From positions 62,001-126,000 of the forward strand of contig NZ_FNDH01000003.1 of the NCBI RefSeq assembly GCF_900100485.1: a stretch of DNA of 64,000 bases, written 5' to 3'. The position numbers and the translations under genes are program-made. Below, one piece after another: positions 1-64,000 of this stretch; the first letter of the stretch is position 1; each line of letters begins with the position of its first letter. Below the pieces are notes generated by a model, which had not been told where the DNA came from, did no database searches, and saw nothing but the letters and a program-made list of their open reading frames with translations. This DNA is from Nitrosomonas sp. Nm132. GTDB taxonomy: Bacteria; Pseudomonadota; Gammaproteobacteria; Burkholderiales; Nitrosomonadaceae.

Positions 1-149
<149 letters not shown>

Positions 150-186
150 TCACCTTATAAAAATGAGTGGTTACAAACGAAGGAGA

Positions 187-332
187 ACGTGATGATCACG
201 CAGGATTTTGATTAATAGGGAAGTTTTGTAAGGGAGTGGTGTAGTAATTCATACACCCGACTGAACAAAACCTTTCCTATTAATTAAAGGACAAGTGAGG
301 ACACGTGTCAATTTATAAAATATTCGGGCTAA
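187..332 (+). repeat. Decayed copy 1 of the 170-bp inverted-repeat element
   Basis: This stretch aligns along most of its length with the intact copy at 2600-2769. It has the CGTGAT/ATCACG palindrome, the long inner stem (TTTGATTAATAGGGAAG paired with a CTATTAATTAAA arm) and the apical GGTGTA/TACACC hairpin. It ends in a degenerate right inverted repeat (AAATATTCGGGCTAA). The left terminal repeat is not recognisable, so this copy looks older or truncated. It fills most of the 257-bp gap between lpdA and nagZ, in which I see nothing else. Confidence 0.8.
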
Positions 333-403
333 AATAGATCCTTTCAGCAACAACGCCTTCCAAACAAGTAATCTATCAGGGATAGTATTTCAGGTTGATT
401 CAA

Positions 404-1450
404 TTAAAATGACAGTTCCTGATTGCCTACCCCGATTTCACTGATTTCCCTGACAGCCTGAACGAAATATGCAGCTTCGTGTAGCTTTATCATTGATTGC
501 GCATGGCGCCGTCCACGCATATGCGCTAGCCGCGCAAGACTCACAGCGGGAATCTCCCATTGCAATGTTTCCAGCAATTGGTCGGCAGATTGGAAATCAT
601 TGCATACCAATACCATGTCACAACCTGCTTGTAATGCTGCCCGGGCACGCTCAGTGATGTTGCCATAGCCAGCGGTACCTTGCATGCTCAAATCATCACT
701 AAAGATACAACCATCAAATCCCAATTCATTTCGTAAAATATTTTTCAGCCAGAAGCTGGAGAATCCGGCAGGATACCCATCCATTTTAGGATAAATCACA
801 TGTGCCGCCATAATCCCTGCCAAGCCAAAATTGATCATCTGACGAAATGGAATCAGATCATCCATCTCGATATCGGCATAAGTGCGATCATCCATGGCTA
901 TTTCAAAATGCGTATCTGCCTGAATATGCCCATGCCCGGGAAAATGCTTGCCTACTGCAGCCATTCCGCCTGATTTCAAGCCCAGCATTAAACTATGCGC
1001 TAGTTCTGCAATCGCCTGGGGGGTGCGATGGAAAGCACGGTCACCAATCACACTACTTTGCCCATAATCGATATCAAGCACGGGAGTAAAGCTCAAATCA
1101 ACACCGCAAGTGGACAACTCCGCCGCCAATACATAACCGGTTTGCTTGGCCAGATGGCGTGCCTGGTGAGGATGCCTGTCCCATATCTTACCTAATTCGC
1201 GCATCGCCGGTAATGGCGTAAAATCTTTACGAAAACGTTGTACCCTGCCACCTTCATGATCCACGGCAACGAGTAAAGGTGGATTTCTGAGTGCGTGGAT
1301 CTCAGCAGTCAATGCTGTCAACTGTTCACACGACTCATAATTGCGGGTAAACAAGATGATGCCTCCTGTAAGGGGATGGCGTAACCTTGCTTTATCTTCG
1401 ACTGATAACTGGGTACTCACGATATCGAGCATCACCGGACCCAGCGACAT
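404..1450 (-). CDS. nagZ: Beta-N-acetylhexosaminidase (peptidoglycan recycling)
   Basis: This is a glycoside hydrolase family 3 enzyme of 348 residues, the usual length for one-domain cytoplasmic NagZ. It releases GlcNAc from GlcNAc-anhydroMurNAc-peptides that come from cell wall turnover. The family signature KHFPGHG lies at residues 168-174. The nucleophile region FSDDLSM places the catalytic aspartate at 252, and D179/H181 in the mobile loop ([10 protein letters not shown]) supply the general acid/base dyad. I chose the ATG at 1450 because it overlaps the acpS stop codon as TGATG. A GTG three bases upstream is also possible. It is the last gene of the pdxJ-acpS-nagZ unit, with translational coupling to acpS. 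Confidence 0.95.
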
Positions 1451-1830
1451 CACGCCTTCTCCAGAATCACAAAAGCACTGGCTAGATTGAGTTCATCGCT
1501 AAGGGAAAGATGGTGGCTAATAATTCCCTCACGCCTGATCAACTCGGCTAAATCAGGATGAAACTGGAAATACGGTTTACCAAGAGAAGTATGAGCAACA
1601 GTGATATTGTTTAACGTTACAGGAGAGCGTAGGCCAGTACCCATTGCTTTGGAAAGAGCCTCTTTGGCCGCAAAGCGCTTAGCTAAAAATATAGCTGGTT
1701 TAGCATCCTTGATGTAATCAGACCATTCGTGCTCTGCTAACAATCTACGCGCGAAACGTTCGCCATATTTTTCAAGTGACTGCGCAATACGGGAAAGATC
1801 GACGATATCTGTGCCGATTCCATAAATCAT
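1450..1830 (-). CDS. acpS: Holo-[acyl-carrier-protein] synthase
   Basis: This 126-residue protein matches AcpS, which transfers 4'-phosphopantetheine from CoA to the serine of apo-ACP and so activates fatty acid synthesis. The N-terminal metal-binding motif [12 protein letters not shown] is at residues 4-15, with the Mg2+-ligating Asp at 8. The second signature [14 protein letters not shown] sits around residues 53-66 and carries the catalytic Glu. The ATG overlaps the pdxJ stop by four bases (ATGA), and its stop overlaps the start of nagZ, so the three genes form a tightly coupled operon. The pdxJ-acpS pair is a conserved arrangement in proteobacteria. Confidence 0.96.
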
Positions 1831-2552
1831 TGACTCGCTTCCAGCATGAGTTGCTTCATCTCTCTAACCGCTTGCGCTAATCCAACGAATAATGCATGTG
1901 ACACAATAGCATGTCCGATATTGAGTTCAGAAAGACCTTGTATCGCTGCAATGGGCCGGGTATTTTGGTAATGCAGTCCATGACCAGCGTTAACTTTTAA
2001 TCCTTGACTGATACCACAGGTAACGGCTGTGCAAATTTTTTCCAGCTCGCATTGTTGCGCATTGTCATCTTTGGCATCTGCATAATGGCCTGTATGAATC
2101 TCAATGACTGGTGCGCCTGCTCTGGCTGCCGCATCTATTTGCCGGCGTTCGGCATCGATGAACAACGATACGCGGATACCGGCGTCTGCCAACTTGCTAC
2201 AGGCCTGTTTTACTTGTTCGAAATGCCGCACCACGTCCAGTCCTCCTTCCGTAGTCAATTCCTCACGACGCTCTGGAACGAGACATACATCATGAGGTTT
2301 GATGCGACACGCAAAGGCAATCATCTCTTCAGTCACTGCGCTTTCCAGATTCATCCGGGTTTGAAGTCGCTCGCGCAAAATTTCCACATCCCGGTCCTGG
2401 ATATGCCTGCGATCCTCACGCAAGTGGAGCGTGATGGCATCTGCGCCGGCAGACTCAGCAATTAGTGCTGCTTCAACTGGATCCGGATAAGTCGTTCCCC
2501 GTGCCTGGCGCAGTGTCGCGACATGATCAATATTGACACCCAAAGCAATCAT
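1827..2552 (-). CDS. pdxJ: Pyridoxine 5'-phosphate synthase
   Basis: The 241-residue product is PdxJ, a TIM-barrel enzyme that condenses 1-deoxyxylulose 5-phosphate with 3-amino-2-oxopropyl phosphate to give pyridoxine 5'-phosphate in the DXP-dependent vitamin B6 pathway. It starts with the family hallmark [17 protein letters not shown] and contains [12 protein letters not shown] near residues 40-51. The ATG at 2552 follows an AAAGG Shine-Dalgarno sequence about 12 bases upstream. In related genomes recO normally precedes pdxJ and follows era. Here the intervening sequence is only a repeat element, so pdxJ must be transcribed from within or across that element. Confidence 0.96.
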
Positions 2553-2599
2553 GATGGTTATCTACCTTTAAGCAAAATCAAAGAAACTCTTCATCCACT

Positions 2600-2769
2600 T
2601 TAACCCGAATATTTCATAAATTCGCGTGATCATCACGCAGGATTTTGATTAATAGGGAAGTTTTGAGAAAGAGGGGTGTAGTGACTCATACACCCGACTG
2701 AGCAAAATCTTTCTTATTAATCAAAAGACAAGTGAGGGCACGTGCCAATTTATGAAATATTTGGGTTAA
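2600..2769 (+). repeat. Intact copy 2 of the 170-bp MITE-like inverted-repeat element
   Basis: The element is bounded by 23-bp terminal inverted repeats (2600-2622 and 2747-2769, one mismatch) that begin TTAACCCGAATATTTCATAA. Inside are a GCGTGAT-C-ATCACGC palindrome (2624-2638), a GGCACGTGCC palindrome (2737-2746), a long inner stem pairing 2644-2665 with 2703-2725, and an apical hairpin GGGTGTA/TACACCC (2674-2680 with 2689-2695). There is no open reading frame of note. Both ends carry TTAA, so the true element could be CCCGAAT...ATTTGGG with a TTAA target duplication. It lies between era and pdxJ, where recO is normally found. Confidence 0.88.
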
Positions 2770-2821
2770 GCCGAACTCATGAGTGCATTGTTCTATTATT
2801 AGACATTTAGATTCTTCAATC

Positions 2822-3712
2822 TTATTCATATCCCAGGTTCTTTAAAGTACTGACATCATCTGCCCAGCCACTTTTCACCTTGACCCAGACTTCGAGATAT
2901 ACTTTGCTACCAAACAATTTTTCCATATCTTTACGCGCTTGGGTAGCAACTATTTTAATTTTTTCGCCATTCTTACCTATCACGATAGCTTTCTGGCTTG
3001 CCTTCTCGACTAGAATACAGGCAAAAATTCGCCGTAGATTTCCTTCTACTGTAAATTGGTCTATGAGTACACTGGTCGAGTAAGGAATTTCCTCGCCCAT
3101 CAAACGAAATAATTTCTCACGAATCATCTCGGCAGCAAGAAAACGCTCACTTCGATCACTAATCTCATCTTTGTCAAACAAAGGCGGACTTTCTGGCAAA
3201 TAAGGCCGGACCACATCGATTAATTCAGTCAGTTGCACGGCCTTCGCTGCGCTGACGGGAACGATGCCAGCAAAGCTAAATTTTTTAGCCATACTCTCCA
3301 TGAATGGGAGTAGTTGGGTTTTATTCTCTAATTGATCTATTTTGTTAATTACAAGAATAACGGGTCTGTCAACAGGCACCAGCTCTAGTACCTTCTCATC
3401 ACGTTCATCAAAACGTATCGCTTCGATCACGAACAGCACGATATCGACTTCCCGCATGCTTTGAATGACTGTCCGGTTCATCATATGATTAAGCTGATTA
3501 CTATAGCGAGTTTGAAAACCTGGTGTATCAACGAAAATAAATTGAGATTGCTCATCCGTCAAAATACCATTGATACGATGCCGTGTTGTCTGCGCTTTTT
3601 TAGAGGTAATACTGATTTTTTGTTGGATCAAATGGTTAAGTAAAGTAGATTTACCGACATTAGGACGTCCAACAATGGCAACATAACCCGTTCTGAAATG
3701 AGGGGAATCCAT
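2822..3712 (-). CDS. era: GTPase Era, 16S rRNA-binding ribosome assembly factor
   Basis: This 296-residue protein is Era, which binds the 3' end of 16S rRNA and acts in 30S subunit maturation at the inner face of the membrane. The P-loop [15 protein letters not shown] is at residues 15-29, switch II DTPGF near 62-66 and NKID around 123-126. A C-terminal KH domain carries the motif [12 protein letters not shown]. Length and domain order are normal. It is separated from rnc by 196 bases without a gene, which is longer than in many relatives where rnc and era overlap. Downstream, the expected recO is missing (see findings). Confidence 0.97.
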
Positions 3713-3908
3713 AAAATGGGATATTTCTGCTCTTATTTAGTGTTATTTTGATATAGCTTGAAATCGTACATTATTTATCCCTTCAAAACATTAAGTTTAT
3801 AAATACACAGGTAATTTAAAGGTATCAGTACGAATAAAATGAATCAAACTAGCGAAGGGTCAAAAAAGAAGTGATGGGTGTTCCCAGTAATCAAGGAATT
3901 TTGATGAA

Positions 3909-4628
3909 TTAGCTATGCATGACTAATTCATATGCCTGCTTTGCAGCTTCCTGCTCAGCCCTGCGGCGACTGGTTCCCTCGCCTATCGTTCGAATATTGA
4001 GCTTTGGAATGACGCATTCTACTCTAAATTTCTGCCGATGCGCTTCCCCGCTCGTAGTGATGATAGTATATTCCGGCAGGGCAACCCTGCGACCCTGCAG
4101 ATATTCCTGCAGCATCGTCTTAGGATCCTTACCTAAGGTTTCGAGATCCAAATTTTGTAATAATGGTTTATAAAGATTGTTAACAAAATTTTCAACTTCA
4201 AGGAATCCACCTTCCAGGTAAATAGCACCTATCACTGCTTCCAGTGCATTAGCAAGAATAGAGGGGCGGTGATGTCCTCCGCTTTTTCGCTCTCCTTCGC
4301 CTAGCCTGATTAAATCACCTAAACTCAGTGCCGATGCAAGCTCAAATAATGCGTGTTGATTAACAAGATTAGCACGGAGTCTTGATAAATTTCCTTCCGG
4401 TAGGTGCGGGAGCTGTTTGAACAGTAACGCAGACACAGCACAATTCAATGCACTGTCCCCAAGAAACTCAAGGCGCTCGTTATGCGGGGAACCAAAGCTC
4501 CGATGTGTCAACGCCTCCTGCAACAATTCCGGCTGCTTAAGAACATAGCCAATTTTGTGAAAGAAATCGTTAGGACCTGTAATTGGAAAGCTTTGTAAGT
4601 GACGTGTATCCAAGCCAGATGAGCTCAT
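3909..4628 (-). CDS. rnc: Ribonuclease III
   Basis: The 239-residue product is RNase III, the double-strand-specific endonuclease that processes rRNA precursors and many structured mRNAs. The signature HNERLEFLGDSALN lies at about residues 49-62, with Mg2+-ligating E and D residues there and again in the NALEAVIGAIYLEGG segment. A C-terminal double-stranded RNA-binding domain (residues about 165-235) contains the RRRAEQEAAKQAY helix. Its ATG overlaps the stop of the DUF4845 gene as ATGA, which indicates translational coupling. This lepA-lepB-DUF4845-rnc order is common in betaproteobacteria. Confidence 0.97.
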   Translation of the reverse strand: MSSSGLDTRHLQSFPITGPNDFFHKIGYVLKQPELLQEALTHRSFGSPHNERLEFLGDSALNCAVSALLFKQLPHLPEGNLSRLRANLVNQHALFELASALSLGDLIRLGEGERKSGGHHRPSILANALEAVIGAIYLEGGFLEVENFVNNLYKPLLQNLDLETLGKDPKTMLQEYLQGRRVALPEYTIITTSGEAHRQKFRVECVIPKLNIRTIGEGTSRRRAEQEAAKQAYELVMHS

Positions 4629-4996
4629 TGATTGCTTGCAGCAGTAAAATCAATATCTAAAGAAACATTAGCAAATAAAGGCTTTTTAACCGAATAGCTT
4701 ACGCTTAGAACGGTTTGCTCGCCTACTTTACTAATTTCAATATCGCGACTATTCACAGTTGCAATATTATCGATAGTTACGCGCTTGTCGAAAGATTGGC
4801 GTATTTCCCCGGGATGAGCATTCTGCAAGCTTGGGTCACTGGCCATGGCAACTAATGCACGCTTGATTGCAGCATATTCTATATAGGATGGAATTAATTT
4901 CATTCCCAGAATAGCGGTCATCACGACAACTGCTGACCAAATTAACAACCCAGAAAGACCGATACCTTGCTGTTTTTTTCTCATCACATGACGCAT
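4625..4996 (-). CDS. DUF4845 family small membrane protein
   Basis: This is a 123-residue protein with one N-terminal transmembrane segment (about residues 12-32, SGLLIWSAVVVMTAILGMKL), preceded by a positively charged stretch. It matches the small DUF4845 proteins found between lepB and rnc in betaproteobacteria and gammaproteobacteria. Their function is not established. The short region after the cytoplasmic-side N-terminus resembles a pilin-like start (KKQQGIGLSGLL), and the rest is predicted to be extracytoplasmic. I kept the ATG at 4996 because it follows a good TAGGGA ribosome-binding site. A second in-frame ATG lies at 4984. The stop overlaps the rnc start. Confidence 0.85.
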   Translation of the reverse strand: MRHVMRKKQQGIGLSGLLIWSAVVVMTAILGMKLIPSYIEYAAIKRALVAMASDPSLQNAHPGEIRQSFDKRVTIDNIATVNSRDIEISKVGEQTVLSVSYSVKKPLFANVSLDIDFTAASNQ

Positions 4997-5030
4997 ATTT
5001 TCCCTACCCCCAATCCCATTCCTGAATTCA

Positions 5031-5834
5031 CTATTCTATCGACAACCCGATTCGACCCAAATCACTAAAATTCCACCAAATCATAAAAGCTTTTCCAACA
5101 ATATTTTCCTCTGGAACAAACCCCCAATAACGACTATCGCTACTGCCATCACGGTTATCACCCAACATAAAATAATTTCCATCAGGTACTTTACAAGTAA
5201 ATCCTGTCCTGTCGAATACGCAATTCTCTCTGAAAGGAAAATAATGCACACTCGATAACAGTATATTAGGTATCTCTTGATTGATAAGAATGTTGTAACT
5301 TTTCTCTCCTACAAATTCCTTGAAGCGCTGGGTATAAATATAAGCAAGCCCTGATTCAATATATTTATAATCTCCATCTAATTTCATTTCTATTGGTACA
5401 CCATTAATGCTCAGTTTCTTATTACGATAAGCAACGATATCTCCAGGCAAACCAATCACTCGTTTAATATAATCTATCGAAGGATCTTCCGGATAACGGA
5501 ATACCATGACCTCCCCTCGTTTGGGTTGATTCATATCAATTATCTTATGATTGATAACTGGCAGCCGGATTCCATAGGTATATTTGTTTACCAGTATAAA
5601 ATCTCCTACCAGTAATGTAGGTATCATCGATCCTGAAGGGATCTTGAATGGTTCTACCAAAAAAGAACGAAGACAGAAAACGATCAAGATGATAGGAAAA
5701 AAACTTTTGGGATACTCCACCCACCATGGTTCTGCAATATCCTTCTCGCGGTTATGTTTCAAAAAAAGAAAATCGAGCAGCCAGATACTACCGGTCACGA
5801 CCAATAAGACGAGTAACACTAAAGGAAAATTCAT
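5031..5834 (-). CDS. lepB: Signal peptidase I
   Basis: The 267-residue protein is the membrane-bound leader peptidase that removes signal peptides from exported preproteins. Two N-terminal transmembrane stretches (about residues 3-24 and 45-60) precede the periplasmic Ser/Lys catalytic domain. The nucleophile is S69 in IPSGSM, and the general base is K124 in DYIKRVIGLPGD. The downstream signature GDNRDGSSDSRYWG is near residues 220-233. It lies 34 bases upstream of the DUF4845 gene and 95 bases downstream of lepA, which is the classical lepA-lepB pairing. Confidence 0.97.
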   Translation of the reverse strand: MNFPLVLLVLLVVTGSIWLLDFLFLKHNREKDIAEPWWVEYPKSFFPIILIVFCLRSFLVEPFKIPSGSMIPTLLVGDFILVNKYTYGIRLPVINHKIIDMNQPKRGEVMVFRYPEDPSIDYIKRVIGLPGDIVAYRNKKLSINGVPIEMKLDGDYKYIESGLAYIYTQRFKEFVGEKSYNILINQEIPNILLSSVHYFPFRENCVFDRTGFTCKVPDGNYFMLGDNRDGSSDSRYWGFVPEENIVGKAFMIWWNFSDLGRIGLSIE

Positions 5835-5929
5835 TTCATTTTCCTTAATGATAAATCAAGCTTATAACATAATAGAAAGGGCAAATATTCATGGTTATCA
5901 CTCAGTTAATTTGATCTTATAGCAACCTA

Positions 5930-7720
5930 TTATTTGCCAACCTGCAGAATGGCCAGAAATGCTGCCTGGGGAATCTCTACATTACCAACACGTTTCATAC
6001 GTTTTTTCCCCGCTTTCTGCTTCTCAAGCAATTTACGTTTGCGCGTTATATCCCCACCATAGCATTTGGCCAAAACATTCTTACGTAATGCTTTAACATT
6101 TTCTCTTGCCACGACATGCGCACCAATTGCTGCTTGCACTGCGATATCAAACATTTGACGCGGAATAAGCTCGCGCATCTTTTGCGCTAATTCGCGACCT
6201 CTTTGCTGGCTACTGGCACGATGCACAATTAACGACAACGCATCCACTTTTTCACTATTAATCAGTATATCGAGTCTAACCAGATCGGATGCGCGAAACT
6301 CTTTAAATTCATAATCCAGCGAAGCATACCCACGACTCACCGATTTTAGCTTATCAAAAAAATCCATGACCACTTCATTTAGCGGCATTTCATAAACCAG
6401 CATGACTTGCCTGCCCATATATTGCATATTTCTTTGCGTACCACGCTTTCCGGTACACAGGGACATAACCGTTCCCACATATTCTTCTGGAACTAATATC
6501 GTGGTGGTAATAATGGGTTCTCGAATTTCTTCAATTTTAGAGAGCTCGGGCATTTTTGATGGATTCTCAATTTCAGCAACCGTACCATCACGCAACGCAA
6601 CCTGATAAACCACTGTTGGCGCGGTGGTGATAAGATCCATATCATATTCCCGCTCCAGCCTCTCCTGAACAATGTCCAAATGGAGCAAACCTAGAAAGCC
6701 GCAACGGAAACCAAACCCGAGCGCTTGCGATGTTTCTGGCTCAAACTGCAACGATGCATCATTAAGCTGCAATTTTTCTAAGGCAGCACGTAATGCATCA
6801 TATTGATTGGATTCGACCGGATAAAGCCCGGCAAATACCTGCGACTTGATTTCTTTAAACCCGACCAAAGGTTCAGCCGCAGGATTATCAGCCAATGTGA
6901 CAGTATCGCCTACTTTGGCTGACTTCAATTCCTTGATGCCAGAGATAACGAAGCCTACTTCGCCCGCGCTCAGTAAATCACGATTTTCTGCTTTAGGTAA
7001 AAATACACCGACTTGTTCACATAGATGCATGGCTCGACTGGCCATTAACATGATCTTATTTCCGGCTTTCAAGGCACCATCTACTACTCGCACCAATATC
7101 ACTACACCGACATAATTATCAAACCACGAGTCAATGATGAGTGCTTTTAATGGTGCGTCAGCATCTCCTTTAGGCGCGGGGATACGCTTAACGACTGCCT
7201 CGAGCATATCCTGTATGCCTTCACCTGTTTTAGCGCTAACACGCAAGGCATCTTCTGCCTCTATTCCGATGATATCTTCTATTTCTGCAATCACTCGATC
7301 CGGGTCAGCAGCAGGCAAATCAATCTTATTCAATACCGGTATCACCTCGACACCCTGCTCGATAGCGGTATAGCAGTTAGCCACTGTCTGAGCTTCTACT
7401 CCCTGGGAAGCATCCACCACCAATAAAGCACCTTCACAGGCAGCTAAGGATCGCGACACTTCATAAGAGAAATCGACATGGCCAGGTGTATCAATCAAGT
7501 TCAGCAGAAAAGTCTGACCATTACGTGCCCGGTATCTCAATGCAACAGTCTGAGCTTTGATCGTGATGCCACGTTCACGCTCCAAGTCCATAGAGTCAAG
7601 CACTTGCTCTTCCATCTCTCGATCAGATAAGCCACCACAAAACTGTATGATACGATCAGCTAATGTGGATTTACCATGATCGATATGCGCGATAATAGAA
7701 AAATTGCGAATGTGTAGCAT
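5930..7720 (-). CDS. lepA: Elongation factor 4 (LepA), ribosomal back-translocase GTPase
   Basis: This 596-residue translational GTPase has the G1 motif [14 protein letters not shown] near residues 11-24, G3 DTPGHVDF around 77-84 and NKIDLP near 131-136. It ends in the LepA-specific C-terminal domain ([19 protein letters not shown]). EF4 acts on stalled or mis-translocated ribosomes and in 30S biogenesis. Length is normal for the family. It is the first gene of a lepA-lepB-DUF4845-rnc-era run on the minus strand, and the 103 bases upstream separate it from the thioredoxin-fold gene. Confidence 0.97.
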
Positions 7721-7823
7721 TCGGTTGGAGTTTTAAATATCAGGAATCTTTTTGTTAGTGTGTAATAACGGTCTGATTTACTTTCGAATAAAAAAATGTC
7801 GACCTTGGTTAGCCGACAGCATT

Positions 7824-8090
7824 CTATCGAACTTTAGCAAAATACGCATCTAACGCAACATCATCGAGATAATAATGGCAGATTTCGTCTTGTTTTCCCG
7901 TTGCCGATACCAACACGGGAATTCGTTCATTATACTGACTAACCAGCTCAGGATCACTGTCAATATCAATCACTTCAAATTCAAACTGGATTTGCTTCTG
8001 TAATTCCTGCAATGATGCAATCATTTCCTGGCACAGATGACAATCTCTTCGGCCATACATAATCAGCTTCTTCATAGAATCAGGCATCAT
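7824..8090 (-). CDS. Glutaredoxin-like thiol-disulfide protein (DUF836 type)
   Basis: The 88-residue protein has a thioredoxin fold pattern with a CxxC active site (CHLC, about residues 17-20) after a first beta strand (KKLIMYGRRD), and the cis-proline region RIPVLVSA near residues 57-64. It resembles the small glutaredoxin-like DUF836 proteins that often sit next to lepA or mucD in proteobacteria. The substrate is unknown. In-frame ATGs at 8090, 8087 and 8075 are all possible starts, and none has a strong ribosome-binding site. It follows the protease gene by 8 bases and is probably cotranscribed with it. Confidence 0.82.
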   Translation of the reverse strand: MMPDSMKKLIMYGRRDCHLCQEMIASLQELQKQIQFEFEVIDIDSDPELVSQYNERIPVLVSATGKQDEICHYYLDDVALDAYFAKVR

Positions 8091-8098
8091 ATGTATTT

Positions 8099-9493
8099 TT
8101 AATTATCAAGCTTCATCGTGATGAAAGTAGTCATATCACCCCTTTTTATCAACAATGCAATATTCCGTCCTTTCTCAACCTTGTTAAGCAATTGATTAAA
8201 CTGTTTAATCGTTTTGACATCCTGGTTATTGAATCCGAGAATAATATCACCTTCACGTATGCCAGTACGGCTCGCAACACCAGCTTGTGCTGCTTCAACC
8301 AACAAACCACTCTCTACACCGAGCTGTTTCTTCTGTCTGTCAGAGAGCTCGCTCAGGGCCAATCCAAGACGGTTAGAAGTATCAGGTGTTTTGCTTTGTT
8401 TTCGACCGTGCTCACTTTCATCTGATGGCATTTCCCCAACTGAAACAGTAAGATTCTTGGTGGCACCATTACGCCAGACCTGCACCGATACTTTGGATTT
8501 GGGTTTAGTATTCCCCACGATACGCGGCAAATCGCTGGAAATGGCGATATCCTTACCGTCAAATTTCAAAATGACATCTCTCACTTCGACTCCTGCCTTG
8601 TCTGCCGGGCCATCTTTTTCTACAGAAACAACCAGTGCGCCACGTGATTGAGATAAGCCAAAGGATTCAGCCAGTTCCTCGGTCATCTCCTGAATCATGA
8701 CACCAAGTTTCCCGCGTGAAACCTTCCCATGTGCCTTAAGTTGATCAGCAATCTCCGTTGCCACATTGATTGGAATAGCGAAAGACAATCCCATAAAACC
8801 ACCTGTCCGGCTATAAATCTGCGAATTGATGCCGACCACTTCTCCCTTCATGTTAAAAAGGGGGCCGCCGGAATTTCCAGGATTAATCGCCACATCTGTC
8901 TGGATGAAAGGAACATAGCTTTCCTGAGCAAGCGAACGACCTTTGGCACTTACTATCCCTGCTGTCACGCTATTTTCGAAACCAAAGGGAGAGCCAATTG
9001 CAATAACCCACTCTCCTACCTTAAGTTTATCCGGATCACCCTGGGTCACCACCGGCAGGTCTTTTGCATCGATCCTGATGAGGGCCACGTCAGTTTTACG
9101 ATCCGTACCAATGACTTGTGCATTAAACTCTCTTTTATCATTCAGTTTTACTGTAATCTCATTGGCAGACTCAACCACATGCGCATTAGTCAGGATATAG
9201 CCATCCTTACTAATAATAAAACCAGAGCCTAGTGATCTGGATTCATACTTCTTAGGACCTGAAAATGGTTGCATATGCCTGCGAAAAAACTCAAAAAAAG
9301 GAGAATCTTCAGGAAGATTAGGAATTTCTGGAAAAATCTGACCTCCAGCAATCTGCTGCGTTTGTACTGTACTTATATTTACAACCGCTTCTCCATATTG
9401 TTCAACTAAGCCGGTAAAATCGGGCAGCTCCTTTGAATGAACGGAACTGATTGAAGAAATGATTAAGAGGCACAGTAAAACAAATTTTTGCAT
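8099..9493 (-). CDS. mucD: Periplasmic serine endoprotease of the DegP/MucD family
   Basis: This 464-residue protein starts with a signal peptide (cleavage likely after VHS-KE, residue 20-21). A trypsin-like domain follows with the catalytic triad H105 (TNAHVV), D135 (KTDVAL) and S208 (GNSGGP). Two PDZ domains occupy about residues 255-345 and 370-460, so the architecture is the normal DegP/DegQ/MucD one. It degrades or refolds damaged envelope proteins in the periplasm. It lies downstream of rpoE-rseA, which fits the sigma-E envelope stress regulon. The rseB gene that usually sits between rseA and mucD is absent here; 185 bases of non-coding sequence are found instead. Confidence 0.94.
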   Translation of the reverse strand: MQKFVLLCLLIISSISSVHSKELPDFTGLVEQYGEAVVNISTVQTQQIAGGQIFPEIPNLPEDSPFFEFFRRHMQPFSGPKKYESRSLGSGFIISKDGYILTNAHVVESANEITVKLNDKREFNAQVIGTDRKTDVALIRIDAKDLPVVTQGDPDKLKVGEWVIAIGSPFGFENSVTAGIVSAKGRSLAQESYVPFIQTDVAINPGNSGGPLFNMKGEVVGINSQIYSRTGGFMGLSFAIPINVATEIADQLKAHGKVSRGKLGVMIQEMTEELAESFGLSQSRGALVVSVEKDGPADKAGVEVRDVILKFDGKDIAISSDLPRIVGNTKPKSKVSVQVWRNGATKNLTVSVGEMPSDESEHGRKQSKTPDTSNRLGLALSELSDRQKKQLGVESGLLVEAAQAGVASRTGIREGDIILGFNNQDVKTIKQFNQLLNKVEKGRNIALLIKRGDMTTFITMKLDN

Positions 9494-9678
9494 ATTTTTT
9501 CTTGATAAAAGAATTAGTAAAATACTGGAAATATAATAATCAAATATGGCTAAATCTTACAAAGAATGATAGCAGTTATTTACTTGATCAAAAATTCTTG
9601 TTGATGCCGATCTAGCAAACCATGACACTTCAGCCCTAGAAGCTCATCAAGAACAATTCACTCGGAATTTATAAAATC

Positions 9679-10224
9679 CTACCTAGATTTTTCTTCCTTT
9701 TCTTCAACCTGATATACGCCCGTTACCGGCATATGCATCATCGTATTAGGTAGAAACCCTCTATGAGTCAATGAATAATCACCAACATGCTGAGGAACAA
9801 ATGGAAGTGTAAGGGCTGAGGAAGGCTGAAAAACATTAGGATGATCAACTTGAACAATGGTGTTACTATTCACCTTTTTTTCAGCAATAAGTACTTCCTG
9901 CTGAATGCTCGTTGCTTGCATTATTAACCATCCACTTACCAGGGCAGCAAAGGAAGCAGCAGCTGAAAGAGCAATTAATTTCCGTTTATGCAATTGTGAT
10001 ACACGTGGCGTAAATAAGATCGGTTCGCTTACCAGTCGATCACTGACTCGTCTCGCTACATCAATTGAAAGTGATGTAGTAGATTGCCGTAGCGCCTCAC
10101 TGATCATATGATATGTTTCCCAATCACTTAATAAATCATTTTTCTTCTTCAATTCTGTAATTATCTCATCGGCATTCACCGTATCAAGTTCACCATCCAT
10201 CAGCTCTGATATTTTACTTTTCAT
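9679..10224 (-). CDS. rseA: Anti-sigma-E factor RseA
   Basis: The 181-residue protein begins with the RseA N-terminal domain (KISELMDGELD... WETYHMISEALRQS, residues about 3-50). This domain clamps RpoE in the cytoplasm. A single transmembrane segment is at about residues 85-105 (LIALSAAASFAALVSGWLIM), followed by a periplasmic tail. Envelope stress would trigger regulated proteolysis and sigma-E release. The start at 10224 has a strong AAGGGG ribosome-binding site. It lies 15 bases downstream of rpoE. Because rseB is missing, its periplasmic protection may be handled differently, or an unlinked rseB may exist. Confidence 0.9.
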   Translation of the reverse strand: MKSKISELMDGELDTVNADEIITELKKKNDLLSDWETYHMISEALRQSTTSLSIDVARRVSDRLVSEPILFTPRVSQLHKRKLIALSAAASFAALVSGWLIMQATSIQQEVLIAEKKVNSNTIVQVDHPNVFQPSSALTLPFVPQHVGDYSLTHRGFLPNTMMHMPVTGVYQVEEKEEKSR

Positions 10225-10239
10225 ATAACCACCCCTTCA

Positions 10240-10842
10240 TTACCACCTTTTGTCTTTTCCTGTTCCCAATAAAGGCCGCAGTTTCTCCGCTATGGCCTCT
10301 CGTGCACGAAATATGCGAGAACGAACTGTACCTATGGGGCAATTCATAATGCTCGCAATCTCTTCATAACTTAAACCTTCAATTTCCCTTAGAACAATCG
10401 CAGTCCTCAATTCTTCAGGTAACGCGTCTAATGTTTGATTAACCGTTTGAGCAATTTGTTTACTCATCAGTTCACTTTCAGGAGTACTTACTTCCCGTAA
10501 TCTGCCTGCCTCTTCAAAATTCTCTGCATCTTCATTATCAAAGTCATTAACGGTCGTGGGCACCTTTCTTCCTTGGGATACAAGAAAGTTTTTGGCTGTA
10601 TTGATGCCGATACGATATAACCAAGTATAAAAGGCACTCTCACCACGAAATGACGGTAAAGCGCGATAAGCCTTAATAAAAGTTTCTTGAGAAATATCTT
10701 CAACCTCGGCAGCATCACGAATAAACTGTGATAATAGACGTGCCAATTTTCTCTGATATTTGATCACTAGCAAATCAAAAGCACGCTTATCACCATGCTG
10801 CACACGTTCAACCAATTGTTGATCGATTTCACGATCACCCAT
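10240..10842 (-). CDS. rpoE: RNA polymerase sigma factor RpoE (ECF type)
   Basis: This 200-residue ECF sigma factor has region 2 (about residues 25-95, with SFRGESAFYTWLYRIGINTAKN) and region 4 (about 130-185, with LSYEEIASIMNCPIGTVRSRIFRAREAI). Sequence and context with rseA and mucD identify it as the sigma-E/AlgU group. It directs transcription of envelope stress genes. The ATG at 10842 has GGGGAA upstream. Upstream of it, a 263-bp intergenic region shared with the divergent nadB should hold the promoters, but I could not place a convincing sigma-E type promoter there by eye. Confidence 0.95.
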   Translation of the reverse strand: MGDREIDQQLVERVQHGDKRAFDLLVIKYQRKLARLLSQFIRDAAEVEDISQETFIKAYRALPSFRGESAFYTWLYRIGINTAKNFLVSQGRKVPTTVNDFDNEDAENFEEAGRLREVSTPESELMSKQIAQTVNQTLDALPEELRTAIVLREIEGLSYEEIASIMNCPIGTVRSRIFRAREAIAEKLRPLLGTGKDKRW

Positions 10843-11011
10843 GCCATCAGTTCCCCGAAATTAAAAAATAGATAACTTTTGATGCAGCCACTCAAATTTT
10901 AAATTGAGCAGTCAGCAAAGTATACCTGTTTATGCCCGTTCGGAGATCCGTTGTGAGCGATTACAAATCGGATTAAAGACAATAAATCATCCAGATTAGT
11001 TCACTATTTTT

Positions 11012-11049
11012 ACTCAATAAGAGTTTCAACGAAACTTTAGTTATTGAGT
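11012..11049. promoter_or_regulatory. Interrupted palindrome between rpoE and nadB
   Basis: The arms ACTCAATAA (11012-11020) and TTATTGAGT (11041-11049) are perfect inverted repeats. They flank a second inverted repeat GTTTC-AAC-GAAAC (11023-11035). The structure lies about 57 bases upstream of the nadB start and could be an operator or a transcript hairpin. No T-run follows, so it is not a typical terminator. The role is inferred only from symmetry and position. Confidence 0.4.
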
Positions 11050-11105
11050 TATGATTGATAGACAATCTTGACAACTTTGGTTTACCAATAAATTAAAACT
11101 ATTCG

Positions 11106-12716
11106 ATGCAACAATATCATTTTGATACGCTGATTATCGGCAGTGGCCTAGCCGGACTTACGCTTGCACTCAATCTAGCACAAACTCAGAAAGTAGCTAT
11201 TGTCACTAAACGAACATTACATGATAGCTCCAGTACCTGGGCTCAAGGGGGAATTGCCGCAGTGCTTTCAATGGAGGACTCTTCTGATTCTCATATCCGC
11301 GACACATTGGTTGCTGGCGCCGGGTTATGTGATGAAACAATTACAGGCTACGTAGTCGAAAATGGACCTCAGGCTGTCAGATGGCTGATTTCTCAGGGAG
11401 TCAACTTTACACGCGATAACAATAATGAAACAGGGTATCACCTTACACAAGAAGGTGGGCATAGCGTGCGTCGAGTTATCCACACCAATGACGCCACTGG
11501 TAAAGCTGTGCAACTTACGCTAAGTAAGCAAATTTGTACACATCCCAATATTGTCATCCTCGAGCATCATATCGCAGTTGATCTGATCACAAGCTCTAAA
11601 TTATCTCATCATCCCGGCAAACAAAATGCTCGATGCTATGGCGCTTATGTATTGGATATCAAGGCAGATAAAATTCACACCATTGCTGCCCACAACACGG
11701 TATTAGCGACAGGAGGGGCTGGTAAAGTCTATCTTTATACAACCAATCCCGATACTGCCACGGGTGACGGTATCGCCATGGGTTGGCGTGCAGGTTGCAG
11801 GATCGCCAACATGGAATTTATTCAATTTCACCCTACCTGCCTTTATCACCCGCATGCTAAATCTTTCCTGATTAGTGAAGCCGTTAGAGGTGAAGGGGGA
11901 TTATTAAAACTTCCCAATGGCGAGCGCTTTATGCCTAGACATGATGTGCGCGCGGAACTTGCGCCACGAGATATTGTCGCACGTGCTATTGATTTTGAGA
12001 TGAAAAAAAGAGGTCTTGACTGTGTTTATCTGGATATCTCTCATAAATCACCCGATTTCCTCAAGCAGCACTTCCCCACTATTTATGCTCGATGCCACGA
12101 ATTAGGGATTGATATCACCCGCCAACCCATCCCAGTCGTTCCCGCTGCACATTACACATGTGGCGGCATTGTTACTGATCGAAATGGCAAAACTGATCTA
12201 GACAACTTATATGCCATTGGCGAGACCGCTCATACTGGGTTACATGGCGCCAACCGATTAGCCAGCAATTCTTTGCTAGAGTGTTTGGTATTCGGCCAAG
12301 CTGCAGCCAAGGATATCCTCAATCAATCACCAGTACCTCCTATATCACTACCAAAGTGGGATGAAAGTCGTGTAACAGACGCAGATGAGGAAATCGTGAT
12401 TTCGCATAACTGGGATGAATTACGCCGCTTCATGTGGAGTTACGTAGGAATCGTACGAACCAATAAACGCTTGCAGCGTGCTCAAAACCGCATAAATCTG
12501 CTACATGAGGAAATCAACGAGTACTATACTAATTTCCGCGTAACAGGTGATTTGTTAGAGCTACGCAACCTGGTTACGACTGCTGATTTAATTGTGCAAA
12601 GTGCAAAGTTACGCCATGAAAGCCGTGGATTGCACTATAGCCTTGATTATCCAGACACTTCACCACAAGCCCAGAATACTATCTTGCAACGAAAAGAATT
12701 CGAATTGATTTCCTAG
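11106..12716 (+). CDS. nadB: L-aspartate oxidase
   Basis: The 536-residue flavoprotein oxidises L-aspartate to iminoaspartate, the first step of de novo NAD synthesis. It has the N-terminal FAD motif IIGSGLAGLTLAL (residues 9-21), the succinate dehydrogenase/fumarate reductase-type segment LATGGAGKVY near 200 and the C-terminal FAD motif YAIGETAHTGLHGANRLASN around 375-394. Length is normal. It is monocistronic and divergent from rpoE. This location next to rpoE is shared with other proteobacteria. No clear Shine-Dalgarno sequence precedes the ATG. Confidence 0.95.
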   Translation: MQQYHFDTLIIGSGLAGLTLALNLAQTQKVAIVTKRTLHDSSSTWAQGGIAAVLSMEDSSDSHIRDTLVAGAGLCDETITGYVVENGPQAVRWLISQGVNFTRDNNNETGYHLTQEGGHSVRRVIHTNDATGKAVQLTLSKQICTHPNIVILEHHIAVDLITSSKLSHHPGKQNARCYGAYVLDIKADKIHTIAAHNTVLATGGAGKVYLYTTNPDTATGDGIAMGWRAGCRIANMEFIQFHPTCLYHPHAKSFLISEAVRGEGGLLKLPNGERFMPRHDVRAELAPRDIVARAIDFEMKKRGLDCVYLDISHKSPDFLKQHFPTIYARCHELGIDITRQPIPVVPAAHYTCGGIVTDRNGKTDLDNLYAIGETAHTGLHGANRLASNSLLECLVFGQAAAKDILNQSPVPPISLPKWDESRVTDADEEIVISHNWDELRRFMWSYVGIVRTNKRLQRAQNRINLLHEEINEYYTNFRVTGDLLELRNLVTTADLIVQSAKLRHESRGLHYSLDYPDTSPQAQNTILQRKEFELIS

Positions 12717-12736
12717 AATACGGCAGTAATATAGTC

Positions 12737-12759
12737 GCGACAAATCCAGCATTTGTCGC
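12737..12759 (+). terminator. Hairpin downstream of nadB
   Basis: A perfect 9-bp stem GCGACAAAT (12737-12745) and ATTTGTCGC (12751-12759) surrounds the loop CCAGC, 21 bases after the nadB stop codon. The sequence after the stem (TTGCTT) is only weakly T-rich, so termination efficiency is uncertain. Confidence 0.4.
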
Positions 12760-12890
12760 TTGCTTCACATACATCAGAAAACTCTCTCATCCTCAGTATA
12801 ATAAGTTGTAATTTAAAAAACCGCTTAAGGTCTTTATTTTTATAAAAAAAAAACATAGCTGGGTGATAGAAAACAAAAAGGACAGATGTA

Positions 12891-14402
12891 ATGAGAATTG
12901 CGATAGATTATGTCACATCAAATACAGATGATAAATCGGATACTATCCGCCAAGCAGAACTACGCCATAATCCCAGGTCATTTTTAAAATTAATTTTGCT
13001 TGGCTTCTCAATAATAGGCTTACCATTGATCGCCGCGCTAATCTATAGTGCGACACGTATTGATCAGCTTGCCGAACAAAGCCGCAAAACTGTTTATCAA
13101 GCAACACAAATTACACATGGCAGCAGTATACTCATTGATGAAATCATTGACATGGAGCGAAGTGTACAGCACGCACATATCTTGGAAGATTTATCCTTAC
13201 TCAAAGGTTATTTTCAGGCACATGTCAATTTTGAGAAAACAGCGATAAAGCTGCTCGAAGTTTCTCCCCATCTCAAACAACAGCTTTTATTGGAAAAATT
13301 ACGATTATTTGAGACAACGATTTTTCGCGAAATGCTGGCTTCATATGACACACCTCAGAATTTGCGAAATTTACTCGATCAATTTACCTCTCTGCTTATC
13401 CTTGCTCAGGATTTTTCTACAGAAAATTATCAGTTAATTGGGCAGAACGTAAACGAAATGAGTGAAATGGCCGCACATGCCCGTACTTTGGTAGAATGGG
13501 AATTAGTCATTCTGATTCCATTTGTTATCTTGCTGGCACTTACTTTCTCGGTGTTCATGGCTCGTCCACTTCGTCAGCTTGATGAAGCAATTTACAATAT
13601 GGGACAAGGTAAGTTATCCAGCGCGGTACGAATCAATGGGCCGGAAAATTTAAAATACTTAGGCTCTCGCCTGGACTGGATGCGCCGCCGCTTGCTTAAA
13701 TTAGAAGAACAGAAAATTCTGTTCTTGCGGCATGTCTCTCATGAACTTAAAACACCCCTCACCGCCATTCGTGAAGGTGCTAATCTCCTTGCAGAAGGAA
13801 TAACCGGTAATCTTAATAAGAAACAGCAACAAATAGCGGATATTCTCCATACTAGCAGCATTCAATTGCAGAAACGCATTGAAGATTTATTGAGCTTCAG
13901 TGCTCTTCAAGCAGACAAAACTGCACTCATTAAACAGCGTACAAATCTAGCTCACATCATCACCAATATATTGAAAGATCAGAATCTTTCCATTATGAGC
14001 AGAAAAATAAAGATTGAGTTGACCTCCCCAGATCTGCTACTTGAATGCGACAAACAGAAAATTGGCATTATTATTGATAACCTTTTATCAAATGCCATAA
14101 AATTCTCCCCACAGGGAGGCAGCATCAAAATCTCTACGATACAAATTGGTCAAATCATCCAACTCGACATCATTGACAATGGTATCGGCATTGATATCAG
14201 CGACGAGGATAAAATATTTGAACCCTTTTATCAGGGGCGCAGTATACCTAATAGCCATATCAGAGGAACTGGGCTTGGATTATCCATTGCCCGAGAATAT
14301 GCGCTCGCACACGGTGGAGATATTGAACTCATTAAACATATTGGACCAGGAGCCCATCTCCGTCTGATTTTACCTATCCATGACCCTGAAGCACAACCAT
14401 GA
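12891..14402 (+). CDS. glrK: Sensor histidine kinase GlrK (QseE type)
   Basis: This 503-residue membrane kinase has transmembrane helices at about residues 33-53 and 205-224 that bracket a periplasmic helical sensor of about 150 residues. A HAMP linker follows, then the phosphoacceptor H284 in RHVSHELKTPL, the N box IIDNLLSNAIKFS and the G boxes DNGIGI and GTGLGLSIA. The gene order kinase, lipoprotein, sigma-54 activator is that of glrK-qseG-glrR in enterobacteria, so I assign it to that system. There it controls small RNA and envelope genes. The stimulus here is unknown. Its stop overlaps the lipoprotein start as ATGA, and an AAAAGGA site precedes its own ATG. Confidence 0.88.
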   Translation: MRIAIDYVTSNTDDKSDTIRQAELRHNPRSFLKLILLGFSIIGLPLIAALIYSATRIDQLAEQSRKTVYQATQITHGSSILIDEIIDMERSVQHAHILEDLSLLKGYFQAHVNFEKTAIKLLEVSPHLKQQLLLEKLRLFETTIFREMLASYDTPQNLRNLLDQFTSLLILAQDFSTENYQLIGQNVNEMSEMAAHARTLVEWELVILIPFVILLALTFSVFMARPLRQLDEAIYNMGQGKLSSAVRINGPENLKYLGSRLDWMRRRLLKLEEQKILFLRHVSHELKTPLTAIREGANLLAEGITGNLNKKQQQIADILHTSSIQLQKRIEDLLSFSALQADKTALIKQRTNLAHIITNILKDQNLSIMSRKIKIELTSPDLLLECDKQKIGIIIDNLLSNAIKFSPQGGSIKISTIQIGQIIQLDIIDNGIGIDISDEDKIFEPFYQGRSIPNSHIRGTGLGLSIAREYALAHGGDIELIKHIGPGAHLRLILPIHDPEAQP

Positions 14403-14968
14403 GCGTCACTTCCAAGTCCATATTACTTCTCATATTTTCTGCTACATTAATCGGATGCACAGTAACGCCTGCTCAACAATCAGCAGTCATTTTTACTGAA
14501 CAAACTCTTCAGCAAGATAAATCTGGCCAATACAGCAGTCTCGATAAATTGATGTTGTATCATGATCTGCTACAGGAAAAGAATGCTTTCCAATTAGCTT
14601 GGGAATACAATTATGCTAAAAATCACTTCAAAAATAATACCGATCCCGAAAGCCGTCTTAAATATATCCTACTGATTAGCTTACCCAATACGGTTTTCAC
14701 AGATACCCACACTGCTCTTGATTTATTGAATAGCTGGCCACAGGATATAACGCTACCGCCTAATTTGGCTAGTTTCAAGAAATTATTAATTTTACTGCTT
14801 ACAGAACAACAAATTGCAAAAACTCATGCAAAAAATTTATCGCAAAGATTAAAAGCATCGGAAGAACATGCTCAAACTCTGCAAAATAGAATAGACGCAA
14901 TAAAAAGTATGGAAAAAAACCCAATTAAAAATATGGAAAAGAACCCAATCCGAAGAATAACACCTTGA
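14399..14968 (+). CDS. QseG-like outer membrane lipoprotein of the GlrKR operon
   Basis: The 189-residue product has a lipoprotein signal with a lipobox ending in C20 (SATLIGC). An alpha-helical body follows, with a late coiled-coil-like region (NLSQRLKASEEHAQTLQNRIDAI). Position between kinase and response regulator equals that of QseG/YfhG, which interacts with the kinase in enterobacteria. Sequence similarity was not tested. The C-terminus carries a 24-bp tandem duplication (14906-14929 and 14930-14953) that encodes two copies of an 8-residue unit, SMEKNPIK and NMEKNPIR. That unit may be strain-specific length variation. Confidence 0.72.
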   Translation: MSVTSKSILLLIFSATLIGCTVTPAQQSAVIFTEQTLQQDKSGQYSSLDKLMLYHDLLQEKNAFQLAWEYNYAKNHFKNNTDPESRLKYILLISLPNTVFTDTHTALDLLNSWPQDITLPPNLASFKKLLILLLTEQQIAKTHAKNLSQRLKASEEHAQTLQNRIDAIKSMEKNPIKNMEKNPIRRITP

Positions 14969-14978
14969 ATAAAAATAT

Positions 14979-16358
14979 ATGGTACAGCCTAAAAAAATCT
15001 TACTTGTCGATGACGACTCAGATCTTCTTGAATTACTCTCAATACGTTTAACCGCTGCGGGATTTGAAACTATCGTAGCAACTAGTGCTGAAACAGCGCT
15101 GAACTGCTTGGACATCATACGCCCCCATCTTGTCATCAGTGACATGCAAATGAGTGGGATGGACGGTATGACATTATTTGAACATATTCATCACGCTATT
15201 CCAACGCTACCGGTCATCATCCTGACAGCATATGGCACTATCCCGGATGCTGTCGCCGCGGTTCAGCGTGGTATTTTTGGTTACCTCACTAAACCTTATG
15301 ATCCCAAAACCTTACTCGATCAAATTGATCGGGCATTCAGACTGACGTGCAACAACGGAAATAGCGAATCCAGTGAAGTATCACAAGTCGCATGGCGCAA
15401 AAACATCATTACCCAAAATGCTGAAATGGAAGATATTCTCACTAAAGTAGAACGGGTTGCAGAAGGAAACGCCAGTGTCCTACTTTCAGGGGAAAGTGGC
15501 GTTGGCAAAGAATTATTTGCACGCGCTATTCATCAAGCATCCAAACGTTGTTGCCAGCCCTTTGTAACCATCAATTGCGCAGCCATTCCTGAACAATTAC
15601 TGGAATCCGAGCTATTTGGGCATGTCAAAGGCGCTTTTACAGGCGCTATCCGGGACCATAAAGGTTTGTTTCAATTAGCTGAAGGTGGCACGTTGTTTCT
15701 TGATGAGATTGGTGACATGCCTTTGCTACTGCAAGTAAAGTTACTGCATGCACTACAAGAAAGGGTAATCAGACCCGTCGGATCTACACAAGCAGTCCCA
15801 ATTGATGTCCGGATCATTTCAGCTACCCACTGTAATCTCAAAGAGGAGATCATTGCAGGAAATTTTCGGGAGGATCTGTATTATCGGCTCTATGTAGTTG
15901 GTTTAACTATTCCCTCACTCGCTCAACGCCGTGAAGATATTCCCTTACTGGCAAATCATTTTCTTCGCGCATTTGCTGATAAATACGAAAAAGAAATCAA
16001 TGGGTTCTCTCCGGAGACAATCAATCTTCTGCTAAGTGCCTCTTGGCCAGGTAATATCCGGCAATTGATGAATGTAATAGAACAAAGCGTCGTCCTGAGC
16101 GCGAATCCTCTCATTTCATATCAACTGGTTTATGATGCGATGCATAAGGAAGAAACACAGCTCGTATCGTTCGAAGAAGCACGCAAACAGTTTGAAAGAG
16201 ATTACCTGGTACGTCTGCTGAAAATGACTTCAGGTAATGTCACGCAAGCTGCCAGGTTAGCCAAGCGCAATCGGACAGAATTCTATAAACTTCTTCAAAG
16301 ACATCAACTTGATTTTACCCTTTATAAACAACAAGAAAAAAACAAAGAATTGTGTTAA
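14979..16358 (+). CDS. glrR: Sigma-54-dependent response regulator GlrR (QseF type)
   Basis: The 459-residue regulator has a receiver domain (phosphoacceptor D55 in VISDMQMSG, T83 and K105). An AAA+ domain follows with Walker A GESGVGKE (171-178), the sigma-54 contact loop GAFTGA (218-223) and Walker B GGTLFLDEIGD. The C-terminal Fis-type helix-turn-helix (GNVTQAARLAKRNRTEFYKLL) completes it. It should activate RpoN-dependent promoters when phosphorylated by the upstream kinase. It is last in the glrK-lipoprotein-glrR operon, 10 bases after the lipoprotein gene. No target promoter was identified with confidence in this window. Confidence 0.9.
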   Translation: MVQPKKILLVDDDSDLLELLSIRLTAAGFETIVATSAETALNCLDIIRPHLVISDMQMSGMDGMTLFEHIHHAIPTLPVIILTAYGTIPDAVAAVQRGIFGYLTKPYDPKTLLDQIDRAFRLTCNNGNSESSEVSQVAWRKNIITQNAEMEDILTKVERVAEGNASVLLSGESGVGKELFARAIHQASKRCCQPFVTINCAAIPEQLLESELFGHVKGAFTGAIRDHKGLFQLAEGGTLFLDEIGDMPLLLQVKLLHALQERVIRPVGSTQAVPIDVRIISATHCNLKEEIIAGNFREDLYYRLYVVGLTIPSLAQRREDIPLLANHFLRAFADKYEKEINGFSPETINLLLSASWPGNIRQLMNVIEQSVVLSANPLISYQLVYDAMHKEETQLVSFEEARKQFERDYLVRLLKMTSGNVTQAARLAKRNRTEFYKLLQRHQLDFTLYKQQEKNKELC

Positions 16359-16360
16359 GA

Positions 16361-16388
16361 ACCTTCTGCTAGCAGGATGTTTTTTTAT
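16361..16388 (+). terminator. Rho-independent terminator after glrR
   Basis: A short stem TTCTG/CAGGA with the loop CTAG directly follows the glrR stop codon. It is followed within two bases by a run of seven T residues, which fits intrinsic termination of the GlrKR operon. The stem is short, so this is a moderate call. Confidence 0.5.
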
Positions 16389-16398
16389 TGCCTGATTT

Positions 16399-16684
16399 CT
16401 AACCATCACCTCGCGTAATATGGGCGGCGCTTCCTTCTCGGTTAACTACCAGAACACGCAAATGATAAATAGGTGTTGACTGTTCCAGAGTCAAATTAAA
16501 CAGATCTCCAGAATCTGATACGCTCTGCTTTACCTCGGCTATTCGTATGGCCGGTGCGCCTGATCGGGTAAGTCATTGCGTAAAAAATAATGGGATCAAT
16601 CGTGACGGTAATATCATTATCTACCCCAAGGTGATCCTCTGCCATCACTCCGCACGAGCTGACAGTCAGCGCAATGCCGCAAAA
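16399..16684 (-). pseudogene. Remnant of a small secreted-protein gene, frameshifted
   Basis: Two minus-strand reading frames cover this otherwise empty 379-bp gap. The upstream one (16684 down to about 16590) reads FCGIALTVSSCGVMAEDHLG and then a beta-strand-like stretch. It resembles the end of a signal peptide and a mature N-terminus but has no start codon after an in-frame stop. The downstream one (about 16570 to 16399) reads 57 coherent residues, including DSGDLFNLTLEQSTPIYHLR and VLVVNREG, and ends at a TAG. A single frameshift would join them into a protein of about 95 residues. An intact 48-residue ORF starting at the ATG at 16645 is an alternative. I do not recognise a family. It lies directly downstream of the ChaN-like gene. 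Confidence 0.35.
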
Positions 16685-16737
16685 TTATCTCACTCAAACA
16701 CTTTGTGTAGTATGCGAGCTGGATTGTGATAGCGTCT

Positions 16738-17988
16738 TCATTTCACCAGCGCAGGAAATTTGGCAACGATCTCGATTTCGTCATTCCCTCGCTTAACTCT
16801 GAGCGGTAACCAGGTACCCGGTGCCTGATGCTTGATCACAGCGATGATATCACCCAGTTCCTTTACCGACAGTCCAGCAATTTCCGTAATAATATCGCCT
16901 TCACGCATATTGGCTGCTTCAGCTATGCTGCCTTCTTCAACCTGCAAAATACGTGCCCCCCCATCTTCCAAGGCAATCTCGTAGCGGATGCCCAATCGCT
17001 GGCGCAAAGGTGTTGTTTCTGCAGCAAAGGGGGCAATGCCAAAAACCGCACTTGCATAACCTGCAACCAGCTGATCACACGATTTGCTCTCATCCCATGG
17101 TAACAGTGAGGTAATTCTCGTGACACCCAGATCTTTCAATTGATGAGGCACGCCAAAACCACGCAAAATATGCCCTGATCCCATGATACCAACAACTAGT
17201 GGGCTTTTTCCTCGACTATGCATGCCGAGCGCTGCAAGAATCTCTTGAGCCATTGCCCGATCCCATAATTGCTGGCCAACGACAAATCGTAAGAAATCTG
17301 GATCATAACGACTATCTCCTTCCTTTTTCTTGCCCTTGCGGTCATGTGACTCGTATATCGGCAACAGAAAATCGAGATATTCAGGGCTAGGAGGCGCCGG
17401 ACGCGTCACCCCCTCGCGTTCATTCTCCGGAACGCCATCAAAACCTTTCTCGGATACCTGTTTCCTTAGGCGTGTATCGATATTAAGCGCTCGCATCGGG
17501 ATACGATTCATGCGTGCAAAATGAAATAAGGGTAGATAAAGACTCGCATCAGTTCTCCATACCGTATCCCACTCTGAAGCTTTTAGAAAGGCAGACTCAG
17601 ACAGTTCGCCTGCGACCCACTGGTCGAGTACTTTCTGGATGCGGCGTGGAAACATTTCAAAACCAATCACCATATCGGGACGAGCAGCATAAAGCGCCGC
17701 CAGCATTTGCAACTGCCAGCGGTGATGCTCCTGATTAACGTGTGTTTCACCCAGTAAAATGACTGATTGATCTGCTGCATGCGTCATGATCTCGGGCAAG
17801 GTAGTTGCGCCCTTGCCAGGGATAATCCAATTCGCTGCCGACACACATTCCCGCGCAGAGTTACCGATCCGGACTTCAGGTTTATGGGCCGGGATAACTT
17901 GTGCTAGCAAATTGTCGGAATATACCCCCCATGCTAATAACATTATGCTTACTAATCCGCTTCGGACACTCACTTTCAAATTAGTCAT
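16738..17988 (-). CDS. ChaN-like haem-binding protein with C-terminal PDZ domain
   Basis: The 416-residue exported protein has a signal peptide at residues 1-29 (cleavage near LAQ-VI). A ChaN/DUF399 domain spans about residues 60-300 (SVILLGETHVNQEHHRWQLQ, VIGFEMFPRR and VVGIMGSGH). ChaN-type proteins are haem-binding outer membrane lipoproteins or periplasmic proteins linked to iron uptake. The E and H residues of GETHVNQEHH are the conserved core. Unlike short ChaN, this one has a PDZ-like domain at about residues 325-412 (GDIITEIAGLSVKELGDIIAV). There is no lipobox cysteine. The neighbours are not iron genes. The exact role is inferred. Confidence 0.8.
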   Translation of the reverse strand: MTNLKVSVRSGLVSIMLLAWGVYSDNLLAQVIPAHKPEVRIGNSARECVSAANWIIPGKGATTLPEIMTHAADQSVILLGETHVNQEHHRWQLQMLAALYAARPDMVIGFEMFPRRIQKVLDQWVAGELSESAFLKASEWDTVWRTDASLYLPLFHFARMNRIPMRALNIDTRLRKQVSEKGFDGVPENEREGVTRPAPPSPEYLDFLLPIYESHDRKGKKKEGDSRYDPDFLRFVVGQQLWDRAMAQEILAALGMHSRGKSPLVVGIMGSGHILRGFGVPHQLKDLGVTRITSLLPWDESKSCDQLVAGYASAVFGIAPFAAETTPLRQRLGIRYEIALEDGGARILQVEEGSIAEAANMREGDIITEIAGLSVKELGDIIAVIKHQAPGTWLPLRVKRGNDEIEIVAKFPALVK

Positions 17989-18083
17989 TTTTATTGATTA
18001 TTCTTGAGAATATTAATGGTTTAGATTGCCACGCAGAAATACCTTCGGAAAGACAAATCCGGTTCCTAATTGATTCCAGACAC

Positions 18084-21000
18084 CTACCCTACCCATTTAC
18101 GCGCATTTCTAAACATCCTCATCCATGGAGAATCTTCTAGCCAGGTATCCACATGCCAGGAATGCTGTACAGTACGAAAAACCCGTTCCGGATGGGGCAT
18201 CAGAATGGTAAACCGGCCATCCGTCGAGGTCAGCCCGGTTATCCCTTGTGGCGACCCATTAGGGTTGAATGGATACCGTTCAGTTGGCGCACCTCGGTGA
18301 TCAATAAAGCGTAATGCGACATAAGATAACGCCGACTCCAGTTGCTGATCACTACTGAATGCTGCATATCCTTCTCCATGGGCCACCGTAATAGGCAAGC
18401 GGCTTCCCGCCATACCATCGAAAAAGAGTGAGGGACTGCATGGTATCTCAACCATAACAAAGCGTGCTTCGAATTGCTCGGAGAGATTACGCTCGAAATG
18501 CGGCCAGTGACCAGTACCGGGAATGATTTCATGCAAATTGCTCATCATCTGGCAACCATTGCATACACCCAACGCGAACGTATCCCTACGCTCAAAAAAA
18601 GACTGAAACTCATGATGAGCACGTGCGTTAAACAGGATAGATTTGGCCCACCCTTCACCGGCCCCCAGCACATCCCCGTAAGAAAAGCCACCACATGCAG
18701 CAAACCCCTTATAGTCACCTAAGGAAACGCGTCCAGCCATAATATCGCTCATATGCACATCAATGGCATCAAACCCGGCGCGATCAAAGGCAGCCGCCAT
18801 TTCAACATGGCCATTTACACCTTGCTCGCGCAGAATAGCCATCTTGGGTCGGATGCCAGTGTGAATAAAGGGCGCAGCAATATCTTCATCGATAGCAAAA
18901 GTCAGCGCAGCACTCAGACCAGGGTCTGAGGTATCGAGAATACGATCGAATTCTTGTTGCGCACATGCTGGATTATCACGCAATTTTTGCATCTGGTATG
19001 TGGTTTCCGACCAAGCGCGCTGCAAATTAACCCGTTTCTCCTGAAAAACGATTTTATTGTTACGTAAGAAACGGATCTCATCTTGCTCATTAAGGTTTCC
19101 CAGAACAAAACTATCTTGACCTAATCCGGCTTGGGACAATGTACGTAGCACTGCCTCATGATGTTGTACTTCGGTCTGAATCACTATCCCCAATTCTTCA
19201 CTGAACAAAACCGCCATCAGGCGTTCGAGAAATCTCCCATGCAGTACTTCCGGCTTGATTTCATAACCATCGACATCATTGGCCAGCAGATCAAAACACA
19301 ACTGATCCAGATTGACCGTCACGCCTACATGTCCCGCGAAAGCCATCTCACATAAGGTCACAAATAATCCACCATCTGAACGATCATGGTAAGCGACAAT
19401 CTGATCCGCATCATTCAATTCCTGTATGGCTGAAAACAAACGCTTAAGCTTATCTATTTCAGCCGCACTCGATAGATCGGGTGCAATATTCCCTAACTGC
19501 CCATAAACTTGTGCCAATGCTGAGCCACCCAGGCGATTTCTCCCCCCTCCCAGATCAATCAGAATAAGTTCGGTTTCTCCACAATCAGTACGCAATTGCG
19601 GGGTGAGTGTCTTGCGTACATCGCTCACTCTTGCAAAGGCAGAAATAATCAACGATAGCGGCGCAATCACTTCTTTCTGTTCCTTGCCTTTATCTCCATT
19701 TGCCTCCTGCCATGCAGTTTTCATGGACATGGAATCTTTGCCAACCGGGATGCTGATCCCGAGTTGAGGGCACAATTCCATCGCGACGGCGTGAACGGCG
19801 TCATAGAGTGCCGCATCCTCACCGGCATGTCCAGCTGCGGCCATCCAGTTGGCAGAGAGCTTGATCTCGCTAAGATGACCTATCGCAGCAGCAGCGATAT
19901 TGGTAATGGCTTCCCCCACTGCCATGCGCGCTGACGCTGCCGGATCGATCAGTGCCAGGGGCGCGCGTTCACCGAGCGCAAATGCCTCGCCGAGATAGGT
20001 TTGATAACCCATGGTTGTCACTGCGACATCTGCCACCGGTATCTGCCAGGGCCCCACCATTTGATCACGCGCAGTCATTCCACCCACACTCCGATCTCCG
20101 ATGGCGATCAGAAAAGTTTTATCTGCAACAGCAGGCAATCTTAGAACCCGATAGGCCGTTTCCTGCAAAGACAATCCTATCAGATCAAGAGGAGCAAGCG
20201 TCTTGGAGATATGCGCTACCTTCCGCGTCATTTTGGGCGGCTTACCCAGTAATACCGAAAGCGGCATATCTATCGGTTTAGCGCTCGGTTTTTCATCAGA
20301 AACGATAAGCTGCTGCTGAACAATCGTTTCACCCACTACAGCATAGGGGCATCGCTCCCGCTCACAAATCCCCTGAAACAACGCCAGGGATTCACGCCGG
20401 ATAGCGAGTACATACCGCTCCTGGGCTTCGTTACACCAGATCTGCATCGGTGACATCCCCGATTCTTCCGAAGGAATCGCACGCAAATCAAACCGCCCCC
20501 CGCACCCTGCGCCATAAACAAGCTCCGGCAGTGCGTTAGACAGCCCTCCTGCACCGACATCGTGGATTGAAAGAATGGGATTAGGTTGCCCGCTCCGCTC
20601 CAGCTGCCAGCAACGATCGATCACTTCCTGCGCACGGCGCTGCATTTCTGCATTACCGCGTTGTACCGAATCAAAATCCAGCTCTTCCGTGTTAGTCCCA
20701 GTATCCATGCTGGAAGCTGCCCCACCACCCAACCCGATCAGCATGCCCGGTCCGCCCAGTTGAATCAGCAAGGAATCTGTCGAGAAACTCTGCTTCGCAG
20801 TATGCCGGTCGGAAATCTGACCGACCCCTCCTGCCAGCATGATAGGCTTGTGATAGCCGCGTATTTCCCCCGCAACGTGCGCTTCAAATGTTCGGAAATA
20901 ACCTGCAAGATTAGGTCGGCCAAATTCATTATTAAACGCAGCCCCACCGATCGGTCCCACCAGCATGATTTCCAGAGCTGAAGCAATACGGGCCGGCTTG

Positions 21001-22079
21001 CCATAGCACTCTTGCTCATAGCCATGCCATGCCTCCCAAGGCTGAATAAAATCTGGAATACGCAGATTGGAAACAGAAAATCCGGCTAATCCTGCCTTGG
21101 GCTTGGCGCCCCGACCGGTCGCCCCTTCATCACGAATTTCTCCTCCTACTCCTGTTGCGGCGCCAGGGAAAGGAGAAATGGCCGTGGGATGATTATGAGT
21201 TTCCACTTTTATGAGCAAATGGGTAGGCTCCATTGCATAGCCATAAGCATGATGCTTCCCGGGATAAAATCGATTGATCGTTGCTCCTTCGATAATAGCG
21301 GCATTATCCGCATACGCCACAATCGTACCCTGTGGACACTGTTGATGGGTATGACGTATCATCGAAAATAGCGATTGATTCTTTGGCTCGCTATCGATAA
21401 TCCAGTCCGCGTTAAAAATCTTATGTCGACAATGCTCTGAATTCGCTTGAGCAAACATCATCAACTCGACATCAGTAGGATTACGCTTAATTTCAAGAAA
21501 ATAATTTATGAGATAGTCAATTTCATCAGGAGACAAGGCTAATCCCATCTCTTGATTAGCTTTGTTTAAAGCTTCAATCCCACCTTTCAGGATATCCACT
21601 TCTTTGAGAGCTGCTGGCTCAAAGTGGCGAAACAAAATCGTTGCTTCAGACAATGAATGAAAAACCGCTTCAGTCATGCGATCATGGATAACCGCTTCGA
21701 TTGCACGCTTATTCTCATGAGAAAGGGCCGTTTCATGCTGAATATAAAATGCAATACCCCGCTCTACTCTTTCAGTTATATCAAGTCCGCAATGATGAGC
21801 AATGTCCGTTGCTTTGGATGACCAAGGTGAAATGGTGCCGGGGCGCGGTAACACCAGTAAAAGCTCACCCTTTGGCACATGTGATTGACGAGCTGGCTCA
21901 ATGTTGAGTAACTTCTGCAGAATGTTTAATTCATCCTGATCCAAATCGCGGCTGGTTTCACAAAAATACCAGTATTCGGCGTCAATAGCCGAAAATTGCG
22001 GTACGATGGCTTTGATCAGATCAGATAATTTTTGTAACCGAAATTGGGATAGTGCCTTATGGCCTCGAAATTGGAGCAT
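18084..22079 (-). CDS. purL: Phosphoribosylformylglycinamidine synthase (large single-chain type)
   Basis: The 1331-residue enzyme converts FGAR, glutamine and ATP to FGAM, the fourth step of purine synthesis. The ATPase/synthase part carries [20 protein letters not shown] (near residue 295) and the duplicated AIRS-like domains. The C-terminal glutaminase domain has the nucleophile Cys in GVCNGCQMM and ends with the MPHPERVFR motif. Length and order match the proteobacterial fused PurL. I prefer the ATG at 22079 over the TTG at 22082. It is divergent from nnr with a 59-bp spacer. Confidence 0.97.
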
Positions 22080-22138
22080 CAAAAAAATAGTCCGTTGAAT
22101 TGAGAATAATAATTTTACACGAGAAGGCGCACAATCAG

Positions 22139-23686
22139 ATGAATAACCCGACCCCTGTCTATTCCACTCCTGAAATTCGTGAAATCGAGCAGCTCGCTGC
22201 CGCCCTGCCTAATTCTCCTAGTTTAATGGAAAAAGCCGGCTTAGCTGCTGCGTATATCGTCAAGGATAGATTACTGATTAACGATAAAAACAAAGTGCTG
22301 GTGCTAGCCGGGCCAGGTAATAACGGGGGAGATGCCTTTGTCGCAGCACGCCATCTGCATGCATGGGGTTTTCAGGTTACTACGGTTTTCACTGGAGCAT
22401 CCTCCCATTTATCTCAGGACGCTGGCCGGGCGTTAGAAAACTGGCTGCGTGCAGGAGGCAAATTGCATAGTGAAATCCCGTCTTCGGGGCTATGGCATGT
22501 CGTCATCGATGGCCTATTTGGCATTGGCCTAAACCCTGCAAAACATCCATTGGGTGAAAAATACCAGCATCTGATCAAAGCCGTCAATAACATGAATTTA
22601 CCGGTGCTTGCGCTCGATATTCCAAGTGGTCTTAGCGCAGATAGCGGAGTTGCCCCTAATGCTGCCGTCAAAGCAACGATCACGGTTACTTTTATCGGTC
22701 TGAAGCCAGGTCTTCTGACACATGAGGGCTGCGAATATTCTGGGGAAATCATTCTGTGCAATCTGGATCTTGATGCAATTTCCATGCCCCCCCCCCGATC
22801 ATGGTTGCTCGACGAAACCATGATAAAAAGATTATTGCCTGCCCCTCGCCCAATTAACAGCCACAAAGGAGTTTTTGGCAGTGTTGGCATTATTGGTGGA
22901 TCATCGGGCATGGTAGGAGCAGCGCTATTAGCAGGGTCAGCTGCACTTAAATTAGGAGCCGGACGCGTCTACCTTGGCCTGATTGTCGATCAACCGATCA
23001 GTATCGATCCCACTCAACCAGAACTCATGCTGCGATCGGTTGATGATCTCTTCGAACTGAATCACTTAAATTGCCTGATCGTGGGTCCAGGATTGGGAAA
23101 GGAAATCGCTGCCTGTCTTTACCTGGAGAAGGCCTTACATACCTCCTTACCGCTGGTATTGGATGCAGATGCACTCAATCTCATTGCCTGCTATCCTGAA
23201 CTTGCCAGCACGTTACGCATGCGCAAAGCTCCGTCTATCCTCACGCCTCATGCTGCTGAAACGGCGCGGCTGCTCAATACTGATATTGCTACTGTTCAGA
23301 GCCATCGTATGCAAGCAGCAGAGAATTTAGTCAAGGATTTTAACTGCTCACTTGTACTAAAAGGAGCAGGCAGCATTTGCATGCTGCCAAACGGTCATTG
23401 TTACTTCAATACCAGCGGCAATCCAGGTTTGAGCAGTGCAGGAACGGGCGATGTGCTGTCCGGTATGATAGGGGCCTTACTCGCACAGGGAGTATCTTCA
23501 GAGAATGCACTGTTACTGGCAGTTTATCTGCATGGTGCAGCAGCAGATAATTTACTTGAAACGCTGCATGGCCCGATAGGAATGACAGCATCAGAAATTA
23601 TTCATTCAGCCCGTCATTTGCTCAACCAGTGGATCTATGGTCATGACGCCCAGCTCAGATATTCCCACACTCATAGCATTTATTGA
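22139..23686 (+). CDS. nnr: Bifunctional NAD(P)HX epimerase and ADP/ATP-dependent dehydratase
   Basis: The product repairs hydrated NAD(P)H. The N-terminal YjeF_N epimerase domain (about residues 10-210) has [19 protein letters not shown]. The C-terminal ribokinase-like dehydratase domain (about 230-500) has ILTPHAAE and the catalytic [20 protein letters not shown]. The longer frame from 22100 is possible. I chose the ATG at 22139, giving 515 residues, because it follows GAGAAGG and matches the normal N-terminus ([16 protein letters not shown]). It runs toward cysS, which is on the other strand. Confidence 0.94.
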
Positions 23687-23727
23687 TTATTCCTTCCCAG
23701 CGTCAACTGAGAAACTGGAATCTCATT

Positions 23728-23744
23728 GCTTTCAGTTAGAAAGC
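23728..23744. terminator. Hairpin between convergent nnr and cysS
   Basis: A perfect 6-bp stem GCTTTC/GAAAGC with loop AGTTA lies in the 59-bp gap where the two convergent genes end. It could serve both strands, but no clear T-run follows on either side. Confidence 0.3.
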
Positions 23745-23745
23745 A

Positions 23746-25125
23746 TTACTGACGGCGCCAGGTTGTACCCTGCGCGCCATCTTCCAGAATAATGCCTGCG
23801 TCCAAAAGCTGTTTACGAATATTGTCAGCCTGAACAAAATTTCGCTTTCTTCGCGCTTCCAAACGCTGCTGAATCATTCGTTCGATATCTTCTTGCGAAA
23901 ACAGGCTTTTTTCCGTTGAGAAATCATATTGTAGATATTTTTGTGGATTTTGCTGCAACAACCCCAATATCCCGCCCAATGTTTTAAGCAGTGTTGCATG
24001 CTGGAAACTACTTGTTCTATTAATCTCCCCTGCGAGATCAAACAGGACAGCGATGACTTCAGGAGTATTGAAATCGTCATTCATCGCAGCCATAAAACGT
24101 TTAGCATAAGGATCATCCCAGCTTATTTCAGTAGTGACTGGCACGTCATACTCTTTTAACGCGATATAAAGCCGATCAAGTGCATTCTTGGCATCGTTCA
24201 GATGTTCATCTGAGTAATTCAACGGACTACGATAATGTGCACGCAAAATAAAAAAACGCACGACTTCTGGTTGATAGCGTGTCAGAACTTCCCGTACTGT
24301 GAAAAAATTTCCCAATGATTTCGACATCTTCTCGTTATCAACACGCACAAAGCCATTATGCATCCAATAATTAACATAAGGATGATCATGTGCGCCCTCG
24401 CTTTGTGCTATTTCATTCTCGTGATGAGGAAATTGCAGATCCTGGCCACCACCATGAATGTCAAAATGCTCACCCAGATAATGCTCACTCATTGCTGAAC
24501 ATTCAATATGCCAACCCGGGCGCCCCTTTCCCCATGGGGAATCCCAGCAGGGCTCATCTGGTTTAGTCGCTTTCCATAGAACAAAATCCAATGGATCTTT
24601 TTTATTGAGATCGATCTCCACCCGCTCGCCCGCACGCAGATCTTCCAGTGATTTCCCAGAAAGCTTTCCATAATCAGGGAATTGGTGGACAGCATAAAAT
24701 ACATCCCCATTATCTGCGGCGTATGCAAATCCCTTTTGAATAAGGATACGAATCATGGTGATCATACTTTCAACACATTGTGTTGCACGCGGTTCGTGCG
24801 TAGGTTGCGCAACACCCAGCATTGCCGCATCTACATGCATGGCCTCGATAAAACGTTTGGTCAGGGTATCGATTGATTCACCATTTTCATGAGCACGCTT
24901 AATGATTTTGTCATCAATATCCGTGATATTACGCACATAAGTCACTTTAAAGCCAATCACTTTTAGCCAGCGCACAACCGTATCAAAGACTACCATAACA
25001 CGCGCATGGCCCAGATGACAGAAATCATACACGGTCATACCGCACACATACATTTTGACTTCACCAGGTATTAAAGGAATAAAATTCTGTTTTTTTCGAG
25101 TCAGGGTGTTATAAATTTTAAGCAT
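23746..25125 (-). CDS. cysS: Cysteinyl-tRNA synthetase
   Basis: This 459-residue class I aminoacyl-tRNA synthetase charges tRNA-Cys. The zinc-binding C28 lies in VCGMTVYD. The HIGH-type motif is HLGHA (37-41), and the KMSKS-type motif is [10 protein letters not shown] near residue 267. Further zinc ligands are in WHIECSAM and HHENE. The reading frame is open further upstream to a GTG at 25182, but the conserved start is [10 protein letters not shown] at 25125. Length from there is normal. Convergent with nnr and divergent from ppiA. Confidence 0.96.
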
Positions 25126-25305
25126 CACAGCGAATGAATAATTGTGAGAGAAACGATCTTCTTGGTAAAATTCGCGAATCACAGAATTTTATATTTAATA
25201 AAAAGATAAAACTCCATCTTACCTCATAGCAAAACCGTGGGATTGTAACATAAGGAAGAGATTACTTTCTGACGCGGCGCATGCACTTACTGAACAGGAA
25301 TTACC

Positions 25306-25881
25306 ATGACCCGATTTCTCTCCGTCTTCTTACTGATGATCAGCACTACTCTTTTTGCTGCTCAGCCAGAAATCAGAATCAATACCAGTCTTGGCTCGAT
25401 CACTTTGGAACTCTATGCTGATAAAGCACCTAAAACAGTAGAGAATTTCTTAAGTTACGTAAATGAAGGTTTTTATAATGGAACCATATTTCATCGTGTT
25501 ATCGCAAACTTCATGATCCAAGGAGGAGGATTCGATCAGTCGCTCATCCAGAAACCAACTAAACAGCCTATCGAGAATGAGGCTGCTAATGGCCTAAGAA
25601 ATGAGATTGGTACAATCGCCATGGCAAGAACCGGTGATCCACACTCTGCAACAGCACAATTCTTTATCAACGTTGCGAATAATTCATTTCTCAATCACAC
25701 TGCCCAGACTATACAGGGCTATGGCTATACGGTGTTTGGCAAAGTAACCAAAGGCATGGATGTCGTCAATAAAATAGCAGCAACACCCACTGGACCGAAG
25801 GGAATTTTTGCTAGCGACGTTCCCAAAAATATGATAGTAATTGAATCAATCGAGCTTCTCGCAACCCCATCTGATCATTAA
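25306..25881 (+). CDS. ppiA: Periplasmic peptidyl-prolyl cis-trans isomerase (cyclophilin A)
   Basis: The 191-residue cyclophilin has a signal peptide ([20 protein letters not shown], cleavage near FAA-QP). The core has [15 protein letters not shown] and [17 protein letters not shown], so the prolyl-binding residues are conserved. It accelerates proline isomerisation of folding proteins in the periplasm. The ATG at 25306 follows an AGGAA site. It is directly followed by the cytoplasmic paralogue ppiB, 13 bases after its stop, in the same operon. Confidence 0.93.
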
Positions 25882-25894
25882 CTTAGGAATAAAT

Positions 25895-26386
25895 ATGATA
25901 AAGCTGCATACAAATTATGGCATCATCGCGATAGAGCTGGATAATGACAAAGCGCCTGTTACTGCACAAAATTTTCTAAATTATGTTAATAACGGACATT
26001 ATAACAACACTTTGTTTCATCGCGTCATAGACGGATTTATGATCCAAGGTGGTGGCTATGAGCTGGGCATGAGGCAAAAAAAGACACTGGCTCCTATCAA
26101 GAATGAAGCTGCCAATGGTCTCAAGAATGATGCCTATACCATTGCCATGGCAAGAACATCCGATGTTGATTCAGCGACTTCACAGTTCTTTATTAATGTT
26201 AGCGATAATAATTTTCTCAACTATACAGCGCCTACCTCTCAAGGGTTTGGCTACTGCGTTTTTGGTAAGGTAGTAGAAGGAAAAGATGTAGTTGATAAGA
26301 TCAAGAAGGTAAAAACTGGGGATCATGCTGGGCACCAGAATGTTCCGTTAGAAGATGTGGTGATCACAAAAACTGAGATCTGCTAA
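25895..26386 (+). CDS. ppiB: Cytoplasmic peptidyl-prolyl cis-trans isomerase (cyclophilin B)
   Basis: This 163-residue cyclophilin lacks a signal peptide and starts [16 protein letters not shown]. It keeps [16 protein letters not shown] and [18 protein letters not shown], almost the same as in the preceding gene. The frame is open upstream to 25841 inside ppiA, but the ATG at 25895 follows TTAGGAAT and gives the usual N-terminus. The pair looks like a tandem duplication in which one copy is exported. It ends 10 bases from the end of the convergent metZ. Confidence 0.94.
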
Positions 26387-26396
26387 AGCAATCAAA

Positions 26397-27575
26397 TTAC
26401 GACGATAATCCCCGTGCCAGATCTGCTTTAATGTCTTGCGGGGATTCTAGACCTACTGCGATACGCAATAAACCATCACTAATCCCCGCAGCATCACGCG
26501 CTTCTTGACTGATTCGACCATGAGTCGTAGTAGCTGGATGAGTAATCGTGCTCTTTGCATCCCCAAGATTTGCTGTGATTGAAATTAATCTTGTACCATC
26601 TATCACACGCCAAGCCACTTCTTTTCCACCTTTTACTTCAAAAGTGACGATACCTCCACCGGTTCTTTGTTGGCGCTTAGCAAGCTCATACTGCGGATGC
26701 GATGTTAAACCCGGATAAAAAACACGCGAAACACCCGGCTGCACTTCCAGCCAACGTGCGATCTCCATGGCATGCGCAGAGTGGGCATCCATCCTGATTT
26801 TAAGGGTCTCCAGTCCTTTCAGGATAACCCAGGCATTGAATGCACTCAATGTAGGGCCTGCTGTCCGCAAAAAACCGAAAATACCTCCGTCCATCAGTAA
26901 ATCACGTTTACCCAATACTGCCCCACCGAGCACTCGCCCTTGTCCATCTAAATACTTGGTTGCAGAGTGGATCACTAGATCAGCGCCCAATTCTAAAGGT
27001 TTCTGCAATATAGGCGTGCAAAAGCAATTATCTACCACCAACCATGCATTTGCTCCCTTTGCAATTGCTGCTAGAGCCGGAATATCAGAAATCTCAGTCA
27101 GTGGATTAGAAGGCGTTTCTAAAAATAGAAGTTTTGTATTATTCCTGACTGCAGAATGCCATTCATTAATATCCGTAGCAGATACAAAAGTCGTTTCAAT
27201 ATTGAACCGATTGAGAATATTCGTAAAGAGACTAACCGTTGTACCGAATAAACTACGCGAGGCAATAATATGATCTCCCGCTGAGAGTAATCCCAGCACA
27301 CAGGCAAGTATAGCTGACATCCCCGAAGAAGTTGCCACACACGCTTCCGCGCCCTCCAGCACGGCAAGTCGCTCTTGCATGGCCGTGACCGTGGGATTTG
27401 TAAAACGAGAGTAAATATTTCCAGGGTCCTTACCTGAAAACCGTGCAGCTGCCTGGGCGGCACTCTCAAAGACAAAGCTTGAGGTAAGATACATTGCCTC
27501 AGAATGTTCATTGAATTGACTGCGATGAATACCCGTATGAAGCGCTAACGTTTCTGGCTCTAAATCATCCGACAT
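26397..27575 (-). CDS. metZ: O-succinylhomoserine sulfhydrylase
   Basis: The 392-residue PLP enzyme belongs to the Cys/Met metabolism family and makes homocysteine from O-succinylhomoserine and sulfide. The PLP lysine is in SATKYLDGQGRVLGG (about residues 207-221), and conserved YSRFTNPT is near residue 57. The purF-metZ neighbourhood is typical of direct-sulfhydrylation metZ in proteobacteria. A metB or metC function cannot be excluded from sequence alone. GAGGAAAG precedes the ATG. It is the last gene of the long minus-strand biosynthetic run. Confidence 0.9.
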   Translation of the reverse strand: MSDDLEPETLALHTGIHRSQFNEHSEAMYLTSSFVFESAAQAAARFSGKDPGNIYSRFTNPTVTAMQERLAVLEGAEACVATSSGMSAILACVLGLLSAGDHIIASRSLFGTTVSLFTNILNRFNIETTFVSATDINEWHSAVRNNTKLLFLETPSNPLTEISDIPALAAIAKGANAWLVVDNCFCTPILQKPLELGADLVIHSATKYLDGQGRVLGGAVLGKRDLLMDGGIFGFLRTAGPTLSAFNAWVILKGLETLKIRMDAHSAHAMEIARWLEVQPGVSRVFYPGLTSHPQYELAKRQQRTGGGIVTFEVKGGKEVAWRVIDGTRLISITANLGDAKSTITHPATTTHGRISQEARDAAGISDGLLRIAVGLESPQDIKADLARGLSS

Positions 27576-27656
27576 ATTGACTTTCCTCTAAATTAAGTCT
27601 GCTTACCTGTTACCGAAAACTGACAGTATTCCTCTTGATCAAACTGGTCTTGTCTT

Positions 27657-29183
27657 CTATTGATCTGCCAATACCAGACCCAAATCAAGTTGAGTGCTAT
27701 GTCTACTAGATCGCGATATTTTTATACCCGAATTACGCTGCGTTTCAATTCTGGCCAGATATTCCTGAGTGACATCCTTGGTTATATAATTCCCATCAAA
27801 GCAGGAAGTTTCAAAATTCTTTACTTGTAAGTCAACCGATGATATTGCATTCTTGAGAGATTCGAGATCCTGGTAAACAAGACCATCTGCTCCGATCTCA
27901 TGACAAATCTCGTCATCACCCCGATCAGTTGCAATCAACTCCTGGCGAGTTGGCATATCAATCCCATAAACATTAGGAAAGCGAACGGGGGGTGCTGCAG
28001 ATGCAAAATATATCTTATGTGCGCCTGCTTCTTGCGCCATTTGCACGATTTCTCGGCTGGTCGTTCCTCTAACGATCGAATCATCTACCAGTAATACATT
28101 CTTACCACGAAATTCTACACTGATTGCATTGAGCTTCTGTCGTACCGATCTGCGCCGATGCTGCTGACCTGGCATAATAAAAGTTCTACCAATGTAACGA
28201 TTCTTAACAAATCCTTCACGAAAATTAATACCGAGATGATTAGCCAATTGTAAAGCACTTGGGCGACTTGACTCTGGAATAGGAATCACAACGTCAATAT
28301 CAAGATGCTGCATCGTTTTATTTATTTTATCAGCTAGACTACTCCCCATATTGAGCCGAGTTTCATATACGGAGATACCATCCATAATTGAATCTGGACG
28401 TGCCAGATAAACATACTCAAAAATACATGGATTGAGACTAGGGCTGATTGAACACTGCTTGCTATAAAAATTGCCTTTATCATCGATAAAAATTGCTTCA
28501 CCTGGCGCAACATCACGAATCAATTTGAATCCCAGTGTATCAAGTGCCACACTTTCCGATGCCACCATATACTCAGTTCCATGATCTGTTTCTACTGCTC
28601 CAAAAACTAAAGGACGAATTCCATAAGGATCCCGAAAAGCTAGTAAACCATAACCTGCAATCATTGCTATCACTGAATAGGCGCCCTGACAACGGCGATG
28701 TACTCCAGAAACTGCAGTAAAAATTGTTGCAGGATCCAACTGATAACTCGTTGTGCACTCCTGCAATTCATGCGCCAACACATTCAATAATACTTCTGAA
28801 TCAGAATGAGTATTGACATGACGCCGATCAGACTGAAATAACTCTTTGTTAAGCTCATCAGCATTAGTCAAATTGCCGTTATGCCCCAATACAATCCCAA
28901 ATGGAGAATTGACATAGAATGGCTGGGCTTCGGCTGGCGATTCTGCGGAACCAGCCGTAGGATAGCGCACATGACCTATCCCCATATTACCCAGCAGAGC
29001 GCGCATATTACGGGTGCGGAAAACATCCCTTACCATGCCCAACCCTTTATGCATATGGAAAGTATTTTCCTGAGCGGTAACAATGCCAGCCGCATCCTGT
29101 CCACGATGCTGCAACATTAATAATCCATCATAAAGCAACTGGCTGGCTGGCGATTGAGCAACTACACCGAGAATCCCACACAT
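27657..29183 (-). CDS. purF: Amidophosphoribosyltransferase
   Basis: This 508-residue enzyme catalyses the committed step of purine synthesis, PRPP + glutamine to phosphoribosylamine. The N-terminal glutaminase starts with the nucleophile Cys2 (MCGILGVVAQ, the Met is removed). The C-terminal phosphoribosyltransferase has the PRPP motif VLLVDDSIVRGTTSRE near residues 364-379. The start has GGGGG five bases upstream. It sits in the conserved cvpA-purF-metZ order. Confidence 0.97.
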   Translation of the reverse strand: MCGILGVVAQSPASQLLYDGLLMLQHRGQDAAGIVTAQENTFHMHKGLGMVRDVFRTRNMRALLGNMGIGHVRYPTAGSAESPAEAQPFYVNSPFGIVLGHNGNLTNADELNKELFQSDRRHVNTHSDSEVLLNVLAHELQECTTSYQLDPATIFTAVSGVHRRCQGAYSVIAMIAGYGLLAFRDPYGIRPLVFGAVETDHGTEYMVASESVALDTLGFKLIRDVAPGEAIFIDDKGNFYSKQCSISPSLNPCIFEYVYLARPDSIMDGISVYETRLNMGSSLADKINKTMQHLDIDVVIPIPESSRPSALQLANHLGINFREGFVKNRYIGRTFIMPGQQHRRRSVRQKLNAISVEFRGKNVLLVDDSIVRGTTSREIVQMAQEAGAHKIYFASAAPPVRFPNVYGIDMPTRQELIATDRGDDEICHEIGADGLVYQDLESLKNAISSVDLQVKNFETSCFDGNYITKDVTQEYLARIETQRNSGIKISRSSRHSTQLDLGLVLADQ

Positions 29184-29322
29184 AATTACCCCCGGAATAA
29201 GCTTAGGTTACAGAGAAAATAAGTAAACTCTTGCATAATAAGTCTGGAAGGCTCAAATAGATACTATTTTATTTCTATATGACTAGTGGATTTAGCTAAT
29301 CAATCTCAGGAATACGTCTTGA

Positions 29323-29817
29323 TCATCGACTAAAACTAATATGCTCTTTGAGATCCTGTGGCAACCAGGGAATAGCTTGTGTCGCCATCATTTCTAGTGG
29401 TTCCCTCAATAAGGCCTGCTGCCAGAAAGATTGTTGCGGCAAACTGGTAAAACCAGCAGTCAATATCATAAATAGAACAATTAACAATCCACGTGAAAAA
29501 CCAAATACAGCACCTAGAGCCCTATCAATAAGACCGAGGCCAACGCTTCTGACCAATTTAGACAACAGCATTGACCCCACCATAACTACTACTAAAGCCA
29601 CAAAAAAAGTCATCACAAACACAATCAACATACGTAATGACTCATCCTCAATGGTTTGCGGTAATAACGGCTCAAAATTTACCGCATAGTGACTTGCCAC
29701 AAAGAAAGCAATGATCCAACCAAGCAGCGATACTACTTCACGTACGACACCACGGGTGATACTAAGAAGGACAGAAACAAAAACTATACCTAGAACAATA
29801 TAATCAAAAATAGTCAT
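29323..29817 (-). CDS. cvpA: CvpA family membrane protein
   Basis: The 164-residue integral membrane protein has about four hydrophobic helices (near residues 3-22, 26-43, 65-88 and 103-123). It belongs to the CvpA family, named for colicin V production and usually linked to purF. Its molecular role is unsettled; envelope integrity has been proposed. The frame could start at the GTG at 29826, but the ATG at 29817 (MTIFDYIVLGIV) matches the family better. It lies between dedD and purF, 42 bases after the dedD stop. Confidence 0.88.
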   Translation of the reverse strand: MTIFDYIVLGIVFVSVLLSITRGVVREVVSLLGWIIAFFVASHYAVNFEPLLPQTIEDESLRMLIVFVMTFFVALVVVMVGSMLLSKLVRSVGLGLIDRALGAVFGFSRGLLIVLFMILTAGFTSLPQQSFWQQALLREPLEMMATQAIPWLPQDLKEHISFSR

Positions 29818-29858
29818 TACCGTCACTTAGAAATAAGATGAGTATGAATAGGCTCAAA

Positions 29859-30518
29859 TTATCTACTTGTCACAACACCACTCAATCCTATTTTCTTTAG
29901 TTGCTCATACCCTTCTTCCGCTGCCTTCCGTGTTGGAAAAGGACCAACACGCACGCGGACCATTTCATTATTGCCTACTTTTATGGTCTCAATGTAAGCA
30001 TTAACGCCGCTAGCTGCAAGATTTTGTTGTTGTTGCTTTGCTTTAGTCGCATCAGCAAATGCGCCCAACTGGATTACAAACGCTCCTTCAGCTTTTGGAG
30101 AACCCATTTTTGCAGAATCGCCTTTCGGAGAATCAGTTCTAGTAACTTGAGTTGTAGGTTTGGTATATTGGGGTTTGGAAGAAGGTATGGGGATACGTGA
30201 AGTACTATACAATTCAGCCGATTCCTCATCTGTCTGTGAAAACTCTGGCGTACTGAATGGCAATGGCTCTTCTGATCTCGTATTTGCATTGATATCATGA
30301 TCAAGTGATTCGCCAGGCATCATCCAAGGAGAGGATTCACTTGCCAAATCCTCAGACGGAATAAGAATATCAACTTCTTGCTGCTCCTGTTTAGGTTCAC
30401 TGTCAAGAATCATTGGTAAAAATACAACCGATAAGATGACTAATGTAACAGCCCCCACTACACGTCTTCGCGCACGTTTCCTCAGCAGTGCTTCTTCTTC
30501 ACTAATATTTCTGACCAT
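29859..30518 (-). CDS. dedD: SPOR-domain cell division protein (DedD-like)
   Basis: The 219-residue protein has a cytoplasmic basic start, one transmembrane segment (about residues 19-38, RVVGAVTLVILSVVFLPMIL), a low-complexity Ser/Pro-rich linker and a C-terminal SPOR domain (about 145-218, GAFVIQLGAFADATKAKQ). SPOR domains bind denuded glycan strands at the division septum. The folC-dedD-cvpA-purF order is the same as in E. coli, which supports the dedD assignment. Confidence 0.88.
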   Translation of the reverse strand: MVRNISEEEALLRKRARRRVVGAVTLVILSVVFLPMILDSEPKQEQQEVDILIPSEDLASESSPWMMPGESLDHDINANTRSEEPLPFSTPEFSQTDEESAELYSTSRIPIPSSKPQYTKPTTQVTRTDSPKGDSAKMGSPKAEGAFVIQLGAFADATKAKQQQQNLAASGVNAYIETIKVGNNEMVRVRVGPFPTRKAAEEGYEQLKKIGLSGVVTSR

Positions 30519-30554
30519 TTGAGTTACCTTTTGATCATTTATAACTTAGTTCCT

Positions 30555-31838
30555 CTATAATACCGCTAATACAGCACTTACTGTATAAAACGAACCAAAA
30601 ACGCATATTCTATCATTTTCAGTAGCATGCTCACGAGCAAATACATAAGCTGTCATGGCATTTGGAAAAGCATGAATCTTATCCTCATTTGTTATTCCGA
30701 TTTTTTTTAATGCCTGAATAATTTCATCAGATGAAGCACCACGAGCTATATCAGTACTTGCTACCAACCATGTGTCCACATACTTTTTCAAAGCCTGCAC
30801 AACAGAAGCAATATCCTTGTCCTTCAACATTCCAATAACCCCATAAGTATACTGATGAAAGCCTAAAGCGCCAAGATTATCAGCCAGTACCCGTGCAGCC
30901 GCAGGATTATGCGCTACATCTAGAATCGTTGCTGGTTTTCCTGGTAAAACCTGAAATCTACCTGGCAAGGATATTTCCAGCAGACCTCGCCGCACATCAC
31001 TTGCAGTAACTGGCAGTTTGTCTCTGAGCACACCCAATGCAGTTAAACAGATACTGGCATTTTTTAATTGATAAATTCCACGTAAGGCAGGATGGGGTAA
31101 GGAAGAATAGCCACCTACTGGTCCCTTATAATCCCACTGAATATTGTCAACTTTATAATTAAAATCATCACCAATACAAAAAAATTTTGCATCTATTGCA
31201 TTGATCTGTTTACGTACGACTTCCGGAAGATTTGGCTCACCACAGATAGCAATCTTATTTTTCCTAAAAATACCTACCTTTTCAATTCCGATTTCTTCCC
31301 GTGTACTACCGAGATAATCCATATGATCTAAATCAATATTAGTCAGGATGGCACAGTCTGCATCAAACACATTGACAGCATCTAAACGCCCGCCTAATCC
31401 TACCTCTAAAATCGCGACATCCACTTTGGATTGAGTGAACAAATGCATTGCCGCCAAGGTCCCAAATTCAAAATAGGTCAAAGAGGTATCACAACGAAGC
31501 CTTGCTGATTCTATGACATCAAAAGCGTAACAAAGCTCCTCGTCTGAGACTGCTTTTTGTTCAATACGAACGCGCTCGTTATATTTCAGCAGATGAGGAG
31601 AGGTATAACATCCCACGCGATACCCAGCACAACTGAGAATTGATTCAAGCATGGCACAGGCTGAACCTTTTCCATTGGTACCTCCGACCGCAATAAGTGG
31701 AAATGTGGGAATAAGACCCACAGTGTCTTTCACCTGCCTTACCCGAACCAACCCCATATCAATGACTTTGGGATGAAGATGTTCAAGGTACAACAACCAA
31801 TCAGTTAACGAAGTGGGTTTTGCGGTTTTTTCCGCCAT
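30555..31838 (-). CDS. folC: Bifunctional folylpolyglutamate/dihydrofolate synthase
   Basis: The 427-residue ATP-dependent ligase adds glutamate to dihydropteroate and to folates. The P-loop is GGTNGKGSACAMLE (about residues 52-65), and conserved Mur-ligase-type motifs include EVGLGGRLDAVN and ILDVAHNPAAA. Length is normal. It lies between accD (100 bases upstream) and dedD in the conserved accD-folC-dedD order. Confidence 0.95.
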   Translation of the reverse strand: MAEKTAKPTSLTDWLLYLEHLHPKVIDMGLVRVRQVKDTVGLIPTFPLIAVGGTNGKGSACAMLESILSCAGYRVGCYTSPHLLKYNERVRIEQKAVSDEELCYAFDVIESARLRCDTSLTYFEFGTLAAMHLFTQSKVDVAILEVGLGGRLDAVNVFDADCAILTNIDLDHMDYLGSTREEIGIEKVGIFRKNKIAICGEPNLPEVVRKQINAIDAKFFCIGDDFNYKVDNIQWDYKGPVGGYSSLPHPALRGIYQLKNASICLTALGVLRDKLPVTASDVRRGLLEISLPGRFQVLPGKPATILDVAHNPAAARVLADNLGALGFHQYTYGVIGMLKDKDIASVVQALKKYVDTWLVASTDIARGASSDEIIQALKKIGITNEDKIHAFPNAMTAYVFAREHATENDRICVFGSFYTVSAVLAVL

Positions 31839-31938
31839 CGAGATATCTCAACGAGGCTAAAGATTGTTGAATAGCTATAGGGTTATGCTATCCACCAATC
31901 AGATCTAACATTAATATAATTACGTATCAAATTTCTCT

Positions 31939-32835
31939 CTAATCAAGAGAGGGCATTACCGTTTGCTGAGATACGGAAACCGGTGTACGCATTAACAATG
32001 TACATAAATTAACTAACTTCTCACGCATCCCTCTACGATCGACAATTAAATCCACTGCACCATGCTCTAACAAAAATTCAGCTCTCTGAAAACCATTGGG
32101 AAGTGTCTGACGCACCGTTTGCTCAATTACACGCGGTCCTGCAAAACCAATTAACGCCCCCGGCTCGGCAATAACGATATCTCCAATAAAAGCAAAACTC
32201 GCTGATACACCACCCATGGTCGGATCAGTCAATATCGAAATAAAAGGTAATTTCTCTTTACTCAGTCGGGTAAGCGCCGCCGATGTTTTTGCCATCTGCA
32301 TCAGGGAGAACAGTCCTTCCTGCATGCGCGCACCTCCACTCGCTGCAAAGCACACAAAAGGCAAATGCTGCTCGATACATACTTGTACAGCACGGACAAA
32401 GCGTTCACCTACGACAGATCCCATGGACCCCCCCATGAAACCAAACTCGAAAGCTGCCACAACCACTGGTATCGCCTTGATATTACCCTGCATGACTACC
32501 AGGGCATCATCTTCATTCGTACTCTGATTGGCTTGTGTCAATCGATCGGTATAACGCTTACTGTCTTTAAATTTGAGTGGATCTTGAGGCGCTACTTCCG
32601 CTCCGATTTCTTTACGCCCTTCCGGATCCAGTAATATATCAATTCGTTTTCTGGCAGAAATACGATTATGATAAGCGCACTTAGGACAAACATCTAAGTT
32701 TTTAACCAGATCGGTGCAATACAATACTGCCTCACAAGAAGCGCATTTACTCCATAATCCTCCTGGCACCGCCTTCTTTTCACCATTTTCTTTACGCTTG
32801 ATTTTAGGGGGAATAATGCGTTGGAACCAGCTCAT
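31939..32835 (-). CDS. accD: Acetyl-CoA carboxylase carboxyltransferase subunit beta
   Basis: The 298-residue subunit pairs with AccA to transfer CO2 from biotin to acetyl-CoA, giving malonyl-CoA. An N-terminal zinc finger with CASC (near residue 31) and CPKC (near 53) precedes the crotonase-fold carboxyltransferase domain with [22 protein letters not shown] and [10 protein letters not shown]. It follows trpA by 6 bases, a classic gene order, so it is probably cotranscribed with the trp genes. Confidence 0.97.
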
Positions 32836-32841
32836 AGCTTT

Positions 32842-33672
32842 CTAACACTCATCATTTGAGATACTCGTATTATTAATTTCATCAAGCGCAGCACGCAGAG
32901 ATCTCACTAAGTTACTAACATTATCCAACAAAGCAGAGCGAGTGGAATTTTCGATTTCTTCAATAATACGACTTCCCACAACCACTGCATCAGCCAGCTC
33001 CGCCACTGTCTTTGCTGCGGCTCTATCCCGGATCCCGAAACCCACTCCAATAGGAATAGAGATGCATGCACGCACCTCTGCCAGTTTATCGCGTACCTCA
33101 CCTAAATCAAGATGTGAGGCTCCTGTGACACCTTTCAATGACACATAGTAAACAAAACCTTTTGCCAATTTCGCTACTTTCTCTACTCGAGCTTTAGGTG
33201 TGGTCGGCGACAATAAAAAAATAGGATCAATCTCTTGATCTTTGAGTTGCTGCACCCATTCCTCACATTCCTCCGGCGGATAATCAACAATTAAAATACC
33301 ATCCACCCCGGCTTCCTTTGCCGCCACTGCAAAATTGCCACGTCCCATCGCCTCGACTGGATTAGCATAACCCATTAATACCACAGGAGTTGCCGTATTT
33401 GTTTTTCTAAATTCAGCTACCATCGCCAACACATCTTTTAAACCAACATGATGCTGCAACGCCCTTTCGGATGAACGCTGAATAGTCGGACCATCTGCCA
33501 TAGGATCAGAAAATGGTACTCCTAGCTCAATAATATCAGCCCCTGCTTGCACCAGATCATGCATCAGCATAACTGTCATTACCGGTTCTGGATCACCCGC
33601 AGTAATAAATGGAATCAGTGCTTTTTTATTTTGGGCTTTGAATGCAGAGAAAGTCGATGCAATACGATTCAT
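32842..33672 (-). CDS. trpA: Tryptophan synthase alpha chain
   Basis: This 276-residue TIM-barrel subunit cleaves indole-3-glycerol phosphate. Catalytic Glu is in ELGVPFSDPMADGPTIQ (about residues 50-66) and catalytic Asp in GILIVDYPPEE. The frame extends to a TTG at 33702, but the ATG at 33672 (MNRIASTFSAFK) gives the family N-terminus. Neither start has an ideal ribosome-binding site. It follows trpB by about 96 bases and precedes accD. Confidence 0.96.
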   Translation of the reverse strand: MNRIASTFSAFKAQNKKALIPFITAGDPEPVMTVMLMHDLVQAGADIIELGVPFSDPMADGPTIQRSSERALQHHVGLKDVLAMVAEFRKTNTATPVVLMGYANPVEAMGRGNFAVAAKEAGVDGILIVDYPPEECEEWVQQLKDQEIDPIFLLSPTTPKARVEKVAKLAKGFVYYVSLKGVTGASHLDLGEVRDKLAEVRACISIPIGVGFGIRDRAAAKTVAELADAVVVGSRIIEEIENSTRSALLDNVSNLVRSLRAALDEINNTSISNDEC

Positions 33673-33768
33673 CTTCAAATAAGTATTATCTAGTGGACGC
33701 AAAGTTAGGATTGCTTTTGGATTCAGGAATAATTGTCATTGATGAATCTTTCTTAAAGAAAATTCAAT

Positions 33769-34968
33769 TTAGAATACTATCCCGGACTGTTGTGCTACGG
33801 TAACCATATCCTTATCCCCCCGTCCCGACAGATTAACCAGCAGCAATTTGTCTTTGCCGAGAGAAGGAGCAAATTTAGCCGCATAAGCTAGAGCGTGGCT
33901 GGATTCAAGCGCCGGAATGATTCCTTCAAAACGACACAAGGCATGAAAGGCTGACAGAGCTTCATCATCCGTTATTGCCACATATTCGGCCCGACCACAA
34001 TCTTTGAGCCATGAATGCTCAGGCCCCACACCAGGATAGTCCAGTCCGGCAGAAATAGAGTGCGTTTCGATAATCTGACCATTATCATCCTGAATCAGGT
34101 AAGTACGGTTACCATGCAAGACTCCCGGCCTGCCTGTCACCAAGGTGGCAGCATGTTGATGGGTATTGATTCCCTTACCCGCAGCTTCCACACCAATCAT
34201 ACGAACATTGTTATCCGCTATGTAAGGATAAAATAAACCAATAGCATTTGACCCACCTCCTACACAGGCAATCAATGCATCGGGCTGGCGTCCATACTCC
34301 TCTTCCATTTGTACTCTGGCTTCCCGTCCAATAACGGCTTGAAAATCCCGTACCATCATTGGATAGGGATGCGGACCGGCAACCGTTCCAATAATGTAAT
34401 AGGTATTTTCAACGTTAGTCACCCAATCTCGCATCGCTTCATTTAGTGCATCCTTAAGTGTACGAGAACCAGATTCAACTGGTATCACCGTAGCACCAAG
34501 CAACTTCATTCGATAAACATTAGTTGCCTGACGCTTCACATCTTCCGAACCCATATAAACGACGCATTCCATGCCATAGCGCGCAGCAACGGTCGCACTT
34601 GCAACACCGTGCTGGCCCGCACCCGTTTCAGCAATCACTCGCGTTTTGCCCATGCGTTTTGCCAGTAATGCTTGCCCCACGGTATTGTTTATCTTATGAG
34701 CCCCTGTGTGATTCAGATCTTCTCGCTTAAGCAAGATCTGAGCACCACCAAGATGCGCTGACCAGCGCTTGGCATGATAAATTGGACTAGGTCGCCCGAC
34801 GTAATGTTTGAGTTCATGATTAAATTCTGCCTGGAAATCGGCATCATCCCGAAAGTGCCGATACTGAGCAAGTAATTCATCAAGTGCTGCAATCAGTGTT
34901 TCTGCTACAAATGTTCCACCATATGGGCCAAAATGCCCTTGCTTGTCAGGAAGATCATAAATCTTCAC
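33769..34968 (-). CDS. trpB: Tryptophan synthase beta chain
   Basis: The 399-residue PLP enzyme condenses indole with serine. The PLP lysine is in [11 protein letters not shown] (about residue 91), and the phosphate-binding loop is GGGSNAIG. It begins at a GTG (34968) that lies inside the end of trpF. The choice is supported by AAGGAG eight bases upstream and by the family N-terminus [19 protein letters not shown]. The 14-base overlap with trpF indicates coupling. Confidence 0.96.
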
Positions 34969-35596
34969 AATTCTTGACTCCTTGCATAAAAGCAGAAATT
35001 TTGTTCACATCCTTAATACCCTTCGCGACTTCTACGCCACTGGATACATCCACGGCCCATGGCCGAACTTGTCTAATCGCATTTACCACATTATCAGGAT
35101 TAAGCCCCCCTGAAAGCACAAGTGGCAGAGGAAAATCTGATGGAATCAAATTCCAGTCAAATACCTGACCGGTACCACCTGGCATCCCTGCCGCATAGGT
35201 ATCTAATAGTAATCCTTTGGCATTTTGGTAAAGCTTTCCGTATTGTAACAAATCCATCCCCTCCCTGACACGCAAAGCTTTAATATATGGCAACATAAAT
35301 TGGTCACAAAATTCGGGTGATTCCTCTCCATGAAACTGCAGCAGATTCACGCCAGCTATGGTGGAAGTTTCTTCTACCCATTCTGGAGAAGGATCAACAT
35401 GAACGCCCACCGCACTCACAAAAGGTGGCAACCGCAATACTATCTCGCGTGCCTGAATGGGCGAAATAAAACGCGCACTCTGCGGCCAGAATACAAATCC
35501 AATTGCGTCCGCTCCATGCTGTACTGCTACCAATGCATCTTCAACTCGGGTTATACCACAAACCTTGACACGAACCGATACAAAATTCTTCTCCAT
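34955..35596 (-). CDS. trpF: Phosphoribosylanthranilate isomerase
   Basis: The 213-residue TIM-barrel enzyme isomerises phosphoribosylanthranilate in tryptophan synthesis. It has the N-terminal catalytic Cys motif [11 protein letters not shown] (residues 11-21), the catalytic Asp in [15 protein letters not shown] and the phosphate-binding [10 protein letters not shown]. The trpF-trpB-trpA order without trpCDE is usual in betaproteobacteria, where the anthranilate genes lie elsewhere. Confidence 0.95.
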
Positions 35597-35619
35597 CTTT
35601 TTTATATAATTACGTAAAT

Positions 35620-36459
35620 TTACCCGCTGAGTTTCCTGCTCTCCTCTATCTCCCCACCTGACCGATTGGCGCCCAGCATAATAGTCGCAAATGGAGATGG
35701 ATTAAAAGTGGGCAAATTCCATTTAGTATCATAAGTAATCCCTGCTAGATACAACCCGTGAGGAGAGAATGTCGGCGCAGCAAGTGTTCGATCATGACTT
35801 TGCAGTAACATCTGTATCCATACAGGAGAATATTTACCTTGACCAATATAAACTAAGCTACCAACAATATTACGTACCATGTGATGCAAGAAGCCATTAG
35901 CACGAAATTCAAAAATGAAAAGGTGGTCATATTGCGCAATCTCTAGCATGGTTAAATTTCGTACCGGATTCCTCGCTTGACACTCGGCTGTGCGGAAGGC
36001 ACTAAAATCATGCTCACCCAACAACATGCCTGCTGCCTGTTGCATTTTTTCAAGATCCAATGGCTTATGAAACCACCCGACTTTTCTTTGATAGATCCCA
36101 GGACGGATGGGATGATTCAGCAAGCAATAAAGATAACGCCGCTCAATAGCACAAAAACGTGCATGAAACCCTTCACCAACTTCTGATGCCCACAATACGG
36201 CAATATCATCAGATAATAGCGCATTAGTCCCTCGCACCCATGCGCTCAAAGGCCGTCGCACGGTCGTTTCAAAATGAATCACTTGGTACAATGCATGAAC
36301 GCCCGCATCTGTCCGACCTGCTGCAACGACTCCAACTCTATGACAAGCAATTTTGGATAATGCAGCCTCCAGCTCACTTTGAATCGAGATGCAGGCAGGT
36401 TGACTTTGCCAGCCATGATACCGCTCTCCGTTATATTCTAGAATTAAGGCTATTCTCAC
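35620..36459 (-). CDS. truA: tRNA pseudouridine(38-40) synthase
   Basis: The 279-residue enzyme modifies uridines 38-40 of the anticodon stem. The catalytic Asp lies in AAGRTDAGVHALYQVIHF (about residues 46-63). The second family segment, DFSAFRTAECQARNPVRN, is near residues 152-169. It appears to start at a GTG (36459) with no strong ribosome-binding site. Its position between fimV and trpF is conserved. Confidence 0.95.
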   Translation of the reverse strand: MRIALILEYNGERYHGWQSQPACISIQSELEAALSKIACHRVGVVAAGRTDAGVHALYQVIHFETTVRRPLSAWVRGTNALLSDDIAVLWASEVGEGFHARFCAIERRYLYCLLNHPIRPGIYQRKVGWFHKPLDLEKMQQAAGMLLGEHDFSAFRTAECQARNPVRNLTMLEIAQYDHLFIFEFRANGFLHHMVRNIVGSLVYIGQGKYSPVWIQMLLQSHDRTLAAPTFSPHGLYLAGITYDTKWNLPTFNPSPFATIMLGANRSGGEIEESRKLSG

Positions 36460-36533
36460 AAGAATATAACAACCAAAATGCTCATCTGTTTCCAGATATC
36501 GTAATCAGAGTGCTTTGAAATTTCAATAAATTA

Positions 36534-38903
36534 CTATTTTAGATTTTCCAACATTGATCTTGCGACAACTTGTTGCTCTTCATCTCCCTCATGGATAACT
36601 TCCTCCAGGATCTCTTTGGCGCCTTCCCTATCATCCATCTCAAGATAAGCCTTCGCCAGATTAATTTTTACAGCAATCTCATTCCAGGGCGTACCTTCAT
36701 CTTTGGCATGGACGACATCTTTATTTATCTTTTCAGGTTCGTCATCCAAGTCCAGTTTAATATCGGCAAAATTAAATTTAGTTAATTTTGCATCATCGCG
36801 TGGTGATAAAGATTCTACCTCATCCATCGCTGTCACTGATCCGGAAGACGCTTTTAAAGCGCCTGGAAAATCTATACTGAATGGTATATTTCTCTCCTCT
36901 AAAGAAACCTCCTTATCCGTTTGATCAGCTTCAAGATTCAAAGCAAATTCATGACTGGATATAGGCTCCCCTTTTGTTACCAGTATTTCGGACTCATTCG
37001 TATCTTGAGCGCGGTTTGCCGGGACAATCGATAAATCATTGTCAATATTTGCCATATCAAATTTGATTTCATGATTTGGCCCAGTAGAAATATCTTCCAC
37101 CTGGTCAAATTCAATTTTGGCATGATCATGATCCGAATCGGCATTTCGATCATTGACAAAATATCTTTCATTTATGTTTTTGCCAAAAAAGAACCTAGAA
37201 GAAGATTCGGATAGATTACTTTTTGACTCTTCAGCACTCGATCTAGAATTTTCAAAAAATTTAGATACTGAATCTTTTTTCCCATCCTGCACATTATCCA
37301 AACCCTTCGCTGGCGCCGGTGTTAATTCTGCCATGCATGAGGCAGCCATATTGTCTTTCGTAACTGCTCCAGCATACTCAAAAGCATCATCCATATCGTC
37401 ACTTCTCTCTCTTCTTCGGCGAAGAATGGATATACCCAGCCAACTCATGAGCAGAACCACAAGCAACCCTCCCACTAATTCCAAATTATCTGTAATAAAA
37501 CCCATAATTTGATCAGGCAAAGCAATCTCTATCGCTTCGGAAGAAGTAGGTGGTTGAACTTGGTCCGCCGTCCGCTCTGGAATAACAGGCGGCGTCGGCA
37601 TGATCTTCTCAGAGCGCTCAACATGATCTATTTCATGTATTGGCGCTGAATCTATTAAATCTCCGGAAGCTGCTTCAGCTGGCGGAAGCGGCGCTGACAT
37701 TATCGCTGACTCCGCTTGCGCGACAGATTGCTCTGCCTGGATTTGAGCTTCCGTCATGCCTGTGCCCTTAATCTCGATCAGGCGCTGTAATCTTTCAATA
37801 TTTTGTTCCAATAAAGTAACCCGTTCATTGGCCTCTTTCAGAGCACGATCTTTAGCGATGGTATCCTCCTCCATCATTTGTAGATAGTCTTGTGCAGCGT
37901 CGGCTTTTTCCCCATTAAGATTCCCAATAGCTTGAGCGCTTTCAAGCTGCTCACCTTTTGAAACGATCAATACTTCTTCAGGTGATTTATTTTTTACTGC
38001 AGGGCCTTCTTCCGCAAGAGCCGTGGATATCTTTCCTGCTGCAGATCGCCTCAATTCTGCCTTTGATGAGGAACCCATTGCCGCATCAGCCATTCTTTGT
38101 CGGTAAGCATGCCAGTCAGCAGCTTGCATCTTAATCTCACGATTTGCTTCTATTCGACCAATAGCAGAAATTTCATTTTGATCGGGAACACGCAGAACTA
38201 CCCCGGCCTTCAGCAAATTCATATTTTTTTCGAAAAAAGCATCTCGATTTGCTTGATAAAGCGCAACCAGCATTTGATTAAGATCAACTCCCCGGGGCGT
38301 AATTTGCTTAGCGATTTTAATCAACGTATCGCCTCGCGCAACAGGACCATAAGCACTCATTCCCTGCTTATATGAAGTCACCCCACTACCCACTGATCTC
38401 TGATCGGTACTACTTTGTGGTTGGATAGCTTCACTCGATGCTAGGGTCGTCTGGGGCAGATCAGGCGTTCGCTGGATTATCGGTTTAGCTGACGCGACTG
38501 TTTGTGTATCGGCTGGATCAAGCAGAACGGTATACTCGCGCAATAAACGCCCCGATGACCAGCTTAGCTCTATCAGTAAATTTACGAATGGCTCATCGAC
38601 TGTTTGCGGTGAAGTAACTCTAATATAAGGTTGACCATTAACGCGCTTCTCCACCGAAACATTCAACGAGGCATGATAAGGCGCATAAGTCACGCCCGCC
38701 TGACGAAAAGCTTCAGGTGAGGCCACACGCGCCGTCAAAGACGGTATCTCATCTTCGACTACAGAAACGAGCTCTATCTCTGCTTTAAGCGGTTGTCCTA
38801 GAGACGAACCTAAAGTTAATTTCCCTAGCCCAGCTGCATAAGCCAGCCAAGGCAACATGAGCAAAATTATTAACCAACACGCTCTAAAATAAATCTTATT
38901 CAC
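36534..38903 (-). CDS. fimV: FimV-like peptidoglycan-binding inner membrane protein
   Basis: The 789-residue protein has a signal peptide (cleavage near AYA-AG, residue 23-24). The FimV N-terminal domain begins LGKLTLGSSLGQPLKAEIEL. A LysM-type region follows (about 185-250, GPVARGDTLIKIAKQITPRG), then a coiled coil (about 350-390) and a transmembrane helix near residues 480-500. A long acidic cytoplasmic part ends in the FimV C-terminal TPR-like domain (VKINLAKAYLEMDDREGAKEIL). In Pseudomonas FimV organises the pole, type IV pilus assembly and cAMP signalling. The GTG start at 38903 has GAGGA seven bases upstream. Confidence 0.92.
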   Translation of the reverse strand: MNKIYFRACWLIILLMLPWLAYAAGLGKLTLGSSLGQPLKAEIELVSVVEDEIPSLTARVASPEAFRQAGVTYAPYHASLNVSVEKRVNGQPYIRVTSPQTVDEPFVNLLIELSWSSGRLLREYTVLLDPADTQTVASAKPIIQRTPDLPQTTLASSEAIQPQSSTDQRSVGSGVTSYKQGMSAYGPVARGDTLIKIAKQITPRGVDLNQMLVALYQANRDAFFEKNMNLLKAGVVLRVPDQNEISAIGRIEANREIKMQAADWHAYRQRMADAAMGSSSKAELRRSAAGKISTALAEEGPAVKNKSPEEVLIVSKGEQLESAQAIGNLNGEKADAAQDYLQMMEEDTIAKDRALKEANERVTLLEQNIERLQRLIEIKGTGMTEAQIQAEQSVAQAESAIMSAPLPPAEAASGDLIDSAPIHEIDHVERSEKIMPTPPVIPERTADQVQPPTSSEAIEIALPDQIMGFITDNLELVGGLLVVLLMSWLGISILRRRRERSDDMDDAFEYAGAVTKDNMAASCMAELTPAPAKGLDNVQDGKKDSVSKFFENSRSSAEESKSNLSESSSRFFFGKNINERYFVNDRNADSDHDHAKIEFDQVEDISTGPNHEIKFDMANIDNDLSIVPANRAQDTNESEILVTKGEPISSHEFALNLEADQTDKEVSLEERNIPFSIDFPGALKASSGSVTAMDEVESLSPRDDAKLTKFNFADIKLDLDDEPEKINKDVVHAKDEGTPWNEIAVKINLAKAYLEMDDREGAKEILEEVIHEGDEEQQVVARSMLENLK

Positions 38904-39064
38904 AGAGATATCCTCACATTTCTTGGAATAGGATGCATGCTACCACCGACTTTACTTACAAAAATAAGAATTATCCTGTATCACAGGCCAATCCAAGTAA
39001 TTCCAATGATCAGGGAAGATAAAAAACAACATCTCTTCCCTTCATTTCTTGAGAAAGAATTATT

Positions 39065-40177
39065 TTAATTCTCGATCAGTATCCGTAGCATTCTACGTAA
39101 CGGCTCTGCTGCTCCCCACAGTAGCTGATCGCCCACTGTAAATGCGGAAAGATACTCACCACCCATATTAAGCTTACGCAATCGGCCAACATGAACATCC
39201 AGCTTGCCGTTAACAGCAACTGGCGTCAGTTCTTTTGTTGTCCTTTCCCGCTCATTAGGAATGACTCGCACCCAATCATTTGACTGAGCGATGATATCCT
39301 CGATTTCATCCAACGGAATATCATGCTTAAGTTTGATCGTCAATGCTTGACTATGACAACGCATTGCACCAACCCGGACACAGATACCATCAACTGGCAC
39401 AGGTTCATTGATATGCCCCAGGATTTTATTTGTCTCTGCCTGACCTTTCCACTCTTCACGACTCTGCCCATGAGCAACCTCCTTGTCAATCCAAGGAATC
39501 AAGCTTCCCGCCAGAGGTACGCCAAAATTCTCAATAGGAAATTTTTTGTCACGCAGTTTTTCTGCAACTTCACGGTCGATATCCAGAATATTTGAAGCTG
39601 GATCACTCAACAGATTCTCTGCCACACGGTGGGTTTCGCCCATTTGCTGAAGCAACTCCCGCATATTCTGGGCGCCTGCACCCGAGGCTGCTTGATAGGT
39701 CATCGCGCTCATCCATTCGACCATGTTTTTTTCGAATAAACCACCCACTGCCATCAGCATCAAGCTCACGGTACAGTTACCACCTATGTAATTCTTCACG
39801 CCATCATGCAAGGCTTGCTTGATAACAGGCATGTTGACGGGATCAAGAATGATGACAGCATCATCTTTCATTCTAAGTGTCGATGCAGCATCAATCCAAT
39901 GACCTTTCCATCCAGACTCGCGTAACCTACCAAAAATCTCATTGGTATAATCACCTCCCTGGCAGGATATGATGATATTCATCTTCTTGAGTTCTGCTAT
40001 ATCATATGCATCCTTAAGGGAGGGTGTTTCTTTACCGATATCTGGCCCCCTCCCACCTTTCTGGGAAGTTGTGAAAAAAACTGGTTCTACCAATGAGAAA
40101 TCATCTTCTTCACGCATGCGCTGCATAAGAACGGATCCCACCATACCACGCCAACCTACAAAACCTACTTGTTTCAT
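39065..40177 (-). CDS. asd: Aspartate-semialdehyde dehydrogenase
   Basis: The 370-residue enzyme reduces aspartyl phosphate for lysine, threonine, methionine and diaminopimelate. The NADP-binding start is [19 protein letters not shown]. The active-site Cys is in [14 protein letters not shown] (about residue 134). The HSQALTIKL segment carries the catalytic His near residue 277. It lies between leuB and fimV, a conserved betaproteobacterial/pseudomonad arrangement (leuB-asd-fimV-truA). Confidence 0.96.
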
Positions 40178-40354
40178 TTAGTTTTCTATAACCCTTACGC
40201 TGAATGATCTTGTCTATTTAATCTTGGGTAGTTCTTGACTATTAATGCTGATCAACGAGATGAATTACAAGTTGTAAAAGCCTAAATCCAAATTAAAAAT
40301 GGGCAGATAAATCTGTAATCGCTTCCGTGACTTATTTGCCTACCTGTAGCATAT

Positions 40355-41416
40355 CTATAAATTTGCCAGTACAGCATCACCCATTTCTATCGTACCAACT
40401 TTTTTCATGCCAGGCTCGTAAATATCATTGGTACGAAAACCCTGCGCCAACACTTTTCTAACTGCGTTCTCAATCCGTAAAGCAACGTCTTCCTGAGCAA
40501 AAGAGTAACGTAACATCATCGCTACTGATAGTATCGTTGCTAACGGATTGGCTATGTCTTTCCCTGCAATATCCGGCGCAGATCCATGAATCGGCTCATA
40601 CAATCCCTTATTTCGATCATCTAACGATGCAGATGGCAGCATACCGATTGAGCCAGTCAGCATGGAAGCTTCATCGGATAAAATATCGCCAAACATGTTA
40701 CCCGTCACGATTACATCAAACTGCCTGGGATCACGCACCAACTGCATTGCGGCATTATCGACCAGCATATGGGAAAGGTTTACATCCGGGTACACCGCAG
40801 CCGTTTCAGTAACCACATCACGCCATAATTGGGTACACTCCAGCACATTCATTTTATCCACAGAGCATAGCCGACCTTTTCGTTTGCGTGCTGCTTGAAA
40901 AGCGACATGCGCAATTCGGCGTATCTCAGCCTCGCTATAAATCATGGTGTTAAAACCTACACGCTGACCATCTCGTTGCTCAATCCCTCTGGGTTGACCA
41001 AAATAAATATCACCTGTCAATTCACGGACAATCAGGATATCCAGCCCAGAGACAATTTCAGGTTTCAACGTCGAAGCACTGGCTAATTCAGGATATAAGA
41101 TAGCTGGCCGTAGATTAGCAAATAGGTTAAGCTCCTTACGAATAGCAAGCAGCCCTTGTTCGGGACGTTTCTCACGAGGCAAGCTATCATATTTTGGGCC
41201 ACCCACAGCGCCCAGCAGCACAGCATCTGCTTCGGTAGCAAGCCTACGGGTTACTTCCGGAAACGGCTCACCAGCGGCATCCACTGCGCACCCACCCAGT
41301 AAACCAGACTCGAGCTCAAGCTTTAGTCCATCACTTCTAAGCGCCATCAATACTCGCTCAGCTTGGGTAGTAATTTCCGGACCAATCCCGTCACCAGCCA
41401 AAACAGCAATTTTCAT
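40355..41416 (-). CDS. leuB: 3-isopropylmalate dehydrogenase
   Basis: The 353-residue beta-decarboxylating dehydrogenase carries out the third step of leucine synthesis. It starts [14 protein letters not shown] and has [14 protein letters not shown] near residue 135. The family signature [24 protein letters not shown] includes the Mg2+-binding Asp residues. It is separated from asd by 177 bases without a gene and follows leuD by 30 bases. Confidence 0.97.
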
Positions 41417-41446
41417 ATTATTCTTCTCCGAAACGGAAATTTCATC

Positions 41447-42085
41447 TCAGGCAAACAACCATGGCTGTTCTTTCCGTCGCTTTTCTTCAAACTGTTTAAT
41501 TTCATCGGCATGCTGCAAGGTCAAACCGATCTCGTCCAATCCGTTGATTAGACAATATTTTCGGAATGGATCGATATCAAAATTGTAGGTTTCATTACCC
41601 GGCGTCGTCACCGTCTGGGTCGCCAAATCTACAAAGAGGCAATAGCTATTCGTAGCTACGACTTCATCAATCAGCTTATTCACGATGTTTGAATCAAGCA
41701 CGATGGGTAATAAACCTATCTTAAAACAGTTATTGAAAAAGATATCCGCAAAACTCGGCGCAATGATCACCTGGAAGCCATAATCCTGAAGTGCCCAGGG
41801 TGCATGCTCCCGACTTGATCCACAACCGAAATTATCGCGTGTAATCAGAATTTGCGCACCCTGATAGCGAAGCTGATTAAGTATAAAATCAGGGTTGATT
41901 TTACGCTGCGATACGTCCATTCCCGGTTCGCCCCGATCAAGATAGCGCCATTCATCAAATAAATTCTGACCAAAACCAGAACGCTTGATCGACTTCAGGA
42001 ATTGTTTGGGAATAATGGCATCCGTATCTACATTAGCACGGTCAAGTGGGACCGCCAGTCCTCTGCAATGTTCAAATTTCTTCAT
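41447..42085 (-). CDS. leuD: 3-isopropylmalate dehydratase small subunit
   Basis: The 212-residue swivel-domain subunit of isopropylmalate isomerase pairs with LeuC. It contains [19 protein letters not shown] (about residues 16-34) and the substrate loop [16 protein letters not shown] near 83-98. Length is normal. It lies 7 bases after the small lipoprotein gene and 30 bases before leuB. Confidence 0.97.
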
Positions 42086-42092
42086 CTTTTGT

Positions 42093-42221
42093 TTACTGAG
42101 CAGACCTCTCGATTACCTCGCCACCCCGCTGAATATCCTTACCAACCCCCTGCAGTGTATGACAACCAGACAACTGCAGAACAGTCATCAGCAATGCAAT
42201 CGATACAGACAACACCCTCAT
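42093..42221 (-). CDS. Entericidin-type small lipoprotein
   Basis: This 42-residue ORF, too short for most gene callers, begins [20 protein letters not shown]. It has a lipobox LSGC with the acylated Cys at 20, followed by [22 protein letters not shown]. That tail is the entericidin A/B pattern (QGxGxDIxxGGxxIE). GGAG lies seven bases before the ATG at 42221. Entericidins are tiny envelope lipoproteins described as a toxin/antidote pair in E. coli. A single copy between leuC and leuD is a known arrangement in betaproteobacteria, and its role there is unclear. Confidence 0.88.
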
Positions 42222-42255
42222 TCATGTCTCCTTAAATAAAAAATAGAGCCTTTAA

Positions 42256-43668
42256 CTATTCATTCATTGTGCGAACATCGACGAAATGACCAGCCACTGC
42301 TGCTGCCGCTGCCATTGCGGGGCTGACCAAATGCGTTCTTCCCCCTGGTCCCTGTCTTCCCTCAAAATTACGATTCGATGTAGAAGCACAGCGCTCGCCA
42401 GGCATAAGTCTGTCATCGTTCATGGCCAAGCACATGGAACAGCCCGGTTCGCGCCATTCAAACCCTGCCTCCCGGAAAATTCTATCGATCCCCTCCTGCT
42501 CAGCTTGAGATTTTACCAAACCAGAACCCGGAACCACGAGCGCCAGCTTGATATTAGGAGCAATGTGCTTACCTTTCAATATCATTGCAGCTTCCCGCAG
42601 ATCTTCTATTCGTGAATTGGTACATGAGCCAATAAAAATCTTGTCAAGAAGAATTTCACGAACCGGCGTATTGGGTAAAAGCCCCATGTATTTCAAAGCA
42701 TTCTCAGTATCGTGGCGCTTGATTGGATCAACTATCAAAGCAGGATCAGGCACGCGCCCTTCAATTGAAGTCACCATTTCAGGAGAGGTTCCCCACGTCA
42801 CCTGAGGTTTAATTTGCTCTGCCTCCAGTTTTACTACACGATCGAATATCGCTCCTTCATCACTTTTCAAGGTGCGCCAATAGGAAGCTGCTTGTTCCAA
42901 CATTGCACCCTTCGGTGCAAAAGGACGTCCTTTAATGTATTCAATCGTAGTTTCATCCACCGCGATCATACCTGCACGCGCACCAGCCTCAATGGCCATA
43001 TTGCAAAGCGTCATTCTCCCTTCCATACTCAGCGCCCGTATAGCGCTACCTGCAAATTCAATCGCGTAACCTGTACCCCCTGCCGTACCGATCTCGCCAA
43101 TAATCGCCAGCGCAATATCTTTAGCCGTTACGCCATATCCCAACTTGCCTTCGACCAATATCTGCATCGACTTGGATTTTTTAGTCAACAGACACTGAGT
43201 AGCCAGCACGTGCTCTACTTCGGAAGTCCCGATGCCAAAGGCAAGGCAACCAAAGGCACCATGGGTACTGGTATGTGAATCTCCACATACTACCGTCATT
43301 CCTGGTAACGTCGCACCCTGCTCCGGACCAATGACATGCACGATACCTTGCCGTTGATCGCTCATTCTGAACTCGGTAATACCTAATTCCTCGCAATTCT
43401 GATCCAGCGTTTCCACTTGCAGGCGCGATGTAGGATCTTTAATACCTCTGCTTCTGTCGGTCGTGGGCACATTGTGATCGGCTACAGCCAGAATCGAATT
43501 CACTCGCCAGGGTTTGCGCCTGGCCAATTTCAATCCCTCGAACGCCTGAGGGCTGGTTACTTCGTGCACCAGATGGCGATCAATATAAAGAATAACCATG
43601 CTGTCCGGTTTGTCTGATTCCGCATGCACCACATGGCTTTCCCAAAGTTTGTCATATAAAGTCTTCAT
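42256..43668 (-). CDS. leuC: 3-isopropylmalate dehydratase large subunit
   Basis: The 470-residue aconitase-type subunit binds a [4Fe-4S] cluster through one Cys in [14 protein letters not shown] (near residue 350) and two in [12 protein letters not shown] (near 410). It starts [18 protein letters not shown] at 43668. The open frame extends to 43770 but that leader is not family-like. It is the first gene of the leuC-entericidin-leuD-leuB run and is divergent from acs. The promoters should lie in the 180 bases between them. Confidence 0.97.
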
Positions 43669-43848
43669 CTTACGATATTCCAAAAGAACAAGTTCATTAT
43701 CCCATAAAGCAGAATTAAGCAGTAGATTGTCATTCAAGCGTAATAAATATAGCCATATAGTTAAGAGCAACTTCCTTCAAGCTCCATGAATGGTACAATT
43801 TTCTTGTTCATCATTCGTCCCAAAAATAATGAAATAAAGGATTGCCTT

Positions 43849-45819
43849 ATGTCTACCATCGAATCCGTACTACATGAAACACGCATCTTTCCTCCTTCCT
43901 CGGAATTTGTTGAACAGACCAATCTGGCTGGTATGGCAGCTTATCAAGCACTGTGTACTGAGGCTGAGAAAGATTACCCAGGTTTCTGGAGCAAACTGGC
44001 ACAAAAGCATATCCTATGGCATAAATCTTTTACACAAACTCTGAATGATTCAGACCCTCCTTTCTTTAAATGGTTTGAGGACGGTCAACTTAATATTTCG
44101 TATAACTGCCTTGATCGGCACCTTGCTAGTCAACCGGACAAAGTAGCTATTATTTTTGAGGCTGATGATGGCAGTGTGAGTCATTGCACCTACCGTGAGC
44201 TGTATCAGCGTGTTTGTCAGTTTGCTAACGGTTTGAAAGCGCTTAATGTTAAAAAAGGCGATCGTATTATCATTTACATGCCCATGCGTATTGAAGCCGT
44301 TGTCGCCATGCAAGCATGCGCACGCATCGGCGCTATTCACTCAGTCGTATTTGGTGGTTTTTCTGCTAAAAGCTTACACGAACGTATCGTTGACGCCAGT
44401 GCGGTAGCCGTTATTACCGCTGATGAGCAAACGCGTGGTGGCAAAAATCACCCCCTCAAAGCGATTGTCGATGAGGCTATCAATATGGGTGGTACAGATT
44501 CAGTCAAATCAGTCATCGTTTATAAACATGCGGGTGTTGACACGTCATGGCAGACCGGTCGCGATATCTGGTGGCATGACCTCATCCAGGATAAACAGAC
44601 CGACTGCACGCCAGAATGGGTCGGCGCCGAGCATCCTCTGTTTACACTCTACACTTCCGGTTCCACGGGCAAGCCAAAAGGCGTACAACATTCGTCAGCC
44701 GGTTATCTCCTAGGTGTGATGATCAGCATGCAATGGGTTTTCGACTATAAACCAACGGATATTTTTTGGTGTACTGCCGATGTCGGCTGGATTACCGGTC
44801 ATAGTTATGTAGCGTATGGTCCTCTGGCCATGGGAGCAACCCAAGTCATCTTTGAAGGCGTGCCTACTTATCCCGATGCTGGACGCTTTTGGAAAATCAT
44901 ACAAAATCACAAAGTCACCACCTTCTATACTGCCCCCACTGCAATTCGCTCATTGATAAAGCTAGGAGCAGATCTACCCAGTCAATATGATTTATCTTCG
45001 CTGCGTCTGCTTGGATCCGTGGGTGAACCAATTAATCCTGAAGCCTGGATGTGGTATTACACTGTAGTCGGTCAATCCCGCTGTCCGATCGTAGATACCT
45101 GGTGGCAAACCGAAACCGGCTGCCATATGATCGCACCGCTCCCTGGTGCAATATCCCTCAAGCCTGGTTCATGCACATTCCCTTTACCTGGAATTAGCGC
45201 TGCAGTAGTCGATGAAGCAGGTCATGACGTTGAACAGGGAAAAGGAGGATTCTTGGTCATCAAACGACCGTTTCCTTCACAGATCCGCACACTATGGGGA
45301 GACCCGGAGCGTTTCAAGAAAACTTACTTTCCCCAAGATATTGGCGGTGGTCAATATTATCTGGCAGGTGACTCAGCCCATCGTGATAAAGATGGCTATT
45401 TCTGGATCATGGGACGCATTGACGATGTCCTGAATGTATCCGGCCATCGTCTGGGAACCATGGAAATTGAATCAGCCCTTGTAGCTAATCCGCTGGTTGC
45501 TGAAGCGGCCGTCGTAGGAAAGCCGCATGAAATCAAGGGAGAAATCGTAGTTGCATTTGTCGTACTGAGAGGTAAATGCCCCCATGGCGATCAGGCTTCT
45601 GAAATAGCCAACTCTCTTAGGGAGTGGGTAGCACACGAAATTGGACCCATTGCCAAGCCTGAAGAAATCCGCTTTGGTGATAATCTACCTAAAACACGTT
45701 CAGGTAAAATCATGCGGCGACTGCTCCGCTCTCTTGCCAAAGGAGGAGAAATTACTCAAGATATATCCACTCTCGAGAATCCTGCCATTCTTGACCAACT
45801 CAAACAATCCATCAGTTGA
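43849..45819 (+). CDS. acs: Acetyl-coenzyme A synthetase
   Basis: The 656-residue AMP-forming ligase activates acetate to acetyl-CoA. It has the P-loop [20 protein letters not shown] (about residues 262-281), [12 protein letters not shown] near residue 420, and the C-terminal lysine motif [14 protein letters not shown] whose Lys is acetylated for control in many bacteria. The ATG at 43849 follows AAAGG and gives the normal N-terminus. The upstream extension to 43786 is less likely. Propionyl-CoA synthetase is an alternative, but length and motifs favour Acs. Confidence 0.93.
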
Positions 45820-45840
45820 GCTGAAAGAGCTCTTTTTTTA
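45818..45840 (+). terminator. Rho-independent terminator of acs
   Basis: A stem GAGCT (45818-45822) and AGCTC (45828-45832) with loop GAAAG overlaps the acs stop codon and is followed by seven T residues. The short stem plus the T-run fits intrinsic termination. Confidence 0.6.
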
Positions 45841-45876
45841 GTTTAATACAGCTCCAAGCATTCCATCGAAATAAAC

Positions 45877-46842
45877 ATGAATCTACCCAATATAATCGAC
45901 TACGATTTCGGAATCAGCGCTATCGATGCGGAGTACCATCGCTCTGGCCGCGCAGCGATTCACCTGATTACTGAGAACGGTATTGCCGCTTTAGTTGATA
46001 CGGGCACTCAATTTTCCGTGCCAGGTGTCATGCAAGTGCTACAAAATAAACAGCTTGCTCCCGAGAAAGTGGCTTATGTATTCCTCACACACATCCATCT
46101 GGATCATGCCGGTGGTGCAAGCGAGTTCATGCGACTGCTGCCCAATGCCAAACTGGTCGTGCATCCGCGCGGCGCAAAATATATGATTAGCCCTGCCAAA
46201 CTGATTGCCGGTGTAATGGCTGTTTATGGGGAAGCTGAATTCAGGCGTCTCTATGGTGAAATTTCCCCCATTGACGAAAACCGCGTTATTGAAGCGCCTG
46301 ATGAAACTCGTATCGACCTGAATGGTCGATCATTATTGTTGCTCGATACCCCTGGCCATGCCCGTCATCACTATTGCATTTTCGATGAGCGGAGTCAGTC
46401 TTTTTTTACTGGAGACACCTTTGGCGTTTCTTATCGAGAGCTTGATGTAGATGGTCTTGAATTCGTTTTTCCAACTACGACACCGGTACAATTTGACCCT
46501 AATGCTGCTCATGCTTCTTTGAATCGGATCATGAGCTATCAGCCGCAATACGCTTTTTTGACACACTATAGCCGTATTGGTCATTTACCTCACCATGCAA
46601 CGCAAATGCACGAACTGATCGATGCATTTGTCAACATAGCCAATCAAGCAATTAACAAAACCTCAGATCGGCGCGAGTTTATTGTACAGGCCTTGAAAAC
46701 ATTATTATGTCAGCGACTTGCAATACACGGCTGCACTTGGTCACCCACAGCGATTTATGAATTATTGCGCCTCGATATTGAACTCAACGCCATGGGATTA
46801 GAAACATGGCTGGATCAATCTGAGAAATCAAATAAGCAGTAA
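45877..46842 (+). CDS. Metallo-beta-lactamase-fold hydrolase
   Basis: This 321-residue protein has the dinuclear zinc motif THIHLDHAG with H72, H74, D76 and H77. Further ligands are H161 in DTPGHARHH and D180 in FFTGDTFG, plus a late His in FLTHYSRIGHLPHH. It belongs to the general MBL-fold hydrolases (thioesterase or lactonase-like) and has no signal peptide. The extra C-terminal helical part (about residues 240-321) is typical of a subgroup next to metabolic genes. Substrate is unknown. It follows acs after a terminator and is probably transcribed alone. Confidence 0.8.
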   Translation: MNLPNIIDYDFGISAIDAEYHRSGRAAIHLITENGIAALVDTGTQFSVPGVMQVLQNKQLAPEKVAYVFLTHIHLDHAGGASEFMRLLPNAKLVVHPRGAKYMISPAKLIAGVMAVYGEAEFRRLYGEISPIDENRVIEAPDETRIDLNGRSLLLLDTPGHARHHYCIFDERSQSFFTGDTFGVSYRELDVDGLEFVFPTTTPVQFDPNAAHASLNRIMSYQPQYAFLTHYSRIGHLPHHATQMHELIDAFVNIANQAINKTSDRREFIVQALKTLLCQRLAIHGCTWSPTAIYELLRLDIELNAMGLETWLDQSEKSNKQ

Positions 46843-47041
46843 TGATCAAACACGGTTATAACTCTTCTACATATTTCATGACATCCCTATTCGATCTGAT
46901 TATCGTCAGACTCAAAAATTGATAGCCTATATCATCAAAGTTATTTACAGTTATAGATTATCGGCGGATACCTTACAGATAAGAAAAATATCAAAAAGCA
47001 TTTCTTGTTATTAATTTTTATGGTCTTACAGGGAGTAATCA

Positions 47042-48106
47042 ATGGATAAGTTGAATGAGTCTATCGCTGGATGGATAAATGCTTTTTCCTTAAGCATGAT
47101 CACAGACAGAAGCTGGTTTGAAATCGCATCAATTCTGACACCATCGGTTATTCTGATTCTTGTCCTGTTCGGCTTCAGTTTCACTCTACAAAATAGAAAG
47201 TGGAAAATCGTAACCTACACTGTTTGCCTGCTGCTCACCTTACTGTTCCTGCCTTATGAATTATTCCGCCAATCTGCCGCCCTATCCAAGGCACAGACAA
47301 ACATTAGCGAAATGCAAACTCGCTTGAAAGGATTGCTGAATGCTTCAGAACTTAACCACATTGAGAATCTAGCCGATAAAGAAGTGGCTTCTAGCATGCT
47401 GGAAGAAACGATTGACAATCTCGAGCAGAAAGAGAAAAAAGAACTGATACTCATTTCATGGCTGATTGCTGAAAATGAAAAGCAATCATTGCGCCTTCAT
47501 GAAGATAAGCAAAAATTGTTTTTTGATGAAATCAAATCGAGCCTTAATGAAGCAAAAGGAGAAATCATCAATACAAGAGAGCCTGTCGATAAGATTTCTG
47601 ATGATATTGTAAAACGAATTGATGGCGATATCAGTCATCTCATTGGAAATAAAATGCAATCCCTCAATCAAGCATTTGATCATTCTTTAAAAACATTCCA
47701 GCAAGAAATCAACTTTTTTGTTCAGAATGAATTCAAAACATACGAAGAAAGATTAGCTACCCTTACTCAGAGGAGCATTGATGAGCTGAGAAATTACACT
47801 AGCAAAGCGGGGCAAGAACTTGATAATAAAATTAGAGATATAGACAGAGAATCATCACATAAACTCGATGAAACTCAAAAAAGTATCGATCACCTAGAAG
47901 GTGCTGTCGAGAACATCAATATGGACAAAATTGTTGCGCACATCAAACAACTCTCGGGTTCAATTGATTTGATTCAGAAGCAAAGCGACGTACAGTTCGA
48001 ATATAACGAATGTATCAGAACGGTGGGATGGATCGATTTGATAGGCAGAGAAGAAGAGTGCAAAAAGCAATTGTATATGAACATGAATGATTTAATTAAT
48101 CAGTAA
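47042..48106 (+). CDS. Unrecognised two-helix membrane protein with long coiled coil
   Basis: I do not recognise this 354-residue protein. It has two transmembrane helices (about residues 30-50 and 55-73). A long alpha-helical, charge-rich coiled-coil region follows (about 80-320, for example QTRLKGLLNASELNHIENLA and SHKLDETQKSIDHLEGAVEN). A short C-terminal part has two Cys residues (NECIRTVGWIDLIGREEECK). The topology suggests an inner membrane anchor with a large helical domain on one side, as in some chemotaxis-like or division-associated proteins, but no signalling motif is visible. A GGGAG site precedes the ATG. It lies at the edge of the accessory region. Confidence 0.7.
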   Translation: MDKLNESIAGWINAFSLSMITDRSWFEIASILTPSVILILVLFGFSFTLQNRKWKIVTYTVCLLLTLLFLPYELFRQSAALSKAQTNISEMQTRLKGLLNASELNHIENLADKEVASSMLEETIDNLEQKEKKELILISWLIAENEKQSLRLHEDKQKLFFDEIKSSLNEAKGEIINTREPVDKISDDIVKRIDGDISHLIGNKMQSLNQAFDHSLKTFQQEINFFVQNEFKTYEERLATLTQRSIDELRNYTSKAGQELDNKIRDIDRESSHKLDETQKSIDHLEGAVENINMDKIVAHIKQLSGSIDLIQKQSDVQFEYNECIRTVGWIDLIGREEECKKQLYMNMNDLINQ

Positions 48107-48299
48107 ATTCCATTGATCCTGCCAGATTATATTCAAAGTTTATTCGTATTGAGTTGATTGATGAACCAATGACTTATGAGAATACTGGCTACAATCCGAC
48201 CAACACCTAACACAACCTGATCAATAAGTAATTTTAACTTACCTGCATCCTGAAGAATGTTTAAACGTTCTATCAATCACACATTGAAGGACATCAAAT

Positions 48300-48662
48300 A
48301 TGATGAAACACTTTGTTTTAATGCTATTTACAGGAGGAATCATTTATTTGACCCTTGGATCAAGCATTACACTAGCTAAAATAGGTTATGCTGTTCATTA
48401 CAGTGACAAGTATCAAGGCAGGAAAACAGCTAATGGCGAAGTTTTCGATCAAAGTAATCTTACGGCAGCGCATAATGAATTCCCTTATGGAACGCTTGTG
48501 AAAGTTACTAATCTTGAAAACAATCGCAGTATAGTCGTTAAAATAAATGATCGTATGGCTCCTCACAACAACAATATCATCGATGTTACCAAACGTGCGG
48601 CAGCAGAACTGGGCTTTATAAAAAAAGGCCGAGTTCATGTTAACCTTGAAGCAGTTAAGTAA
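48300..48662 (+). CDS. Small RlpA-like double-psi beta-barrel protein
   Basis: The 120-residue exported protein has a signal peptide (about residues 1-26). A single double-psi beta-barrel follows with the RlpA/expansin-type pattern TANGEVFDQSNLTAAHNEFP, YGTLVKVTN and INDRMAPHNNNIIDVTKRAA. RlpA proteins cut peptidoglycan strands without peptide stems. This version lacks the lipobox and the C-terminal SPOR domain of full RlpA. The Asp and His of the barrel are present. AAGGA lies upstream of the ATG. Confidence 0.82.
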   Translation: MMKHFVLMLFTGGIIYLTLGSSITLAKIGYAVHYSDKYQGRKTANGEVFDQSNLTAAHNEFPYGTLVKVTNLENNRSIVVKINDRMAPHNNNIIDVTKRAAAELGFIKKGRVHVNLEAVK

Positions 48663-48806
48663 AACAAGGCCATATATTCATATAGTCATTCAATTCAAAC
48701 TGATGCAGCGCTATGGAGGCATCTGTCAGTAGTCCTAGCACTCGACCGAGAATCACATTCTAATGTTGAATATATACTCATCTCACTTCAAAATTCGGCA
48801 TCAATG

Positions 48807-48827
48807 CCTTCTCCCGCTGGGAGAAGG
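48807..48827. repeat. Strong 9-bp hairpin next to a transposase remnant
   Basis: CCTTCTCCC-GCT-GGGAGAAGG is a perfect inverted repeat just outside the 3' side of the broken IS630-type transposase. Such sequences occur as REP-like palindromes or terminators. No T-run follows on either side, so I call it only a hairpin. Confidence 0.55.
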
Positions 48828-48830
48828 TAG

Positions 48831-49427
48831 TTAGCGATCCTGGCCGCGTTTGATCCATCCGTAACCGGCTACCGGATTATGATGGGGATGAGTGGCATCC
48901 ATGAAATAAATAGGGTCTTCGGGGCTTTGCTTGCTTTGAGTGCTTCATAGCATTGCACAAAGACGCGTTGTTTCCCGGTATCAGCCTTATCCGGCACCAG
49001 TTTCGGCTTTTTATAAACATAGCCCATTCGGCATAATAATTGGGTTATGCCGCTTTCGCTGTACGAGATACCCCGGGTTTGTTAGACATAATGCGCGATT
49101 TCTTTGGCAGTCAAATACAGATTTTTATGTAAATGCTGATCCAATGCTTGCCTCTGCAGCTCATTCAGAAAAGACTCGCTACTGCCAACCTCAGACTTCT
49201 GGAGTGCCGACAACCCTCCCTTGCGATAACGCTTATAGTGATTACGCACGGTTTCCCGATCAATCATGAGCGCTTCAGCCACTTGAGTAACCGACTAGCC
49301 TTTTCCTAGCAGGTAGACTATTTTTAGCCGGTCAGCATAACGCTTGTCTGAGGTTTGACGGTGCGCCGCCTCTAAATTGGCAATTTCTTGTGATTTCTTG
49401 TGCAGTGAGCTGGTAACGTGATGACAT
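48831..49427 (-). pseudogene. Broken IS630-family transposase
   Basis: The minus strand from the ATG at 49427 starts MSSRYQLTAQEI. It then shifts frame because of a near-perfect 10-bp tandem duplication (CAAGAAATCA CAAGAAATTG). It continues as ANLEAAHRQTSDKRYADRLK, hits a TAG inside the helix-turn-helix region, continues as SVTQVAEALMIDRETVRNHY, and hits a TAA after TAKEIAHYV. It then shifts frame again to give YFMDATHPHHNPVAGYGWIK. The DATHPHHNPxxGYGW motif and the N-terminal winged helix identify the IS630 family. The DDE domain is cut short at GQDR. At least four lesions show that it is dead. Confidence 0.88.
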
Positions 49428-49598
49428 ATCTAAATTCTAATATATTCACGGCTATGCTGTACTAACTTAAACCAATTTGTGATTCACTAGAAGTATATCT
49501 AGACAAATTAAAGTATGGAGCAGAAATTATACCAATCCATCGTGAAGCTTAATTTGCACTAGCTTGGATCAGAGCTACCCGATGTATTGCGCAGGCGA

Positions 49599-50303
49599 TT
49601 AATACCCCCATTCCTCATACCTGACCGGCAATCTGTTGAGTTCATCCCTGTAAAACCGCCATTTCGGCATGAATTGATCCATCAATCCGATAAAACGGCT
49701 ATTGTGAGTGGGTTCCAGCAGATGGGTCATTTCGTGCACAACGATATATTCCAGGCAAGCCAGCGGTTTCTTGGCCAATTCAGTGTTAAGCCGGATACTG
49801 CCCGAATGATAGCTGCAACTGCCCCACTTGGTTTTCATGCTTTGCACATAGAATCTGTTAACGTGCACACTCATGCGTGATTGCCATTTTTCAATCAATG
49901 CGGGAATGGCCTGCTTGAGATTCTCGCGGTACCAGGCTTCCAGAATCGCCTGCTTTCTTTCTTGGCTTGTTTCCGATCGAATTGAAAGTACCAGCTTGTT
50001 GTGCTTGAGTTCTATTTTTGGCGGCGCTTCTGTTTCTTCAATTTTGAGCAGATAACGCTTTCCCCAGACATAATGGCTTTCACGGTCAATATATTCGCGG
50101 GGTGCTTCCCGTTCCTGAGAACGAAACTTTAATTGCTGTTTCTTGATCCACGCTAGTTTGGAGATGACAAACACCCGGAGAGTGTCGTGTGTCATATTGA
50201 ACGGCGCAGAGACTTTTACTCTACCCTCTGGCGGGTAGACGCATAAATGGACATGCTTGATATTTTTCTGAACGATTTCGACATCCAGGTCATTCAATTT
50301 CAT
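49599..50303 (-). CDS. YgjP-type zinc metallopeptidase (M48/DUF45)
   Basis: From the ATG at 50303 this is a 234-residue protein of the YgjP/DUF45 family. It has the zinc-binding HExxH motif in YIVVHEMTHLLEPTHNSRF and a conserved KTKWGSCSYHSGSIRLN segment before it. The frame is open to 50372 inside hsdR, but a start at 50303, ten bases after the hsdR stop, is more likely. Such WLM/SprT-like peptidases are often the last gene of type I restriction operons; the substrate is unknown. The order hsdM-hsdS-hsdR-peptidase here suggests a shared transcript. No signal peptide. Confidence 0.85.
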   Translation of the reverse strand: MKLNDLDVEIVQKNIKHVHLCVYPPEGRVKVSAPFNMTHDTLRVFVISKLAWIKKQQLKFRSQEREAPREYIDRESHYVWGKRYLLKIEETEAPPKIELKHNKLVLSIRSETSQERKQAILEAWYRENLKQAIPALIEKWQSRMSVHVNRFYVQSMKTKWGSCSYHSGSIRLNTELAKKPLACLEYIVVHEMTHLLEPTHNSRFIGLMDQFMPKWRFYRDELNRLPVRYEEWGY

Positions 50304-50313
50304 GTTCAGGATT

Positions 50314-53300
50314 TCAGTAGTCACTTTGTTGCTGCTTGACGATAGCGAAAATGCGCTCGACTTCTTCGACATCGCTTACGACTTTGAATACCGCGTATTT
50401 AATCTCGTTTTCTTTTGCCTGATTATCGCGCCACCCATCCTGCTTGCTGCCCATCACCGCGTCATTGATTTGCAACGCCAACGCTTCGTTTTTGCCTAAA
50501 TTGCTATACAGCACCTGCTTCGGTTTGGTATTCAGGGACGTTGGCATATCGTCCGGTTGCTCTGTCGCAACCTTGTTGGCAAGATCAGCAATCTTTTTCA
50601 GGTATTCCTGATAATTGATCGCGTTTTGTTTGCGCTGTTTGATGATTTCATCGAGCAATTTTGACATCTTTTCAAAGTAAGCTGGATCAAGCAGTTGGTT
50701 TTTGATGATCCGGCTGCGCACATTGTTTTCGATGGTTTCAGCCACCGCTTCTTGATTGGCTCTGATTCCGTCGGGCATGGCGTTGATCGCCTCGGCGATA
50801 CCACTTTTCTCGATAATGTCCAAAATGGGCATATCGGCAAACGGGGAGATCACTTCAGATTCTTCCGCCTGGATATAACGGTCGATCAAATAGCGCATGT
50901 CTGCTTCATAGGCTTTCAGATCAATCTTTTCACCAGCGGCATTTTTGATGATGTCACGCAGTTTAAGGTAATGATCCACGCGGCTCTCGATATGTTCAAT
51001 ATTGCTTGGGCTATAACCGGCAGCTTCCATGTCGTCGCCGATGTTGGCATAAGCACGAATCAGATTGGCGGTTGCTTTGTATAAAGCCGTTCGTTGCACT
51101 TCGCGTGACTTCAGGTCTTCCGGGATTTCGGTATTGCCGCAGAAGTAATGGATATGTTGCAAATCGCCTTTGGGCGGCTCCACCTTTTCACAAAGCAGTT
51201 CCAACTCTTCCAGACCATTGTCCAGCCATTCACGGCCTTTGGTTAACCGGTCTTGCATCAGGATATCGCAATCCTTGGCTTCAAACTGATCGTAATCCAG
51301 TTCTTCCGTATACACCTGAATCGCGCCGGTGCCTTTCTCATTCACCAGCTTTCTGAACAAATCCTTGTAATCCACGATGAATCCGAATTTTTTATCTTCG
51401 CTATCCAACCGGTTCACGCGGCAAATGGCCTGGAACAATCCATGATCCTGCATCGATTTATCGATGTACAAATAAGTGCAACTGGGCGCATCAAAACCGG
51501 TCAGCAATTTATCGACCACGATCAGCAACTTCATATTTGCCGGTTCATCGACAAAAAGCTTTTTGACCCGGTCTTCGTAGGTTTCCGTTTTGGTTTTTCC
51601 GGGATCGGCTTTGACATCTTTCAACAATGCATCATAGGTGGTATAGATATATTGTTTGCCCGTCTCGGTATTCGCGCCCGTTTCTTCGGTGGTGATGTCT
51701 CTGGACTGCGGATTGTACGAAGTCACCACCGCGCATTTGCCTTTCAGTTCGGTTGCCTGGAATAGCGCGTAATAGCGGCAGGCTTCAAAAATGCTGGAAG
51801 CCACCAGAATGGCATTGCCCATCTCGGTGCTCAAGCGTGGCTTGACGCTGAAATCTCCGACGATATCGGTGACCACCTTATCCATGCGCGATCTGGAGCT
51901 GAGCACGTTCTGCATCGTGCCCCATTTCCTTTTCAGTTCGGCTTTCTGGAAATCATTCAATCCTTTGGTCTTGGCGGCAAACCATTCGTCGATTTTTTGC
52001 TGCGAGCTCAGCCGCTGATCGATGTCACGGGCTTCATACACCAGATCGAGCACCACCCCATCTTGCACGGCTTCGTTGAATTTGTAGGTATGGATGTATT
52101 TGCCGAACACTTCCAGGCTGGTCGCTTTGTCTTTCTTCAACAATGGCGTACCAGTAAAGCCGATGAACACCGCGCTGGGCAGCAACGCTTTCATCGTTTT
52201 ATGCAGCTTGCCGCTTTGCGTGCGGTGGCATTCATCGATGAAAATGAACAATTCCCCGACGGCATAACTGGGCTGGCTTTGCAGTTGTTCGATGAACGCG
52301 TCAAAATCATCGACATCGCGCCTGCCAAACTTGTGCACCAGCGAACACAGCAAGCGAGGTCTGGCCTGCCCCAGTTGCGCCATCAGGTCGCGGCCACTGT
52401 GCGTGCGGTAAATCGGCTCCCCGGCATCCCTGAAAACACGCTCGATTTGCTTGTCCAGTTCATCACGATCGGTCACGATGGCAATGCGCGCATGCGGATT
52501 ATTCTCCAGTATCCACTTGGCCAATAACACCATGACGATACTTTTGCCGCTGCCCTGGGTGTGCCAGATAATCCCCCCTTCCCTACGGCGCACATGCGCT
52601 TGCGCAGCTTTGATGCCAAAGTACTGATGCACCCGCGGCAATTTCTTCACGCCACCATCGAACAACACAAAATCGTACATCAATTCGATCAGCCGTTGCT
52701 TGCTGCACATTTTGGAAAGGTATTTATCCAGCTTGTAGCCGTTGTTGTCCGTTTCGTTTTCCTTCCATTTGAGGAAAAACTTCTCCGGCGTGCCAATGGT
52801 GCCGTATTGCGAGCCTTCGGAATCGTTACCGGCAAACACGAACTGGATGGTGCTGAAAAAGGCACCGATAAATTCCGGTTTCTGATTCACCAGGTTTTGA
52901 CGAATACCATCGCCAATCGAAACACGACTGTTTTTGAGTTCCAGTATGCCGATGGCGATACCGTTGACGTACAGCACGACATCGGGGCGTTTTTCCTTTT
53001 CACCGAATACGGTTACTTCTTCCGCGATGTAAAAGTCGTTTTGCTCGGGATGCCGCCAATCGATCACATGTACCGTATCCGTGGGCAGTCCGGCTTCCGT
53101 TCTAGTCTGCACACCATAACGCAGCAGTTGATAGACAGCCTTGTTGTTGTGATACAAATCCTGATCGTGGTTATTGGCCGCCGTCTGTAATCTATCCAGC
53201 GCTTTGTTGATTTGCTCACGGTTGTAGCCTCTGGCTGACAGATATTGCACCAATTGCGGCACTTCGATATTGCTGTTATCCGGCTTGTCTTCCAGATTGC

Positions 53301-53406
53301 CGAGATAAGTGTAGCCTAATTGCTCGCGGAACAGCTTCACGACACGGTTTTGCGTCGCGCGTTCGGATTTGCTGACCGAATCGCTGCTGAACGGACTGGT
53401 AGTCAC
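50314..53406 (-). CDS. hsdR: Type I restriction enzyme R subunit
   Basis: The 1030-residue translocase-nuclease has an N-terminal endonuclease domain with the D-ExK pattern (PDVVLYVNGIAIGILELKNS, about residues 140-159). Helicase motif I is HTQGSGKSIVMVLLAKW (near 283-299), motif II FIFIDECHRTQSG, and later motifs are FTGTPLL and LLTGFDAPSCTYLY. It cuts DNA that the HsdM/HsdS complex finds unmethylated. It starts at a GTG (53406) that overlaps the hsdS stop as GTGA, with GGAG eight bases upstream, so it is translationally coupled. Frame is intact, so restriction should be functional. Confidence 0.96.
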   Translation of the reverse strand: MTTSPFSSDSVSKSERATQNRVVKLFREQLGYTYLGNLEDKPDNSNIEVPQLVQYLSARGYNREQINKALDRLQTAANNHDQDLYHNNKAVYQLLRYGVQTRTEAGLPTDTVHVIDWRHPEQNDFYIAEEVTVFGEKEKRPDVVLYVNGIAIGILELKNSRVSIGDGIRQNLVNQKPEFIGAFFSTIQFVFAGNDSEGSQYGTIGTPEKFFLKWKENETDNNGYKLDKYLSKMCSKQRLIELMYDFVLFDGGVKKLPRVHQYFGIKAAQAHVRRREGGIIWHTQGSGKSIVMVLLAKWILENNPHARIAIVTDRDELDKQIERVFRDAGEPIYRTHSGRDLMAQLGQARPRLLCSLVHKFGRRDVDDFDAFIEQLQSQPSYAVGELFIFIDECHRTQSGKLHKTMKALLPSAVFIGFTGTPLLKKDKATSLEVFGKYIHTYKFNEAVQDGVVLDLVYEARDIDQRLSSQQKIDEWFAAKTKGLNDFQKAELKRKWGTMQNVLSSRSRMDKVVTDIVGDFSVKPRLSTEMGNAILVASSIFEACRYYALFQATELKGKCAVVTSYNPQSRDITTEETGANTETGKQYIYTTYDALLKDVKADPGKTKTETYEDRVKKLFVDEPANMKLLIVVDKLLTGFDAPSCTYLYIDKSMQDHGLFQAICRVNRLDSEDKKFGFIVDYKDLFRKLVNEKGTGAIQVYTEELDYDQFEAKDCDILMQDRLTKGREWLDNGLEELELLCEKVEPPKGDLQHIHYFCGNTEIPEDLKSREVQRTALYKATANLIRAYANIGDDMEAAGYSPSNIEHIESRVDHYLKLRDIIKNAAGEKIDLKAYEADMRYLIDRYIQAEESEVISPFADMPILDIIEKSGIAEAINAMPDGIRANQEAVAETIENNVRSRIIKNQLLDPAYFEKMSKLLDEIIKQRKQNAINYQEYLKKIADLANKVATEQPDDMPTSLNTKPKQVLYSNLGKNEALALQINDAVMGSKQDGWRDNQAKENEIKYAVFKVVSDVEEVERIFAIVKQQQSDY

Positions 53407-54704
53407 GCAACCGCTCCAGTTTTGTTTTCCGGTTTCACCAGCCGGATACGGCCAGTCAACAGGTTCTGCATCATGCCTTGCTTGATTTGCTGGTATTTGG
53501 CGAGTTTAGCTTCGAGCGCGGCGATTTCGGTGTCCATGTCGGAGAGGAGGATGGCGATGCGAGTTTGTTCTTTAGATTTCTCGGGGACCGCTATATCAAT
53601 ATTAGCAAGCGCAGTCGCACTAATGTGTACCACTGCGTCTCCCTGCCCCATACTCGCCTTTTGTTTGTTTATTGTATTTGTATTTAAGTAATATCCAAGA
53701 AATAGAGAATCTATTGAGATTGGACTTAGTATCACAATATCACCGCCAGCAAATGCAACGCTTTCATTTAGGAAAGCAACACATTTACCAATTTCCTCTT
53801 TTGTTTCCCCAGAGCCTGCAAATAGCAAGTCACCTTTCTTTAACTGTTTTGCTGTTTTAGCAATATCGTTACTAATAAATGAGTGGAATTTTTTTATATA
53901 GTCATTATGCCTTGTATATATTTCCCCATATCTAATGCACGGCAATGATCCGCTTTGTGCTTCATCTTTCCTTACACCAGAACCCTTGGTAAATACTCCA
54001 ATGTCCCCCAACTTCTTCACCACCCACCCTGCTTTCAACTGCCCATTTTCATAAGGATTAAGCAAAGTTTGCATGGCACCTTGTTTGATCTGGCGTTTTT
54101 TGGCGATGAGGCGGGTGAGGGATTGAATCAGGGCATCGGCATCGCTGAGGACGTTGGCGATGGTGGTTTGTTCGGTTCTGGTTGGTGGTAGAGGTATTCT
54201 AGCCAATTTGAAGGAAGTATTGGTTATGTGAACTTGCGTACTTCCCACCATGATAGAGTTCATTAACTTCCGATAAGAAGAAGTATTCGAAAGCTGAATC
54301 AGATATCCGGCAACCACTTGCTTATTTACTTTAAAACCATAAACACCCTGAGCCAGAACATAAATTTCTGATGTTGGTATCTTTACCATCAAACCTATAC
54401 TTGGGCCACTTGGAACAAGGTCTCGAAGTACAACAATTGTATAAGCAGAATCTATCTGATTATTCAAATGAGTGCCGGCAAAACTTGGGGAACAGAACTG
54501 TTTATCATTTTCTTTAATATCTAAAATACCTCCGCGAATAACTCCCCCTTTTGGCAACACACTTACACCTGAATCGGTAAAGTCAGAAGGCTTAAATGGA
54601 GCCCCTCCACGAAACCCTTCTACTAAATCTCCAATTGGGCAGATTACCCAATCCTCCGGAATCACCCCCACCTCAGTCTGCTGGTAACCCGGCTTCAGTT
54701 CCAT
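53403..54704 (-). CDS. hsdS: Type I restriction-modification specificity subunit
   Basis: The 433-residue protein has two target-recognition domains (about residues 1-170 and 215-380). Each is followed by a conserved helical spacer: EQTTIANVLSDADALIQSLT with IKQGAMQTLL, and EQTRIAILLSDMDTEIAALE with IKQGMMQNLLTG. The near-repeat of the two helices is the hallmark of HsdS. The recognition sequence cannot be read from the protein. It overlaps hsdM by ten bases at the start and hsdR by four at the end. Both target domains are A/T-richer than hsdM and hsdR, consistent with domain exchange. Confidence 0.95.
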   Translation of the reverse strand: MELKPGYQQTEVGVIPEDWVICPIGDLVEGFRGGAPFKPSDFTDSGVSVLPKGGVIRGGILDIKENDKQFCSPSFAGTHLNNQIDSAYTIVVLRDLVPSGPSIGLMVKIPTSEIYVLAQGVYGFKVNKQVVAGYLIQLSNTSSYRKLMNSIMVGSTQVHITNTSFKLARIPLPPTRTEQTTIANVLSDADALIQSLTRLIAKKRQIKQGAMQTLLNPYENGQLKAGWVVKKLGDIGVFTKGSGVRKDEAQSGSLPCIRYGEIYTRHNDYIKKFHSFISNDIAKTAKQLKKGDLLFAGSGETKEEIGKCVAFLNESVAFAGGDIVILSPISIDSLFLGYYLNTNTINKQKASMGQGDAVVHISATALANIDIAVPEKSKEQTRIAILLSDMDTEIAALEAKLAKYQQIKQGMMQNLLTGRIRLVKPENKTGAVA

Positions 54705-57133
54705 GCAAACCCCATCTTGTGCAGGTGCGCATTGACGGCCTGTTCCAGCGCCGCCACCTGCTGGTTTTGCTGCGGCAGCGGCGTTTCATAACGCTCGGCA
54801 AGCTCCTTGATGCGTTGCGCCAAGCACTGGCTGATGCGATCCATCTCGGAATGAATGTCCTTGTCGATGGTGGCCATCCATTTATCGTCAACCACCAGTT
54901 GCTTGATCTGCTCTTCGGTGAGTGTCGGGTAGAACGCCAGTAATTCGGCATCCAGTTCGGCTTCAGCGGCATGGATGGTTTTTTTGGTCGCAGCTTCCTG
55001 TTCCAGCAGTTGCAGGTATTGCTTGAGGAGCTTTGCTTCCTCGCCGAATGCCGGATCGTTTTTGATTTCTTTCAACCGTGCATGGATGTTGCCTTTGTTG
55101 ATCTTATCCAGCTCGGCAAATACTCCCTCTTCACCACCCTGTTCCTCTTCCATCTCGGTCTTCTGGTTTTGCAGCGTTTCCAGTTCGGCATTGAGCTGAT
55201 CAATCGCCTGTTGCTGTTCGGCAAAGTAGCGGTGAATGACCAGCGCTTTGGGAATCAGGTCGCAAGCCCAGCCTTTATAGATGGTTTTGGTAACTTGACC
55301 GTCCTTGTTTTTCTTCTCTTCCACGATGCGGTAAGTGGTGGCTTGCCAGCCCCCGCCTGTTTCAACCGGGGCGGCAATCAGGTAACAATCATCCTGCATC
55401 ACCTCGAACCAGTAATTCATCAGGTGCTGGTAAACATCGTATCGGTCGATCAGCGCACGGCCTTGGTAGGTGGCGAGCAAGGCTTCGCTGATTGGGTGGA
55501 TGATTTCTTTGGGATGAAAACCGGCTTGCAGTGCCTTCAAGGTGGCGGTGGTGTTCTTTTCCCACTGACTGAATATCTGGTTCATGTCGCCTATGTAGCT
55601 GACAAACTCGGGGTGCTCGAAAATGGTTTGCTTGATAGCGTCTTTGCTCACTTTCAAGCTCAGATAATTCGGGCTGCGTTTGGCCTCGGTGAATAATGCC
55701 GCTTTCAGGTTGGGGCATACGTTCCAGTATTCATGCAGCGCGTCGATATCGGCTTGCGGAATATCGCCCAGCAAATGGGCTTCGATGTCTTGCAGGTCTT
55801 CGGGCTCAGAGCTGTCGATATAGCGCGGGATGTTGAGGTTGAATTCGTTTTTTTCGATTTCGCTGAAGGACACGATACGACTGTAGCCTTCGGTTTCGGT
55901 CTGTTTGTTGAAGACATCGACAATTTTGTGGATATCCATTTCCCGCAGGCGGTTTTTGTTGCCGTCTTTCATGAAACCCTTGCCTGCATCGATCATGAAT
56001 ATCCCTTTGCGGTTTTGCGCGTTTTCCTTGTCGATCACGATGATGCACGCGGGGATGCCGGTGCCGTAAAACAGGTTGGCAGGCAGACCGATAATGCCTT
56101 TGACCAAGCCGTTGCGGATGATATTCTCGCGAATAGCCGCCTCGACATTGCCACGGAACAGCACGCCATGCGGCAAAATGCACGCGCCTTTGCCGCGGCT
56201 TTTCAGCGAACGGATGATGTGCAGCAGATAGGCGTAATCGCCGTTTTTATCCGGTGGGATGCCAAATCCTGCAAAGCGTTGATGGGGATCGTTTTCGGTA
56301 TCGACCCCGTTGCCCCAGCGCTTGTCGCTGAACGGCGGATTGGCGACCACGTAATCGAACGTCTTTAAACTGCCCTGCTCGCTGAGAAACAACGGATTGG
56401 CGAGCGTGTTGCCCTGCTTGATTTCCGCGCCGGGGTTGTTATGCAGAATCATGTTCATGCGCGCCAAACCGCTAGTGGCGGCATCTTTTTCCTGGCCGTA
56501 CAGCGTTACTTTAGTTTTGGCGGCATCAGCCACTTTTAGCAGCAGTGAACCGGAGCCGCAGGTCGGATCGTAAACCGTGGTTGATGCCGTGGTTTCGGCT
56601 TGATCGATGCCTATGATGCGCGCCATGATGCGGCTTACTTCCGCTGGCGTGTAGAACTGCCCCTTGCTTTTGCCGCTCTCGGTGGCGAAATGGCGCATCA
56701 GGTATTCGTAGGCATCCCCGAGAATGTCATCGCCTTCCGCACGGTTCTTACTGAAATCGAGCGCCTTGTTCTCAAAAATGGCGATGAGGTTACTGAGCCT
56801 ATCCACCATATCCTTGCCACTGCCGAGTTTTTCTGGATCGTTGAAATCTGGCATGCTGGATAATTTGTTGGCATTGGCAAGCGGCGCGATGATTTTCTTG
56901 TTGATGTCATCGCCAATAGTCGGCTTGCCTTTCAGCGCCACCATATCTTTGAAACTCGCCCCTGGCGGAATCTTTATCTGTGCAAACGGCTGACCGGCGT
57001 ATTTATCGCTGACGTATTTGATGAACAGCATGACCAGCACGTAGTCTTTGTACTGACTGGCATCCATACCACCGCGCAGTTCATCACAACTCGACCAAAG
57101 GGAAGAATAAAGCTCAGATTTCTTGATTGCCAT
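54695..57133 (-). CDS. hsdM: Type I restriction-modification methyltransferase subunit
   Basis: This 812-residue N6-adenine methyltransferase has the AdoMet motif TTVYDPTCGSGSLLLKV (about residues 185-201) and the catalytic NPPF in VVANPPFSDKRWG (near residue 270). The N-terminal helical HsdM_N region starts ELYSSLWSSCDELRGGMDAS. It is longer than classical HsdM (about 500 residues). The extra C-terminus (about 500-812) is helical with an acidic coiled coil (IDQLNAELETLQNQKTEMEE). Such long HsdM proteins form a recognised variant. First gene of the hsd operon. Confidence 0.95.
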   Translation of the reverse strand: MAIKKSELYSSLWSSCDELRGGMDASQYKDYVLVMLFIKYVSDKYAGQPFAQIKIPPGASFKDMVALKGKPTIGDDINKKIIAPLANANKLSSMPDFNDPEKLGSGKDMVDRLSNLIAIFENKALDFSKNRAEGDDILGDAYEYLMRHFATESGKSKGQFYTPAEVSRIMARIIGIDQAETTASTTVYDPTCGSGSLLLKVADAAKTKVTLYGQEKDAATSGLARMNMILHNNPGAEIKQGNTLANPLFLSEQGSLKTFDYVVANPPFSDKRWGNGVDTENDPHQRFAGFGIPPDKNGDYAYLLHIIRSLKSRGKGACILPHGVLFRGNVEAAIRENIIRNGLVKGIIGLPANLFYGTGIPACIIVIDKENAQNRKGIFMIDAGKGFMKDGNKNRLREMDIHKIVDVFNKQTETEGYSRIVSFSEIEKNEFNLNIPRYIDSSEPEDLQDIEAHLLGDIPQADIDALHEYWNVCPNLKAALFTEAKRSPNYLSLKVSKDAIKQTIFEHPEFVSYIGDMNQIFSQWEKNTTATLKALQAGFHPKEIIHPISEALLATYQGRALIDRYDVYQHLMNYWFEVMQDDCYLIAAPVETGGGWQATTYRIVEEKKNKDGQVTKTIYKGWACDLIPKALVIHRYFAEQQQAIDQLNAELETLQNQKTEMEEEQGGEEGVFAELDKINKGNIHARLKEIKNDPAFGEEAKLLKQYLQLLEQEAATKKTIHAAEAELDAELLAFYPTLTEEQIKQLVVDDKWMATIDKDIHSEMDRISQCLAQRIKELAERYETPLPQQNQQVAALEQAVNAHLHKMGFAWN

Positions 57134-57164
57134 GTGTTTTTATTGCTTTAAGGTACAAAAAATT

Positions 57165-57184
57165 ACAGCAATGTACTGCAATGT
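57165..57184. promoter_or_regulatory. Tandem 10-bp repeat upstream of hsdM
   Basis: The plus strand carries ACAGCAATGT followed directly by ACTGCAATGT, 32 bases before the hsdM start codon. A one-turn tandem repeat in this place could be a binding site that controls the restriction operon. Only position and repetition support it. Confidence 0.3.
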
Positions 57185-57258
57185 CCGAAATTATCCAAAT
57201 GATAGGAAGTCTACAACGTAAGCTATCCTGCCATCCTCAGTCCTGAACAGCGTACTCC

Positions 57259-57560
57259 CTATTTGATCGGATCAGTCTCAAGGCTGGCCAGGCGATCTAT
57301 CAGCCTGTTTTGCAGGCTCTCATCATAGTGACGAAAGAACGTAGCGATCTGAGCATGCATGTCGCGCTGGCAAGCTTGTTGCCGGGCTTGGCAAATCCTG
57401 CCTCCACGACGGCTTGTGCGATAATGACACCAATGGCGATAGCAGCAATATCCAGCGAGTTCGTGCACTCGATATCCGGTGCCAACTCACTATCTCTACT
57501 GAAGATGTTGATGGCAGCAGCATGACTCCCAGCTGCAGTTGACCCTCATCAACTAATGAG
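57259..57560 (-). pseudogene. Decayed unknown gene between hsdM and the hydrolase gene
   Basis: The 573-bp gap between hsdM and the alpha/beta hydrolase contains coherent minus-strand coding fragments in two frames. The first reads GSTAAGSHAAAINIFSRDSE and NSLDIAAIAIGVIIAQAVVE up to about 57370. The second reads DMHAQIATFFRHYDESLQNR and ends LIDRLASLETDPIK at a TAG at 57259. A frameshift between them and several stops upstream indicate a dead gene. I do not recognise the family. Confidence 0.4.
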
Positions 57561-57706
57561 CTAATGGGTAGTCTCGCTATGAGCGTCTTTCGCCCACCCA
57601 TGAGAACGGTATGAGTTTAAGGATCGGTTACCAGCAGTTATTCGTGGCCCTGTATGTAAGACTCACTCTCCTTTTTGCTTAGCATAGAGAAGGACCAACA
57701 CTACCC

Positions 57707-58507
57707 TTACAAGCTATTGAGAAACTCTTTGATAGCCGCATTAACCGCTTCTGGTTCCTCGATAGTCGAAGAGTGTCCTGCTCTGGGAATCCTGATTAGG
57801 CGTGATCCGACTATTTGGGATTGGATGTGCTCGGCTTTAGCCGGCACAGTAGCCACATCTTCCTCACCGACGATGATCAGGGCGGGAATAGTGATTCCAC
57901 CGATCTCGTCATAAACGCCCTGGCGATCCACCACACCCCTGACTGCGCGGGTAATACCGATACGATGATTGGCGATCAAACGCTTTTCCCACTCTTCTCT
58001 CTGCGCGGTGCGGTTGAGATCGGTAAGAAACGTCTGACCGAACATGATCCGCATGACCGGGGAGATGACCAACCTCAGACCCAACCAGCGGGCGACGAAG
58101 TTAAGTCGATTGTAGCGCGGTACGTTTTCCTCCGGTTCTGGGTCAGCCGATGTATCCAGCAGGATCAATGATCGGAGAAGCTCTGGTCGGCTAACTGCCA
58201 ACCGCATCCCAATAAAGCCCCCCATCGAAAGCCCAGCAAAATGACAGGGAACGCAGCCCAATGCCTCAATCAATGCAGCGGTATCCCGATAGAGAGTGTC
58301 CATGTCATAGCCGTCGCGGGTAACTTCACTCTGTCCCTGACCACGAAAATCAAACGTGATGCAGCGGTAGCGATCCTTGAAAGCATTGATCTGTGCCTCA
58401 AACATTTGGCCACTCCACAGCAGGCCATGGGCAAACATGAGGGTCTCGGGCCCAGTCCCCTCATCTGTGTAATGCAATTTTGCTCCGTTAACTTGAATCT
58501 CAGGCAT
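57707..58507 (-). CDS. Alpha/beta-fold hydrolase
   Basis: The 266-residue enzyme has an HG oxyanion motif (MFAHGLLWSG, residues 24-33), the nucleophile elbow GLSMGG with S94, an acid residue in VGEEDVATVP and the catalytic His in RAGHSSTIEEP. It belongs to the broad hydrolase group that includes 3-oxoadipate enol-lactonase and related esterases. The context gives no substrate. No signal peptide and no clear ribosome-binding site. Frame is intact although it is surrounded by decayed sequence. Confidence 0.85.
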   Translation of the reverse strand: MPEIQVNGAKLHYTDEGTGPETLMFAHGLLWSGQMFEAQINAFKDRYRCITFDFRGQGQSEVTRDGYDMDTLYRDTAALIEALGCVPCHFAGLSMGGFIGMRLAVSRPELLRSLILLDTSADPEPEENVPRYNRLNFVARWLGLRLVISPVMRIMFGQTFLTDLNRTAQREEWEKRLIANHRIGITRAVRGVVDRQGVYDEIGGITIPALIIVGEEDVATVPAKAEHIQSQIVGSRLIRIPRAGHSSTIEEPEAVNAAIKEFLNSL

Positions 58508-58636
58508 GAGGTATAGAAAAAATAAACGTTATTTATAATAGTAAAATATACGTAAAGTCGAATACTTAATCAAAATTGCAGTTGAGTGATCAAAAGCCAG
58601 CTGTCATTGCCTAAAGCAACATCAAAAATCCAAGAG

Positions 58637-58730
58637 TTATAGCCTTTTGTCTGAGAGTATCCAAAGGTAGATGTTTGCCACTATCGGACTGAGTAGATTA
58701 CCTCGCGGTATTCCTTGGTTGCGTTTCTCT
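58637..58730 (-). pseudogene. Scrap of a group II intron reverse transcriptase
   Basis: The minus strand from about 58730 reads RNQGIPRGNLLSPIVANIYL and then WILSDKRL before a stop at 58637. This matches the conserved domain that normally reads GxPQGxxxSPxLANIYL in group II intron-encoded reverse transcriptases. An in-frame TAG/TGA pair lies directly upstream, so only a small fragment remains. The rest of the 375-bp gap (58508-58882) shows no gene; it is A/T-rich. Confidence 0.5.
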
Positions 58731-58882
58731 CACTACCTGTTTCGGTCTATCGACGCTCTCAGGTGCGGCCAATATGTAGTAGAAGAGAAACCTTTTTTGA
58801 CTGCTTATCAATGTGTTTGATAGCATGCTGAATCTTTTAGTACATTTTTCTTGAAAAAAGAAAGCTATTTTTTCCTATACCT

Positions 58883-59530
58883 ATGTTTCTTATTGATTTT
58901 ATTCTCCACATTGACAAGCATCTTCAAGAACTCTCCTCAGAATACGGATTATGGATTTATGGAATTCTCTTCCTGATTATATTTTGCGAAACTGGGCTTG
59001 TCGTGCTTCCCCTCTTGCCCGGCGACTCTCTATTATTCGCTGCAGGTTCCCTCGCGTCGTTGCAAAACTCGCAACTCAATCCACATATCTTACTTGTTGG
59101 ATTATGCATTGCAGGTATTTTGGGAGATACTGTGAATTACTGGATAGGTAAAAAAATCGGACCCAAAGTTTTTACCTCACAAGAATCCCGCTTCTTCAAG
59201 AGAGAGTATCTAGACAAGACCCACGCCTTTTACCTCAAATACGGAGGTAAAACAATTATCATTGCACGCTTTCTTCCCATCATTCGCACATTCGCTCCAT
59301 TCGTTGCAGGTGTTGGAACTATGCCTTATCGTACCTTCATTGTTTATAACATAATCGGTGCCGTGCTGTGGGTCGGATTATTTATTTATGCCGGATTTTA
59401 TTTTGGACAACTCCCATTTGTACAAAAAAACTTTAAGCTCGTCATTCTGGCAATTATCGTTCTATCGGTAACGCCACCTGTAATTGAATATCTCAAACAT
59501 CGCTATAAAAGAAATAATCAAGTAGATTGA
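58883..59530 (+). CDS. DedA family membrane protein
   Basis: The 215-residue integral membrane protein has about five hydrophobic segments. It shows the DedA/VTT hallmarks [20 protein letters not shown] (residues about 36-55) and [19 protein letters not shown] (about 132-150). DedA proteins are now linked to undecaprenyl phosphate or phospholipid flipping and to membrane potential control. The acidic and arginine residues needed for function in E. coli homologues appear to be present. No clear ribosome-binding site. Convergent with the downstream RND gene. Confidence 0.9.
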
Positions 59531-59699
59531 AGTTGATTGATTTACTCAGTTATTTGGATCAAAAAAACTGACAACATCAAGCCCAATCAAGCCTATTTGT
59601 GGATCTGACTGTAGAAAACCTTAACGCATTCAGTGATCTCTTTTTTTGTCTGATCACAACACATGAATCCGCAGCCAGAAACGGACGAGCAAACGTGAT

Positions 59700-62345
59700 T
59701 CATGACTTTGCATGTTGAGCAGGAATTCGCAGCAATGCTGGCAGTATGACGAGAGTACAAATCAGGGTGAAAGTTAGTCCAACGGTAAGTAATGCACCCA
59801 TGCTAGCGGTACCTTTGTGTGATGAGAACATAAGACTTGCAAAATCGACTAAGGCGGTTAAAGCGCTATAAAAAATAGCGCGTGCAGTACTGGTGTGAAT
59901 CAGAATTTCACTTACCTGCTTTTTATCCAAGCTTCGGTACACCATATGCAGACTGCTATCAATACCAAGACCAAGCAATAGTGGCAAAGCAATAATATTG
60001 GCAAAATTGAACGGTATATTCAACAAGACGGTGAAGACACCAGTAAATACGCTGGACAGCAAAAGTGGAATCAGCACCAGTACAGTGTATTTTATGCTGC
60101 GCAATAGTATCAGAAGTGCTACTGTAACTCCTGCCAGCGCCAGTGAAAAAGCGTGAACAAATGCTTCCACCACCGCCTCTCCTGCTTCCAGGCTTACCAC
60201 TGGCATACCGGTAGCTTGAGGTGCTATTTGTTGTACTGATCTTACGAACTGAGTCAATGCTTCATTATCACCGATATCTTCTGATGGATAAACTGCGATT
60301 CGGTATTCACCTGCCTGGCTACGCCAGCGGCCACTGAGTGATTCAGGTAGCTCTTGCTCGCTAAAGGGTACAGCTTCAATTGAAGTGCGTAAACGCTGAA
60401 TCGCAGCAGGTAATGTGGAGAGCAGATCCTCATCTATTGAATACAGTAATTTCTCCTTATCGCTGAAATTTGCTCCTTCCAGACGGACAAACAACGCTTC
60501 AAGAGATGTCTTGAGAGTAAGCGCAGATTCTGATAAAGAGGATTCAGGATACTCCTTAATATAACGGTCTAGTGCTGCATTCAAAGCATCCAATGCTTCG
60601 AGTTGCTGTACCACCATTTGCTTATCTGTTGACGGCTCCGGCATCGATAGTATCACTGGTCCGATTATAAGCGCCATTTCCTCGATAGCTGAAAGCTTCA
60701 CTTCCTGCTCCGTTGGTACAAAATCGAGCATTGTGACTATTTTGCTTACTCCAGGAAGCTCGGCTAAGCGTTCCGCTAGTTGCCGTGTTTCTTCTTGATC
60801 CTTGGTTAACACGATTGCATGCCAAGGCGAATGTTCGGGGGATGCCAGTAACTCTCGGAAAGTCTGCACCGCTTTTCCCTTTGGATCTTGCATATTAAGC
60901 AGATTGTAGTCAAACCTTACCTGAGGCAATAGTGCTATAGCAATAAGTAATAGCACAAAGATAGAGACATACGTCAATTTGCGCCACTTCAACGATAACT
61001 CAAGCATTTTACCCAGGGACCCCTTCACACCAGAATCAGGGATGGATCGCTCTGACAAATATCGTAGCAGAGCAGGACCCAGTATAAAGGTTACCAACAG
61101 ACTGATCAGCATACCTGTACCGGAGATTATCCCCAACTCTGCTACTCCACTATAGCTGGTGGGTATAAATGCGTAAAAACCAATCGCGTTAGCAATAGTA
61201 CATGCAGCCAGCGCACTTCCGGCTTCGCCACCAGCTTTATACATGGCATCTGTTGTTAGTAGACCGCTCTCGAGTACTTCGCGATACCGCAGCAGAAAGT
61301 GGATAGCAAAATCCGCACCAAGACCTATGTATAGCACTGCAAAAGCAATTGAGATAACATTCAGTTGACCAATAGCAGCAGTAGCAAAAGCAGCGGTGAG
61401 AAGCAGACCTAGCGTTAAACAAAGCAATACGGCCAGGGCTAACCTGATAGTGCGCATAGCAAAATAAAGCACTATTCCCACCAGTACAAAGGTAATTATT
61501 CCCGCAAATTCCATACCGCTGAGCGAACTCCTGAGCTCATCATCAGCTAACGCCACATCCCCAGTAATACGAAGCTGAATTGGACCATCATCCGTTAAGC
61601 CAATATCTTTCGCTGCAGCATACACCGCTGCTATAGCCTGCTCGCCTGGAAATAGTTGTGTGTAATCTGGTTTCGGTTTTACTATAATCATCTCTTGGTA
61701 ACTACTCTTCTGCGGCTCACCGCGGAAAAGCGTCTGCCATGATAGCGCCCGTGGCTTACCAGCAAGCTGCGCATTCAGAGTTTCGCTCACCCCTTTGAAC
61801 ACCGGCTCCAACTCCAAATTACGGCCTTTGCTTAATTCTTCTACTGCTCCAGTGAGCACCGAGGTAAAAGTATGAAGTGTAGGATTTTCAGCAATGCGCG
61901 CAATTAATGGCTGTGCCGCTGCCAAGCGATCAGTAATGTGTTCGAGCTCAGAGACACTCTCGTAGAGCAGGCCATTGCGCTCAAAAAAAACATCAACGTT
62001 CGGAGGATAAATATCAGTAAAATTCTTGGTATCTTTTTTTAGGCGTGCTGCGAGATGATCAGCGGCAGAATAAGCCTGCTCAGGTGTGGGAGCATTCAGC
62101 ACCAGTAGCAAGATATCCATCTCCTGGGGGAATGTTTTATTGTAGTGTATGCTATTAACACGAAACGGTAGATGCTCAGAGAGCATATCTGTGGTATCGG
62201 TATTCATACCGAGATTGCGCGAGATGTATACAACGCTAGCCACAGCTATCAAGAGTGCCGCGAGCAAAATCCAAGGAGCATAGCAATAGGAAATGCTAGC
62301 GCAGCGGGCAAAAGTACCGTAGAGCCGGCTGTGTGAAGTTTCCAT
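59700..62345 (-). CDS. hpnN: RND-type lipid transporter (HpnN-like, MMPL family)
   Basis: This 881-residue protein has the duplicated MMPL/RND layout: one N-terminal helix (about 25-45), a large periplasmic loop, a five-helix bundle (about 275-430), then a second helix (about 455-473), loop and bundle (about 735-875). The patterns GLGADFAIHFLLRYRE and GLGIDSSLHMVYRS are typical of HpnN, which moves hopanoids to the outer membrane. Nitrosomonas-type bacteria make hopanoids. No other hopanoid gene is in this window, so the substrate is inferred. GGAGGG lies 15 bases before the ATG, rather far. Confidence 0.82.
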   Translation of the reverse strand: METSHSRLYGTFARCASISYCYAPWILLAALLIAVASVVYISRNLGMNTDTTDMLSEHLPFRVNSIHYNKTFPQEMDILLLVLNAPTPEQAYSAADHLAARLKKDTKNFTDIYPPNVDVFFERNGLLYESVSELEHITDRLAAAQPLIARIAENPTLHTFTSVLTGAVEELSKGRNLELEPVFKGVSETLNAQLAGKPRALSWQTLFRGEPQKSSYQEMIIVKPKPDYTQLFPGEQAIAAVYAAAKDIGLTDDGPIQLRITGDVALADDELRSSLSGMEFAGIITFVLVGIVLYFAMRTIRLALAVLLCLTLGLLLTAAFATAAIGQLNVISIAFAVLYIGLGADFAIHFLLRYREVLESGLLTTDAMYKAGGEAGSALAACTIANAIGFYAFIPTSYSGVAELGIISGTGMLISLLVTFILGPALLRYLSERSIPDSGVKGSLGKMLELSLKWRKLTYVSIFVLLLIAIALLPQVRFDYNLLNMQDPKGKAVQTFRELLASPEHSPWHAIVLTKDQEETRQLAERLAELPGVSKIVTMLDFVPTEQEVKLSAIEEMALIIGPVILSMPEPSTDKQMVVQQLEALDALNAALDRYIKEYPESSLSESALTLKTSLEALFVRLEGANFSDKEKLLYSIDEDLLSTLPAAIQRLRTSIEAVPFSEQELPESLSGRWRSQAGEYRIAVYPSEDIGDNEALTQFVRSVQQIAPQATGMPVVSLEAGEAVVEAFVHAFSLALAGVTVALLILLRSIKYTVLVLIPLLLSSVFTGVFTVLLNIPFNFANIIALPLLLGLGIDSSLHMVYRSLDKKQVSEILIHTSTARAIFYSALTALVDFASLMFSSHKGTASMGALLTVGLTFTLICTLVILPALLRIPAQHAKS

Positions 62346-62780
62346 TATTATTTCAATTTTCCCTCCGGAAACAAGCCGGAATAACCAACCGCTAATCTGT
62401 TAGTGTTTAATTGCATTAATTCAATCAATATTTTCTGGAATTTAATTGGATATAAAACAATAGCTTGCTCTTAGATAGAATTAACCTAATTTTTGCAGTT
62501 AAACACTGATTCTTTTTAGCACTAAGTTGGAAGAGAAGTTGACTCTATCCTTAAGAAGATTCAGTCAACGGGATCAAACAGATTGGCAATTTTTATATTC
62601 ATTGTCTACAACTGTGTCTATATGGAGTACATTTGATTCTTGGTTATGCATTTAAGCTATTGATTTTATAGTGCTGTTGAGAGCAGCCGAACCCCCAGCC
62701 TACCGATTGAGAAACATAATTGTAAACTTAAGATTAATATAAATCAATCACTTACAATGCCAAAAATTCCGCGATTGAAT
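62346..62780. other. A/T-rich intergenic sequence without a visible gene
   Basis: About 435 bases between the RND gene and the IS110 left end contain no reading frame with coding character on either strand and no tRNA or clear repeat. The promoter of the RND gene must lie in its first part. Confidence 0.6.
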
Positions 62781-62789
62781 TTTTATCTT

Positions 62790-63052
62790 CCTTTTTTAGC
62801 GTAGTAAACCACCAGAGGCGGCAAGGCGCGCAAAAGAAACAAGCGGCGTCAGCGTCTGAGGAGTAGAGTTGGAATGCCGCGCTGGAGAAGACCGACACAT
62901 CATTGGTGCTAATCCGCCCGTTTTTTAGCGTGGTCATGGGCCACGTCGGCGACATTGGTGAGTCCGTGATAACGGACATCCCGTTTGAAAGAGTGAGTAA
63001 AACGACGTACCCGAGCCAGTGCGGCGTTCCGCTAGAGATGATGGAGGATGTT
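62790..63052 (+). ncRNA. IS110 left-end non-coding region, possible bridge RNA locus
   Basis: The G/C-rich 260 bases before the IS110 transposase differ sharply from the A/T-rich flank and probably are the left end of the element. IS110-group elements encode a structured guide (bridge) RNA in this position. Visible structure includes the hairpin GTCCGT-GATA-ACGGAC (62962-62977) and two copies of TTTTTTAGCGT (near 62792 and 62923). The RNA itself is an inference from family knowledge. The exact left boundary is not marked by terminal repeats, as is usual for the family. Confidence 0.45.
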
Positions 63053-63355
63053 ATGGCAAAGCGCAAGAAAAGTAAATTGGAGTTAACCCACCCGAAGGCG
63101 GCGGGGATTGATATTGGTTCTGCGAGCCATTTTGTGGCGGCACCGCCGGATCGGGATAACGAGCCGGTACGGGAATTCAAGAGTTTCACCGCAGACCTGA
63201 ATGGTTTGGCGGACTGGTTGGAGGCCTGTGAAATCGACACTGTGGCAATGGAATCGACGGGGATATACTGGATTCCGCTGTATGAACTTCTGGAGTCGCG
63301 GGGGCTGACTGTGTACCTGGTGAATGCGTGGCACGTTAACCCGAATATTTCATAA
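63053..63355 (+). pseudogene. IS110-family transposase, cut after about 95 residues
   Basis: The ATG at 63053 follows GGAGG. The frame reads the DEDD transposase start: AGIDIGSASHFVAAPPDRDN with the first catalytic Asp, and VAMESTGIYWIPLYELLESR with the Glu. It then reads VYLVNAWHV, after which family members normally continue with K-N/D-x-PGRKTDVxD. Here the frame runs into the 170-bp element at 63336 and stops after PNIS. The rest of the transposase is not found on the other side of the element, so it is dead. Confidence 0.88.
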
Positions 63356-63505
63356 ACTGGCACGTGTCCTCACTTACCTTTTGATTAATAAGAAAGATTT
63401 TGCTCAGTCGAGTGTATGAATCACTACACTCCTCCTTCTCAAAACTTCCCTATTAATCTAAATCCTGCGTGATCATCACGCGAATTTATGAAATATTCGG
63501 GTTAA
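63336..63505 (-). repeat. Intact copy 3 of the 170-bp MITE-like element (inverted)
   Basis: This copy has the same length as copy 2 and lies in the opposite orientation. Its terminal repeats begin TTAACCCGAATATTTCATAA (63336 on) and end TTATGAAATATTCGGGTTAA at 63505. By eye it differs from copy 2 at about 10 of 170 positions. In the apical hairpin a G-C pair has become A-T on both arms (GAGTGTA/TACACTC). It interrupts the IS110 transposase, so it inserted, or recombined in, after that element. Confidence 0.9.
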
Positions 63506-63530
63506 GAATTATTTTGAAGAGGAATCAATC

Positions 63531-64000
63531 GTGAAATCAAAGTATTCAGAAGCGTTTATTGGACAGGCGTTAATCAAAGTATATTCTCGAGGAGACCGGA
63601 CAGTGCGATCGGTTGCGGAAGAGATGAACGTTAGTTTCCACACGGTAAAAAATTGGATGAAAAGGAAAGCTGTGGATAAGCTTGGTGTAACGTCGACAAA
63701 AGGAAAACGGCCCCAGGACTGGACTGCTGATGAACAACTGGTGGCATTGCATGAGGCCCATGGTTTGTCTGGAGAGGCCTTGTATGCGTGGTGTCGTGAG
63801 CAAGGTTTATTTGCTCATCATCTGACAAGCTGGAGAGCGGCCTTTTGTACCAACGAGAAGGCAGCGCCAGGCACTCGTGAAATTCGAACATTGAAAAACG
63901 AGAATGAGAAACTCAAGCGTGAATTAGTGCGCAAAGAGAAGGCATTGGCGGAAGCGGCAGCATTGCTGATGCTACAAAAAAGTTCCGTGCGTTCTGGGAG
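63531..64000 (+). CDS. IS3-family transposase OrfA, incomplete at window end
   Basis: A GTG at 63531 with GAAGAGGA upstream starts a frame of 156 residues that runs off the window. It reads a helix-turn-helix (RTVRSVAEEMNVSFHTVKNW), then KRPQDWTADEQLVALHEAHG and a leucine-zipper-like coiled coil (REIRTLKNENEKLKRELVRK) ending AEAAALLMLQK. That is the layout of IS3-group OrfA. At the A-run 63976-63981 the annotated frame changes to SSVRSG, while the -1 frame reads KKFRAFWE, which looks more like the family. This points to a lost base or a slippage site. Only 25 bases separate it from the 170-bp element, so its left inverted repeat is missing or not recognised. Confidence 0.8.
   Translation, partial: MKSKYSEAFIGQALIKVYSRGDRTVRSVAEEMNVSFHTVKNWMKRKAVDKLGVTSTKGKRPQDWTADEQLVALHEAHGLSGEALYAWCREQGLFAHHLTSWRAAFCTNEKAAPGTREIRTLKNENEKLKRELVRKEKALAEAAALLMLQKSSVRSG

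Follow-up and report, generated by a model that had tools for sequence, protein, structure and literature searches.

In the genome of Nitrosomonas sp. Nm132 (G000) we characterized a 162-bp element that is very probably a gene-less MITE, moved in trans by IS1380-family transposases with duplication of a YTAR target, whose interior pairing is kept on one strand. The window in which it was noticed, a 64,000-nucleotide stretch of this genome, holds two intact copies and one decayed copy (Table 1). The preliminary description had offered two readings, a MITE or a structured element; given the evidence for a MITE (identical flanks at 118 of 145 copies, uninterrupted paralogous sites, IS1380 ends) together with the evidence for a structure (covariation across genera and strand asymmetry), we take the element to be both. 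Comparison of sequences shows that the element has spread to many copies, is flanked by a duplicated target and shares its ends with IS1380, and that its pairing covaries and differs between strands. We file the element as a new family of IS1380-dependent MITEs, made an unusual variant by its strand-specific, covarying interior.

Copies and target sites in the Nitrosomonas genome

Table 1 Coordinates of the element and its target sites in the window.
Feature	Position	Strand	Basis or remark
Decayed copy without left terminal repeat	187..328	+	cmsearch 106 bits for 187-306, model 21-140; blastn 188-328
CTAA at right end of decayed copy	329..332		Likely surviving target duplication
Left target duplication TTAA	2600..2603		Sequence; identical 4-bp flanks in 118/145 copies
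Intact 162-bp element	2604..2765	+ (strongly folding strand)	cmsearch 177.2 bits, model 1-162
Left terminal inverted repeat, 19 bp	2604..2622	+	First 17 bp equal IS1380 end in E. acroporae (L249)
Right terminal inverted repeat	2747..2765	-	One mismatch versus left, a G-U pair on + strand
Right target duplication TTAA	2766..2769		Sequence
Target duplication TTAA	63336..63339		Sequence
Intact 162-bp element, opposite orientation	63340..63501	-	cmsearch 172.6 bits
Target duplication TTAA	63502..63505		Sequence

Both intact units lie where the preliminary description had placed them (2600-2769 on the plus strand, and 63336-63505 with the element on the minus strand), each with 162 bp between two copies of TTAA. 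The decayed third copy that it listed is also real, being matched by both the model and blastn, but lacks the left terminal repeat. The 23-bp terminal inverted repeat described there is indeed a repeat, but of a different length: it consists of a 19-bp repeat plus the 4-bp target duplication. The termini of the element itself are CCCG...CGGG, inside YTAR duplications. As had been stated, the unit has no coding capacity (the longest stop-free stretch is 37-49 codons in the four listed units of 169-170 bp) and nearly all of it can fold; the copy at 2604..2765 folds at -79.9 kcal/mol, with a z-score of -12.5 against shuffles, and the copy at 63336-63505 has a z-score of -12.3.

Searches of the window returned no tRNA and 0 Rfam matches at gathering score, and the plasmid and phage collections contained no match to the window copy. 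One weak Rfam match within window 1-3000 falls outside the element. Among 20 relatives, the best Rfam score was 31.5 bits against a cut-off of 195, from miRNA-precursor models; we took these weak matches to be chance hairpin matches.

A genome-wide search for the unit raised the count from three to about 150 copies. The end motif CCCGAATATTTCATAAA, allowing up to two mismatches, occurs 201+194 times in the 3.2-Mb genome, compared with 0+1 for a reversed control pattern; together with the fold z-scores, these numbers exclude a chance origin. The covariance model was run on 150 of 1325 first-look candidates and matched 150/150, so that there are at least 150 matches, a floor with respect to weak copies. 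We extracted 145 unique full copies, of which 126 are exactly 162 bp long; the extraction also gave nine 'partial' matches, two of them pieces cut by a locus edge.

The 4-bp flanks are identical in 118 of the 145 copies, and YTAR is found on both sides in 122. The preliminary description had seen in the terminal TTAA a hint of a 4-bp target duplication; the duplication holds, and TTAA itself is only the commonest case of the YTAR consensus, with identical flank pairs of TTAA (67), CTAG (23), TTAG (16), CTAA (4) and a few others. CTAT, CTAC, GTAA and ATAA were also found duplicated. Because TTAG, CTAA, CTAT, CTAC and GTAA are not palindromic, the flanks must be direct repeats, as target duplication demands. 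As the preliminary description had proposed, we looked for empty sites, matching the rejoined flanks of 144 copies to the loci available. Among the matches listed, two are clean uninterrupted paralogues with a single TTAA (C128_109020 versus L348, and C73_17387 versus L170), and the rest are diverged, gapped or self-matches.

Removal of the element rejoins an open frame of at least 200 codons at 3 of the 130 copies with enough flank, and one of at least 100 codons at 13 of them. One of the three is the copy at 63336, which has an IS110 transposase fragment (PF01548) on one side and a transposase HTH gene (PF01527) on the other; since two different genes flank it, no single gene is interrupted there. 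With these flanking genes, at window positions 63101-63337 and 63531-63998, the second copy is part of a mobile-element cluster.

Ends shared with IS1380-family insertion sequences

The search for an IS with the element's ends, also proposed in the preliminary description, led to two Endozoicomonas genomes in which IS1380 loci share those ends. In Endozoicomonas ascidiicola (G434), YTAR-CCCGGATATTTCATAAA stands on one side of a full-length IS1380 transposase gene (L246, PF13701 E=1.1e-136) and likewise on one side at L270. Three further places where PF13701 matches in part (L258/L274, a single place, L262 and L268) have it on both sides. A MITE of the same genome, L065, has the ends CCCGGATATTTCATAAA and CCCGAATATTTCATAAA. 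In E. acroporae, a truncated IS1380 gene (L249) adjoins the exact 17-mer of the MITE end. The NCBIfam model NF033539 places L246 (E=3.8e-107), L127 (2.5e-124) and L245 (1.9e-118) above its 180-bit cut-off, and the truncated L249 below it at 127.9 bits.

Other lineages have other ends. In family f52, the IS at L245, about 1.7 kb long with CTAG at both ends, terminates in ATTATTCAT and ACTATTCAT, and most f52 MITEs have one or the other of these ends. Similarly, TTGCATGAA is found in the MITEs L032, L033, L035, L037 and L038 and in the same-genus IS ends L139 and L143. Judged from these loci, MITE and IS1380 ends vary together by lineage.

The Nitrosomonas genome itself contains, by PF13701 profile search, one full-length IS1380 gene and many fragments. 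The full-length gene is flanked by TTAG-CCCCAATATTGCACGAA and CTAG-CCAGAATATTGCACGAG, and other fragments terminate in CCTGAACATTGCATAAA or CCTGAACTTTGCATAAA. These ends are identical to the MITE end at 12-14 of 17 bases, and we found no IS1380 with exactly matching ends in this genome. Since several of the transposase fragments border on contig ends, the assembly may lack an intact partner. Among ten carrier genomes searched with PF13701, three (G448, G437 and G268) gave no match. Another carrier, G191 of family f52, has 46 matches, of which at least 11 score identically, and has likely seen a recent IS1380 burst.

The likeness to IS1380 elements lies in the terminal repeats, which are equal or close, and in the YTAR flanks. 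In contrast, IS1380 ISs (NF033539/PF13701) carry a transposase gene, and a blastn comparison of 62 element cores with 35 IS1380 loci gave 8 short matches of 15-23 bp and no shared interior. The strongest of these (21 bp, E=3e-5) sits in the extra insert of a long copy, L240, and was rejected as a sign of common interior sequence; there, 21 bp match L260 exactly, and the insert may be another repeat.

The link to IS1380 came from profile searches; by eye, no IS1380 transposase was recognized among the ORFs beside 17-mer matches. A scan for the 17-mer found at least 68 stretches, and on our own estimate about 30 chance matches would be expected in the collection searched; given these chance matches, and that the matches listed are part of the whole, we used only those behind YTAR or with paired ends. 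The exact 17-mer CCCGAATATTTCATAAA behind YTAR also occurs in other phyla (L059-L126, for example in Desulfobacterales), where some instances precede sequence resembling an IS1380 left end. The IS1380 end thus seems to be widely conserved.

From these matches we infer that the IS1380 family is the partner of the MITE and predict movement in trans. IS1380-family transposases would recognise the 17-19-bp ends of the element, and insertion would duplicate the 4-bp YTAR target. IS701 also has YTAR as its target, and the word YTAR occurs in two papers on IS711. That the element is a MITE of such a family (IS701 or the IS5-type IS711) rather than of IS1380 is nevertheless highly improbable: within the same genomes, the ends beside IS1380 transposases match the MITE ends, in an IS search that covered IS1380 only. 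The available text of two IS1380 papers (PMC3281130, PMC10813416) contains no statement on YTAR.

Covariation and strand asymmetry of the fold

We aligned 42 diverged copies with MAFFT, chosen by hand and with borders taken mostly from the model. In the RNAalifold consensus 92.9% of cells are paired, and in helix 1, over the 42 sequences, 96.9%. The two arms are paired with each other, left to right, with internal loops that recur, and the apical hairpin sits on an inner stem that varies; one consensus-structure analysis was made after dropping four copies longer than 165 bp. Arms that each pair with themselves as a palindrome, as in the preliminary description, are therefore not a feature of the family.

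In this alignment, 45 of the 57 pairs show changes on both sides. There are 398 double-change cells, compared with 126.4 in shuffles and 39-99 in slid controls, and 0 of 500 shuffles reach that number; the 57-pair structure was derived from the same plus-strand alignment on which the double changes were counted. The covariation that the preliminary description had suggested looking for is thus found, with support that comes from other genera. Within the Nitrosomonas genome we counted 6 double-change cells where 3.2 would be expected, no clear enrichment. The compensatory change in the apical stem that had first drawn attention, GGGTGTA/TACACCC to GAGTGTA/TACACTC, is real, with both halves in 2 of 126 copies and a single half in others, but taken alone it is not significant as a sign of a maintained fold. 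Unpaired core columns are not more conserved than paired ones (0.717 versus 0.709).

The fold is also asymmetric between strands. All 48 of the 48 Nitrosomonas copies tested, a closely related and therefore non-independent set, have their more stable fold on the plus strand (mean -72.7 versus -59.7 kcal/mol), as do 61 of 61 diverged copies (mean -78.4 versus -58.4 kcal/mol), so that the same strand is the more stable in all 109. The diverged copies represent 61 of 62 sources, as L241 and L211 are one locus; the rearranged L034 and L111 were excluded, and so were eight loci that duplicate included places. On the 42-copy alignment, RNAalifold gives -71.6 on the plus strand and -29.3 on the minus strand.

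Mismatched pairs show the same asymmetry. A strand-neutral self-alignment of 27 cluster representatives counts 137 GU and 51 AC pairs in the core, with GU exceeding AC in 23 representatives, falling short in 1 and tying in 3. At the 38 pairs supported by alternative Watson-Crick pairs there are 223 GU and 34 AC, and 28 of their columns lean to GU, 2 to AC and 8 tie; many copies and most borders come from a model trained on the plus strand, which may favour GU-rich finds.

These data bear on whether selection on the fold is needed at all. In an ordinary foldback MITE, the palindrome would be kept by template switching during replication (quasi-palindrome correction). The foldback shape and the near-perfect terminal repeats fit such a process, as do the neutral-looking changes within the genome and a 48-bp form (G000:C73:33173) whose two terminal repeats have changed in complementary fashion at the same place, the outcome expected of arm-to-arm template switching. 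Correction of one arm by the other, however, gives Watson-Crick pairs and should erase internal loops, whereas in the 42 copies the loops are found repeatedly at the same columns; nor does it predict the excess of GU over AC in pairs and columns, or that all 109 copies are more stable on the same strand. We therefore regard this explanation as unlikely.

Inserted copies behave differently. Within the Nitrosomonas genome, mismatches are evenly spread (GU 60, AC 49, other 49), also among singletons (GU 12, AC 17, other 12), counted in those copies whose length is exactly 162 bp (126 of 145) and at the 48 pairs common to both strands' folds. Relative to tandem neighbour genes the element has no preferred orientation, with 32 copies running with the genes and 25 against (57 of the 145 copies, by crude ORF calls). 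On our reading, the pairing constraint acts on lineages that keep moving and not on inserted copies. Given a seemingly random orientation and no GU bias inside this genome, the fold seems to be maintained because it serves the spread of the element itself, in the form of RNA or of single-stranded DNA; a strand constraint that tolerates GU is compatible with RNA and also with single-stranded DNA. The fold, in read-through RNA or in single-stranded DNA during replication, would help the element to spread, and single inserted copies would then decay neutrally.

A structured RNA or cis-element that serves the host as a terminator, mRNA stabiliser or regulator, and is repeated by happenstance, could likewise have a strong strand-specific fold, and the copies do lie mostly outside long genes, one of the three in long rejoined frames joining two genes. 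We consider this very unlikely, because the element ignores the direction of tandem genes, changes after insertion ignore the fold and the distribution is patchy (15 of 300 genomes of the order). In addition, the window copy has no sigma-70-like site that we could find and a single terminator-like site, on the strand that folds weakly.

The usual view of bacterial MITEs is that they are leftovers of internal deletion, with the hairpin a by-product of inverted ends. In contrast, as far as the copies compared here tell, an interior of about 125 bp and nearly constant length is common to the elements of Beta- and Gammaproteobacteria and is unlike the IS1380 loci examined; its pairing covaries and is strand-specific, yet the Nitrosomonas copies decay as if neutral. 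Tentatively, the element may be a selfish mobile folded nucleic acid, with a strand-specific core of about 125 nt whose folding is part of its copying or spread and with ends retuned to each host's IS1380. If true, this would make it, among DNA transposons, a bacterial counterpart of SINEs. That the fold serves the parasite's spread is a testable claim, and two carriers, Hydrogenovibrio halophilus DSM 15072 and E. acroporae, the latter with an IS1380 locus with the exact end, make the element open to experiment.

Distribution, known repeat families and small forms

Outside the Nitrosomonas genome the element is scattered, as searches of related genomes showed (the first three of the following counts include G000). 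A DNA search matched 6 of 41 relatives; at the level of the order, 15 of 300 genomes and 10 of 134 genera matched; and in a phylum sample the covariance model found the unit of about 160 bp in 40 of 398 genomes and 17 of 212 genera, with 29 of the 40 carriers belonging to the one family f52. Matches were also present in 12 of 17 genomes reached through chosen loci. The model gave 67 matches in H. halophilus DSM 15072 (at least 38 distinct places among the matches listed), 41 in E. acroporae (the listed ones cover at least 18 different places) and 54 in a MAG of the Ectothiorhodospiraceae, counts that may include second-strand matches of one element. Nitrosospira sp. NpAV is a further cultured carrier. 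Most listed matches cover model positions 1-162. Longer relatives, about 197-217 bp in size, form a second class with an extra interior insert (L229, L233, L237 and L240, from four different genomes). A record titled Salinisphaera sp. G21_0 (L070/G443) contains copies much like those of Endozoicomonas, and its label may be wrong.

Our literature search, which covered subscription papers poorly, found no description of the element, a weak negative. Several known families resemble it in part, and the comparisons rest on the portions of the cited papers available to us. Correia/NEMIS repeats of Neisseria are likewise short and palindromic, with a 24-bp terminal repeat and a target duplication, and the text available does not mention covariation across classes; they have TA at their termini (PMC2229807), and we set apart the Correia/ERIC/RUP type by this description, given the CCCG...CGGG termini of our element within YTAR. 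YPAL/RU-2 of Yersinia (about 167 bp, in 60 Y. pestis intergenic regions) is similar in length and stem-loop fold (PMC2759123), but has internal inverted repeats, 3-26 bp duplications and an open reading frame (PMC2229807), whereas the present element has 19-bp terminal repeats and 4-bp duplications; identity was set aside on that description.

The Coxiella elements QMITE1 and QMITE2 (about 150-190 and 400 bp) are MITEs with stable folds that yield small RNAs; they too were set aside by description, as their duplication sizes differ (7-11 nt in QMITE2, and 2-4 bp, of other composition, in QMITE1; PMC5896051). BOX and SPRITE of Streptococcus pneumoniae, small repeats with suspected RNA motifs (PMC10969869), are alike by description. 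MITE-like repeats tied to named IS elements are described in Thiohalocapsa (PMC10907252), in the text available.

Much smaller forms also exist. Eleven of 38-107 bp are among the loci at hand, and a 23-bp micro-form, CCCGAATATTTCATAAATTCG[C/G]G with at most one mismatch, occurs at 26 places in the Nitrosomonas genome (L157-L182; for example, G000:C39:75491-75517). The flanks of the 26 are mostly YTAR, and at 18 of them the two 4-bp flanks are identical. The 23-bp forms terminate at the point where two words come together, ATTCGCG from the left arm and ATTCGGG from the right end. So short a unit could hardly accommodate two transposase sites, and we infer that these forms are deletions made in place, by slippage of the template between the two words. 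One locus, L039, had looked like a possible IS, with a pair of ends spanning 944 bp; these proved to be two separate 23-bp micro-elements, oppositely oriented, that frame one gene of 162 codons.
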